Source: Terrimicrobiaceae bacterium
GTDB taxonomy: Bacteria > Verrucomicrobiota > Verrucomicrobiia > Chthoniobacterales > Terrimicrobiaceae
Assembly: GCA_018402345.1 (NCBI GenBank)
Contig: JAGYIV010000012.1
Coordinates: 373,813 to 416,009, forward strand
Length of the DNA stretch: 42,197 nucleotides
Direction of reading: 5' to 3'
Every line of letters starts with the position of its first letter. Positions within the stretch are counted from its first letter, which is position 1. The notes below the pieces were generated by a model, which ran no database searches, was not told where the DNA came from, and saw nothing but the letters and a program-made list of their open reading frames with translations. This document shows positions 1 to 42,197 of the stretch, one piece after another. A program made the translations under genes and the position numbers.

Positions 1-437
1 GGAGCGCTTGAGGGAATGAGCGGGGCAAATCCCGCGCCGGAGTGAGGCGCTGGGGGCGGAGCGGAGATGCCCGAGGAATTGTCCCACTCGGGAAGATGCG
101 CCAAGGCACGGTCGACGATATCAAAAATCTCCTCGGCGGACCGTGTGGAATTTGTCTGCTTCAGCACAAAGGGGTCTTTGGATGCGCCGTCGTTGAACTC
201 GATCCAACCTTGGATTCCCGAGTCCTTGAAGGAGCCGGTCTGACGAGCATGAAAGGTCATCCTGACTTTCTGCGGGCCGGATTCGGGGTTGAGCAACACC
301 TGCAACGCGCCGGCTTGGTCGGTGAAATTGATGACGCGTTGGAGGGACCACGATCCGCCCCCGACGGGCGGCAGGCTCAATGCCTCGCGGAGAAATCCTT
401 CTGTCTGGGACACGAATCCAAATGGGGTGAGTTTCAT
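1..437 (-). CDS. Partial protein of unknown function (N-terminal 145 residues)
   Basis: An uninterrupted reading frame starts at ATG 437 and runs off the left edge of the window, so only the N-terminal 145 residues are visible. The protein begins MKLTPFGFVSQ and contains the segment RVINFTDQAGALQVLLNPE. It has no signal peptide or membrane segment, and a proline/alanine-rich stretch starts near residue 129. A GGTGA sequence lies about 8 bases before the ATG and could be a ribosome binding site. I do not recognise the family. It is transcribed away from the response regulator at 574. The frame is preferred over overlapping frames on both strands because its composition is protein-like (balanced hydrophobic and acidic residues), whereas the alternatives are arginine- and cysteine-rich. 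Confidence 0.7.
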   Translation of the reverse strand, partial: MKLTPFGFVSQTEGFLREALSLPPVGGGSWSLQRVINFTDQAGALQVLLNPESGPQKVRMTFHARQTGSFKDSGIQGWIEFNDGASKDPFVLKQTNSTRSAEEIFDIVDRALAHLPEWDNSSGISAPPPAPHSGAGFAPLIPSSA

Positions 438-573
438 AGGAATTCACCATTGAGAAAATGTTCCGGCGTAGGGTGTCAAGCTTTGGCTGTCCCGGCAAAA
501 TTTGCCCACGAGCTCTTGACCCTCATCGATGATCAAGTAGCGTGTCGCGTGTTCCACCCGATTTTGACCTGAC

Positions 574-1998
574 ATGGCGCTTGACCGCATTCTGATTGTC
601 GACGACACCCCGATCATCCGCAAATCCCTTGAGGAACGGCTTCGCGGGAAACGCTACGCTGTTTCCACGGCCGGTTCGATCGCCGAGGCCGAGAAGCGTC
701 TGGCCACCAGCACGCACGACTTGATCTTCCTGGACATGGAGCTGCCCGACGGGGACGGGCGGGAGTTGATCGACCGTTTGTCGCACAGCGAACCGCGTCC
801 TGTGGTGGTCATGATCACCGCAAACGGCAGTGTGGAGACAGTCGTCGAGTGCATGCGCATGGGGGCGTTCGACTACGTGCAAAAGCCCTTTTCGATGCCT
901 CAGATCGACCTCGTGTTGAAAAAGGCGGCCGAGTTCCAGCGTGCGGTGAAGGTGACGGATTTTCTTAATCGCGACAGCATTTCCCAGCGGGAGATCATCG
1001 GCCAAAGCCCGGTGATCGTGCAGCTCCGTGATCTCATCCATCGTGTGGCCCGGACGAATGCCACGGTGATGATCAGCGGGGAAAACGGAACCGGAAAGGA
1101 ACTCGTCGCCAATGAAATTTTCCTCAACAGCCAGAGGTCCGGGAAGCCGTTTATCAAGGTCAACTGCGCGGCGATTTCCGAGACGCTGATTGAGAGCGAG
1201 TTTTTCGGTCACGAGCGGGGATCATTCACCGGGGCCACCGACCAGCGCGACGGCCGCTTCGAATTGGCGGACGGCGGCACAATTCTCCTTGATGAAGTCA
1301 GCGAAATCTCGCTCGCGCTCCAGGCCAAGCTGCTCCGCGTGCTCCAGGAGCGGGAGTTCGAGCGGGTCGGCGGCAACAAGACGATCAAGGTCGATGTGCG
1401 CGTGCTGGCCACGACGAACCGCGATTTGCTCAAGTCCGTCGAAAAAGGGGAATTCCGGCAGGACTTGTATTATCGGCTGAACGTGTTCCCGCTCCGAGTG
1501 CCACCGCTGCGCGACAGAGTGGGGGACGTCGAGGTGCTGGCCACTCACTTTCTAGAGAAATTCTCCCGCGAACACGGCATCAAAAGCAGCGGGTTTTCTG
1601 ACGCCGGCATGAAAAGCCTCCTCGCCCACAATTGGCCCGGCAATGTCCGAGAATTGCAAAATGTCGTTGAGCGCGCGGCGATCCTCGCCGAGGAGGGCAA
1701 CCCGATCGGCCCCGAGATCATGGGTGGCATTCCCGTGGTGCAAGCCGCCCCGACGCCCACATCAATCCCATCGGCGGTCGATACGCCCGCTGATCTTCCC
1801 GCGGCTACCCCGATCGCCAACTCCGAAGGCGTCGTGACGCTTCACGAACTCGAGAAGCGTGCGATTTTCGACGCATTGGAAAAAACCAACGGCAACCGCA
1901 CACAAGCCGCGGACCTTCTCGGCATCAGCATTCGCACCCTCCGCAACAAACTCGCGGAATACCGTGGACAAGCCAGTGACAAGGAAGAAGCCGCCTGA
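574..1998 (+). CDS. NtrC-family sigma-54-dependent response regulator
   Basis: This 474-aa protein has the three-domain NtrC layout. The receiver domain (about 5-118) has the acidic pair D10/D11, phospho-acceptor D54 in FLDMELPDG and the conserved lysine in YVQKPF. The AAA+ sigma-54 interaction domain (about 140-370) has Walker A GENGTGKE near 169 and Walker B ILLDE near 238. The Fis-type HTH near 430-467 ends in LGISIRTLRNKL. It would activate sigma-54 promoters by ATP hydrolysis after phosphorylation by an unlinked histidine kinase; no kinase is visible here. The sigma-54 contact loop reads GSFTGA instead of the usual GAFTGA. Length is normal. The downstream gap holds a palindromic repeat, so it is probably transcribed alone. 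The targets are unknown; the Fis-domain wording resembles FlrC/AtoC-type regulators, which does not settle the role. Confidence 0.95.
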   Translation: MALDRILIVDDTPIIRKSLEERLRGKRYAVSTAGSIAEAEKRLATSTHDLIFLDMELPDGDGRELIDRLSHSEPRPVVVMITANGSVETVVECMRMGAFDYVQKPFSMPQIDLVLKKAAEFQRAVKVTDFLNRDSISQREIIGQSPVIVQLRDLIHRVARTNATVMISGENGTGKELVANEIFLNSQRSGKPFIKVNCAAISETLIESEFFGHERGSFTGATDQRDGRFELADGGTILLDEVSEISLALQAKLLRVLQEREFERVGGNKTIKVDVRVLATTNRDLLKSVEKGEFRQDLYYRLNVFPLRVPPLRDRVGDVEVLATHFLEKFSREHGIKSSGFSDAGMKSLLAHNWPGNVRELQNVVERAAILAEEGNPIGPEIMGGIPVVQAAPTPTSIPSAVDTPADLPAATPIANSEGVVTLHELEKRAIFDALEKTNGNRTQAADLLGISIRTLRNKLAEYRGQASDKEEAA

Positions 1999-2066
1999 AT
2001 TGCTGGCGCGCTCTTTTTTGGGCTTGTCTCGCTGAAAAGCATCGCAAGATACCCATAATCAATTAA

Positions 2067-2104
2067 CCGCAATTTTTCTGGCCGATCGGCCAAAAAAGTT
2101 GCGG
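2067..2104. repeat. 38-bp palindromic repeat, copy 1 (symmetric class)
   Basis: The left arm is CCGCAATTTTTCTGGCC and the right arm GGCCAAAAAAGTTGCGG, around a GATC centre. The arms pair with only two mismatches. It lies 69 bases after the stop of the sigma-54 regulator and 92 bases before the next gene. Further copies occur at 21147, 21213, 22074 and 32447, with a degraded one near 12375. Confidence 0.9.
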
Positions 2105-2195
2105 ATCTTTGCTTATAAATAGGATGCGATGTGTTTTTTCGGCACTTTCCTGCAAGGGGCTGGAAACTTACTTCTGCTGGATATAAAACCTTTGC

Positions 2196-4463
2196 ATGAG
2201 TTGTTCTGAGCCAGTGTCGGCTGTTCATGGCACCTCTCTTCCGATGGATCGTTGGGTTGAGATCGATTTGTATTGGTTTGATCGGGAAAACATCGCGTGC
2301 CGGGTGGCGGAATTCTGGGATCGATGCGTGCCGATTTTCGAGGGGGTGGGGGGAGAGCGCGGGGTGATTATCAATATCGGATGGCTGGTGGATTTCGTGA
2401 CCGAGTGGAATGGCGATCCGCACTCCCTTATTTCGTTTCCCAAAAAAATGACCACCCAGCATTACACGCTGGATTTGCCAAACACCGGCTCGACCGCCGA
2501 GCGCATGGAAAATTGGCGGCGTCGCTTCGAAGAGGTCGAGTTTGTTCCGCTGGAGTATCCGGCGTGGACCTATGCCGATGTCGCTTGGCTGGTTCGTGAG
2601 ATGAAATACGAAGCGGCACGGCGCGGCTTGGGGGAAATGCGGGTCGGAACTTTTGTCGTCGGTTGGGCGTCGATCTATGAATGCGAGGGAAGTGCGTTTG
2701 CCCGCCGACATCCCGAGGCATTTTGGCCGACCTGCAATGGGCGGCGATGTTTCAACCCCGAGTCGCGATTGGAGGAATATCCCGAGCCGCGCGCCGCTTT
2801 TCCCAAAGGCGTCCCGCAGGGAACTCGCGCGATCGATTATTTTGCCGCGCAGTGGGGCGATCTTTCACGAGCGATGGGGTTCGATGCGTTGGTGCTTCGG
2901 GACAGCATGGTGGGCATGGGGGTGTATGGGAGATTCGGCCCCTTCGGAAACAATGGGCCGGATGACCCCGCGAAGCTCGCCGCTCACAGTTGCGCGTGGG
3001 GCGAATTCATTCAGGCAGTGAAGGAGGCGAATCCCGCCGTGTGGCTCATGGGGTATTCGAATTCCAGCACCGGTGTGGCCGACTGGCGGGTCGGCGGCTT
3101 TGATCTGGAGTCCATCGCCAAGGAGGGGTTTCTCGATGCCTTCATTGAGCAAACTTGGAGTGGAGCTTGGAATGAAACCGGCCAGCGGAAGGAAACTTTC
3201 TGGAATTACCCGACGCGAGGTTGGACAGCGCAGTTGGCATTCACTCTTCTCCACGGAGCGATTCTGGCGGAATCACGGGTGCGGCACTACACGCTGGTGG
3301 AAGCCTATGATGCCTGGGAGCCTGGCGATGTTATTCATGTCGCACCGGATCGTCTTCGTTGGGGCATCTGGGCTTATTCCCACGCGGCAGTGAAAACACC
3401 CGAGGGCCTCAAGTTTCCTTCCGGCTCTTACATTTCATGGCTCAATGTCGGGAAAAAACTCCTGCCCTCCAAGGATGTGGCGTTTGTCGCGGAGAATATC
3501 AACGAAGCCGCGCGCGATGTGCTTCAGACGACCGAGGTGCTCGGCCCAACTCTGGTTTACAACCGCCGCGCGATCGAGTGGCAGTGCGCGAACGCGCCGG
3601 ATGTTTCGATCAAGGAGTGGATCGATGAACAAGCGGCAATCGTCATCAAAAGCTCGGTGCCAATCCTTTCGGCGACCCGTATCGAATACCTCCCGCATGT
3701 CACCAGCGACTTGTTTGTTTTTCAAACGCCTGTCCATTTGCGTCCCTCTGAAAAGAAGGCCGTCTTGGATTTGATTCGCAACGGCGAGCCGGTTGCAATT
3801 TGGGGAAGTCCGGCGGGCGGGATCGATCCTGAGATCGCTGCCGAGGCGGTCTTGGGTTCTGATGACGCGATGCCTGCTGGTCTCCAGAAGGACGCGCGTT
3901 TGGAGACTGTAGATCGCGAGTTGGGTGAGGGGATGCCGAGGGATTTCAAAATCTACCACCTGCTCTCGAGGAACCGTGCTGCGGGCGATGCTGAGGTGCT
4001 TTATTCCGTGTCAGACAGTCCTGCGTTGACGCTTCGCAAAAATGTCTTGGTCTGGGATCCCGGTCAATACAACGAGAATGTAGGCTGCCATCAGCAGCCG
4101 GATCCCCCGATTCCAGAGATTGTCGGCAGTCCTTACGCGTATGCTCTTGTGGCTCGCGCGATGCGGCGACTGCTACGCTCCAGAGGTCGTCTTGCTCCAT
4201 TTTCGGAGGAGTTACGGTTTCCTGTCACCGTAGGCGCTTGGCGGCACTCCGATGGATCTCTGCGCGTGTTGCTATGCGATACGGAGGAGGGTTTCGACCA
4301 TAGTGCCGAGATTAGTCGCCGTCTGGCGCTTCACTGGCCGGACCACTTTCCTAGGTCCATTTTCGATGCGCGATCAGGCGAGATTTTGGATTCCCGAAAA
4401 ACCACGATTGGTCTTTCCCTCAATCGTTCCGCTGATCGTCTATTGGTCGCCTGCATTTCATAA
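2196..4463 (+). CDS. Large protein of unknown family, possible TIM-barrel glycoside hydrolase
   Basis: This 755-aa soluble protein has no signal peptide. I do not recognise the family with certainty. It is rich in Trp, Asp and Glu. Segments such as VEIDLYWFDREN (N-terminus), MGFDALVLRDSMVG and FLDAFIEQTWSGAWN look like strand-loop segments of a TIM-barrel hydrolase. The last third (from about residue 490) looks like a separate glutamine-amidotransferase-like or beta-sandwich region, as in several multi-domain glycoside hydrolases. That reading is inference from composition and from its place at the head of a sulfatase and glycosidase locus. ATG 2196 is the first start; ATG 2244 (MDRWVEIDLYW) is a good alternative because a possible operator half-site, TTTGCA at 2191-2196, overlaps the first start. 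The stop lies 47 bases before the next sulfatase. Confidence 0.75.
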   Translation: MSCSEPVSAVHGTSLPMDRWVEIDLYWFDRENIACRVAEFWDRCVPIFEGVGGERGVIINIGWLVDFVTEWNGDPHSLISFPKKMTTQHYTLDLPNTGSTAERMENWRRRFEEVEFVPLEYPAWTYADVAWLVREMKYEAARRGLGEMRVGTFVVGWASIYECEGSAFARRHPEAFWPTCNGRRCFNPESRLEEYPEPRAAFPKGVPQGTRAIDYFAAQWGDLSRAMGFDALVLRDSMVGMGVYGRFGPFGNNGPDDPAKLAAHSCAWGEFIQAVKEANPAVWLMGYSNSSTGVADWRVGGFDLESIAKEGFLDAFIEQTWSGAWNETGQRKETFWNYPTRGWTAQLAFTLLHGAILAESRVRHYTLVEAYDAWEPGDVIHVAPDRLRWGIWAYSHAAVKTPEGLKFPSGSYISWLNVGKKLLPSKDVAFVAENINEAARDVLQTTEVLGPTLVYNRRAIEWQCANAPDVSIKEWIDEQAAIVIKSSVPILSATRIEYLPHVTSDLFVFQTPVHLRPSEKKAVLDLIRNGEPVAIWGSPAGGIDPEIAAEAVLGSDDAMPAGLQKDARLETVDRELGEGMPRDFKIYHLLSRNRAAGDAEVLYSVSDSPALTLRKNVLVWDPGQYNENVGCHQQPDPPIPEIVGSPYAYALVARAMRRLLRSRGRLAPFSEELRFPVTVGAWRHSDGSLRVLLCDTEEGFDHSAEISRRLALHWPDHFPRSIFDARSGEILDSRKTTIGLSLNRSADRLLVACIS

Positions 4464-4485
4464 CTGATTTCAATCTTGATAGGCA

Positions 4486-4499
4486 TGCAAACATTTGTA
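4486..4499. promoter_or_regulatory. Putative operator TRCAAW-N2-WTTGYA, site 1
   Basis: TGCAAA-CA-TTTGTA, an almost perfect inverted repeat, lies 11 bases before the ATG of the sulfatase at 4511. It is the same palindrome found upstream of seven other transcription units in this window. Confidence 0.7.
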
Positions 4500-4510
4500 T
4501 TTTTTCTGAG

Positions 4511-5863
4511 ATGATTAAAAAGCTTCTTCCCCTTTGCATTGCGTTGACAGCTTCGTTTTCCGTTCTTTTTGCAGGCGAGTCTCGTCGTCCCAACATCGTT
4601 TTCATCCTCGCCGACGATATGGGTTATGCGGACTGCGGCGTCCATGGATCCAAAGACATTCCCACGCCGCACATCGACTCGATTGCCAAGGCGGGGATTC
4701 GCTTTACCGACGGGTATGTGACCGGACCGGTGTGCAGTCCCACCCGCGCCGCTCTTATGACCGCCCGCTACCAGCACCGGGACGGTGTGCCGGACTGGGT
4801 GAAAAAAGACAGCGAAACCGGATTGGCCGAAGGTGTGCCGACAATCGCCGATTATCTCCGCAAGGCGGGTTATCGCACGGCATTGATCGGCAAGTGGCAT
4901 CTTGGTCAGAAAGAGCAGTTCCATCCGATGAATCGCGGCTTCGACGAATTTTTCGGTCTGCTCGGCGGCGGGCGGCTTTATTACCAGACCAAGAGTGAAA
5001 AAGCAGGCCAGGAGATGGATGGTTACGCAAAGCTCTGGAATGGCCGTGAGCCGGCCGATGTGGATGGCTACCTCACGACCGCCTTCGGCAAGGAGGCGGC
5101 GAAGTTCGTGGCCTCCCGCAAGGACAGCGGCAAGCCGTTCTTTTTGTTCCTTTCCTTCACCGCTCCGCACACGCCGATGATGGTGCCGAAGGAGGTGGAG
5201 GACAAATTCGCGCACATCGAAGACAAACAGCGCCGCCTCTATGCCGCGATGATGTCCTCAATGGATGATGCCATCGGCGAGGTGCTCGCCGCCATCCGCG
5301 ATGCGGGATTCGAGAAGGACACGCTGGTGTGTTTCTTCAGCGACAACGGCGGGGCCACCACACGCAACTCGCCGAACGGTTCCCTCAACACCCCCTATCG
5401 CGGCAGCAAGGGCGAGGTGTGGGAAGGCGGGGTGCGGGTGCCGATGTTTACCTCATGGCCCGGGCATTTCAACGCTGGAGAGGTCTTCACCAAGCCCGTG
5501 ACCCAGATGGACCTCGCCGCCACGGCGATTGCCCTCGCCGGGGAGAAGATCGACGGGAAATGGCCGATCGACGGAGTGAACCTCATGCCGTTCCTCGATG
5601 GAAAGGAGAGCGGCCTTCCGCACGATTCGATCTGCTGGGCCTACGAGAATCGTCAGTGGGCGATCCGCGAGGGCGACCTCAAACTCGTAGCGCGCAGCAA
5701 ACAACCGAAGACCAAAGCCGAGGTCTGGCTTTACAATCTCCAGACCGATCCCTCGGAAACCACCGATCTCTCGGCCTCGCAACCCGAAAAGGTTTCCGCA
5801 CTCACTGCGAAGCTCCTCGACTGGTGCCGTGATGTGGGAGCGTCCTTTCCGAAGCTGGATTGA
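4511..5863 (+). CDS. Secreted sulfatase (formylglycine-dependent, S1 type), paralogue A
   Basis: This 450-aa sulfatase hydrolyses sulfate esters, probably on a polysaccharide or its fragments. An N-terminal signal peptide (about 1-22, ending FAG) is followed by the metal-binding segment NIVFILADDMG (D35, D36). The maturation motif C75-SPTR, whose Cys would become formylglycine, follows, then the GKWHLG signature and the calcium-binding FSDNGG segment. Maturation needs an FGE or anSME enzyme not found in this window. It is closely related to the sulfatase at 9443; the two are nearly identical at DNA level over one stretch (5452-5614). A candidate operator lies immediately upstream. The gene is convergent with the AraC-type regulator, with a 9-base gap. 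Confidence 0.95.
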   Translation: MIKKLLPLCIALTASFSVLFAGESRRPNIVFILADDMGYADCGVHGSKDIPTPHIDSIAKAGIRFTDGYVTGPVCSPTRAALMTARYQHRDGVPDWVKKDSETGLAEGVPTIADYLRKAGYRTALIGKWHLGQKEQFHPMNRGFDEFFGLLGGGRLYYQTKSEKAGQEMDGYAKLWNGREPADVDGYLTTAFGKEAAKFVASRKDSGKPFFLFLSFTAPHTPMMVPKEVEDKFAHIEDKQRRLYAAMMSSMDDAIGEVLAAIRDAGFEKDTLVCFFSDNGGATTRNSPNGSLNTPYRGSKGEVWEGGVRVPMFTSWPGHFNAGEVFTKPVTQMDLAATAIALAGEKIDGKWPIDGVNLMPFLDGKESGLPHDSICWAYENRQWAIREGDLKLVARSKQPKTKAEVWLYNLQTDPSETTDLSASQPEKVSALTAKLLDWCRDVGASFPKLD

Positions 5864-5872
5864 AGCTGTTTT

Positions 5873-6748
5873 TCAAGGGATCGAGGGGGGTTGCTTCGCT
5901 GCGCGTTTTCGTGCAGTTCTCCAGTATCCGGGTGGAACACCATTCTTTTTTCGGAATGCCCGGATGAAGTATTGGAGGTTCCCGAATCCACAGGCGTCGG
6001 CGATTTGTTTCACCGAGGAGCCGGGGTCGCTCAACATGCGTTCGGCGTCATTCAAGCGAACCGCATCGATATATTCTTTTGGGCCGACCTGGAATGCTTC
6101 GCGGAAGGCACGGAAGAGGGTGGAGCGCTCGACGCCAAGTTCGTGGGCAAGCTCTTCGACGCGGATGTTTCGAAAGCCCTGCCGATCGATGAGGTAGCGG
6201 GCGCGCTCGGCGAGCGAAATTTCTTTTCGCTCCCATGCCTGCTGCTTCGCGATGAGATCCATCAACCGCCATGCCGCCATCACGGCATAGGTCGGGCGAA
6301 CCTCGCTGCGTTTCATTTCCACCATCAGTTCGGAGAAAAAGCCCTCGAACGCTCCCGGGTGCGTAAGCTGGAGTCTCGGGGAGTCGGCAGTGATTCCGAC
6401 ATGCGCGAGGGCGCGGTCCACGGCAGCGCCTTCGAGGTTGATCCAATGATAGCGCCAGGGGGACTGCGGAAAATCGTGGTAGATATAGTGCGTGCCGGGA
6501 AAAAAGACGAACAGCTCGCCGGCTCCCACGCTGTGGTCCTTGCCGTTCGCACGCATGACTCCGCGTCCCTTTTCCACAAAATGGAGTCCGTGCAACTCGG
6601 GCACTTGCTGGTGGCGGTAATGTCCGCTGCTTTTCAGGTGGCCGATGATCGTCAGCGCCAACTCGGGCAATCGATTTTTCACACGCAGTGGACCGGGAAT
6701 CGTGCACCAAACCGCTTTGCCTGTGCTGTCCGAGCTTCTTCGCAACAT
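5873..6748 (-). CDS. AraC-family transcriptional regulator
   Basis: This 291-aa regulator has an N-terminal cupin sugar-sensing domain (about 25-165, with HGLHFVEKGRGVM and ELFVFFPGTHYIY). Two C-terminal HTH motifs follow: ELAHELGVERSTLFRAFRE near 205 and the AraC signature around IADACGFGNLQYFIRAFRK near 250. It is cytoplasmic and would bind DNA as an activator responding to a sugar released by the neighbouring enzymes. It is divergently transcribed from the GH95-like gene, the usual arrangement for a local activator, so that gene is its likeliest target. The shared 113-base gap lacks the TRCAAW-N2-WTTGYA palindrome found elsewhere, suggesting that this pair is controlled separately. The start at ATG 6748 is the only one that keeps the full cupin. 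Confidence 0.93.
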   Translation of the reverse strand: MLRRSSDSTGKAVWCTIPGPLRVKNRLPELALTIIGHLKSSGHYRHQQVPELHGLHFVEKGRGVMRANGKDHSVGAGELFVFFPGTHYIYHDFPQSPWRYHWINLEGAAVDRALAHVGITADSPRLQLTHPGAFEGFFSELMVEMKRSEVRPTYAVMAAWRLMDLIAKQQAWERKEISLAERARYLIDRQGFRNIRVEELAHELGVERSTLFRAFREAFQVGPKEYIDAVRLNDAERMLSDPGSSVKQIADACGFGNLQYFIRAFRKKNGVPPGYWRTARKRAAKQPPSIP

Positions 6749-6861
6749 AAAGATAACTAAAACATCAAAAATCCAACTGTGCCTGTGTGAAATTGCACTC
6801 CATAGTTTGCTTCGTCTCTTTTGAATTTCTAATCAAGCAACAATTAGACACTACCCTCTTT
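6749..6861. promoter_or_regulatory. Divergent promoter region between AraC-type regulator and GH95-like gene
   Basis: This AT-rich 113-base gap separates two divergent starts (ATG 6748 minus, ATG 6862 plus). It presumably carries both promoters. No clear -35/-10 pair and no copy of the shared palindrome is visible. Confidence 0.4.
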
Positions 6862-9279
6862 ATGATTCGATTTTCGCTTCCGGCGTCTTTCCGGCTGTTT
6901 TTTTGGACGGCTCTCACGGTCCTGTTGGGTCTTCCCGGCGCACACGGGAAAAATCCAAACGATTTCCGCGGATCAATCAGTCGAGTTGTTCCCGAGCAAT
7001 GGCAGGATGGATTCGTGAGTGGGAACGGGCGGATGGGGGTGGTGTTGTTCGGTTCTCCGGGAAACGAGACCTTGGCAGTGAACCATTGCCGCCTCTACAT
7101 GCCGGCAGGGAACCGAGAGATTGTTCCCGACGTGGCCGCGTATTTGCCCGAGGTGAGGCAAAAAATTCGTGACTCAGGCGACAAGCCATGGATCGGCGCA
7201 AGGGAGGCAGTCGCTTTCTTGGACGCGAAGGCCCTCGATCAGGGTCACGAGGGCTTCCGAACGGATTCATTCCATCCCGGTATGTTTGTTGAAATCCGGC
7301 AGGAACTCAAAGGAGATGTCAGAGACTACGAGCGGACGCAAAACTTCGAGAATGGCGAGGTCGAGGTGCGCTGGAAGGACGAGCAAGGCGAGTTTCGCCG
7401 ACGGATGTTTGTCTCGCGCGATGCCAACCTGATTGCGCTTTCGCTCAAAGGCCCGGTGGCCCCGCAACTTTCCTTTCCCGAACTTAAAAGGCCGTGGATC
7501 GACTCCAGCCAGCGCGCGGACGGCGAGTTGGTCACGGTTCACAATCGCTATGTCAACGGCAAGGGCGGCTACGATGTGGCCGCCCGCATCCTCGCGCGCG
7601 ACGAAGGCCGCGACACCCTGGTGCTCATCCGGGTCGTGCCTTGGAAGACGCCGCTGCCGCCGGACAAGAGCGAGGCCTGGGCCTATTCACAGGAAAATCC
7701 CGACTTCAAATCCCCCGGCGTGTATGTGCCCGTTCCATCGACCGCAGACAGCTCCGTGGTGGCGTATCTGAAAGACGACGACGCCATGGTCCTGATGCCG
7801 CTGGTGATGGAATCGATGCGTCAGCTTGAGCCTGACTACGAGGCCCTGCTCGCGCGGCATGCCGCGTTGCACGGGGAACTCTTCAGGCGATCGCGGCTCG
7901 ATCTGGGCAGCGGCGAGGACCGTGCAAAGCCGACCGAGGAATTGATCGCCGAGGCCATGGCCACGAACACCCTGCCGTCGGCCCTGATGGAGAAAATGTA
8001 TGACGCCGGCCGATACATGTTCATTTCCGCCGCGGGCGAACTCGCGCCCAATCTCCAAGGCGTCTGGGCGGGCGGATGGACGGTGCCGTGGTCGGGCGAC
8101 TTCACGCTCAATACGAATGTGCAGTCGGCGATGTTTTCGGCCGCGAGCGCGAACCTGTTGGATTTGATGGAAGGCTACTTCCGCCTGATGGAAGGTTTTT
8201 ATCCCGAGTGGAGAATCAATGCGAAGCGTCTCTACGGCGCGCGCGGCTTCGTCACCAATCTGCGCGCTTCCAACACCGCCCTGGCACTTCGTGGCAAGGA
8301 GTATGGCGTGTGGACCGCAGGCTGTGGCTGGTTGCTGCGCTATTTTATCGATTACGCCGAATACACCGGGGACACCGAGTTTTTGAAAAACAGGACGGTT
8401 CCCGCTCTGAAGGAAGTGGCGCTCTTTTACGAAGACTTCCTGCTCGAGGGCGCGGACGGCACGCTGGTGTTCATCCCTTCATTCAACCCCGAGACGGCGC
8501 CCGGCGTAAGTGCGGTGATGGATACGGCGGTCGCCCGGGATGTTTTGGGCAGTCTCGTCGCCGCCTGCCGGCAGCTCGGTATCGAGCAGGAAAATATCCC
8601 CAAGTGGGAGAAGCTACGCGCCAAGCTCCCCGCCTACCCGATCACCAAGGATGGGGTGATTCCTGAATTTCCAGGCGGGAAGCTCTTCGCCGGGCACCGT
8701 CATTACTCGCAACTCTACGGCTGCTACCAGAGCTTCGACCCCGCCTTCCTGGAAGCCGGTCCGCTGCGCGAGGCGGCAAAAAAGACGGTGCTGGAAAAGC
8801 AGGCGGCAATCGAGAAAGGCAAACAACGCTCCGGCTTCGCACGCGTGCAAAGCGGCGTGGCGGCTGCGTTTTTGGGCATGCCGGAGGCGACTTACGACCA
8901 ACTCCGCCTGCTTGCGACTCAAAAGCAGATCCATAACAGCCTGATGACCGGACACGATCCCGGGCCGCATATTTTTAATGTCGATGCCAACGGCGGCGTG
9001 CCGGGGATGGCGGCCATGCTCCTGGTGCAAGCGCACGGTGGCGAGTTGCAGTTGCTGCCCGCGCTGCCCGCCGCCTGGCCCAGCGGCAAAATCACCGGCA
9101 TCCGCACGCGGGGCGGCTTCGAAGTCGATCTGGAGTGGAGCGAGGGCAAGCTCGTCCGCGCAAAAATCCACTCCCATGCAGGACTGCCGCTGAAGGTTCG
9201 CAACGGATCGGAAGTTGGAGACTTCGCTCTTGAGAAGGGCAAAAGCCTCATTTTGAACGCGGCGCTCAAGTCGCCTTAA
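6862..9279 (+). CDS. Secreted GH95-like alpha-L-fucosidase/galactosidase
   Basis: The start at ATG 6862 gives an 805-aa protein with a good signal peptide (FFWTALTVLLGLPGAHG). The upstream in-frame ATG 6787 would add 25 residues that disrupt it. The N-terminal beta-sandwich has the GNGRMGVVLFG segment typical of GH95 proteins. The central (alpha/alpha)6 barrel has NLQGVWAGGWTVPWSGDF followed by an N-T-N motif, then SFNPETAPG and RD segments expected around the active site. The C-terminal beta domain follows GGVPGMAAMLLVQAHGG. GH95 enzymes remove alpha-1,2-L-fucose or L-galactose by inversion. The family call comes from motif memory; a neighbouring (alpha/alpha)6 family is possible. It lies divergent from an AraC-type regulator and between two paralogous sulfatases, which fits a fucose-containing sulfated glycan. 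Confidence 0.8.
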   Translation: MIRFSLPASFRLFFWTALTVLLGLPGAHGKNPNDFRGSISRVVPEQWQDGFVSGNGRMGVVLFGSPGNETLAVNHCRLYMPAGNREIVPDVAAYLPEVRQKIRDSGDKPWIGAREAVAFLDAKALDQGHEGFRTDSFHPGMFVEIRQELKGDVRDYERTQNFENGEVEVRWKDEQGEFRRRMFVSRDANLIALSLKGPVAPQLSFPELKRPWIDSSQRADGELVTVHNRYVNGKGGYDVAARILARDEGRDTLVLIRVVPWKTPLPPDKSEAWAYSQENPDFKSPGVYVPVPSTADSSVVAYLKDDDAMVLMPLVMESMRQLEPDYEALLARHAALHGELFRRSRLDLGSGEDRAKPTEELIAEAMATNTLPSALMEKMYDAGRYMFISAAGELAPNLQGVWAGGWTVPWSGDFTLNTNVQSAMFSAASANLLDLMEGYFRLMEGFYPEWRINAKRLYGARGFVTNLRASNTALALRGKEYGVWTAGCGWLLRYFIDYAEYTGDTEFLKNRTVPALKEVALFYEDFLLEGADGTLVFIPSFNPETAPGVSAVMDTAVARDVLGSLVAACRQLGIEQENIPKWEKLRAKLPAYPITKDGVIPEFPGGKLFAGHRHYSQLYGCYQSFDPAFLEAGPLREAAKKTVLEKQAAIEKGKQRSGFARVQSGVAAAFLGMPEATYDQLRLLATQKQIHNSLMTGHDPGPHIFNVDANGGVPGMAAMLLVQAHGGELQLLPALPAAWPSGKITGIRTRGGFEVDLEWSEGKLVRAKIHSHAGLPLKVRNGSEVGDFALEKGKSLILNAALKSP

Positions 9280-9345
9280 TATCTGACTGGTACCTTGACC
9301 GTTCGAGGTTCAAAACAGTCGCGACTCAAATATCTTTTCAAGAAA

Positions 9346-9359
9346 TACAAACTTTTGCA
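9346..9359. promoter_or_regulatory. Putative operator TRCAAW-N2-WTTGYA, site 2
   Basis: TACAAA-CT-TTTGCA lies 83 bases before ATG 9443 of the second sulfatase. It matches site 1 in both half-sites and spacing. Confidence 0.7.
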
Positions 9360-9442
9360 TATTGTATTCAGCGGACTGGTTGGCATACGGCGACGCCCCC
9401 CGGCCTTTATCAAAACCAACAAGTTGCCATCCCATATTCTCC

Positions 9443-10801
9443 ATGAAGATTCCTCTCCCGATCATCCTCTTCCTTGTGGCGATTTTCCCGACCGCGCCCG
9501 CGATTTCATCAATCCCCGCTCCGAAACCCAACATCGTCTTCATCGTTGCCGATGACATGGGCTATGCGGACTGCGGGGTTCATGGATCGAAAGACATCCC
9601 CACGCCGCACATGGATTCGATCGCCAAGGCGGGGATTCGGTTCACTGACGGGTATGTCACCGGGCCGGTGTGTAGCCCCACTCGCGCCGCTCTCATGACC
9701 GCTCGCTACCAGCACCGAGACGGCGTGCCCGACTGGGTCAGGCGGGATAGCGAAACCGGTTTGGCCGAGGGAGTTCCGACAATATCAGATTATCTTCGCA
9801 AGGCCGGCTATCGCACCGCGCTCATCGGCAAGTGGCACTTGGGACAAAAGGAACAATTCCACCCAATGAATCGTGGCTTCGACGAATTCTTCGGACTGCT
9901 CGGCGGCGGGCGAACCTACTTCCAAGGTGCCAATGAAAAAAAAGGCAAAGGCACTGATGGCTATTCCACACTTTGGAGAAATCGCGACCGGGTGGATGTG
10001 GATGGCTACATCACGACCGCCTTTGGCAACGAGGCTGCAAAGTTCGTGGCCTCCCGCAAGGACAGCGGCAAGCCGTTCTTTTTGTTCCTTTCCTTTACCG
10101 CTCCGCACACTCCGATGATGGCTCCGAAGGAGCTGGAGAAAAAATTCGCGCATATCGAGGACGAGCAACGCCGACTCTACGCCGCGATGATGTCCTCGAT
10201 GGATGATGCCATCGGCGATGTGCTCGCCGCCATCCGTGACGCGGGATTCGAGAAGGACACGCTGGTGTGTTTCTTCAGCGACAACGGAGGAGCGACCACG
10301 CGCAACTCGCCGAATGGATCCATTAACACCCCGTTTCGCGGCAGCAAGGGCGAGGTGTGGGAAGGCGGAGTGCGCGTGCCTATGTTTGCCTCATGGCCCG
10401 GGCATTTCAACGCTGGAGAGGTTTTCACCAAGCCCGTGACCCAGATGGACCTCGCCGCCACGGCGATTGCCCTCGCCGGGGAGAAGATCGACGGGAAATG
10501 GCCGATCGACGGAGTGAACCTCATGCCGTTCCTCGATGGAAAGGAGAGCGGCATGCCGCACGATTCGATCTGCTGGGCCTACGAGAATCGTCAATGGGCG
10601 ATCCGCGAAGGCGACCTCAAACTGGTTGCCATGAGCAAGCAGCCCAAAGCCCGAGCGAATGTGGAGCTTTTCGATCTCCGGGCCGATCCCTCGGAAACCG
10701 CCGATCTCTCCGCATCGCAACCCGAAAAGGTCGCCGCGCTCACCGCCAAGCTCCTCGAGTGGTGCCGCGATGTGGGCGCGACCCTGCCGAAGCTGGATTA
10801 A
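9443..10801 (+). CDS. Secreted sulfatase (S1 type), paralogue B
   Basis: This 452-aa sulfatase has a signal peptide (MKIPLPIILFLVAIFPTAPA) and the same motif order as the enzyme at 4511: IVADDMGYADC, CSPTR maturation site, GKWHLG and FSDNGG. ATG 9443 is chosen because it begins the signal peptide; an earlier in-frame ATG at 9362 adds non-signal sequence. The two proteins are alike over nearly their whole length but differ at the signal peptide, in a loop near residues 165-185 and near the C-terminus. At DNA level, 10390-10552 is almost identical to 5452-5614, whereas the 5' halves have many synonymous differences, a sign of gene conversion. It probably forms an operon with the sulfatase at 10820 (18-base gap). 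Confidence 0.95.
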   Translation: MKIPLPIILFLVAIFPTAPAISSIPAPKPNIVFIVADDMGYADCGVHGSKDIPTPHMDSIAKAGIRFTDGYVTGPVCSPTRAALMTARYQHRDGVPDWVRRDSETGLAEGVPTISDYLRKAGYRTALIGKWHLGQKEQFHPMNRGFDEFFGLLGGGRTYFQGANEKKGKGTDGYSTLWRNRDRVDVDGYITTAFGNEAAKFVASRKDSGKPFFLFLSFTAPHTPMMAPKELEKKFAHIEDEQRRLYAAMMSSMDDAIGDVLAAIRDAGFEKDTLVCFFSDNGGATTRNSPNGSINTPFRGSKGEVWEGGVRVPMFASWPGHFNAGEVFTKPVTQMDLAATAIALAGEKIDGKWPIDGVNLMPFLDGKESGMPHDSICWAYENRQWAIREGDLKLVAMSKQPKARANVELFDLRADPSETADLSASQPEKVAALTAKLLEWCRDVGATLPKLD

Positions 10802-10819
10802 CCTCGGACACTTGATTTT

Positions 10820-12328
10820 GTGAAAACACACCTCGCAGCACTCCTGACCCTGCTCTCCGCCCTCGGCGTGCAGGCCGCAAATTCCTCGCACCCGAATGTC
10901 GTGCTCGTTTATGCCGACGACCTGGGATATGGCGATCTGTCTTGCTACGGCTCGAGGCTCATCAAAACGCCCAATATCGATCGTCTGGCGGAACGAGGTC
11001 TCCTTTTCACCCAAGGTTACGCGACCCATGCCACTTGCACGCCCTCTCGCTACTCGTTGCTGACGGGGGAATATGCCTGGCGCAGGAACCTCGGAATCTT
11101 ACCTGGCGATGCTCCGCTGACCATTCCCGTCTCCAAGCCAACATTGGCGACACTATTTAAAAACGCAGGATACCGCACCGGCATTGTCGGGAAGTGGCAT
11201 CTGGGACTTGGAGAACCGAAAAAGGGAATCGATTGGAATGGCAAAATCGCCCCCGGACCCAATGAGATCGGTTTTGATGAGAGCTTCATCATTCCCGCCA
11301 CCGTGGATCGCGTGCCTTGCGTCTATGTCGAAAACGGGCGGGTGAGGGGATTGGATCAAGCCGACCCCATCCAAGTGAGTTACACGGACCCCCTGCCGGG
11401 GTCGAAGTATCCAATCGGTCATCAGCAGCCGGAGTCAAAAACGCTTCAGGACTCCGATCCGCAGCATTCCGACACCGTCATCAAAGGCCTCGGTCGGATC
11501 GGCTACATGGCTGGCGGCGAGAAGGCCCTCTGGAACGATGCGGACATCGGCGATGTGTTGGTCGATCGGGCCAAATCCTTCATCACGGAGTCCGGCAAGC
11601 AGCCGTTCTTTCTCTTTTTTTCCACGCACGACCCGCACGATCCACATGTCCCCCATGAGCGCTTCCGGGGCAAAAGCGAGGCAGGTCTTCGCGGTGACTC
11701 CATCGTCCAGTTCGATGCGAATGTGGGCGAGTTGATGAAATTTCTCGAGGAGCGGGGGATGATGGAGAACACTGTTTTTATCGTCAGCAGCGACAACGGC
11801 CCAATTTTCGCCGACGGGTATGAGGACGATGATCTGAAGTTTGTCGACAAGCATCCTGCCTCTGGCGGCTTGCGCGGCGGCAAATACTCCCTCATGGAAG
11901 GTGGAACTCGCGTGCCGCTGATCGTTTCCTGGCCGAATCGGATTCAACCCGGGAAGTCCGATGCGGTCGTCTCGCAAGTGGACTTGTTCTCCAGCTTTTC
12001 TTCGATTCTCTCAACCCCGCTCCCCTCCGGGGCGGCGCCTGACAGCACAGACAAATCCCGCGTTCTTCTGGGGCTTTCTAAGGACGAACCGCACGAGATC
12101 GTGCTGGGAGACGCGCTGGGCAACTTGGCTCTCCGCCAGGGGGATTGGAAATACTTCGCCAAAGGCCAGGACACTCGCATGAGAAAAGGGAGCGGTTCCA
12201 TCAACCTCGGCGAATCCCTTTTCAATCTTCGCGAAGACCCGAGCGAAAGTCGCAACCGGTTGGAATCGCATCTCGACTTGGCGGCCAAGATGAAAGAGCG
12301 CTTGGTGCAATTGGTGCAAGGTCGTTGA
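10820..12328 (+). CDS. Secreted arylsulfatase-like sulfatase (S1 type)
   Basis: This 502-aa sulfatase starts at GTG 10820, giving the signal peptide MKTHLAALLTLLSALGVQA. It has VYADDLGYGDLSCYGS, the maturation motif C73-TPSR, KWHLGLG and IVSSDNGP. It also carries a long insertion around 125-230 with substrate-specific loops. It is only distantly similar to the two sulfatases upstream, so it probably attacks a different sulfate position. It follows the paralogue B gene by 18 bases and probably shares its transcript and operator. A degraded copy of the 38-bp palindrome lies about 50 bases after the stop. Confidence 0.93.
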   Translation: MKTHLAALLTLLSALGVQAANSSHPNVVLVYADDLGYGDLSCYGSRLIKTPNIDRLAERGLLFTQGYATHATCTPSRYSLLTGEYAWRRNLGILPGDAPLTIPVSKPTLATLFKNAGYRTGIVGKWHLGLGEPKKGIDWNGKIAPGPNEIGFDESFIIPATVDRVPCVYVENGRVRGLDQADPIQVSYTDPLPGSKYPIGHQQPESKTLQDSDPQHSDTVIKGLGRIGYMAGGEKALWNDADIGDVLVDRAKSFITESGKQPFFLFFSTHDPHDPHVPHERFRGKSEAGLRGDSIVQFDANVGELMKFLEERGMMENTVFIVSSDNGPIFADGYEDDDLKFVDKHPASGGLRGGKYSLMEGGTRVPLIVSWPNRIQPGKSDAVVSQVDLFSSFSSILSTPLPSGAAPDSTDKSRVLLGLSKDEPHEIVLGDALGNLALRQGDWKYFAKGQDTRMRKGSGSINLGESLFNLREDPSESRNRLESHLDLAAKMKERLVQLVQGR

Positions 12329-12374
12329 AAGAAATTTTCTAAAACTCTGGAAAAGTGATACGGATCCTCGTTGG

Positions 12375-12403
12375 ATCGGCCGATCGGACAAAAACGCTGC
12401 GGT
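12375..12403. repeat. Degraded copy of the 38-bp palindromic repeat
   Basis: Only the centre and right arm are recognisable: GGCCGATCGGACAAAAACG followed by CTGCGG. The left arm is lost. It lies about 50 bases after a sulfatase stop codon, the same kind of position as the intact copies. Confidence 0.55.
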
Positions 12404-12464
12404 CCATTGTGGCGGTGAAGGTTATGACTCAATTGGGCGTGAAATGAACCTCTTCTCCGAGGGA

Positions 12465-12478
12465 TGCAATTGATTGCA
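12465..12478. promoter_or_regulatory. Putative operator TRCAAW-N2-WTTGYA, site 3 (perfect palindrome)
   Basis: TGCAAT-TG-ATTGCA has perfectly complementary half-sites and lies 29 bases before ATG 12508. It heads the four-gene unit that ends at 16509. Confidence 0.75.
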
Positions 12479-12507
12479 TTTATTCGTGGGTGGTGTATCA
12501 AAACCAC

Positions 12508-13266
12508 ATGACCTTGATACGAATTTTCACCGCTTTTTTCATTTCCGTTTTAGCTGCATTCGCGACCCCGTCGCCTTCCGGAAGTCTTGAAAAAGAGTTT
12601 TTCACCCCCGAGGCCGACAAGGCGGCTTTGGCGAATGCCACCGCTTCCGAAGAGGGATTGCCGAAGGTTCTGATTCTCGGCGACTCGATTTCCATCGGGT
12701 ATTTTCCGGTAGTGCAGGAGACGCTTCAAGACGAGGCGAGCGTTTCGCGTCCGAATACGAATTGCGGCGACACGCCCCGTGGCCTCCGCTGGATCGACAA
12801 CTGGCTTGGGGACACGAAATGGGATGTCATCCATTTCAACTGGGGCCTCTGGGATTTGTGTTACCGCCATCCCGAATCGAAAAACCAAGGCAACCGGGAC
12901 AAGGTGAATGGAAAGCTGTCCGTCACGCCGGAGGACTACGAAAAAAATCTCAACACCCTCGTGGATCGGCTGCAAAAAACCGGAGCCGCTTTGATCTGGG
13001 CCAGCACGACCATGGTGCCTGAAGGCGAGGCCGGGCGGTTCGTGGGCGACGATGTGAAATACAACGCGATTGCCGCAAAAGTCATGGCTGAGCGCGGAAT
13101 CCCGATCAACGACCTGCATGCGACAAGCGCGGCGTTCGATCCCTCGCTGTTTACGAAACCCGGCGATGTGCATTTTAAAAAAGCGGGCTCGGAGAAGCTC
13201 GCCGCGGAGGTCGTCCGTTCCATCCGCGCCGCGTTGCCAGCGGCTTCAGCACCCCAAGCCCCCTAA
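12508..13266 (+). CDS. Secreted SGNH/GDSL-family hydrolase
   Basis: This 252-aa protein has a signal peptide (MTLIRIFTAFFISVLAAFA). ATG 12508 is preferred to the in-frame GTG 12490 because it opens that signal. SGNH blocks are visible: block I ILGDSISIGY with the nucleophile Ser, a Gly-containing block around residue 90, block III-like HFNWGLWD, and the block V Asp/His pair in GDVHFKKAGSEKLA. Such enzymes de-esterify carbohydrates (for example deacetylate them), consistent with the sulfatase and glycosidase surroundings. It is first in a unit with the GH63-like gene 17 bases downstream and has its own upstream palindrome. Confidence 0.9.
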   Translation: MTLIRIFTAFFISVLAAFATPSPSGSLEKEFFTPEADKAALANATASEEGLPKVLILGDSISIGYFPVVQETLQDEASVSRPNTNCGDTPRGLRWIDNWLGDTKWDVIHFNWGLWDLCYRHPESKNQGNRDKVNGKLSVTPEDYEKNLNTLVDRLQKTGAALIWASTTMVPEGEAGRFVGDDVKYNAIAAKVMAERGIPINDLHATSAAFDPSLFTKPGDVHFKKAGSEKLAAEVVRSIRAALPAASAPQAP

Positions 13267-13283
13267 GCGACTTTTTCAGACTC

Positions 13284-15347
13284 ATGAACGCGTCACTATC
13301 CGATCCCGAACTTCAAGAATCCGTCCAATGCTACCGCGAGTTGTGCTGCGGTGGCCCCGGCAGGCCGGAAGTCGTTCCCGGCGTGTCTGGCAAGCAGACG
13401 AACAGCCTTGTGCTGGGCCTCAAGCCTGGGAACAAAAAAATCGCCACATCTCAAGAGGTAGGGGTGGACGCGTTGGGAAAAACAAATTGGTTCCAAGGTC
13501 TGTGGCCGACGGATTTTTCGATGCCCGAGCCGAAATTTCCCCATTGGGAAATCAGTCCTGTGGATGCCACGGATTCTGGCGTGGTCATTCGACGCAAGAC
13601 CTACAACGACCCGACCCGCCAATCCCTCGCTCCCGCCTTGCGCTTCGAGTTGGAAAGGGAGGGCCTCGCCTCTCCTCTCTTTTCCGGAGGCGAGGGGAGC
13701 GGAATTGATTTTCGTGTGGGGAACCTGCTGCGACTGATTGATGGTTCAGGCGAGCTGGATCGTTCCTTCGAGTTGATCGTGCACTCGCATTTCCTGCTGC
13801 TCTTCCGCGTGCGATTGGCCGGTGGCGGGGAGTCACGGCTTCACATGAATCTTGAGTTCGATGCCGCGGATGTCGGGGTGGTTGAAGACGGTCGCACATG
13901 GCGGTTGCACAACCTGCGGGGATGGCATGGAGCGCTCTTGCAGTCGGGTGCTTCCGAGGATGAGGTGTTGGGATTGGCTGTCTTTGATTGCCCGACGGAG
14001 TGGGAGCGCGATGCGGTTATCAAGGATGGCATCGCCAAGCTGGCCCGTTTCGACTCGCTCTGGCAGCGGCTTGCGGAGGCGCAATCCATCGAGCCATTCA
14101 GCACGGGAAAGGAAACGCCCCGCGAGAAAAACATGGTCGCGGCGTTTGTGAACCGCGCCTTGCGAAACACGCGCGCCGGTGGGCAAATCCACCAACCGTC
14201 ACTGCTCGAGTTCTACGGCCCCGAGTGGGATTTCGGCGATGCCGTGTGGATCAACTTCCTGCCCGCCTGCCGCTACATGCTCTGGATCGCGCCGGAGACG
14301 ATCGCGAATTCAATCAAGACGCTTCTCGATTTCCAGACGCCGGAGGGCATGGTGCCGCAGGCGGTTTTTTCGCGGACGACCTTCGACTACTCGCAGATTC
14401 CAAACATCTCGCCGTGCGTGAGGGATTATTATGTCTTCACCGGCGACCGTCATTTTCTTGGGCAGGCCTATGGCGGTTTTAAAAACTGGTATCGCTGGTG
14501 GATGACGCACCGCAACCCGACGGGCAACGGCATCATCGCCACCGGCAACGCTGGGCAGGACCTCTACTCCGCGATCTGTGAATACAAGGACAACGGCACC
14601 GATCCCAACGATCCAGTCGTCTTCGAAAACACCTGCAATCCGCTCACACGCACGCCGGAAATCGCCGGTCGTCCCGAGCGCGCCTACCTGCCCGACATCG
14701 TGGCCTGCCAGGCCCGCATGGCCGAGGACTTGGCCTTCTTCGCCCGCGAACTCGGCCACATGGAGGACGCAGTGTATTTCGAAAACGAATACCGCCGCAT
14801 CAAGGAGTGGACGAACGAGAACCTTTGGGACGAGGCGACGGGCTTTTACTACCCCGTCGTGCGCGCGACCGGTCAAAAGGTCATGAAGCGCACGAATGCC
14901 GTTTACTGGCTCATGTGGGCGGGCCTTGTGCCTCCCGAACGCACCAAAAAACTCCTCGAAGCCCTCTTCGATCCCAAGCAGTTCTTTGCCAAAATCCCCG
15001 TGCCGATGGTGGCTCTCGATGATCCGTCGTTCAACCCGCTATGCGGCCATTGGGGAGATGCCTACTCGTGGCCGGTGGATGCCTTCAAGGCCTTCGAAGC
15101 ATTGATTCGTTACGGAGAATGGGACCGCGCGGCGGAGTTTTGCCGTCACTACAACAAGGGTGTTTTCGAGGCGATCGGCGACACTCTTCAGCCCGCCGAG
15201 TTCTACCACAGCGCAGGCTACCCCTGCGGTTGTCCGATCATGGGAACCGCCGGGCTCACGCCGCTGAATTTCCAGCGCTACCTCCGCGATTATGAAAGAG
15301 GTGCAGCCGAGCACGAGTGGAGTCGATTTGTTCCGCGGTCAATATGA
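13284..15347 (+). CDS. GH63/MGH1-like (alpha/alpha)6-barrel glycoside hydrolase, cytoplasmic
   Basis: This 687-aa protein lacks a signal peptide, so it probably acts in the cytosol on imported oligosaccharides. The N-terminal third is beta-rich. The C-terminal part (from about 280) is an (alpha/alpha)6 barrel with GPEWDFGDAVWINFLPA, RTNAVYWLMWAGLVP and CGHWGDAYSWPVDAFKAFEA, reminiscent of GH63, MGH1-like and GH37 enzymes. Specificity cannot be read from the sequence. The last codons overlap the next start (ATGA at 15344-15347), indicating translational coupling. It lies 17 bases after the SGNH hydrolase gene. Confidence 0.8.
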   Translation: MNASLSDPELQESVQCYRELCCGGPGRPEVVPGVSGKQTNSLVLGLKPGNKKIATSQEVGVDALGKTNWFQGLWPTDFSMPEPKFPHWEISPVDATDSGVVIRRKTYNDPTRQSLAPALRFELEREGLASPLFSGGEGSGIDFRVGNLLRLIDGSGELDRSFELIVHSHFLLLFRVRLAGGGESRLHMNLEFDAADVGVVEDGRTWRLHNLRGWHGALLQSGASEDEVLGLAVFDCPTEWERDAVIKDGIAKLARFDSLWQRLAEAQSIEPFSTGKETPREKNMVAAFVNRALRNTRAGGQIHQPSLLEFYGPEWDFGDAVWINFLPACRYMLWIAPETIANSIKTLLDFQTPEGMVPQAVFSRTTFDYSQIPNISPCVRDYYVFTGDRHFLGQAYGGFKNWYRWWMTHRNPTGNGIIATGNAGQDLYSAICEYKDNGTDPNDPVVFENTCNPLTRTPEIAGRPERAYLPDIVACQARMAEDLAFFARELGHMEDAVYFENEYRRIKEWTNENLWDEATGFYYPVVRATGQKVMKRTNAVYWLMWAGLVPPERTKKLLEALFDPKQFFAKIPVPMVALDDPSFNPLCGHWGDAYSWPVDAFKAFEALIRYGEWDRAAEFCRHYNKGVFEAIGDTLQPAEFYHSAGYPCGCPIMGTAGLTPLNFQRYLRDYERGAAEHEWSRFVPRSI

Positions 15348-15634
15348 GCCCGCCGCTCCTCAAACCTCGCAACACCCTCGCGATCGCCATGTGGGATTTT
15401 TCCTGGCTCGAGCGCCGGTGGCCTAGTGCGGTCGACGAGGATTGGGATCGTGCTCTCGATTGGGGCTGGGTGAAGGAACTCTGTGCCCACACCGTCGAGG
15501 AGGCCGTGAAAACCAAACGCTGGACAGGCATCGCCATCAGCAATTTCTGCGGCCCTCAATTCACCGGCATGTGGCGTGATGTCGAGTGGCACCACCGCCT
15601 GACCAAGCGCATTCGCGAATCCAGCTTTGCATGA
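15344..15634 (+). CDS. Short ORF: internally deleted remnant of a TIM-barrel glycosidase-like protein
   Basis: This 96-aa frame starts at ATG 15344, overlapping the previous stop, and ends in TGA overlapping the next ATG at 15631. Its N-terminus (KPRNTLAIAMWDFSWLERRWP then EDWDRALD) looks like the first strand of a cellulase-like TIM-barrel protein. Its second half (WTGIAISNFCGPQFTGMWRDV then EWHHRLTKRIRES) looks like the last strand and helix of the same kind of protein. Some 250-300 residues expected in between appear to be missing, the joint being near residues 46-49 (RALD/WGWV). The deletion kept the frame, so coupling between the flanking genes is preserved. That reading rests on remembered family sequences. 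A small folded protein is unlikely, and it is probably a non-functional relic that still transmits ribosomes. Confidence 0.6.
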   Translation: MSPPLLKPRNTLAIAMWDFSWLERRWPSAVDEDWDRALDWGWVKELCAHTVEEAVKTKRWTGIAISNFCGPQFTGMWRDVEWHHRLTKRIRESSFA

Positions 15635-16509
15635 GAAGGCTGCCCTTCATCCTTAATCGAGCGGCCCTATTGGCGCTCCTCGTTCTGTCGGCGGTTGATG
15701 CCTCGGGCGATACTCTGGTTCCCCATTCCAAGGACCACTACGCCTCCAAAACAGAGGCCCATGGGCATTCCTCCCCGCAGGGGAAAACCATGCCTTACCG
15801 CTTGTATTCGCCTTCGCCGGTGGATCCGGGCAAGACCTACCCGCTGGTGGTGGCACTGCACGGAGCGGGATCGCGCGGGGATGACAACTTCAAGCATTTG
15901 GTTCCCTGGGTTGCTGGCTGGATGGCGGACGAGGTTCAAAAAAACCACCCCTGCTTCATCGTCATGCCGCAGACAAAAATGCAATGGGTGCCAGTCGCTT
16001 TTAACCACGGTTCGTATTCGTTGGACAAAAGGCCACCGAGCGAGTCGATCGTGCTGCTGAAGGAAATTGTCGATGCCTTGATGGCGACGCAACCCATCGA
16101 CCCCAGCCGCATCTATGTCGTCGGCACTTCCATGGGCGGCTACGGCGCGTGGGATTTTGTCCTGCGAAATCCCGACCTGCCTGCCGCTGTGATTGTTTTC
16201 TGCGGAGCGGGTGATCCCACCGCTGTGGATCGTCTCAAGAATGTTCCGGTCTGGGCGTTTCACGGCGATCAGGACAAGGTGGTGCCTGTTTCGGGATCCA
16301 CCGACATGATCGAGGCGATGAAGGCTGCTGGTGCCGCTGACGCACGACTGACGCTTTACGAAGGAGTCGGCCACGATGCCTACACAAAGTCATGGAAGCA
16401 TCCGGGGCTTGTGGATTGGCTCTTCCAGCAGCGAAGGGCCGTGAGTGAATCATGCCAAATCCAGCAGAAATTAACCACAGAGGACACAGAGAACACGGAG
16501 GGTGAATGA
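15631..16509 (+). CDS. Secreted alpha/beta-hydrolase esterase (PHB-depolymerase/prolyl-oligopeptidase-like)
   Basis: The start at ATG 15631 gives a signal peptide (ILNRAALLALLVLSAVDASG) and 292 residues. Family features are LVVALHGAGSRGDDN (oxyanion region), the nucleophile elbow VGTSMGGYGAWD, the acidic residue in FHGDQDKVVP and the histidine in EGVGHDAYTKSW. It would cleave ester bonds, for example acetyl or feruloyl decorations on polysaccharides. It is the last gene of the unit starting at 12508 and overlaps the preceding short frame by 4 bases. The C-terminal tail (QQKLTTEDTENTEGE) is encoded by a dispersed non-coding-type repeat at 16471-16503, so the original stop was probably lost or overwritten. 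Confidence 0.9.
   Translation: MRRLPFILNRAALLALLVLSAVDASGDTLVPHSKDHYASKTEAHGHSSPQGKTMPYRLYSPSPVDPGKTYPLVVALHGAGSRGDDNFKHLVPWVAGWMADEVQKNHPCFIVMPQTKMQWVPVAFNHGSYSLDKRPPSESIVLLKEIVDALMATQPIDPSRIYVVGTSMGGYGAWDFVLRNPDLPAAVIVFCGAGDPTAVDRLKNVPVWAFHGDQDKVVPVSGSTDMIEAMKAAGAADARLTLYEGVGHDAYTKSWKHPGLVDWLFQQRRAVSESCQIQQKLTTEDTENTEGE
16471..16503. repeat. CACAGAGGACACAGAGAA-type dispersed repeat
   Basis: The sequence runs TTAACCACAGAGGACACAG then AGAACACGGAGGG. This wording is familiar from interspersed repeats in many environmental bacterial genomes. Here it overlaps and supplies the 3' end of the esterase reading frame. Confidence 0.5.
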
Positions 16510-16563
16510 ATTAAAGCGAATCCCAGTGGATCGGTTAGTGGTGTTCGCCGCTTCCGTAAACCT

Positions 16564-16605
16564 TTCATGTTAATCCTGCAAATCCTGTCCACCTGTCTAA
16601 AAAAT
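16564..16605. repeat. TTAATCCTGCAAATCCTGTC-type intergenic repeat
   Basis: This gap between convergent genes contains TTAATCCTGCAAATCCTGTC followed by CACCTGTCTAAAAAATCC. It resembles an interspersed motif seen in other environmental genomes. Only one copy is in the window, so the call depends on memory. Confidence 0.35.
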
Positions 16606-16622
16606 CCGTTTTCGGGTATTTC

Positions 16623-18056
16623 CTACCCCGCCTCGTCGAGTTGGTAGATCGGCTCGATGTAGGGGTAATTTTCGTCCTTGGTGGTGAGAGGCTTGGGATT
16701 CGGGGAAATGGCTGGCTCGCGACGCGCTGTGCCTTGGATACCGAGCCTTGAATCGCCAAGTTCCTTGCGGATGTCATTCATGGCAGCGACGAGGCGCTTC
16801 ACCACATCGGGATGTTCCGCAGCGAGGTCTCGGGATTCGGCGGGGTCCGTGGAGAGATCGTAAAGTTCGAGCCTGTTGGGGTCGGAATTTTTCCCAGCAT
16901 CGAAGGCATGGCGGAGCTTCCACTTGCCGGAGCGAACTCCCTGCAGCACGGCCATTTTAAAGTAGAAGAAATGCTCGCGCGGGGAGGAGGCATCTTTTTC
17001 GCCGCGCCAGACGGGAAGCAGGTTCACGCCGTCATGCTTCGGTAGTCCATTCGTGTCGTGGCCTGCAAGCGAGGCGAGGGTCGGGGTGAAATCCATCGCC
17101 GTGCCCAATTCCCCGCTGACTGTTCCAGCCGGGATTCCTGCTGGCCAGCGCACGATACACGGCACCCTCATGCCGCCTTCCCAGGTTTGCCCTTTGTGAC
17201 CACGCAATGGGGCGTTGCTTCCGCCTTCGCCTTTGGTTCGGCTGCCGTTGTCCGAGGTGAAAATCACGATGGTGTTGTCATCGATGCCGAGGCGCTTGAG
17301 TTCATCCATGATCGCCCCCGTGCTCCAATCCACAGCGGCGAGTGCCGCACCATAGCGGCCGTTGCGGGAGTTCGAAGTGAATGGTTCCATGACATAGTGA
17401 GGCAGGTGCACATGGATATGCGGGAGATAGAGGAAGAACGGCTTGTCGCGGTTCGCGCGGATGAAGGAAATCGCCTCTTCGGTGAAGCGCTCGATCAATG
17501 CGGCCTGCGTCGGTTGCTGCTGAATCACGGTCTCGTTTCGCACGAGCGGCAGGGGCGGGTAGTCCTTCCGGGCCACCGAAATCCCCATGTCGTTGCTGTA
17601 TGGAATCCCGTAATACGAGTCGAAGCCGTGCCGTGTGGGCAAATGCTCGGGTTGGTCGCCGAGGTGCCATTTTCCTACCATTCCCGTGGCGTAGCCTTTT
17701 TCCTTTAGCAACTCAGGAAGCAGTCGTTCGCTGGGATTCAGTCCCTCGGCATCGCCGGGAAAAAGAACCGGCAGATTCTTGTTTTTTCCGAACACATCGA
17801 AGCCGATGCGCCCCGGGTAGCAACCGCTCAATAACGCCGCCCGCGATGGTGTGCACACCGGGCTCGCCGAGTAATAATCGGTGAACCGCATGCCTTCCTT
17901 TGCAAGGCGGTCGATGTGGGGCGTGTCATTGACCTTCGAACCGTAGCACGCGAGATCGCCGTAGCCGAGGTCGTCCACATTGATCAGCACGATATTCGGC
18001 GGTGCTGCATGAATGGCCACAGCGAGCATAAGGAGGACGAGGGAAGGGAATTTCAT
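16623..18056 (-). CDS. Secreted sulfatase (S1 type), minus strand
   Basis: This 477-aa sulfatase has a short signal peptide (MKFPSLVLLMLAVAIHAA), then NIVLINVDDLGYGDLACYGS, the maturation motif C68-TPSR, GKWHLGDQPEH, IFTSDNGSRTKGEGG and a C-terminal tail rich in Asn, Pro and Tyr. Overall layout is that of an arylsulfatase A-like enzyme acting outside the cytoplasm. It is the only sulfatase on the minus strand. It is divergent from the sulfatase at 18125, and both could share the palindrome at 18107-18120, which is 51 bases before this start. It converges with the esterase at 16509. Confidence 0.94.
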   Translation of the reverse strand: MKFPSLVLLMLAVAIHAAPPNIVLINVDDLGYGDLACYGSKVNDTPHIDRLAKEGMRFTDYYSASPVCTPSRAALLSGCYPGRIGFDVFGKNKNLPVLFPGDAEGLNPSERLLPELLKEKGYATGMVGKWHLGDQPEHLPTRHGFDSYYGIPYSNDMGISVARKDYPPLPLVRNETVIQQQPTQAALIERFTEEAISFIRANRDKPFFLYLPHIHVHLPHYVMEPFTSNSRNGRYGAALAAVDWSTGAIMDELKRLGIDDNTIVIFTSDNGSRTKGEGGSNAPLRGHKGQTWEGGMRVPCIVRWPAGIPAGTVSGELGTAMDFTPTLASLAGHDTNGLPKHDGVNLLPVWRGEKDASSPREHFFYFKMAVLQGVRSGKWKLRHAFDAGKNSDPNRLELYDLSTDPAESRDLAAEHPDVVKRLVAAMNDIRKELGDSRLGIQGTARREPAISPNPKPLTTKDENYPYIEPIYQLDEAG

Positions 18057-18106
18057 GGCAAAATTCTTTAACCAATCCTTGCAGGAATCCCAGCCTCAAT
18101 CCACAT

Positions 18107-18120
18107 TACAATGCATTGCA
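18107..18120. promoter_or_regulatory. Putative operator TRCAAW-N2-WTTGYA, site 4, between divergent sulfatases
   Basis: TACAAT-GC-ATTGCA lies between the starts of two divergent sulfatase genes, ending 4 bases before ATG 18125. Because it is so close to that ATG, the real start of the plus-strand gene could be the later in-frame ATG 18182. Confidence 0.7.
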
Positions 18121-18124
18121 TTTT

Positions 18125-19489
18125 ATGAGTGCCTTCGCCTTTTGTTCCCTTGCTCTGAAATTTTTCGCACTTGTCACAGCGATGGCTGGAGTCAATGCCG
18201 CGATCGCTGCGGAGGTTTCCACCAAGCCGAACATTGTAGTGATCCTCGCAGACGATCTCGGAGCGGAGGCGATTGGATGCTACGGCGGCGCGGAGTTTCT
18301 TGGCGAGAGAGGCAAGGTGTTAGGCTCAGTAAGAACTCCCAACCTCGATGCCATGGCAGCCAAAGGCATTCGTTTCGCCAAAGCCTACGCGACGCCCGTT
18401 TGCTCTCCCTCCCGCGCCCAGTTGCTCACCGGGAAATACAATGATCGGGTCGGCTTTCACGACATCCTCGGCCGGAACGGCGCCACTCGGGAACTCGACA
18501 GCAAGTCGCACCCCACGATTGCCAATCTTTTGCAGTCGGCAGGCTACATGACGGGCGCCGTGGGCAAGTGGCACATCGGCCCTCTCGCCAATCTGAAAAA
18601 CGTCCAACCCAATGCCGATGCGGATACGAATTGCCCCCATGTCCGCGCATGTGGATTCGAACGCCAATACATGGTTCCGGGCGCGCATCTCCGCGAATAC
18701 GGCGAACCTGTCGAAGGGAAATACACCCCCGATCTCATGGACGACTGGGCGTTCCGCTTCATGAATGAGGCGAAAACGGCGGGGAAACCATTTTTCCTCT
18801 ACTACGCGTCGCCACTTCCCCACTTCCCCTATTGGCCGACCCCGCTGAATCCTGACGGGCCACGCGGTGACCCCGGCAACAAAAAGGAAGAGATGTATGG
18901 GGACATGGCCAACTTTCCCTTTCTTGTCGAATATCTCGACAAGGAGGTTGGGAAAATTCTCGCGAAACTCGAGGAACTCGGGCTACGCGAAAACACGCTC
19001 GTTCTCTTTGCCGGTGACAATGGCACGCCTCCTTGGGTGGTGACCCAAATGAAGAACGGCCGCAACATTCCCTTTGGAAAGGGCACGATGAAAGAAACGG
19101 GCTCCTGGGTGCCTCTCATTGCGAGTTGGCCTGCCGTGATCCAATCGGGGTCTGTCTATGACGGGGTGGTGGATTTCAGCGACATCCTTCCGACCTGTTT
19201 GTCAGTGGCCGGTGTTCAGCTACCCAACGACATCAATGGCATGAGCTTTGCGCCCGTTTTGGAGGGAAATGGAAAGTCTCCCCGCGAATGGGTGCACAGC
19301 CTCTACAACAAGGAATACTTCGTGCGAAATGCCGGCTGGAAACTTCGTGAGGACGGCGAGCTTTACGACATGGCTGACGCGCCATACTCGGAGAAATTGG
19401 TGAAGCCCGAAGACGACACGCCCGAATCCAAAGCAGCCCGCGAGGCACTGGCCGCGGTGGCCGCAACGCTGCATCCGATGACTCCCTGA
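18125..19489 (+). CDS. Secreted sulfatase (S1 type)
   Basis: This 454-aa sulfatase is read from ATG 18125, which gives a signal peptide ending near AAIAAEV. A TTG three codons upstream and an ATG at 18182 are alternatives. Motifs in order are NIVVILADDLGAEAIGCYGG, maturation site C93-SPSR, GAVGKWHIGPL and LVLFAGDNGTP. The last departs from the usual SDNG by using GDNG. It has the short C-terminal domain typical of S1 sulfatases with compact pockets. A GH63-like gene follows 23 bases downstream, so the two probably form an operon that removes sulfate and then a sugar. Confidence 0.93.
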   Translation: MSAFAFCSLALKFFALVTAMAGVNAAIAAEVSTKPNIVVILADDLGAEAIGCYGGAEFLGERGKVLGSVRTPNLDAMAAKGIRFAKAYATPVCSPSRAQLLTGKYNDRVGFHDILGRNGATRELDSKSHPTIANLLQSAGYMTGAVGKWHIGPLANLKNVQPNADADTNCPHVRACGFERQYMVPGAHLREYGEPVEGKYTPDLMDDWAFRFMNEAKTAGKPFFLYYASPLPHFPYWPTPLNPDGPRGDPGNKKEEMYGDMANFPFLVEYLDKEVGKILAKLEELGLRENTLVLFAGDNGTPPWVVTQMKNGRNIPFGKGTMKETGSWVPLIASWPAVIQSGSVYDGVVDFSDILPTCLSVAGVQLPNDINGMSFAPVLEGNGKSPREWVHSLYNKEYFVRNAGWKLREDGELYDMADAPYSEKLVKPEDDTPESKAAREALAAVAATLHPMTP

Positions 19490-19512
19490 ACTCACTCCTG
19501 AACCAAAAATCA

Positions 19513-21138
19513 ATGAAACCACTCCGACCAACCCAGACAGCCCTTTTTGCCATGGCACTACTCGCATCCGCCACAATCTCTCACTCCGCCGTTCTCGATC
19601 CGGCATCCTTCAAGCCGCTCGTCGAGCAATTCAACGCGGATGACAACGAACTCTACAAAAATGCCATCCCCAACGCCGAAGCGTGGGATTTTCTTGCGGC
19701 GAATGTCCCGCTGTTCGAATGCCCCGACAAGGAGTTCGAAAAAACCTACTGGTTCCGCTGGTGGACCTACCGCAAGCACCTGCGGAAAACGCCTGCCGGC
19801 TGGGTCGTCACGGAGTTCCTGCCAAGCGTGTCCTGGGCGGGCCGATCCAACACCATCAACATGGCGGCGGAACTCCACCTCGCCGAAGGCCGCTGGATTC
19901 GCGATCCGCAGTATCTCGACAACTACTCGCGCTTCTGGTTCGGCGCGGGCGCGAAGGGATCGCTGGTCTACACCAACTGGCTCGCCGACGGCATTTGGAA
20001 GCGCGCCGCCGTGACGGGCGACACCACCTTGCCGATCGGCTTGCTGGATGCGATGATCGCCCAGCAGCAGCGCTGGGACGAAGGCAAGGCGGGGAGGGGA
20101 GTCCACATGGTCGGCCGCAGGGACAACGGCCTTTACTACACAATCGATCACTTCGACGGCTCCGAGATGTCCATCGGCGGTCATGGATTCCGCCCGCTCA
20201 CCAACGCCGCCGCCTACGGAAACATGATGGCCATCGCAGACATCGCTGCAGCCGCCGGCAGGCCGGATTTGGCCGGGGACTTTCGCGCCCGCGCCGCCAA
20301 GCTCAAGGCATTGGTCCAAGAGAAACTCTGGGACCCGCAAATGCAGTTTTTCACCATCCTCCGCGAGGACGAATCCCGCCGCAGCGATGTGCGCGAACTC
20401 TGGGGCTACGCGCCATGGATGTTTCATCTGCCCGACCCCGGCTTCGAAGCAGGCTGGAAGGAACTCGACGATCCGAAGGGATTCAAAGCCCCCTACGGCC
20501 CGACATTTCCCGAGCAGCGGCACCCGAGATTCACCCTTTCCTACACGGGACACGCATGCCAGTGGAACGGCCCCTCCTGGCCCCTCGCCACCTCGATCAC
20601 GCTCACCGCCCTGGCCAATCTGCTCAACGACTACGATCAGCAGACCATTTCCAAAAAAGTCTTCTACGACACGTTGCAAACCTATGCAAAAACCCACCGA
20701 TTCCAACGCGAGGACGGCAAGATCGTTCCTTGGATCGATGAAAATATCAACCCCTACACCGGCGAATGGATGTCCCGAACCATGCTCATTGAGCAAGGGA
20801 AAAACCCAAAACTCGACCCCAAGAAAAAACCAAGCGAGGAACGCGGCAAGGACTACAACCACTCCACCTTCTGCGACCTCGTTATCACCGGTCTCGTCGG
20901 CATCCGCCCCCGCCATGACAACAAACTCGTGGTGAACCCCCTCCTGCCCGAAGGAATATGGGACTGGTTCTGCCTCGACCGCGTGCCCTACCACGGCCAC
21001 GAACTCACCGTGATCTGGGATCGCGACGGCAAAAAATACAATCGCGGCGCCGGCTTCCAACTCCTCATCGACGGCACCCCCGCCGCCCGCTCCGACAAAC
21101 TCGCCAAACTCGAAGCCACCCTGCCCAGCACTCCATAA
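19513..21138 (+). CDS. Secreted MGH1/GH63-like (alpha/alpha)6-barrel glycoside hydrolase
   Basis: This 541-aa protein has a signal peptide (FAMALLASATISHSAV). Barrel segments include EKTYWFRWWTYRKHL, TEFLPSVSWAGRSNTINM, GHGFRPLTNAAAYGNMMAIA, ELWGYAPWMFHLP, CQWNGPSWPLATSI and DYNHSTFCDLVITGLVGI. This order resembles MGH1-like/GH63-related enzymes. It is extracellular or periplasmic, unlike the cytoplasmic GH63-like protein at 13284, and I see no strong local similarity between the two. Specificity is unknown. It follows a sulfatase by 23 bases. The 38-bp palindrome begins 8 bases after its stop and may serve as its transcription end. Confidence 0.85.
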   Translation: MKPLRPTQTALFAMALLASATISHSAVLDPASFKPLVEQFNADDNELYKNAIPNAEAWDFLAANVPLFECPDKEFEKTYWFRWWTYRKHLRKTPAGWVVTEFLPSVSWAGRSNTINMAAELHLAEGRWIRDPQYLDNYSRFWFGAGAKGSLVYTNWLADGIWKRAAVTGDTTLPIGLLDAMIAQQQRWDEGKAGRGVHMVGRRDNGLYYTIDHFDGSEMSIGGHGFRPLTNAAAYGNMMAIADIAAAAGRPDLAGDFRARAAKLKALVQEKLWDPQMQFFTILREDESRRSDVRELWGYAPWMFHLPDPGFEAGWKELDDPKGFKAPYGPTFPEQRHPRFTLSYTGHACQWNGPSWPLATSITLTALANLLNDYDQQTISKKVFYDTLQTYAKTHRFQREDGKIVPWIDENINPYTGEWMSRTMLIEQGKNPKLDPKKKPSEERGKDYNHSTFCDLVITGLVGIRPRHDNKLVVNPLLPEGIWDWFCLDRVPYHGHELTVIWDRDGKKYNRGAGFQLLIDGTPAARSDKLAKLEATLPSTP

Positions 21139-21146
21139 CCCTCCGC

Positions 21147-21184
21147 CCGCAACTTTTTTGTCCGATCGGCCAAAAAAACTGCGG
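21147..21184. repeat. 38-bp palindromic repeat, copy 2 (symmetric class)
   Basis: The left arm is CCGCAACTTTTTTGTCC and the right arm GGCCAAAAAAACTGCGG around GATC. It lies 8 bases after the stop of the GH63-like gene and 28 bases before the next copy (21213). Confidence 0.92.
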
Positions 21185-21212
21185 ATTTACCCACGCGCGG
21201 GCGTCTTCGATT

Positions 21213-21250
21213 CCGGCAAAAAAATGGACGATCGGCCAAAAAGTTTGCGG
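21213..21250 (+). repeat. 38-bp repeat, copy 3 (asymmetric class), upstream of PaaX-like gene
   Basis: The right arm is the usual GGCCAAAAAGTTTGCGG. The left arm reads CCGGCAAAAAAATGGAC, which does not pair with it along its length. Copy 4 at 22074 has the same left arm and orientation, so the two form direct repeats on either side of the PaaX-like gene. Confidence 0.9.
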
Positions 21251-21280
21251 AAATGGGTGGAGGGTGGTTTTCTTTTGGGA

Positions 21281-22066
21281 ATGAAACCTCGGACGGAACT
21301 TTTTCTCTATACGCTGGTTTGGGGGTTGGATGTCATGGCGAGGCCGACATTTCGTTCGATGAACGAGTCGTTTGAAGGGTGGGCTTGGCGCGCTGGGTTG
21401 TTGGATCGGGTGCGGCGGCTGGAGGAGCAGGGGAGCTTGGAATGCAGCGGGAGATCGGTGGATCGTGTGGTGAAGTTGACCGAGCGGGGGCGGCTTTTGG
21501 CGCTTGGCGGCGTCGATCCCACGCGGTTGTGGGATGCCCAGTGGGATGGGAAATGGAGGGTGGTCTCGTTTGATTTGCCAGAGACGGAGCGGAAACTCCG
21601 CCGTGTTTTCCGGGAGACCCTGCGACGGCACAATTTCGGATGCTTGCAACGCAGCCTCTGGATCACTCCGCATGCCTTGGGAAAGGACTTGCTCGAGGCC
21701 GAAGGGTCTCTGGGGAGCCTGAAAGGCCTCGCTGTGGTGGAAGGCGGCTTTGCCGGGAAAGTGACGAATGCTGAGGTGGTTTCTTCAGCTTGGGACTTCC
21801 CGAAGATTTTCAGCCTGTATGAGGAGCATGGGAAATGGCTGGATGCCTTGCCCGCGAAAGAGTCCTCGCCCGAAGAGTTTGTTTCTTGGGCGGAAGGGGA
21901 GTTGGAGCGCTGGCGTCCGATCCTGCATTGGGATCCGTTCCTCCCCCAAGCCTTGCTGCCCGAGGCCTACCCCGGTCGAACTGCTTGGGACAAACGCTTG
22001 GGCGTTCTGAAGGAGTTCGGAAAGCGCGCCTTTGGAACAAGTTCCCAAGGTGGGCTTGAGGGTTGA
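21281..22066 (+). CDS. PaaX-family protein (winged helix plus Cas2-like domain)
   Basis: This 261-aa protein has the three PaaX-type parts. An N-terminal winged helix is at about 5-75 (LLDRVRRLEEQGSLE, VVKLTERGRLLAL). A central ferredoxin-like, Cas2-related domain is at about 85-135 (WDGKWRVVSFDLPETERKL, HNFGCLQRSLWITPH). The PaaX C-terminal region is at about 190-245 (ELERWRPILHWDPFLP, LLPEAYPG). Known PaaX is a phenylacetyl-CoA-responsive repressor, but no phenylacetate genes are here, so that role is not supported. ATG 21281 is chosen. The frame stays open upstream to 21158, through both upstream repeats. The gene sits between sugar genes, with repeat copies 31 bases before its ATG and 7 bases after its stop. 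This looks like an inserted unit, and the protein may act on those repeats. That link is inference. Confidence 0.88.
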   Translation: MKPRTELFLYTLVWGLDVMARPTFRSMNESFEGWAWRAGLLDRVRRLEEQGSLECSGRSVDRVVKLTERGRLLALGGVDPTRLWDAQWDGKWRVVSFDLPETERKLRRVFRETLRRHNFGCLQRSLWITPHALGKDLLEAEGSLGSLKGLAVVEGGFAGKVTNAEVVSSAWDFPKIFSLYEEHGKWLDALPAKESSPEEFVSWAEGELERWRPILHWDPFLPQALLPEAYPGRTAWDKRLGVLKEFGKRAFGTSSQGGLEG

Positions 22067-22073
22067 CTGATGA

Positions 22074-22111
22074 CCGGCAAAAAAATGGCCGATCGGCCAA
22101 AAAAGTTGCGG
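22074..22111 (+). repeat. 38-bp repeat, copy 4 (asymmetric class), downstream of PaaX-like gene
   Basis: The left arm is CCGGCAAAAAAATGGCC and the right arm GGCCAAAAAAGTTGCGG around GATC. It begins 7 bases after the PaaX-like stop and matches copy 3 in structure and orientation. An operator-like palindrome follows 7 bases later. Confidence 0.92.
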
Positions 22112-22118
22112 GATTTTT

Positions 22119-22132
22119 TGCAATTGTTTGTA
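22119..22132. promoter_or_regulatory. Putative operator TRCAAW-N2-WTTGYA, site 5
   Basis: TGCAAT-TG-TTTGTA lies 70 bases before ATG 22203 of the sulfatase and directly after repeat copy 4. Confidence 0.7.
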
Positions 22133-22202
22133 TTGATTTTGATCTGGAGTGTGGGATTTTCGCGTGGTTGCCGGTTTGAGATTTTCGATTCGTTTTTTTC
22201 TT

Positions 22203-23903
22203 ATGAAGAGTTCCGTCGTTTTTCGTTTGTTGATTGTCGTGGGGGTGCTGAGTTGGTTGCCTTGCATTTTGGCGGCGCCGGCGGTGGACCGGCCGAATAT
22301 TCTCCTGATTCTCGCCGATGATCTTGGGTGGTCGGACATGGGGTGCTACGGGGGGGAAATCAAGACGCCGAACCTCGATGCGCTTGCCAGCGATGGGGTT
22401 CGCTTTTCCCAAGCTTACAATTCCAGCCGGTGCTGTCCCACGCGGGCCAGTCTGCTGACGGGGCTGTATCCTCACCAGGCGGGGATCGGGCGTTTTGTGG
22501 GGCGGAGCAACGACATGCCCGGCTACCGAGGGAGATTGAATGAAAACACGGTGACCTTGGCGGAGGCTCTGAAAAAGGCGGGGTATGGCACTTACATGGT
22601 TGGCAAGTGGCATGTGAACGCGCCCGGCCCGACCAAGCGCGGGTTCGACGAGTTCTACGGATTTGTGCATGGGCATGGGCTGGATTCGTGGGAACCGCGC
22701 ATGATGATTCGTCTGCCGGAGGGCCGTCCGGAGCGCTCCTATGGGGCGGGGGAATACTTTGCGACGGACGCCATGACCGACTACGCCTTGGATTTTTTGA
22801 ACACCGCGCGCGCCGAGAAGGTGCCGTGGTTTTTGTATGTCGCGTATCAGGCCCCGCACTTCCCTGTCCAGGCCCCGCCGGAACTCAGCAAGAGCTATGT
22901 GTCGACTTACGAAAAAGGCTGGGATGTGTTGCGCGCCGAGCGCATCGAGCGACTCAAGGCGCTGGGGCTCGTTCCAGCGTCACTCGAGGATCCGGGCCGT
23001 TCTCCGATTGAAAATATCATGCTGGCTCGCAAGGCCGGGTCCGCGACGAAGGATGGGAAAAATCCTGCCTGGGATTCGCTGGAGGCCAAGCGCCGTGCCG
23101 ACCTCTCGCGGCGCATGGCGGTGTATGCGGCGATGGTCGAGAACATGGATGCCAACATAGGCCGCTTGGTCGCCGACCTGCGAAAAAGCGGGGAACTCGA
23201 AAATACGCTCATTCTTTTCCTCAGCGACAACGGCGCGTGTGCCGAGTGGGAGCCATTCGGGTTCGATCTGACCCCCGCCAACTACGCAAATCCCAAGGCC
23301 GGCCATGGGGTGGATGGCAACACGACCCGCGAGCCGAACCGCTTGCACGAGGGCGAGGCGCTGGAGACACTCGGCGGCCCCGGCAGTCTCTTCAGCTACG
23401 GCAGCGGTTGGGCGAACCTTTGCAACACGCCGCTCTGGCTTTACAAGCACCATGCGCACGAGGGCGGCATCCGCACGCCGATGATTGCGCATTGGCCCGC
23501 GCGGATTCGCGACAAGGGGGCGATTGTCACGCAGGTTGCCCATGTCATGGACATCATGCCCACAGCTCTCCAGATCGCGCAGGCCGATTATCCGAAAGAG
23601 GCTCCGGCCTTGGAGGGCATGAGCTTGCTGCCGGCACTCGAAGGCGCGCCAGCCAACCCCCGCTCGCTCTTTTTCGAGCACGAGCGCAACGCCGCCCTGC
23701 GCGAGGGCGACTGGAAGCTTGTGGGGAAAGGCGCGCTGGTGCGTGACGGGATTCGGCCGAAAGTGAAGTGGGAACTCTACAATCTCGCCGACGACCCTAA
23801 CGAGCAGCGCAACCTCGCCGCTGCCGAGCCCGAGCGAGTCAAGGAGATGACCGACAGGCTCCTCGCCGAGGCCTGGCGCACCCACGCCTTGCCATCGCCT
23901 TAG
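22203..23903 (+). CDS. Secreted sulfatase (S1 type), large
   Basis: At 566 residues this is the longest sulfatase here. ATG 22203 opens the signal peptide (LLIVVGVLSWLPCILAAP); the frame is open further upstream but lacks a signal there. Motifs are NILLILADDLGWSDMGCYGG, maturation site C77-CPTR (two adjacent cysteines, the first in the CxPxR position), MVGKWHVN and LFLSDNGACAEWEPFG. An insertion of about 90 residues (near 230-330) gives the arylsulfatase layout with a long central region, found in enzymes acting on larger substrates. It is followed after 30 bases by the epimerase, probably cotranscribed. Confidence 0.95.
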   Translation: MKSSVVFRLLIVVGVLSWLPCILAAPAVDRPNILLILADDLGWSDMGCYGGEIKTPNLDALASDGVRFSQAYNSSRCCPTRASLLTGLYPHQAGIGRFVGRSNDMPGYRGRLNENTVTLAEALKKAGYGTYMVGKWHVNAPGPTKRGFDEFYGFVHGHGLDSWEPRMMIRLPEGRPERSYGAGEYFATDAMTDYALDFLNTARAEKVPWFLYVAYQAPHFPVQAPPELSKSYVSTYEKGWDVLRAERIERLKALGLVPASLEDPGRSPIENIMLARKAGSATKDGKNPAWDSLEAKRRADLSRRMAVYAAMVENMDANIGRLVADLRKSGELENTLILFLSDNGACAEWEPFGFDLTPANYANPKAGHGVDGNTTREPNRLHEGEALETLGGPGSLFSYGSGWANLCNTPLWLYKHHAHEGGIRTPMIAHWPARIRDKGAIVTQVAHVMDIMPTALQIAQADYPKEAPALEGMSLLPALEGAPANPRSLFFEHERNAALREGDWKLVGKGALVRDGIRPKVKWELYNLADDPNEQRNLAAAEPERVKEMTDRLLAEAWRTHALPSP

Positions 23904-23933
23904 AACGTCACGGCCACTTTTCCCGCCAACCCC

Positions 23934-25067
23934 ATGAAAACACACACCCTGCTCGCCGCATTCGCCCTGCTAGCCACCCCGTTCACGCTCCTCTCCGCCT
24001 CGCCGGCTGGCGAGCCATTTGGAAAAATGCCCGATGGCCGGCCTGTGTCCGTGTTCACCCTCTCGAACAAAAACGGCGTGCAGGTTCGCGTGTCCGATCT
24101 CGGCGCCACGCTTGTGTCCGTGCGCGTTCCCGATCGGAAAGGCGTGCTGGCGGATGTCACGCACGGCTTCGATTCCGCCGCCGGGTATCTTTCCGACGAA
24201 AACCCCTACTTCGGCGCCACCGTCGGCCGCTTTGGCAACCGGATTGCCAACGGGACCTTCTCCCTCGATGGGAAATCCTATCGCTTGGCAAAAAACAACG
24301 CCCCTGGCGACATGCCCTGCCATCTGCACGGTGGCACCATCGGTTTCAATAAAAAGCTTTGGAAGGTGGCGGCCAACGACACGCCCCGCTCGATCACTTT
24401 TGAATACACCTCGCCGGATGGCGAAGAGGGCTACCCCGGCCGCCTCACGGCCCGCGTCACCTACGCGCTGAATGACAAAAACGAACTCCGCTGGATCGCC
24501 ACAGCCACCACCGACAAGCCGACCATCGTGAATATCGTGCACCACCCCTACTGGAACCTCACCGGCGACCCCTCGCGCTCGATCAATGACCACCGCCTCA
24601 CCATCCCCGCCTCGCGCTACCTGCCCACCGACGCGGGCCTCATCCCCACTGGCAAGCTGGATGCGGTGAAAGGCACGCCGATGGATTTTCGCAAAGCGCA
24701 TCGTATTGGTGACAGGGTGGGGGAGAGCTTCGAGGCCTTGACCTATGGCGGTGGTTACGACCACTGCTGGGTGCTTGACCGCCCCAAGCCAGATGGCCTC
24801 GCCGTGGCCGCGCGGTTGGAGGATCCCTCCACCGGACGCCGACTCACGGTTCGCTCCAACCAGCCTGCCATCCAGTTCTACGGAGGCAATTTTTTGGATG
24901 GAACCGTGAAGGGAAAAAACGGAACCGCCTATCAGCACCGCACCGCGTTGTGCCTCGAAACCGAGAATTTCCCCGATGCGCCGAATCAGGCAGCCTTTCC
25001 CAGTGCCCGCCTCAATCCCGGCGAGACCTACCGGCACGAGATGCTTTACCAGTTCGGGGTGAAGTAG
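23934..25067 (+). CDS. Exported aldose 1-epimerase (mutarotase)
   Basis: This 377-aa GalM-type protein has an N-terminal signal peptide (LLAAFALLATPFTLLSA), so it works outside the cytoplasm. Family marks are NRIANGTFSLDGKSYRLA, the histidine region CHLHGGTIGFNKKLW, the catalytic VHHPYWNLTGD, the GGYDHCWVLD segment and the C-terminal ALCLETENFPDAPN with the catalytic glutamate. It interconverts alpha and beta anomers of free hexoses such as galactose or glucose, feeding anomer-specific uptake. It follows the large sulfatase by 30 bases, and a rho-independent terminator lies just after its stop, closing the unit. Confidence 0.95.
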   Translation: MKTHTLLAAFALLATPFTLLSASPAGEPFGKMPDGRPVSVFTLSNKNGVQVRVSDLGATLVSVRVPDRKGVLADVTHGFDSAAGYLSDENPYFGATVGRFGNRIANGTFSLDGKSYRLAKNNAPGDMPCHLHGGTIGFNKKLWKVAANDTPRSITFEYTSPDGEEGYPGRLTARVTYALNDKNELRWIATATTDKPTIVNIVHHPYWNLTGDPSRSINDHRLTIPASRYLPTDAGLIPTGKLDAVKGTPMDFRKAHRIGDRVGESFEALTYGGGYDHCWVLDRPKPDGLAVAARLEDPSTGRRLTVRSNQPAIQFYGGNFLDGTVKGKNGTAYQHRTALCLETENFPDAPNQAAFPSARLNPGETYRHEMLYQFGVK

Positions 25068-25072
25068 GGGCC

Positions 25073-25096
25073 CGCCTGGGGCGAGGCGATTTTTTT
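25073..25096 (+). terminator. Rho-independent terminator after the epimerase gene
   Basis: The stem CGCCT/AGGCG with a 6-base loop (GGGGCG) is followed by A and seven T residues. It begins 6 bases after the epimerase stop codon. Confidence 0.75.
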
Positions 25097-25183
25097 CATT
25101 TTCCGAGTTGCGCACGCTCCATGCGTTGCTTATCGTTTGCATGAGCTGTGGGCGTCTTTCCCTCCGCCGCACTCCCAACCTCC

Positions 25184-25615
25184 ATGAAAAAAATCCTCCA
25201 CCTCCTTTCATTTGCTGCCGCCTTTGCCTTCGTCTGTTCCTCCGCGGCTCAAGCTGGACACCCGTTGATTCAGAATGGGTGGTTGAAGTCAGTCAGCGAC
25301 ACCTCGCTCACGATCCTGTTGCCGCCGACTGGAAACAGTGAGGCAACCTTCATCTTTGCGCCGAATGTCAAAATCGACTTTGCCGGGGCCGGTGGCACTC
25401 TCGCCGATTTGCAATCAATTGCCACAACCATGGGTAAGACCCGTATTCTGGTGAATCTGCGGCGCGACAAACCGGAGTCGACGACGGTGGTGCTCGTGGG
25501 GGTCAAGGCCCCCAAGCCAGCACTGCCAGCGCCTGCCGCACCTCCTGCGGATGGTGCCCAACCCACTCCTGAGGCACCTCTTGCGCCTGAGGCGGCAGGT
25601 TCCTCGGCGGAGTAA
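25184..25615 (+). CDS. Small secreted protein of unknown function with Pro/Ala-rich tail
   Basis: The start at ATG 25184 gives 143 residues with a clear signal peptide (LHLLSFAAAFAFVCSSAAQA). The mature part (about 24-100) is predicted mostly beta: HPLIQNGWLKSVSDTSLTIL, ATFIFAPNVKIDF, TRILVNLRRDKPESTTVVLV. This resembles small beta-barrel proteins that carry a linker. The last 40 residues are almost only Pro, Ala, Gly and Glu, like a flexible linker or anchor region. I do not recognise the family. It is isolated by a terminator upstream and a 115-base gap before the giant repeat protein. Confidence 0.75.
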   Translation: MKKILHLLSFAAAFAFVCSSAAQAGHPLIQNGWLKSVSDTSLTILLPPTGNSEATFIFAPNVKIDFAGAGGTLADLQSIATTMGKTRILVNLRRDKPESTTVVLVGVKAPKPALPAPAAPPADGAQPTPEAPLAPEAAGSSAE

Positions 25616-25692
25616 TTCTCTTCAAGCACTCCCAGGCATTCTACCCAGATCAAAATATATTCGAATTGTTAGAAAAATCAGTTTGACAAAAA

Positions 25693-25706
25693 TGCAAATG
25701 ATTGCT
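25693..25706. promoter_or_regulatory. Putative operator TRCAAW-N2-WTTGYA, site 6, with upstream TTGACA
   Basis: TGCAAA-TG-ATTGCT has one mismatch at the last position. It lies 24 bases before ATG 25731. A TTGACA hexamer at 25683-25688 directly precedes it and could be the -35 box of the repeat-protein gene. No clear -10 was identified. Confidence 0.6.
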
Positions 25707-25730
25707 TTTGTTTTTTAACCGCCCCAGAGT

Positions 25731-28700
25731 ATGTTTCAAAAAATCCCTCCCCAGATTGTCGTTGAAGGCAGCAAAGCGTCTGTTCATGGGGCGATGCGGT
25801 CGGTAGTCGGTTTCAAAAAGAGGGCGTCTTCATCGCTCACAGGTGCAGGATTCCGGACGGGATATTGCCAGATGTTTGGAATGTTGAAAGCGGTCATCGC
25901 GATTGTTGGGATGGGTGTTGCTCAACAGATGGGCTCAGCAGTCGCGGGCACTTACACATGGACGGGAGCAACCTCGGGAAACTTCGGAGTTACCACCAAC
26001 TGGGATACGGCACCGACATTCAACAACACGGCTGATCTGATTTTCGATGCGGCGAGTGCGAATTCGACAACGGGTTCGCCTTCGTTTTTAGGAGCGACCA
26101 GGACCATCCGCTCAATGACTTTCGAGGCCGATGCTGATACGGATTTAATGATTCTATTAGCGACCACCACTGCAGATACCACTGCTGCCAATGCTTTTAT
26201 GGGGTCAAGCACCGGAACGGCAAGTATCGTTATTAATGCCGGCGCCACGGGGAACTTTCAGTTAGGCAATGCTCAAGGAGTGTTGAGGCTCGACAGCAAT
26301 CTTCTGGTAGATCATAGCGGCAGTGGGAACCTCACGATTCGAGCGATTTCTGTCCCTGGTGCCGGACAAATAAAATACATCACGAAGAATGGAACGGGAA
26401 CCCTCGTCTTGGGGGTGGGGGGAACCATCAACTATCTTTACCAAGGCGGGTTGGTCCTGAATTCCGGAACCGTAATCACAAGAAACAACGCGTCTACTCT
26501 CGGCACAACGGCTGCGACTTTGGCTTTGAACGGTGGCGTGCTGAAGTTCATGCACTCTGGAAACGCCAACTTCAACAGGAATACCACCGTTAGCGGAGAC
26601 GCTAAAATCATTACCTCCAACTTTTCCGGTGGTGCCGGTCTCAATTACACCCTCGGAACCCTTTCGATTGGTGAATACACGCTCTCGGTGGACGGTGAAG
26701 ACTTCACCTCTGGAACTGGCCAAGTCACCTTCGGCGCGACCACGCTCACCGGCAATGCCGTTTTCAATGTCACCAATCCCACCAGTGGCTCGGGCGTCAC
26801 GAACTTGAACCTTGGAGCAATCGGGGATGGGGGTTCGGGATTTGGGCTCACGAAAAGCGGCGATGGCACCCTGACGATCAATGCCACAAACACCTACACG
26901 GGGCCGACGATTGTGAATGCCGGCACATTGGCGCTTGGCACCGCTGGAACTCTTTCCTCGAGCACCGCATTGACCGTCAATGGCACCCTCACGATGAATG
27001 CCATCTCCGGATCCTCCCTCACCGTGGCTTCGCTTTCAGGTAACAGCAGCGGATCGATTGTGATCGGTGCCAAATCGCTCATCGCCGGAGACGGCACGAG
27101 CACGGATGTCGGCGGGGTGATCAGCGGAGCGAGTGGTGCGCTCACCAAAGACGGGGCGGGCACGCTGAGCCTCTCAGGTGCGAACACCTATACTGGAGCG
27201 ACAACCATCAATGCCGGCACGCTCCAGATCGGCAACGGCGGCTCGACAGGCAGCCTTTCCACGAGCAGCGCGATCACGAACGACAGCGCGCTGGCATTCA
27301 ATCGCAGTGACACCATTACCCAAGGCACGGATTTCACCGCGACTGCGATTAGCGGTTCGGGCTCCCTGGTTCAAAATGGCTCAGGGACACTGATCCTGAG
27401 TTCCGCCAACACCTACACTGGCGGCACGGTGCTCAATGCCGGCACGATCCAGATCGACAATGCCAATGCGCTCAACTCTACGGGCAACCTCACCTTTGGC
27501 GGTGGTGCGTTGCTTTATGGCAGTGGCATCACCGAGGATTTCTCGGCACGCTTTAAAAACAGCGGCTCGGCCATCGTGATCGATACCAATGGCCAAAACA
27601 TCGCCTTCGCCAGCGTGATCGATTCGTCCAACAGCGGCGGGCTGACAAAAAACGGAGCCGGCGATCTCACGATCTCGGGCTCGAACACCTTCACCGGCGA
27701 TGTCACGCTGAATACCGGCCGCCTGATCCTTGGCAACGACTCGGCGTTGGACGGCGCGTCGGGAAGCATCGTGATCAACAGCGGCACGCTGGATGTCACC
27801 GCCGCCCGCACACTCAGCGGGAACAAGGCGCAACACTGGAATGGCAACTTCACCTTCGCCGGGTCGAACACGCTAAACATGGGCACCGGTGCGGTGACGC
27901 TCGGGGCGAATTCGACGGTCACTGTCAGTGCGAGCACACTGACTGTCGGCGGAGATTTATCCGGCACAGGCTACGGCCTCGGCAAGAGCGGTGCAGGCAC
28001 GCTGGTGCTCTCGGGAAGCAATTCCTACACAGGCGCGACGACGGTGAATTCGGGAACGGTGCTCTTTGACGGAGTGAACGCCCTTTCCTCCAGCTCCTCG
28101 GTCTTGGATGCCGGCACCGCGACCCTGAGCTTCCTCGATGGAGCGACCAGCAACATCACGACCTCGGGCGGCCTCACACTGAACAACAGCACGTTTGTCT
28201 TCGACCTCAGCGGATCCTCGGCGGACCGCTTGAACTTCGGTGGATCGGCCTCCCTGAGCGGCACGAACACGATCAATATCAATTTCCTGAGTCCGGCGAA
28301 CGCCGGCAACTTCACCCTCCTCACCGCCGCCGGGGGGCTCAATTCCTCGTGGAGCCTCGATCCGAGCGTGCTCCAGTCTGGCTTCACTTTCACGCTGGAT
28401 CAATCCTCGGCGACGCAATTGGTCCTCGTTGTCGCCTTCAGCTCCAGCGGGCGTTACTGGACAGGCGAGGCCAGTAATAATTGGTCGGGGGTGAATTTCA
28501 GCACCTCCTCAAACGGTTCGGCCACGCTCTCGGGGGCGGATTTGGATGCGGACTCCGACTTGATCTTCGCGGGCGACACGCCAACCAACCTCGCGACGGT
28601 GATTTCCTCGAACTACACGATCGGCTCTCTGGCCGTGAGCACAGCGGGGGTTTCGATCAATGGATCCCACACAATCACGGCGAACAAAACCGGCGACGCC

Positions 28701-31244
28701 ACCTACAGTGTCACCGCCGCCAGCGGGACCACCAATATCGGCGCGACCCTCGCAGGTGCGGGGGCCGGACTCACCATGGCCGGGGGAGGCACCCTTGCCC
28801 TCAACGCCGCAAATTCCTACGGCGGCAACACGACCGTGACTTCTGGAACGCTGGCGATCAACAACGCGGGCGCCATTTCGAGTGGGACTCTCGTCATAAC
28901 TGGTGGTTCGTTGAACAATACCAGCGGCGGAGCCATCACGCTCTCCACAAACAACGCCCAAAGCTGGAATAGCGACTTCGCTTTTATCGGCACAAATGAT
29001 TTGAACCTCGGCACCGGTGCTGTGACGCTCGGCGCCACCCGAGTGGTTACTGTCACAGCAGGCAACCTCACGGTCGGCGGCAATATCGGCGCTACTGCGT
29101 TCGGCATCACCAAGGAAGGAGCCGGCACGCTGCTGCTCTCGGGGTCGAATGCCTACACCGGCACCACCACAATCAATGCGGGAACGCTTCGCATCTCCGG
29201 CGGCAATGCGATCAGTGACTCCGGTGTCGTGACTCTGGCCGATGCCTCGGGAGTTGCCTTTCAAGTCAACAGCAGTGAAACGATTGCCTCTCTGCGAGGT
29301 GGGGGATCAACGGGCGGCACTGTCACGGTGGCTTCTGCGCAAACCCTCACGGTCGCCGAGAGTGGCTCGCAGACATTTTCAGGCGTCATCTCGGGGGCTG
29401 GCGCTTTGACACTCAACGGCAGCGGCACCATGTCACTGGCTGGTGCGAATACCTACTCCGGAGGCACGACGATCACGGCGGGAACACTGTCGATCGGCGT
29501 TGGAGGCACAACGGGCTCGCTGTCCACCTCAAGCACCATCGTCAACAACGGGGCGCTGGCATTCAATCGCTCCAACACCATCACCCAAGGCACGGATTTC
29601 ACCTCCTCGGCGATCAGCGGCTCTGGTGCACTCGTTCAAAACGGCAGTGGAACCACGATTCTCACGGCGGATCACAGCTACACAGGTGCGACCATTATCA
29701 ATGCCGGCACTCTGCAAATCGGCAACGGCGGCACCAGTGGATCGCTGGCCACAACCAGCGCGATTACAAATAATAGTTCCCTTGCCTTCAACCGCTCGGA
29801 TGACATCACTCAAGGCACCCACTTCAGCGCGAACATCACCGGCTCCGGCACCCTTATCAAAAACGGCACAGGCAACCTCACCATTGGCGTGGCGAACAGC
29901 TACACCGGCGGCACAGTCATCAATGCCGGAACGCTCCAAATCCGCAATGCCAGCGCGCTCGGCACCTCCGGCGCGATCTCCTTCGGTGGCGGCACGCTCC
30001 AATGGGGGAATGTAACGACCGACCTCTCCTCACGCCTCAGCACGGCTGGCGGGCAGGATTTCAAGTTTGATACGAATGGTAACCTGGTCACATTCAACAC
30101 GGGCATCAACAATGCCGGGGGAACAGTCACTAAAGATGGGTCTAACGCCTTGCGGCTTGCCATAACCAACACATTTTCGTCACTCACGATCAATGGCGGC
30201 AATGTCCGCGGCGGCAACAATGCGAACACCTTCGGTGGAGCCGGGGCGACCGTCTATATGAATGCCGGTTCCTTGAGCTTTTTCACCAACTCTGCTGCGA
30301 ATGGAAACTATACCCACAACAACCTTGTCATCCAAGGCGACGCCACCCTTACAAATGTCAACAGTGGCGGCAGCACGGCGACCTACTTCCAGTTTGGAAA
30401 CCTGACTGTCGGATCAAACACACTTACCATCGAGCCCGGCGATGCTGGAGTGGGAACAGGTGACGCCAAGATCACGATCACCAACACCACCACGCTGGCG
30501 GGCGACGCGACATTCAACATCACCGATCGCGCCAACAATGTTCTCGCCTTGAACGGGGTCACACAAAGCGGCGGCACGCGCGGCTTGACCAAGACCGGCG
30601 CTGGCACGCTGCAACTCAACGGCACAAGCACCTTCACCGGCACCACGACGATCAGCGCCGGCGTCTTGGAAGCCGCTGCCGCCAATGCGCTCGGAAGCAC
30701 AGCAACCATCAATGTGAACGGCGGCTCGCTCCTCGTGACCGCCGACAACGCGATTGGAAATACCACCGGCATCGATCTCGCCGGCGGCAACTTGGCATTC
30801 AGCGGCAATGTGACCGACACGATCGGCGCGCTCACGCTCTCGGCGAACTCGGTGATCGACCTCGGCACTGGCAGCGTGGTGGCGATCTTTGCGGATCTAT
30901 TTATGGGCAGTTACACGCTGGCGGTGCACAACTGGACCGGCACGACGCTCTGGAACGGCGGCACCGGCAACAACACGGACCAGATTTATTTCAACCGGGC
31001 ACTCGGTAGCGGTGAGCTTGATCGGATCAGCTTCTACAGCGATTTCGGAAGCAGCTTCCTGGGGACCGGATTCCAGCTCGGCCTCGGAAGTGGCTTCCAA
31101 TACGAGGTGATCCCCGTGCCCGAAGCGGAGACATGGGTGGGGGCGGCGTTGCTGCTTGTGGGCGCAGGCGTGGCGTGGATGCGCGGACGCTGCCGGCGGA
31201 GGGCGAACATGGTTGGACAGGATTTGCAGGCCGCCCTGCGGTGA
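25731..31244 (+). CDS. Giant beta-strand-repeat surface protein with PEP-CTERM-like sorting signal
   Basis: This 1837-aa protein has an extended N-terminal region with a signal-type hydrophobic segment (AVIAIVGMGVAQQMGSAVAG, about 55-74). The passenger is built from about 12 or 13 autotransporter-associated beta-strand repeats of the form LTKxGxGTLxLxGxNxYTGxTTINAGTL. It should fold as a long beta-helix that reaches outside the cell. The C-terminus has VPEAETW, a hydrophobic helix (VGAALLLVGAGVAWM) and an Arg-rich cluster, i.e. a PEP-CTERM-like signal, although the usual VPEPxTW is altered to VPEAETW. No autotransporter barrel is present, so sorting by an exosortase-type system is likelier. 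The coding sequence is Gly/Thr/Asn/Ser-rich. It probably acts as an adhesin or matrix scaffold. One of the shared operators lies 24 bases upstream. Confidence 0.93.
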   Translation: MFQKIPPQIVVEGSKASVHGAMRSVVGFKKRASSSLTGAGFRTGYCQMFGMLKAVIAIVGMGVAQQMGSAVAGTYTWTGATSGNFGVTTNWDTAPTFNNTADLIFDAASANSTTGSPSFLGATRTIRSMTFEADADTDLMILLATTTADTTAANAFMGSSTGTASIVINAGATGNFQLGNAQGVLRLDSNLLVDHSGSGNLTIRAISVPGAGQIKYITKNGTGTLVLGVGGTINYLYQGGLVLNSGTVITRNNASTLGTTAATLALNGGVLKFMHSGNANFNRNTTVSGDAKIITSNFSGGAGLNYTLGTLSIGEYTLSVDGEDFTSGTGQVTFGATTLTGNAVFNVTNPTSGSGVTNLNLGAIGDGGSGFGLTKSGDGTLTINATNTYTGPTIVNAGTLALGTAGTLSSSTALTVNGTLTMNAISGSSLTVASLSGNSSGSIVIGAKSLIAGDGTSTDVGGVISGASGALTKDGAGTLSLSGANTYTGATTINAGTLQIGNGGSTGSLSTSSAITNDSALAFNRSDTITQGTDFTATAISGSGSLVQNGSGTLILSSANTYTGGTVLNAGTIQIDNANALNSTGNLTFGGGALLYGSGITEDFSARFKNSGSAIVIDTNGQNIAFASVIDSSNSGGLTKNGAGDLTISGSNTFTGDVTLNTGRLILGNDSALDGASGSIVINSGTLDVTAARTLSGNKAQHWNGNFTFAGSNTLNMGTGAVTLGANSTVTVSASTLTVGGDLSGTGYGLGKSGAGTLVLSGSNSYTGATTVNSGTVLFDGVNALSSSSSVLDAGTATLSFLDGATSNITTSGGLTLNNSTFVFDLSGSSADRLNFGGSASLSGTNTININFLSPANAGNFTLLTAAGGLNSSWSLDPSVLQSGFTFTLDQSSATQLVLVVAFSSSGRYWTGEASNNWSGVNFSTSSNGSATLSGADLDADSDLIFAGDTPTNLATVISSNYTIGSLAVSTAGVSINGSHTITANKTGDATYSVTAASGTTNIGATLAGAGAGLTMAGGGTLALNAANSYGGNTTVTSGTLAINNAGAISSGTLVITGGSLNNTSGGAITLSTNNAQSWNSDFAFIGTNDLNLGTGAVTLGATRVVTVTAGNLTVGGNIGATAFGITKEGAGTLLLSGSNAYTGTTTINAGTLRISGGNAISDSGVVTLADASGVAFQVNSSETIASLRGGGSTGGTVTVASAQTLTVAESGSQTFSGVISGAGALTLNGSGTMSLAGANTYSGGTTITAGTLSIGVGGTTGSLSTSSTIVNNGALAFNRSNTITQGTDFTSSAISGSGALVQNGSGTTILTADHSYTGATIINAGTLQIGNGGTSGSLATTSAITNNSSLAFNRSDDITQGTHFSANITGSGTLIKNGTGNLTIGVANSYTGGTVINAGTLQIRNASALGTSGAISFGGGTLQWGNVTTDLSSRLSTAGGQDFKFDTNGNLVTFNTGINNAGGTVTKDGSNALRLAITNTFSSLTINGGNVRGGNNANTFGGAGATVYMNAGSLSFFTNSAANGNYTHNNLVIQGDATLTNVNSGGSTATYFQFGNLTVGSNTLTIEPGDAGVGTGDAKITITNTTTLAGDATFNITDRANNVLALNGVTQSGGTRGLTKTGAGTLQLNGTSTFTGTTTISAGVLEAAAANALGSTATINVNGGSLLVTADNAIGNTTGIDLAGGNLAFSGNVTDTIGALTLSANSVIDLGTGSVVAIFADLFMGSYTLAVHNWTGTTLWNGGTGNNTDQIYFNRALGSGELDRISFYSDFGSSFLGTGFQLGLGSGFQYEVIPVPEAETWVGAALLLVGAGVAWMRGRCRRRANMVGQDLQAALR
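27180..29900 (+). repeat. Three long coding repeats inside the giant beta-strand-repeat gene
   Basis: A module of about 80 residues recurs at about 27180-27400, 29440-29670 and 29680-29900. It holds TYTGATTINAGTLQIGNGG, GSLSTSSAITN, LAFNRSDTITQGTDF and GSGSLVQNGSGT with small changes. These copies are longer and more alike than the other beta-strand repeats, so they are probably recent internal duplications. Confidence 0.8.
31114..31205 (+). other. PEP-CTERM-like sorting signal coding region
   Basis: The segment encodes PVPEAETW, then a hydrophobic segment of about 17 residues, then RGRCRRR. This is the tripartite layout of exosortase substrates, with an atypical proline-alanine change in the motif. 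No exosortase gene is in the window. Confidence 0.7.
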
Positions 31245-31266
31245 AGCTGCCGTTGAATTCGGGGAA

Positions 31267-31330
31267 GGCGTGAAAAGTCACGCCCTGCCGCCACGGTTCC
31301 CATGGGGGTGGGGCCGTGGCGGTTTTCGTT
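31267..31330 (+). terminator. Two tandem hairpins after the giant repeat-protein gene
   Basis: The first hairpin is GGCGTGA-AAAG-TCACGCC (31267-31284). The second has CCGCCACGG (31288-31296) pairing with CCGTGGCGG (31314-31322) and is followed by TTTTCGTT. The second looks like a rho-independent terminator with a short T tract. Confidence 0.65.
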
Positions 31331-31384
31331 GGCAGGCGGCCTCTGACTCGCTCCTGAAATCCCAGAGCACTCGGCGTTTCGGAA

Positions 31385-32350
31385 TCACCCGCGGAAGGTC
31401 AGGAAATCAAATGTGGCATCGCTGAAGCCGGGGAGTCCCTCGTGGCTGAAGTCGGGATAGATGAATGGCGTCTTTTTCGTCACGATGTTGTTGTAGACCG
31501 CGAATTGGGTGGATGGCGGGCAGATCGGGTCTTGGAGTGTGAGGGCCATGACGACCTCCGCCTTCACGCGCGGGGCGAGGTGGTGGACATCGATATAGCC
31601 GAGCGTTTCGAAGATTTTTTCACGATTGGCTGCGTGGGGATCGAAGCTGCGGAGGTAGGTCTTCAACTCCGCGTAGGCATCCTTCGCGAGATCCATTTCC
31701 CACACGCGGAGGTAGTCGGAGAGGAACGGGTAAACCGAGACGCAGCGGGCGATGCGGGGTTCCAGCGCGGCACAGGCGATCGAGAGCGCGCCGCCTTGGG
31801 AGCCGCCATTGGTGGCCATCCGCGAGGCGTCGGTCTCCTCGAGCGAGGCCACCACGCGGGCAAGTTGCACGGTATCGAGGAAGATCGAGCGGTAGAGAAG
31901 CTTCTCCGGCCCCTCGGCGAGGCCGCGAATGATATGGCCTTGGAGGGTATTTCCCCTCGTGCCGCCTAAATCCTCGCTACGCCCCGCCTGGCCGCGGCAG
32001 TCCATCGCCGCCACGGCGACGCCATCGCCGGAGTAGCGCAGCTTGTCGATCCATTCCCCGCTGTGCCCAGAATACCCGTGGAATTCAAGGATGGCGGGGT
32101 GGGGGGCTTCGGGATTTTTTGGACGCACGTATTTGGCATAGATGCGCGCGCCGCCGATGCCGGTGAATGTAAGATCGAAAGCCTCGCTGCGGGCGGGCGA
32201 GATGGCGTCGGTGAGCTTGAGTTCCGGCGCGGGATCGGTCGCGTCGAGTTCGCGCAGCGCGCGGAGCCAGTATTCATCGAAGTCAGCGGGCTTCGGGTTC
32301 GTGCCGGTGTAGGTGTTGAGTTCAGCGAGTGGCTTGTCGAGGCAGGGCAT
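31385..32350 (-). CDS. Acetyl xylan esterase-like (AXE1 family) cytoplasmic carbohydrate esterase
   Basis: This 321-aa alpha/beta hydrolase has no signal peptide. Motifs are PAILEFHGYSGHSGEWID, VAAMDCRGQAGRSED (typical of AXE1/cephalosporin-C deacetylase proteins), the nucleophile in ATNGGSQGGALS, the aspartate in LTLQDPICPPST, and the histidine in DFSHEGLPGF. It removes acetyl groups from sugars or oligosaccharides taken up by the cell. It is on the minus strand, downstream of the mutarotase gene and probably cotranscribed with it. A 38-bp palindrome lies between them (32447-32484), so transcription may be modulated there. ATG 32350 is the natural start (MPCLDKPLAELN). Confidence 0.92.
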   Translation of the reverse strand: MPCLDKPLAELNTYTGTNPKPADFDEYWLRALRELDATDPAPELKLTDAISPARSEAFDLTFTGIGGARIYAKYVRPKNPEAPHPAILEFHGYSGHSGEWIDKLRYSGDGVAVAAMDCRGQAGRSEDLGGTRGNTLQGHIIRGLAEGPEKLLYRSIFLDTVQLARVVASLEETDASRMATNGGSQGGALSIACAALEPRIARCVSVYPFLSDYLRVWEMDLAKDAYAELKTYLRSFDPHAANREKIFETLGYIDVHHLAPRVKAEVVMALTLQDPICPPSTQFAVYNNIVTKKTPFIYPDFSHEGLPGFSDATFDFLTFRG

Positions 32351-32446
32351 GGGAGTGGTGTGTTGAAAAGTGGTGGTCGATGAGAGCGGGCGATTTGTTT
32401 TCTGCCACGGAGTTCGCCCCCGTGTCGATCAGAGCCGCTTTCCCGG

Positions 32447-32484
32447 CCGCAACTTTTTTGGCCGATCGGACAAAAAAGTTGCGG
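32447..32484. repeat. 38-bp palindromic repeat, copy 5 (symmetric class)
   Basis: The left arm is CCGCAACTTTTTTGGCC and the right arm GGACAAAAAAGTTGCGG around GATC, with one mismatch between the arms. It lies 43 bases after the mutarotase stop codon and 96 bases before the AXE1-like start, counting in the direction of transcription. Confidence 0.92.
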
Positions 32485-32527
32485 ACTTTTTGGGTGGCGG
32501 AACTCAACCGCTGGCCCGCGGGGGAGA

Positions 32528-32857
32528 TCAGGCCATGTGGAAGCACTCCGAGAGCGTCTTGCTGGCCGGTGAGCCATCCGTGTTTGTGACCATGAGATCG
32601 GCCATGTGGGCCCACCAGCGCTGGCAAACGTCGGTTTCGGCGATCGCATTCCACCGCTCCTCGCTCTCGATCTCCGCGTAGCCGAAAAGCTCGTTCGTTT
32701 CCGGATTCAGGTGGATCGAGTAATTCGACACGCCATGCGCGCGGAGCGTGGCCTCAAGCTCAGGCCAGATCGGGCTGTGGCGGCGGGTGTATTCCTCGGC
32801 TGTGCCGGGCTTGATGCTGAGAATGAACGCCTTGCGGATTGTGGTGGATTTGCTCAT
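32528..32857 (-). CDS. rhaM: L-rhamnose mutarotase-like protein
   Basis: This 109-aa cytoplasmic protein starts at ATG 32857. A longer frame from 32896 exists, but the family begins near IRKAFILSIKPG. It has the marks of the RhaM/YiiL family: RKAFILSIKPGTAEEYTRRH, WPELEATLRAHGVSNYSIHL, TNELFGYAEIESEERWNAIA and CQRWWAHMADLM. This enzyme interconverts the anomers of L-rhamnose (or L-fucose for related mutarotases). It is small and normal in length. It heads a two-gene minus-strand unit with the AXE1-like esterase, and an operator-like palindrome lies 35 bases upstream. The presence of rhamnose/fucose-type handling agrees with the sulfatases. Confidence 0.92.
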   Translation of the reverse strand: MSKSTTIRKAFILSIKPGTAEEYTRRHSPIWPELEATLRAHGVSNYSIHLNPETNELFGYAEIESEERWNAIAETDVCQRWWAHMADLMVTNTDGSPASKTLSECFHMA

Positions 32858-32891
32858 AAACCAGTCGTTTATAAGCCTCGACATCAAAAAA

Positions 32892-32905
32892 TGCAAACAA
32901 TTGTA
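32892..32905. promoter_or_regulatory. Putative operator TRCAAW-N2-WTTGYA, site 7
   Basis: TGCAAA-CA-ATTGTA lies 35 bases upstream of the minus-strand mutarotase start and 73 bases before the pseudopilin start at 32978. It probably controls the mutarotase unit. Confidence 0.65.
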
Positions 32906-32977
32906 TTCGGTGTTGACTTGCGTTGGAAACCTCGGTAACTTCCGACACTGCCATTGCAGCCCCCATCGCCCTCCAGC

Positions 32978-33676
32978 ATGTCAAAAAAATGGACCAGTTC
33001 TATAGTAAACGGCAGGGTGGGGGCATTGCAGTGGTCTATATGTTTCAAATGTCGACATGCAGGATTTTCGCTCGTCGAACTTTTGGTTGTGGTTTCGATC
33101 ATTGGAATCTTGGCGGCATTTGCGATTCCTGCACTAAGTTCGATTGCTGGCGCTCGGGGCAGCGTCAATGCGGCCTACGACCTTTCCCAAGCCATTGAAT
33201 TGGCGCGGAGCCAAGCCATAGCCCGGCGCACTTATGTTTGGATTGGGTTGGAGAATTCTGAGAGTTTTGGGAATCGAAGCCTGCGCTTGGGCGGAGTCTA
33301 CTCCAAAGATGGATCCAGCAATGCAAGCAGCGCCAACTTGGCACCACTCTTTCGGTCAATCAAAATGGTTGGAATTTGGGTGGTTGGGGCGGTCAGCGGA
33401 TTGCAAATACCCTCCAATTCCGTGGCTTTGGCCACAAACTCTGCGGGGATTTCATTTGAGTCTGGCAACGATAGCTTTCCGCAAAAAAAGACCGTGACAT
33501 TTACACCCACAGGCGAGGCGATGCTTGATGGTCAACCGTCGGCAACAACGGCATTTGATCAAAATATCCTTATCGGGCTCAGGCAATATCGCGGAGCTAA
33601 CGAGAGCACCAACAACGATATTGCTGTGCTTGTCGATGGGAGTTCTGGAATTCCATTCATCGTGCGTAAACAGTGA
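32978..33676 (+). CDS. Pseudopilin, GspH-like (resembles Verru_Chthon cassette protein D)
   Basis: ATG 32978 gives 232 residues. A long basic leader ends at a prepilin peptidase site, AG-FSLVELLVVVSI, followed by the usual hydrophobic N-helix. The mature part has ARSQAIARRTYVWIGLEN and a beta-rich C-terminus. It would be cut and methylated by a prepilin peptidase and inserted in a type II/IV-like fibre. It is first of four overlapping genes whose order and sizes resemble the Verru_Chthon cassette defined from Verrucomicrobium and Chthoniobacter. The cassette label comes from memory of family descriptions. Its stop overlaps the next start (GTGA). Confidence 0.85.
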   Translation: MSKKWTSSIVNGRVGALQWSICFKCRHAGFSLVELLVVVSIIGILAAFAIPALSSIAGARGSVNAAYDLSQAIELARSQAIARRTYVWIGLENSESFGNRSLRLGGVYSKDGSSNASSANLAPLFRSIKMVGIWVVGAVSGLQIPSNSVALATNSAGISFESGNDSFPQKKTVTFTPTGEAMLDGQPSATTAFDQNILIGLRQYRGANESTNNDIAVLVDGSSGIPFIVRKQ

Positions 33677-34170
33677 AAAAGCGTTGTTTCATATCGGCTT
33701 TCTCGCTGGTGGAGGTTGTTTTAGCTATTGGGATCATAAGCTTTGCTCTGTTGGCCGTGATTGGATTGCTTCCTGTAGGAATGAAGTCTGCCCAAAACAG
33801 CCGAGAGCAGGCGGCGGCGGCGAATGTCATGAATGGAATCGCAAATGCCTTAAGGTGTGCTGAAACGGTCGATGGCACAAATTTCTCCTACTCGTATGCT
33901 GGTGAATCATTTGAATACAAAATTGGCGGGGCTTCCACAACGGAGCAATGGACATTGGATTTGAATGGACAGCCCGCCGGCGATGGCACTTGGGCTCGCC
34001 TCAAGGCCCTGCTGATCATCACTCCTCCGTCGACTCCTGTATCGAATGGTGATGCAGTGATTTCTATTGCCTGGCCTGCGCAGTCGCCCAATCTGGAGTG
34101 GAATGGAACGAACTGGGACAATGCCCAAGGCCAAGTGGCAACGCGCCTTCAGTTTTTTTCCAGAAGATGA
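33673..34170 (+). CDS. Pseudopilin, GspI/PilV-like (resembles Verru_Chthon cassette protein B)
   Basis: GTG 33673 overlaps the preceding stop, and the 165-aa product has a very short leader (MKKRCFISA) followed by the prepilin site A-FSLVEVVLAIGIISFALLA. The residue before the Phe is Ala instead of the usual Gly, so cleavage by a standard peptidase may differ. The mature domain is small and has GGASTTEQWTLDLNGQPAGD. It would be a minor pilin that helps start fibre assembly. The gene is translationally coupled on both sides (34167-34170 ATGA with the next gene). Confidence 0.85.
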   Translation: MKKRCFISAFSLVEVVLAIGIISFALLAVIGLLPVGMKSAQNSREQAAAANVMNGIANALRCAETVDGTNFSYSYAGESFEYKIGGASTTEQWTLDLNGQPAGDGTWARLKALLIITPPSTPVSNGDAVISIAWPAQSPNLEWNGTNWDNAQGQVATRLQFFSRR

Positions 34171-34988
34171 AGATCGGAACTAACATGCATTTTTCGAAAC
34201 CATCGGCGGCGTTTACGCTGATAGAGTTGCTTACAGCCATGGCGGTGCTGGCTTTGGTTATGGTGATGCTGCTGCAGGTCATTGATGGGGTGCTAAGAAG
34301 CACACGCCTGCATTCCCAACAAATGGATTCCGCAGCAGCGGCACGACGCGCGCTGGACATGCTGGCGCTGGATATTTCCTCTGGAATCGTAGGAGAAAGT
34401 GCAACGATTCTTGTCTCCAGGGCAACGACTCCAGTCCTGGCACTGCTGACAGATCGGCGTGGCACCAATAGCGCGGATCACCGTTTTCTTGCAGTGTCAT
34501 ACAGTCTCGAAGAAAACTCTCTTGTAAGAAGTTACAGGTCGGTTTCATTTCAAGAAGCGGATCTGTTGTCTTCGGCCATAGATACAAATGGCGCGGCATC
34601 ATCTGCTATGGCCGACGGAATTTTAGGATTAAAAATCCAAGTTGCTACTCACTCCGGAATCCATGCAATCACTGGTGTGCCCGCGTCTAACTATCTTACC
34701 GCCAACTATAATAGATTTTCTGTGCCCTCGGGCTGGTTGGCTCTTATGACACCATCAGCAACCTTTGCAAGCAATCTGACAAATCGTGCGCAGGCATTGG
34801 ATGTCTGGATCGCTGCTGTTGATGATCAAAACAAACGACTTCTTGATGACACGGAAACACTTGCTGCCGCTAAAAACTCCCTTGGCGCTGATCCTGCACT
34901 TTGGCGATCGAATATAGATAGCGCCGTTCTCCCAATGCCTGCAAAAAATGCGATCCAGATTTTGAACAAGACAATCCCGCTCCCCTGA
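34167..34988 (+). CDS. Pseudopilin, GspJ-like (resembles Verru_Chthon cassette protein C)
   Basis: ATG 34167 overlaps the previous stop and gives 273 residues. A later ATG at 34185 would also leave the prepilin segment intact. The leader ends SKPSAA-FTLIELLTAMAVLALV, with Ala before the Phe as in the preceding gene. The rest contains SAAAARRALDMLALDISSGIV and a long C-terminal region (about 150-260) with WLALMTPSATFASNLTNRAQ. It is a minor pseudopilin. The cassette A gene begins 7 bases downstream. Confidence 0.83.
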   Translation: MKIGTNMHFSKPSAAFTLIELLTAMAVLALVMVMLLQVIDGVLRSTRLHSQQMDSAAAARRALDMLALDISSGIVGESATILVSRATTPVLALLTDRRGTNSADHRFLAVSYSLEENSLVRSYRSVSFQEADLLSSAIDTNGAASSAMADGILGLKIQVATHSGIHAITGVPASNYLTANYNRFSVPSGWLALMTPSATFASNLTNRAQALDVWIAAVDDQNKRLLDDTETLAAAKNSLGADPALWRSNIDSAVLPMPAKNAIQILNKTIPLP

Positions 34989-34995
34989 AAATGGC

Positions 34996-36204
34996 ATGAA
35001 GCTGACCAAAAAGTCCAAATTTCCGCGCATGCGCTCTTCCGAGAAGGGGGTGGCTTTGATTGTGACCTTGGCAGTCCTCGTCCTTGCCACGATGGCCGCA
35101 GTCGCTTTTTTCTCCAGGGTGACCGGAAATCGCCTCGTCGAGGCCTCTCGTTCCAGTCAAATTCAATCTGAGCAACTGGTGCGCAGCGGGGTGGAGCATG
35201 TGATTGGGAAGTTTGTTTCAAACATCACTTCCACGAACAACTCGACAGCAATCACTGTGGGAAATTCGACAATTTACCGTCCGAAAACACAGAGGGATAT
35301 GATTCCCGCCCGTGATGTGAGTGGCTTGATTGCTACTGATGCCCAATTTACTAATCTCATCCTTCAGAGTCTGAATGGCACCAGCACATCCGACCCAGCC
35401 CCCAGTGGTCGAGCAATCACCATGACATCATGGAACGCGCCCATGCTTCTGGGTGGTGATGGATTTATAAACAATTCCACGGTTCCTACGTGGGTGTATT
35501 TGAATCGAGATGGATCGACAAGTTCGGTCCCCAGTGATGCCTCGATCGGACGCTTTGCCTACAACGCCTATAATCTTGGTGGGTTGCTTGATATCAATGC
35601 GTTCGGACACGGTGGGAATTTTTCAGCAACTGATGCGCAAACAAAGGGCACTCCCGCCTCGGCAGTCCTTGGTGCCTTGCCGGGCATCTCTGCGACCGCC
35701 ACCAAGTCCAATGACAGTATCTCATGGCCACCCACATGGAGGATTCCAGGAGATTGGGGGAATATGACTTATGATCCCGCAAGCGACTCTGCGGAACCCC
35801 TGAAATACTACATGAGCAGCGGGTGGAGAGTGCCGCTTTCCGAGAATGGCACGGCAACGCAGCGGTTTTTTGCTAACAGGCAGGACTTGATTCGTTATGC
35901 GCAAGCCAATCCATCAACATTTACGATCAACGGCACCCAAATTCCAGCACTGCAATACCTCACACATTGGTCGAGAGATATCGATCTTCCTACCCATGAA
36001 CCGCCTGCGGGGCGTCCAAAGGTTGTAAATGACCTCGCCGCCGGTGGGAATGATGCTTATGGGATGGATGACGCCCTCAATCCTTCGCTGCTCACTGTCA
36101 CGAAACTGGGCAACACGCCCTCGATCAAAAAGCGTTTCCCTCTCCCGACTCTCGATGGTATCGACCCCAGTGCCTCCCGCCGCTCCCAGCGCCAGTCCGG
36201 CTGA
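34996..36204 (+). CDS. Verru_Chthon cassette protein A-like, N-terminal part (frameshifted gene)
   Basis: 402 residues beginning MKLTKKSKFPRM, followed by a hydrophobic anchor (VALIVTLAVLVLATMAAVAFF), as in GspK-type proteins and cassette protein A. The rest is Asn/Thr/Ser-rich with SIGRFAYNAYNLGGLLDINAFG and YLTHWSRDIDLPTHEPPAGRP. Around 36136-36147 the frame goes wrong: here it reads KKRFPLPTLDGIDP and soon stops, while frame +2 continues as SRLSMV...ADLLKYFGLTWD. Restoring a CT pair to the CTCTC tract gives KRFPLSRLSM, one continuous gene of about 1140 residues. It would be a large surface or fibre-tip protein. A sequencing error, a real mutation and phase variation are all possible. Confidence 0.85.
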   Translation: MKLTKKSKFPRMRSSEKGVALIVTLAVLVLATMAAVAFFSRVTGNRLVEASRSSQIQSEQLVRSGVEHVIGKFVSNITSTNNSTAITVGNSTIYRPKTQRDMIPARDVSGLIATDAQFTNLILQSLNGTSTSDPAPSGRAITMTSWNAPMLLGGDGFINNSTVPTWVYLNRDGSTSSVPSDASIGRFAYNAYNLGGLLDINAFGHGGNFSATDAQTKGTPASAVLGALPGISATATKSNDSISWPPTWRIPGDWGNMTYDPASDSAEPLKYYMSSGWRVPLSENGTATQRFFANRQDLIRYAQANPSTFTINGTQIPALQYLTHWSRDIDLPTHEPPAGRPKVVNDLAAGGNDAYGMDDALNPSLLTVTKLGNTPSIKKRFPLPTLDGIDPSASRRSQRQSG

Positions 36205-38419
36205 TCTTCTTAAATACTTTGGGTTGACATGGGATTCGGGAAATAATCGGTGGGTCTATGATCACGGAGATTCTTCCGATATCCTTCCACTTTCTGACAT
36301 TCCCGCAGACCGTGAGCCGGATTTCTTCGAATTACTTAAAGCCGCCATTTCCGTTGGAAGTTTGGGTAAACAATTTGGAATTCCATTTCCTTCAGCCTAT
36401 TCCAGTTTAGGATTTCCTGCTCAAAAGGGTGGGACGGATGGATCAGTGAACTACCAGCTGATTCAAATCGCAGCCAATATTATTGATCAATATGATGCGG
36501 ATGGATACCCAACGCGTATTCTTTTTGATGGAAGGGAGTTTTATGGGGTTGAGGATTTGCCGCGGTTGCATCTGGCGCTAGATCGATCATTCCGTGTAGG
36601 CAATACGGCAATTCCATACCTAATTCCGCCGAATGACGCTCCTATATATCTTCAAGTATGGATGGTTCAACTTCAGCTTTGGAATCCACATAGCTTCAGT
36701 CCAACAGGAGGAATATCTCAACCAGATGCATTTCGCATAAGAGCAATATCACATACTAATGTCGGTGTTGAAGCGAACAGATTTTGGGATCCGATTACAA
36801 ACAACCAGACAACAACTTATTATTCAAATTTAAGCAATAGTGGAACTGGCGCAGCTATGATTGGTGGACCTAACTGCACTCAAGATATTAATTATGATGG
36901 TGATCAAAACATTTCGTTTATCCTCGGAAGCAACGCCCTCTTCCGTGAACCGACATATTTATCAAGGGTTGGGTATCCTTCAGGCAGTAATTCAAACGGC
37001 ACTCCAAATAATCCAGATATGTTGCCTTCTGACACAAATGCTCCGAATAAACCCGATACGATTGTAAGTGTATTTTTTAGACAAAATGCAGATGGTCCAG
37101 TATTAGATGCGAATCTGCCAACTGCTCAGACATTTCCAGCAAGGACAGAAGACGCTTTGGGGTTCGTCATTGGTTATATTCCAGGCCAATTGGGAGGTAT
37201 GTCTTGGGGTGGGTTTCATCGAGCAACTGGTGGTCCTTTATCTTTGGAGCTTCAATATTGGATTTCAGAAAAATGGTGGACGATTGATAGGCAGCAATTA
37301 GCATTATCCCCTAACTATAGAAATTTCGGTCAGGTTGCTTTTATGGCAAACAGAGTTGACCCGAGAACCGATCGCTGGGGTTCCTTTTATCTTGGTGCAC
37401 AGGCAAACGCAGACAATCAAATTCCCGATGCATTTTTAATCCCATTTCAATTTAGGAGCTTTTCTATTACAACAAACCCGCTGCCTAACTTATACAGAAA
37501 TCTAACTCTATACTCGACAAACACTCCTGCTGTCCGTTCTTTAATATCCCCTGGGTGGATAGTTAATGGAAACCAAGCAACAGTTAATTCAAATCTGGCA
37601 ACGGCGGCAATTGGTCGTTTGCAACGTAACTCTGAGGTATCCGATCCATTCCGCTACACGGATCCCGATGGGGTCCAGCGTCGCGGAATCGCGGCTTATG
37701 CCACTGACAATTCTTCCAGCGGCTGGCCAATGAATTCATCGAATACGACTTATAATCCAACATTTGATGAAAATAGCCGCCCCGTTGTTCTCAACCGCCC
37801 ATTTCGTTCAGTGTCTGAACTTGGAAATGTCTTCCGAGGGACTCCTTGGAGAAACTTGGATTTCATGACCCCGGAGAGCGGTGACCGCGTATTGCTTGAC
37901 CTGTTCACTCTTGAGGAAGCACCCGAGGATAATGTGGTCGGCGGTCGAGTGAATCTCAACTTGGTCTCCAAGCCTGTCTTGTCTGCCTTGATTCAGGGCG
38001 CCGGGATGGCTGATAGTGTCTCAACCATAAGCAACACCACGGCAAATGAAATGGCCGATGAATATTTGAGCTTTATCAGTGGCACTGAGTCTGGAGAAGG
38101 ATACCTGAAGGACAGGTCGGAAATTGTCGGGCGTTGGGTTAGCGGGACGAGTTATGCTGGCATCGGTCAGGAAATGGCCTTCAAATTATCCGATTCTCAA
38201 AAGCCAATTTATAGAAATCGACACTCAATCGTGGCATCTCTGGCGGATGTGGGCACGGTGCGCACATGGAATGTGTTGATCGATCTCATCGCGCAATCCG
38301 GATCGGTTGTGAACGGACAGTTCATTCCCCAAGGGGAATCGCGCATTTGGGAGTGTGTCTCAATCGATCGATTCACGGCGGAAATTGTGGCGAGGTCCAG
38401 TGAATCAGTCAGAAACTAA
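36155..38419 (+). CDS. Verru_Chthon cassette protein A-like, C-terminal part (frameshifted gene)
   Basis: 754 residues from the first in-frame ATG after the shift. The real joint is at about 36138-36145, and the open frame extends to 36029. It has FGLTWDSGNNRWVYDHGDSS, PDFFELLKAAISVGSLGK, IIDQYDADGYPTRILFDG, FRSVSELGNVFRGTPWRNLD and a cysteine/serine-rich C-terminus (RIWECVSIDRFTAEIVARSS). These wordings are what I expect for the second part of cassette protein A, and there is no start signal of its own, so it is probably not made separately. The stretch 36240-37630 is visibly more AT-rich than its surroundings. The last 14 codons overlap the front of the next open frame. Confidence 0.8.
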   Translation: MVSTPVPPAAPSASPADLLKYFGLTWDSGNNRWVYDHGDSSDILPLSDIPADREPDFFELLKAAISVGSLGKQFGIPFPSAYSSLGFPAQKGGTDGSVNYQLIQIAANIIDQYDADGYPTRILFDGREFYGVEDLPRLHLALDRSFRVGNTAIPYLIPPNDAPIYLQVWMVQLQLWNPHSFSPTGGISQPDAFRIRAISHTNVGVEANRFWDPITNNQTTTYYSNLSNSGTGAAMIGGPNCTQDINYDGDQNISFILGSNALFREPTYLSRVGYPSGSNSNGTPNNPDMLPSDTNAPNKPDTIVSVFFRQNADGPVLDANLPTAQTFPARTEDALGFVIGYIPGQLGGMSWGGFHRATGGPLSLELQYWISEKWWTIDRQQLALSPNYRNFGQVAFMANRVDPRTDRWGSFYLGAQANADNQIPDAFLIPFQFRSFSITTNPLPNLYRNLTLYSTNTPAVRSLISPGWIVNGNQATVNSNLATAAIGRLQRNSEVSDPFRYTDPDGVQRRGIAAYATDNSSSGWPMNSSNTTYNPTFDENSRPVVLNRPFRSVSELGNVFRGTPWRNLDFMTPESGDRVLLDLFTLEEAPEDNVVGGRVNLNLVSKPVLSALIQGAGMADSVSTISNTTANEMADEYLSFISGTESGEGYLKDRSEIVGRWVSGTSYAGIGQEMAFKLSDSQKPIYRNRHSIVASLADVGTVRTWNVLIDLIAQSGSVVNGQFIPQGESRIWECVSIDRFTAEIVARSSESVRN

Positions 38420-38432
38420 AAATTTTAGTAAA

Positions 38433-39242
38433 ATGAAAAAAATATTTATTTTTCAAATTTTTGCGATATTCATATTCAATCCATTTTCCTTTGCAATTAC
38501 AGCGCAACCCATAAACGAGTTGCGTGCTCCGGAAAAATCACAATGGACAGTCACGGTGTCACGAAAAGAATTCCCAACTGCTGGAAATCAAAAAAACGCC
38601 AAGTCACAAAACAAGGCAGATGAAAATTCGCAGCTAATAACAAATGAAATTTTAAAATCAATTGTTTCGAAAGAAAAAGAAATCTACCGGGTTGTAAACT
38701 ATTACAATAACCAAACCCAGGAGGAATGGTGGATATCTCATAAATATCAATTTGTGAAGTTGCTAAACAACGACAAGATCATTAGCCTTTTATCCTCTCA
38801 AAACCGCGCTTGGAATCTGGAAGAGAGTGATTTTCCTGAACTTTACTGGGTAAAAGGGCAGACTCCTCAACTTGAAGAAGTTGATGGCAGAAATGTTCTC
38901 GTCATCAAGATGGATGCTTCAAAAAAGCCGTTGACCAATCGAGAGGCGCGCGATCTTGAAGAAATGAGGCGGTCTGCGGGCCAATCCGGTGAAATCCTGC
39001 CTCCGCCTCGGAAAGCAAATTCAGGCACTCTCGTGCTGTATCTTGATCCAGCGACAGGATTGCCGATCCGGTTTGAGGATGTGGATCGCATTTATAGTTA
39101 TACATTTGGTTCAATAAAAAATCTATCAGATCAAATGCCGGAAGACTTTAAAAAAGAAATCGCTGCTTTTGAGGGAAGGGTGGCTGAAATCATTCGACCT
39201 GCCAGCAAACCCAAAGTCCGCAATCCCCAAAAACAGCCGTAG
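38433..39242 (+). CDS. Secreted protein of unknown function at the end of the pseudopilin cassette
   Basis: ATG 38433 gives 269 residues with a signal peptide (MKKIFIFQIFAIFIFNPFSF). An upstream frame reaching 38355 overlaps the previous gene and is not needed. The mature part is charged and rich in Lys, Asn and Gln, with EEWWISHKYQFVKLLNNDKI, VDGRNVLVIKMDAS and SGTLVLYLDPATGLPIRF. The last two look like parts of a beta-sheet fold. No family recognised. It follows cassette protein A by 13 bases and closes the cluster. The sequence is AT-rich compared with the sugar-metabolism genes. Confidence 0.75.
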   Translation: MKKIFIFQIFAIFIFNPFSFAITAQPINELRAPEKSQWTVTVSRKEFPTAGNQKNAKSQNKADENSQLITNEILKSIVSKEKEIYRVVNYYNNQTQEEWWISHKYQFVKLLNNDKIISLLSSQNRAWNLEESDFPELYWVKGQTPQLEEVDGRNVLVIKMDASKKPLTNREARDLEEMRRSAGQSGEILPPPRKANSGTLVLYLDPATGLPIRFEDVDRIYSYTFGSIKNLSDQMPEDFKKEIAAFEGRVAEIIRPASKPKVRNPQKQP

Positions 39243-39248
39243 TTTTAT

Positions 39249-39262
39249 TGCAAATATTTGCC
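39249..39262. promoter_or_regulatory. Putative operator TRCAAW-N2-WTTGYA, site 8
   Basis: TGCAAA-TA-TTTGCC has one mismatch at the last position. It lies 124 bases before the ATG of the GH42 remnant at 39387, suggesting that gene belonged to the same regulon. Confidence 0.55.
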
Positions 39263-39386
39263 CTCTCTGTGCCCTTTGACTCAGTCGCTCCCGCTCCTTC
39301 GTCCTTCGGGCCAACCTTCGGTTGCTCTTCCTTGCGCCTGCCCAGGCGCGCGGTTGTGAATTCTGTGGTCAATCCGAGATTTTGAC
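39263..39386. other. Intergenic region with relic dispersed repeat and a perfect hairpin
   Basis: CTCTCTGTGCCCTTTG at 39264-39279 and GTGAATTCTGTGGTCAAT near 39356 resemble the two ends of the CACAGAGG-type repeat (compare 16471), here separated by about 75 bases. Between them are CCTTCGG twice and a perfect stem-loop, GCGCCTG-CC-CAGGCGC at 39334-39349. No T tract follows, so it is not a standard terminator. Confidence 0.4.
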
Positions 39387-39671
39387 ATGAAAAAACTACC
39401 CAAGGGCTTCCTGCACGGGGCCGATTACAATCCCGACCAATGGCTGGCTGGATGAGGTTTTCGAGCGGCTGCATGCCGCCGGTCAGAGCGTGATCTTGGC
39501 CACGCCGGGCGGGGCGCGTCCGGCGTGGATGGCGCAGAAGTATCCCGAGGTGCTGCGGGTGGGGAAAAACCGGGTGAGGAATCTTTTTGGTCACCGCGAC
39601 AACGATTGCCTGACCTCGCCGGTATTCCGCGAAAAATGCGGGAACATCAATGCCCACCCCGCCGCTTCCCT
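39387..39671 (+). pseudogene. Truncated GH42 beta-galactosidase remnant
   Basis: The first 22 residues (MKKLPKGFLHGADYNPDQWLAG) match the start of GH42 beta-galactosidases, then a stop follows. A different frame from 39445 continues as WLDEVFERLHAAGQSVILA, TPGGARPAWMAQKYPEVL, LFGHRDNDCLTSPVFREKC. This is the same family but about 50 residues further on, so an internal deletion occurred at a TGGC/TGGC tandem (39441-39451). The right part is then cut at 39671 by the IS66 element, whose terminal GTAA supplies the stop. The original enzyme would release galactose. Any remaining 3' part would lie beyond 42197. Confidence 0.85.
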
Positions 39672-39760
39672 GTAAGCGTTGCACCAAGCACCCCCTTTGA
39701 TTGTGTGGGGTGAGGTGTAAATGTCGTTGGCCTGTGCCACGACATCTCCAGTATCTGCAG

Positions 39761-41314
39761 TCAGGCAGCTTTTGGAAGTTTCCCGCTGCGGGCCTCGGCC
39801 CATCTGGCGGGCGTGAACTGGGGGATCTGTTGATTGGTTGCTCCGGGCAGGCGGGTGAGGACATCGCGCAGGTAGGCTTGGGGGTCGATGCCCCGGCGGC
39901 GGCAACTTTCGATCAGTGTGTAGATGATCGCGCTGCGTTGCCCGGTGTTGGCGTCGCCGATGAACAGCCAGTTCTTCTTGCCGATCGCTGTGGGGCGAAT
40001 GGCGTTTTCCACAAGGTTGTTGTCGATCTCGATCAAGCCGCTGTCGGCGTAACGGGTAAGTTCCTTCCAGTTCTCGAGTGTGTAGGCGATGGCTTTGGCG
40101 AAGCTGCTTTGCGGAAGGTGGAGCCCGCTGGCAGCCAGGCGTTCCAGGGCACGCTTGATCCGAGCGAGGATTGGCCGACTCTGCGTGGATCGAACGACCG
40201 CGCGCAGGGCTGGTCCGGCTTTTTGTTCCCTCAGCCCTCTCTCGATGGCGTAGAGGTGCCCGATTTGCCTCAGGATCCAATCACTGCGCAGCGGCACATG
40301 GGCGCGGGCGTCGTAAAAGTGCCGCCGCGCATGGGCCCAGCATCCGGCCAACTCGATGCCGCTGCGTTTGCCTGCGAAGCTCGCATAGGCGGCGTAGGCG
40401 TCGCATTGAAGGATGCCGCTGAAGTCGACTGGGATGATGTTCTCCAAGCAGGCGGCCGCGCGGCTCGTTTGCCAATGAAAGATCGTGTCGCCTCCGGGCG
40501 AATGGGCCGTCCAAAAGTAGCCTTGGCGCGTTTTTCCGTTGCCGGGGTCGAGATACTCGATCGGCGTTTCATCGACCTGAATGTAACCGCTCTGCAGGAC
40601 TTCGCCTTGGAGATGCCGGTAAACCGGCTCGAGCCAAAAGGCGACCAGTTCCATCCACCGTGCCAGCGTCGAGCGCGGAAGGGCGATCCCGTGGCGGGAG
40701 CGCAGGATCGATTCCTGCCGGTAGAGTGGAAGATGATCGCAGTATTTGGCCACGGCGATGCTGGCCAGAAGGCCGGGGGCGGCGATGCAGCGTTCCTGCG
40801 GCAATGCGGGAAGTGGCGCGATGACCGGCGCGGCGTCCTTATTTTGGCGCGAGACATATTTGGGCCGAATGATCACGCGGCGGACGTAGCGGGCGGGTTC
40901 GCAGTCGAGCAACTCGGTGCGCTCCTCGCCGATGCGGCGCCATTGTTCAGGCTCGGCGGCGACCTCCTCGGGCTCGAGGATTTCCTCGACGACGGGCAGA
41001 TGCTCAGGAACCCGCTCGCGGCGTTCACGCTTGGCGCGCGGCTTGGCAGGGACGGCCTCCCCCTCAAGAAGGAGGGAGGCCTCGCCTTTTCCCGCCGCTT
41101 GGGCTTCCTCTTGCAGGCTCAACATCAACTCCAACTGGCCGGGATGAAGCTTCTCGCTCGAAGACCCGAACATCCGGCGCAAAATAAAGTCCACTTTTTC
41201 GCGCAGAAGCCTGTTCTCCTGCTCAAGGCGTTTGTTCTCGGTCTCGAGGCGCTCGAGTTTTTCCATCAGGCGCTGGACGTCCTCGAAGGGGATGTTTTTG
41301 CCGGGTTGGTTCAT
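39761..41314 (-). CDS. tnpC: IS66 transposase TnpC
   Basis: This 517-aa DDE transposase starts at ATG 41314. An N-terminal leucine-zipper-like coiled coil (about 10-45; LMEKLERLETENKRLEQENR) is followed by FGSSSEKLHPGQL. Next come a basic/proline linker and a central zinc-finger-like region. The catalytic core has the first Asp in SGYIQVDETPIEYLDPG, an Asp in CDAYAAYASF and the Glu in IDNNLVENAIRP. The C-terminal segment has WLFIGDANTGQRSAIIYTLI. It is complete and looks functional. The 48-base gap before it, after tnpB, is typical of IS66. Confidence 0.97.
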   Translation of the reverse strand: MNQPGKNIPFEDVQRLMEKLERLETENKRLEQENRLLREKVDFILRRMFGSSSEKLHPGQLELMLSLQEEAQAAGKGEASLLLEGEAVPAKPRAKRERRERVPEHLPVVEEILEPEEVAAEPEQWRRIGEERTELLDCEPARYVRRVIIRPKYVSRQNKDAAPVIAPLPALPQERCIAAPGLLASIAVAKYCDHLPLYRQESILRSRHGIALPRSTLARWMELVAFWLEPVYRHLQGEVLQSGYIQVDETPIEYLDPGNGKTRQGYFWTAHSPGGDTIFHWQTSRAAACLENIIPVDFSGILQCDAYAAYASFAGKRSGIELAGCWAHARRHFYDARAHVPLRSDWILRQIGHLYAIERGLREQKAGPALRAVVRSTQSRPILARIKRALERLAASGLHLPQSSFAKAIAYTLENWKELTRYADSGLIEIDNNLVENAIRPTAIGKKNWLFIGDANTGQRSAIIYTLIESCRRRGIDPQAYLRDVLTRLPGATNQQIPQFTPARWAEARSGKLPKAA

Positions 41315-41362
41315 TCAATATAATACACAGCACATTGCATGCCAACATGATGATGCATTCAC

Positions 41363-41716
41363 TCACTCCCCGCGCTCATACCACGGACGCAGCTTCGCTC
41401 CCCGCAAATCCACCCCGTCGGTGAGCATCGCCAGCGCCTCGGGCCGTAGCACAAGCTTCCTCTTGCCTTCCGTATCTTTCGGCCACGAAAAAGTGCCCTT
41501 CTCGAGCCGCTTGGTCATCACCCACAGGCCAGAGCCATCCCAGTAGAGCAACTTCAAGCGCGTGCGGCGGCGGTTGCCGAACACAAAGAGCGCTCCACTT
41601 TTCAACTCCTCCTTCAGATCGGTGTGCACCAATCCCGCGAGCCCCTCGAACCCCTTGCGCATGTCGCAGGCCTCGAGCGCCACGAACACCCTGAGCGATC
41701 CAGGAAAACTTAGCAC
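41363..41716 (-). CDS. tnpB: IS66 accessory protein TnpB
   Basis: 117 residues from GTG 41716, which overlaps the tnpA stop by 7 bases. The family signature is SLRVFVALEACDMRKGFEGL then GALFVFGNRRRTRLKLLYWD and GLWVMTKRLEKGTFSWP. Length matches the normal 115-120 residues of TnpB. A longer frame to 41809 exists but lies inside tnpA and has no family character. It is needed with TnpA for IS66 transposition, with an unclear molecular role. Confidence 0.95.
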   Translation of the reverse strand: MLSFPGSLRVFVALEACDMRKGFEGLAGLVHTDLKEELKSGALFVFGNRRRTRLKLLYWDGSGLWVMTKRLEKGTFSWPKDTEGKRKLVLRPEALAMLTDGVDLRGAKLRPWYERGE

Positions 41717-42138
41717 CCCGCGCCCTCCAGTTCGCGGAGCAAGGCCGCCGCCAAGCGCGCCTGCCCTTCCGTGGCAATCCGCAGCCGCGCGCAGCGCCAT
41801 TCCACACAAAGCGGCCCGGGTTCATCGGCGGGTGCCACGGCCCCGCCTTCTACCACTGCCTCAATCCAGCGCACCGCGTCGGCGCTCTTGGCCGAACTCG
41901 GCGGCGCGTTTTCCCCGCGCCGCCGCCTCACCGCCTGAATCCAACTGCAAAACGTCGAATAGTTGATTCCGTGGTGACGTGCAAACCGCGCCGCACTCAT
42001 GCCCGCCCGCTCAAAGGCCTCAACAATCGCCTCCCGCTTTTCCAAAGGCGTGCGAACACGCCCCAGAGTGTCTTGCTTGAGAAGCTCGCCGCCCGGCGAA
42101 CCCACAGTGATTTCAGTTCCTGCTTTTGTTGGTGTCAT
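41710..42138 (-). CDS. tnpA: IS66 accessory protein TnpA
   Basis: 142 residues from ATG 42138. The N-terminal half contains a helix-turn-helix of the transposase-8/IS66 OrfA type (RVRTPLEKREAIVEAFERAG, SAARFARHHGINYSTFCSWI). The C-terminal half is the IS66 OrfA tail with CVEWRCARLRIATEG. It probably binds the ends of the element. It is first in the tnpABC operon and overlaps tnpB by 7 bases. Confidence 0.93.
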   Translation of the reverse strand: MTPTKAGTEITVGSPGGELLKQDTLGRVRTPLEKREAIVEAFERAGMSAARFARHHGINYSTFCSWIQAVRRRRGENAPPSSAKSADAVRWIEAVVEGGAVAPADEPGPLCVEWRCARLRIATEGQARLAAALLRELEGAGC

Positions 42139-42197
42139 CGCCCAACCCTACGACACCTACAGCTTCTCCAATAGTGGCGCTACGCGCACCGCTTACG

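Follow-up and report, generated by a model that had tools for sequence, protein, structure and literature searches.

Proteins tied to repeats of the REP type are, as far as the accessible portions of the relevant papers go, tyrosine transposases, namely the RAYTs and their TIRYT relatives (PMC2817692, PMC3116915, PMC3733652). The same portions describe the REP–RAYT signature that the present locus matches, and the first of these papers reports, in the part available, that RAYTs evolve rapidly (PMC2817692). The main text of a 2025 survey of REPs (PMC12306157) contains none of the terms PaaX, Cas2, RAYT, Verrucomicrobi- and Patescibacteria. In the literature searched, whose scope left out subscription papers and preprints, no paper joined PaaX with Cas2 or with Patescibacteria, none joined the PaaX family with repeats and transposition, and none joined Patescibacteria with the CRISPR-associated endonuclease Cas2. 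Among the papers listed for related searches, no title suggested a system of the present kind.

Here we describe a gene for a PaaX-like protein that is bracketed by copies of a palindrome within a 42,197-nucleotide stretch of a Terrimicrobiaceae genome (contig JAGYIV010000012.1; hereafter the window). The protein and the palindrome are partners: they co-occur, they co-vary, and the gene is bracketed in two distant groups of bacteria. We judge it rather probable that together they form a one-gene, co-evolving protein–palindrome system, one that resembles REP–RAYT in action but is built on a protein of the PaaX/Cas2 fold. The searches point to a partnership that is undescribed, in the sense of not being found in the literature covered.

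Results

The paaX-like gene occupies positions 21281 to 22066 of the + strand, encodes 261 amino acids and has an MGH1-like glycosidase and a sulfatase as neighbours. Three copies of a 38-bp palindrome lie round it, as a reading made earlier from the sequence alone had claimed: a near-symmetric copy on the − strand directly 3′ of the glycosidase stop codon (21147–21184), an asymmetric copy on the + strand whose centre lies 49 bp 5′ of the ATG (21213–21250), and a further asymmetric copy on the + strand 7 bp past the stop codon (22074–22111). Because the gene starts at ATG 21281, the start common to the homologues, the upstream gap is 30 bp and not the 31 bp first given; the downstream gap of 7 bp stands. 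The string CCGGCAAAAAAATGG has two exact matches in the whole window, both on the + strand, and three when up to two mismatches are allowed, a number that 0 of 100 shuffles reached. Dispersed copies were found in the window at 2067–2104 (+) and, in near-symmetric form, at 32447–32484 (+), together with a half copy comprising the centre and right arm at 12378–12402 (+). The window genome (G000, 3.14 Mb) holds 38 strict copies, or 26 separate places after near copies are merged, and about 0.01 palindrome places are expected within 1.2 kb round a given gene. The assembly is 96% complete and has no PaaX_M match other than the paaX-like gene. A scan of 20 window proteins, a subset of the ORFs, named no phenylacetate gene, in agreement with the earlier reading, and found no Cas1. 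A search for promoters of the sigma-70 type gave no match at the upstream palindrome. Positions 25731–31241 of the window encode a protein of 1837 amino acids with 11 PATR stretches, resembling an autotransporter passenger, which adjoins the sulfatase cluster.

Behind a helical, winged N-terminus, the window protein matched PaaX_M (residues 86–166; E 5e-20, 71.8 bits against a cut-off of 24) and PaaX_C (E 2e-6, 28.4 bits against 22), but it fell short of the PaaX equivalog TIGR02277 (48.9 against 264.55 bits). It also scored below the Cas2 cut-offs (PF09827, 15.3 against 23.8 bits; TIGR01573, 17.4 against 24.5), as did the protein of locus L205 from the Patescibacteria; profile matches suggest that some other members from that group pass them (best E 4.4e-6 for Pfam and 1.3e-6 for NCBIfam). 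The Patescibacteria relatives are mostly shorter, with PaaX_C present in 2 of 9 profile members. The Y1 domain (PF01797) had no match at E ≤ 0.01 in the 14 members of profile A2 or the nine of the Patescibacteria profile A3 (two members common to both). A PHROGs search returned weak helix-turn-helix matches only, and a PADLOC search returned Cas2 matches together with weaker ones that were mostly winged-helix.

A structural model of the window protein (pLDDT 76, pTM 0.69, residues 1–27 below 50) aligned over most of its length with E. coli PaaX (Z 13.1) and Rv0674 (Z 12.8), and residues 91–168 aligned with Cas2 SSO8090 (3exc) at Z 9.1, the top score among Cas2 proteins. The PaaX layout with a Cas2-fold middle, proposed earlier from the translation, was thus borne out by domain matches and model alike. 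In a model of a Patescibacteria protein (pLDDT 75), the winged helix gave Z scores of up to 10.7 and the Cas2 core one of 9.9 (SSO8090, 3exc). An Asp at the position of window residue 98 was found in 25 of 25 Verrucomicrobiota-type and Patescibacteria proteins versus 0 of 55 others (80 loci). The Patescibacteria profile aligns this conserved residue with an Asp of the solved Cas2 6jhz (FDip against FDLP), which we take to be the catalytic Asp of Cas2. The dN/dS ratios of the proteins compared, 0.06–0.27, indicate purifying selection. The winged helix of profile A3 matched PaaX and also AspA (PDB 4rs8, 5k1y, 5k5o; E about 1e-4). AspA serves in the partition of archaeal plasmids and spreads from a palindromic site.

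The gene and the palindrome were then compared across 16 congeneric genomes, the window genome included. The paaX-like protein was present in five, namely the window genome and four others at 53–55% identity. With a loose palindrome pattern (WWWTGNNCGATCGNNCAWWW), the five carriers held 38, 23, 21, 15 and 8 palindromes, whereas the 11 non-carriers held none in ten cases and one in the remaining genome, G012; the reversed pattern, used as a control, was absent from all 16. Five of the non-carriers are at least 90% complete, each with no palindrome, and the other six are under 90%. The four other carriers likewise have palindromes on both sides of the gene, alike in build but different in sequence (partly N-masked in G013), and the palindrome centres follow lineage (GGCCGATCGGCC, GGACGATCGTCC and GAACGATCGTTC); the exact window palindrome forms no family in relatives, single matches occurring in 6 of 57. 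The asymmetric arm and direct orientation noted at the window locus are real but belong to that genome's repeat and do not generalize: palindromes in the relatives are mostly near-symmetric, and their orientation therefore carries little information. The four other carriers are perhaps one lineage, since their gltX genes are similar, and the association within the genus perhaps reflects two lineages, or independent gains. In contrast, G007, whose gltX is equally similar, lacks both the gene and palindrome copies. The context of the gene in G000 differs from that in the other carriers. Between G008 and G013, the paaX-like protein is 69% identical and gltX 87%. An isolated N-terminal remnant of the protein (L074 in G034; residues 2–47 matched) was seen in a genome from a different family within the order.

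For eleven sites of G013, the aligned places in other genomes were inspected by eye; 38 of the 40 regions fetched were used (not L285 or L297), and some flanks align poorly. A palindrome was found at the aligned place in 6 of 8 cases in G011, 6 of 8 in G002, 2 of 8 in G008, 1 of 7 in G012 and 0 of 7 in G007. G008 has other arm letters at the two sites that it has in common with G013, meaning that the repeat evolves in concert. At one site, where G002 and G011 have a pair spaced 111 bp apart, G013 has a single hybrid-looking copy, and at another a pair in G011 corresponds to a single copy in G013 and G002. At the gltX–AIRS site, G008 has a palindrome, the gene and then two palindromes. In G012, whose gltX is 94% identical to that of G008, the gene is absent from this site and one hybrid palindrome is present, its left side resembling the outer left copy of G008 (83% over 58 bp) and its right side the outer right copy (88% over 161 bp). 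The simplest account of this arrangement would be loss of the gene by recombination between palindromes. By the strict pattern G012 has a single palindrome (L090), to which the gltX site and L263 add one looser palindrome each. In G006, gltX adjoins AIRS without the gene. No target-site duplication was recognized by eye at the compared sites, in a set of genomes that includes no closely related strain pair.

The positions of palindromes relative to genes were sorted into classes that are approximate, because genes were placed by a crude codon-score caller and longest ORFs. By these classes, 12 of 22 palindromes in G013 lie between convergent genes (two of the 12 being neighbours) and 2 of 22 between divergent genes; the bias is weak in G000, where, with array units counted, 9 of 34 are convergent and 3 are divergent. 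Two of 22 palindromes in G013 and two of 34 in G000 fell inside an ORF, with 4 of 14 in the longest-ORF count. On contig C5 of G000 (72439–73704; L014–L020), eight head-to-tail units of 175–178 bp, each made of one palindrome and about 139 bp of conserved spacer, form an array that looks like a BIME-type expansion of the window repeat. Palindromes with a similar flanking spacer occur on C2, C6, C7 and C10.

A scan of 84,980 species genomes gave 333 related stretches, of which the best 80 were kept. Twelve of these are of the Verrucomicrobiota type; L136–L139 and L141 are genus genes already counted, and seven further genes, in six genomes, lie beyond the genus. Long gene-specific palindromes flank genes of this type. 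In a set of 12 such genes, with the window gene in and the masked L139 out, a flank score of at least 9 was reached upstream in 11 and downstream in 9, versus 7 of 532 control windows, and every upstream palindrome had its centre 49–59 bp 5′ of the start. Two paralogues within one genome (L145 and L146) have palindromes that differ. Dispersed copies beyond the genus were sought with the inner ten bases left free, in counts that take in the copies beside the gene. Four genomes held 10, 11, 8 and 2 places of a family like the gene's own flanks (controls 0, 0, 2 and 0), and two others, whose palindromes do not fit the pattern, held 1 and 0 (controls 3 and 0). The dispersed centres were the same as the gene's or close to it, except for 3 of 11 in G061 (TTAC or similar) and one chance-like place among the 8 in G060.

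Relatives of the protein were also found in 85 of 239 sampled genomes of the Patescibacteria (the name used here; the phylum of G064, which carries L205, is Paceibacterota), where as many as 11 copies occur in about 0.9 Mb; flanks were read for part of these 85. Among the 30 best loci, a score of at least 10 was reached upstream in 18 and downstream in 16, versus 6 of 395 control windows; a score of at least 12 was reached in 12 and 13 of the 30, respectively, versus 0 of 395. Most of 40 loci in six paralogue-rich genomes (six of them already among the 30) had a palindrome pair with a common core. The full flank set comprised 92 loci besides the window, which reduced to 86 genes (75 from Patescibacteria and 11 of the Verrucomicrobiota type, the window gene being the twelfth), the six rows lost being genes fetched twice; L139 (masked; the gene of L083), L205 (the gene of L309) and L213 had been left out beforehand. 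On at least one side, 57 of the 75 Patescibacteria genes scored 10 or more.

Genes scoring at least 7 on both sides (55 of 75 from Patescibacteria and 10 of 12 of the Verrucomicrobiota type) entered a test of whether the two flanks of a gene match each other. In Patescibacteria, identity between a gene's own flanks averaged 26.0 of 34 positions versus 13.5 between genes, a mean that 0 of 2000 permutations reached, and 48 of 55 genes attained the 95th percentile of between-gene pairs. The Verrucomicrobiota type gave 29.5 versus 16.4 (n = 10; 0 of 2000 permutations), with 6 of 10 genes at the 95th percentile.

The cores of 117 palindromes included CGATCG (43), CGGCCG (37), CATATG (9), CGGTCG (7) and CAATTG (5). 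Symmetry is lower between the core and the outer arms, a profile that would fit two contact zones of a dimer. Mismatches of the G–T (49) and A–C (42) kinds are about equally frequent, which fits a palindrome acting as DNA rather than RNA; with no clear G–T excess and no Rfam match in the window, a role as an RNA hairpin was rejected. In the central two pairs, read on the coding strand, G–T occurred seven times and A–C once (CGGTCG 7, CGACCG 0), and the site, symmetric in other respects, differs here between its strands.

With a pattern tailored to them, two Patescibacteria genomes held 3 and 4 palindrome places (control 0) and four others held none. Paralogues are about 65–74% alike over their long matches, and no near-identical unit copies within one genome were found in the six compared. 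Two paralogues of G181 have exactly identical 26-bp palindrome cores, and four orthologues occupy one conserved gene context. Four related copies lie in G287 (L338–L341), in three of which the matched stretch contains a single in-frame TAA or TAG, possibly through decay or because the match runs past a stop codon.

The 55 loci without the Asp among the best 80 of 333, mostly from Bacillaceae, served as a negative control. Matching flanks (at least 22 of 34) were found at 16 of 25 loci of the Asp group and at 0 of 55 of the control; by this measure nine of the 25 lack matching flanks, one of them being masked. Upstream scores of at least 9 were reached at 19 of 25 versus 1 of 55 loci, and downstream at 15 of 25 versus 7 of 55, where most of the seven look like terminators. 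Two control loci (L185 and L189) have strong upstream hairpins if small loops are allowed, with no downstream match. In a tree of 37 proteins that took in 13 of the 55 control loci and left out L139 and L213, these 13 separated with full support; the deeper order is unsure because of several long branches. Thus, in the genus, in other Verrucomicrobiota and in Patescibacteria, palindromes flank the homologues beyond chance and their sequence co-varies with the protein. Homologues mostly without nearby palindromes were seen for the 55 Bacillaceae-type PaaX loci of the control and not in the Asp subfamily. Both tests support the repeat-associated protein unit that the sequence-only reading had suggested by analogy with REPs and RAYTs.

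Discussion

The Asp subfamily is marked by flanks that match at their own gene, by dispersed copies specific to the genome, by one hybrid scar and by conservation of the Asp itself. We propose that the PaaX-like protein, a winged helix joined to a Cas2-like core, recognizes the 30–40 bp palindrome that brackets its own gene, and that the winged helix would be the part that binds it. The upstream copy, at its near-fixed distance from the start, may double as an operator through which the gene is autoregulated. The Cas2-like core might nick the palindrome or act on its DNA in another way, although nuclease activity is not readable from an Asp alone. Dispersed copies would then be cognate sites that the protein maintains, homogenizes or occasionally multiplies, in the role ascribed to RAYT transposases with respect to REPs, and recombination between copies could delete the gene and leave one palindrome behind. 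The narrower reading, in which the Cas2-fold protein with its active-site Asp acts as the nuclease by which its own palindromic repeats are processed and propagated, is offered tentatively, as somewhat less probable than its negation. If it were true, dispersed palindromes could arise independently of HUH transposases, and the finding would be relevant to the question of how a link between a Cas2-like protein and palindromic repeats could have formed before CRISPR.

The main rival is a self-regulating DNA-binding protein, in which the palindromes on both sides are operators, perhaps looping the gene, the dispersed copies are regulon or decoy sites, and nothing is cut or spread. The PaaX fold with its PaaX_M and PaaX_C domains, the winged-helix matches and the purifying selection all agree with such a transcription factor, and the placement of the upstream centre, 49–59 bp 5′ of the start codon in each of the 12 Verrucomicrobiota-type genes, counts against spread because a plain autorepressor would place its operator so. 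The G013 sites, 12 of 22 convergent and 2 of 22 divergent, are unlike operator positions (the bias in G000 is weak), and the near-identical 38-bp copies, tandem units of about 177 bp and pairs at 111 bp look copied rather than converged. Spread is favoured over regulation because of these near-identical dispersed copies, the tandem and paired layouts and the convergent positions in G013. The downstream copies at most genes would require an additional reason, and among the 80 loci the Asp is kept in the palindrome-bearing group only. On balance we regard regulation by itself as unlikely, though it is the alternative we take most seriously.

Mobility of the system is weakly supported. Active spread is made less likely by sites that are mostly common to the three closest carriers, by the four orthologues that keep their context and by the lack of near-identical units. 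We think it improbable that palindrome, gene and palindrome form a small autonomous mobile element, with solo palindromes as footprints or non-autonomous copies in the manner of solo LTRs. Such an element would fit the difference in gene context between G000 and the remaining carriers, gltX–AIRS without the gene in G006, the hybrid palindrome in G012, genomes of about 0.9 Mb with as many as 11 paralogues, and the two G181 paralogues with exactly the same 26-bp core; against it stand the lack of near-identical unit copies in the six genomes compared, the four orthologues in conserved context and the lack of any target duplication seen by eye. Carriage as phage, plasmid or virus cargo was rejected, one query each having found no match in viral contigs, in phages (window protein) or in plasmids (L205 protein).

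Transcription termination, with dispersed copies ending neighbouring transcripts and the protein incidental or a regulator of termination, is compatible with the other readings and, as an account of its own, very improbable. The − strand of the copy at 22074, core plus T run, does score terminator-like (four such sites were found in the window versus 2.6 expected), and the convergent positions in G013 would suit terminators; but the pre-gene copy, 31–45 bp upstream of the start in the Verrucomicrobiota loci read, would not end the gene's own transcript, the symmetric cores of most relatives are not followed by a T run, and the palindrome sequence tracks the protein. That a repeat spread by another transposase of G000 landed beside a paaX gene by coincidence is hardly credible: G000 does have five Y1_Tnp matches, but the same kind of bracketing is seen, with different sequences, in two groups, and the own-flank match and the contrast between Asp and flanks contradict coincidence as a general account.

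Spread by the Y1 transposases of G000 itself was rejected, the 38-bp repeat lying at 0 of their 5 loci (motif search, 1.5 kb each side). A repeat finder run on four of the five found other inverted repeats at three. The Y1 matches at L075, L076 and L078 are bounded by their own inverted repeats carrying GGGGTCAG and make up a second repeat–transposase set in G000, and at L079 (C2:521680–524853) a partial Y1 match lies within an unrelated array whose spacing is about 173 bp.

A protein class unrelated to RAYTs here shows the same signature in Verrucomicrobiota and in small, multi-paralogue Patescibacteria genomes. This offers a new reading of genes assigned to PaaX and Cas2 by profile libraries. 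Many protein–palindrome pairs stand ready, and specificity, co-evolution and DNA processing are therefore directly testable.

The closest comparison is with REP–RAYT. Both have a single gene between two cognate palindromes (here not at every gene), dispersed cognate copies whose abundance is tied to the presence of the gene (with limited phylogenetic independence in the genus), co-variation of protein and repeat, and pairs and tandem arrays of the REPIN or BIME kind. The differences lie in a PaaX/Cas2-fold protein without a Y1 (HUH-Tyr) domain, in palindromes that lack GTAG/CGTC tags and end mostly, by eye, in CCG..CGG or ACC..GGT, in several paralogues per Patescibacteria genome, and in purifying selection as against the rapid evolution described for RAYTs in the part of the source available (PMC2817692), although the paaX-like protein likewise falls behind gltX in conservation between G008 and G013. 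The system would thus be like REP–RAYT in action, yet it is no member, because the defining HUH-Tyr domain is absent. With the PaaX repressors of phenylacetate metabolism it shares fold and domain order, but the window protein scores far under the equivalog cut-off, has an Asp at the Cas2 position and palindromes on both sides of its gene, and is accompanied by no named phenylacetate gene among the window proteins scanned. With CRISPR Cas2 and VapD it shares the ferredoxin-like core and an Asp aligned with that of Cas2 6jhz; here, in contrast, no Cas1 was found among the window proteins scanned, and the core is fused to a winged helix.
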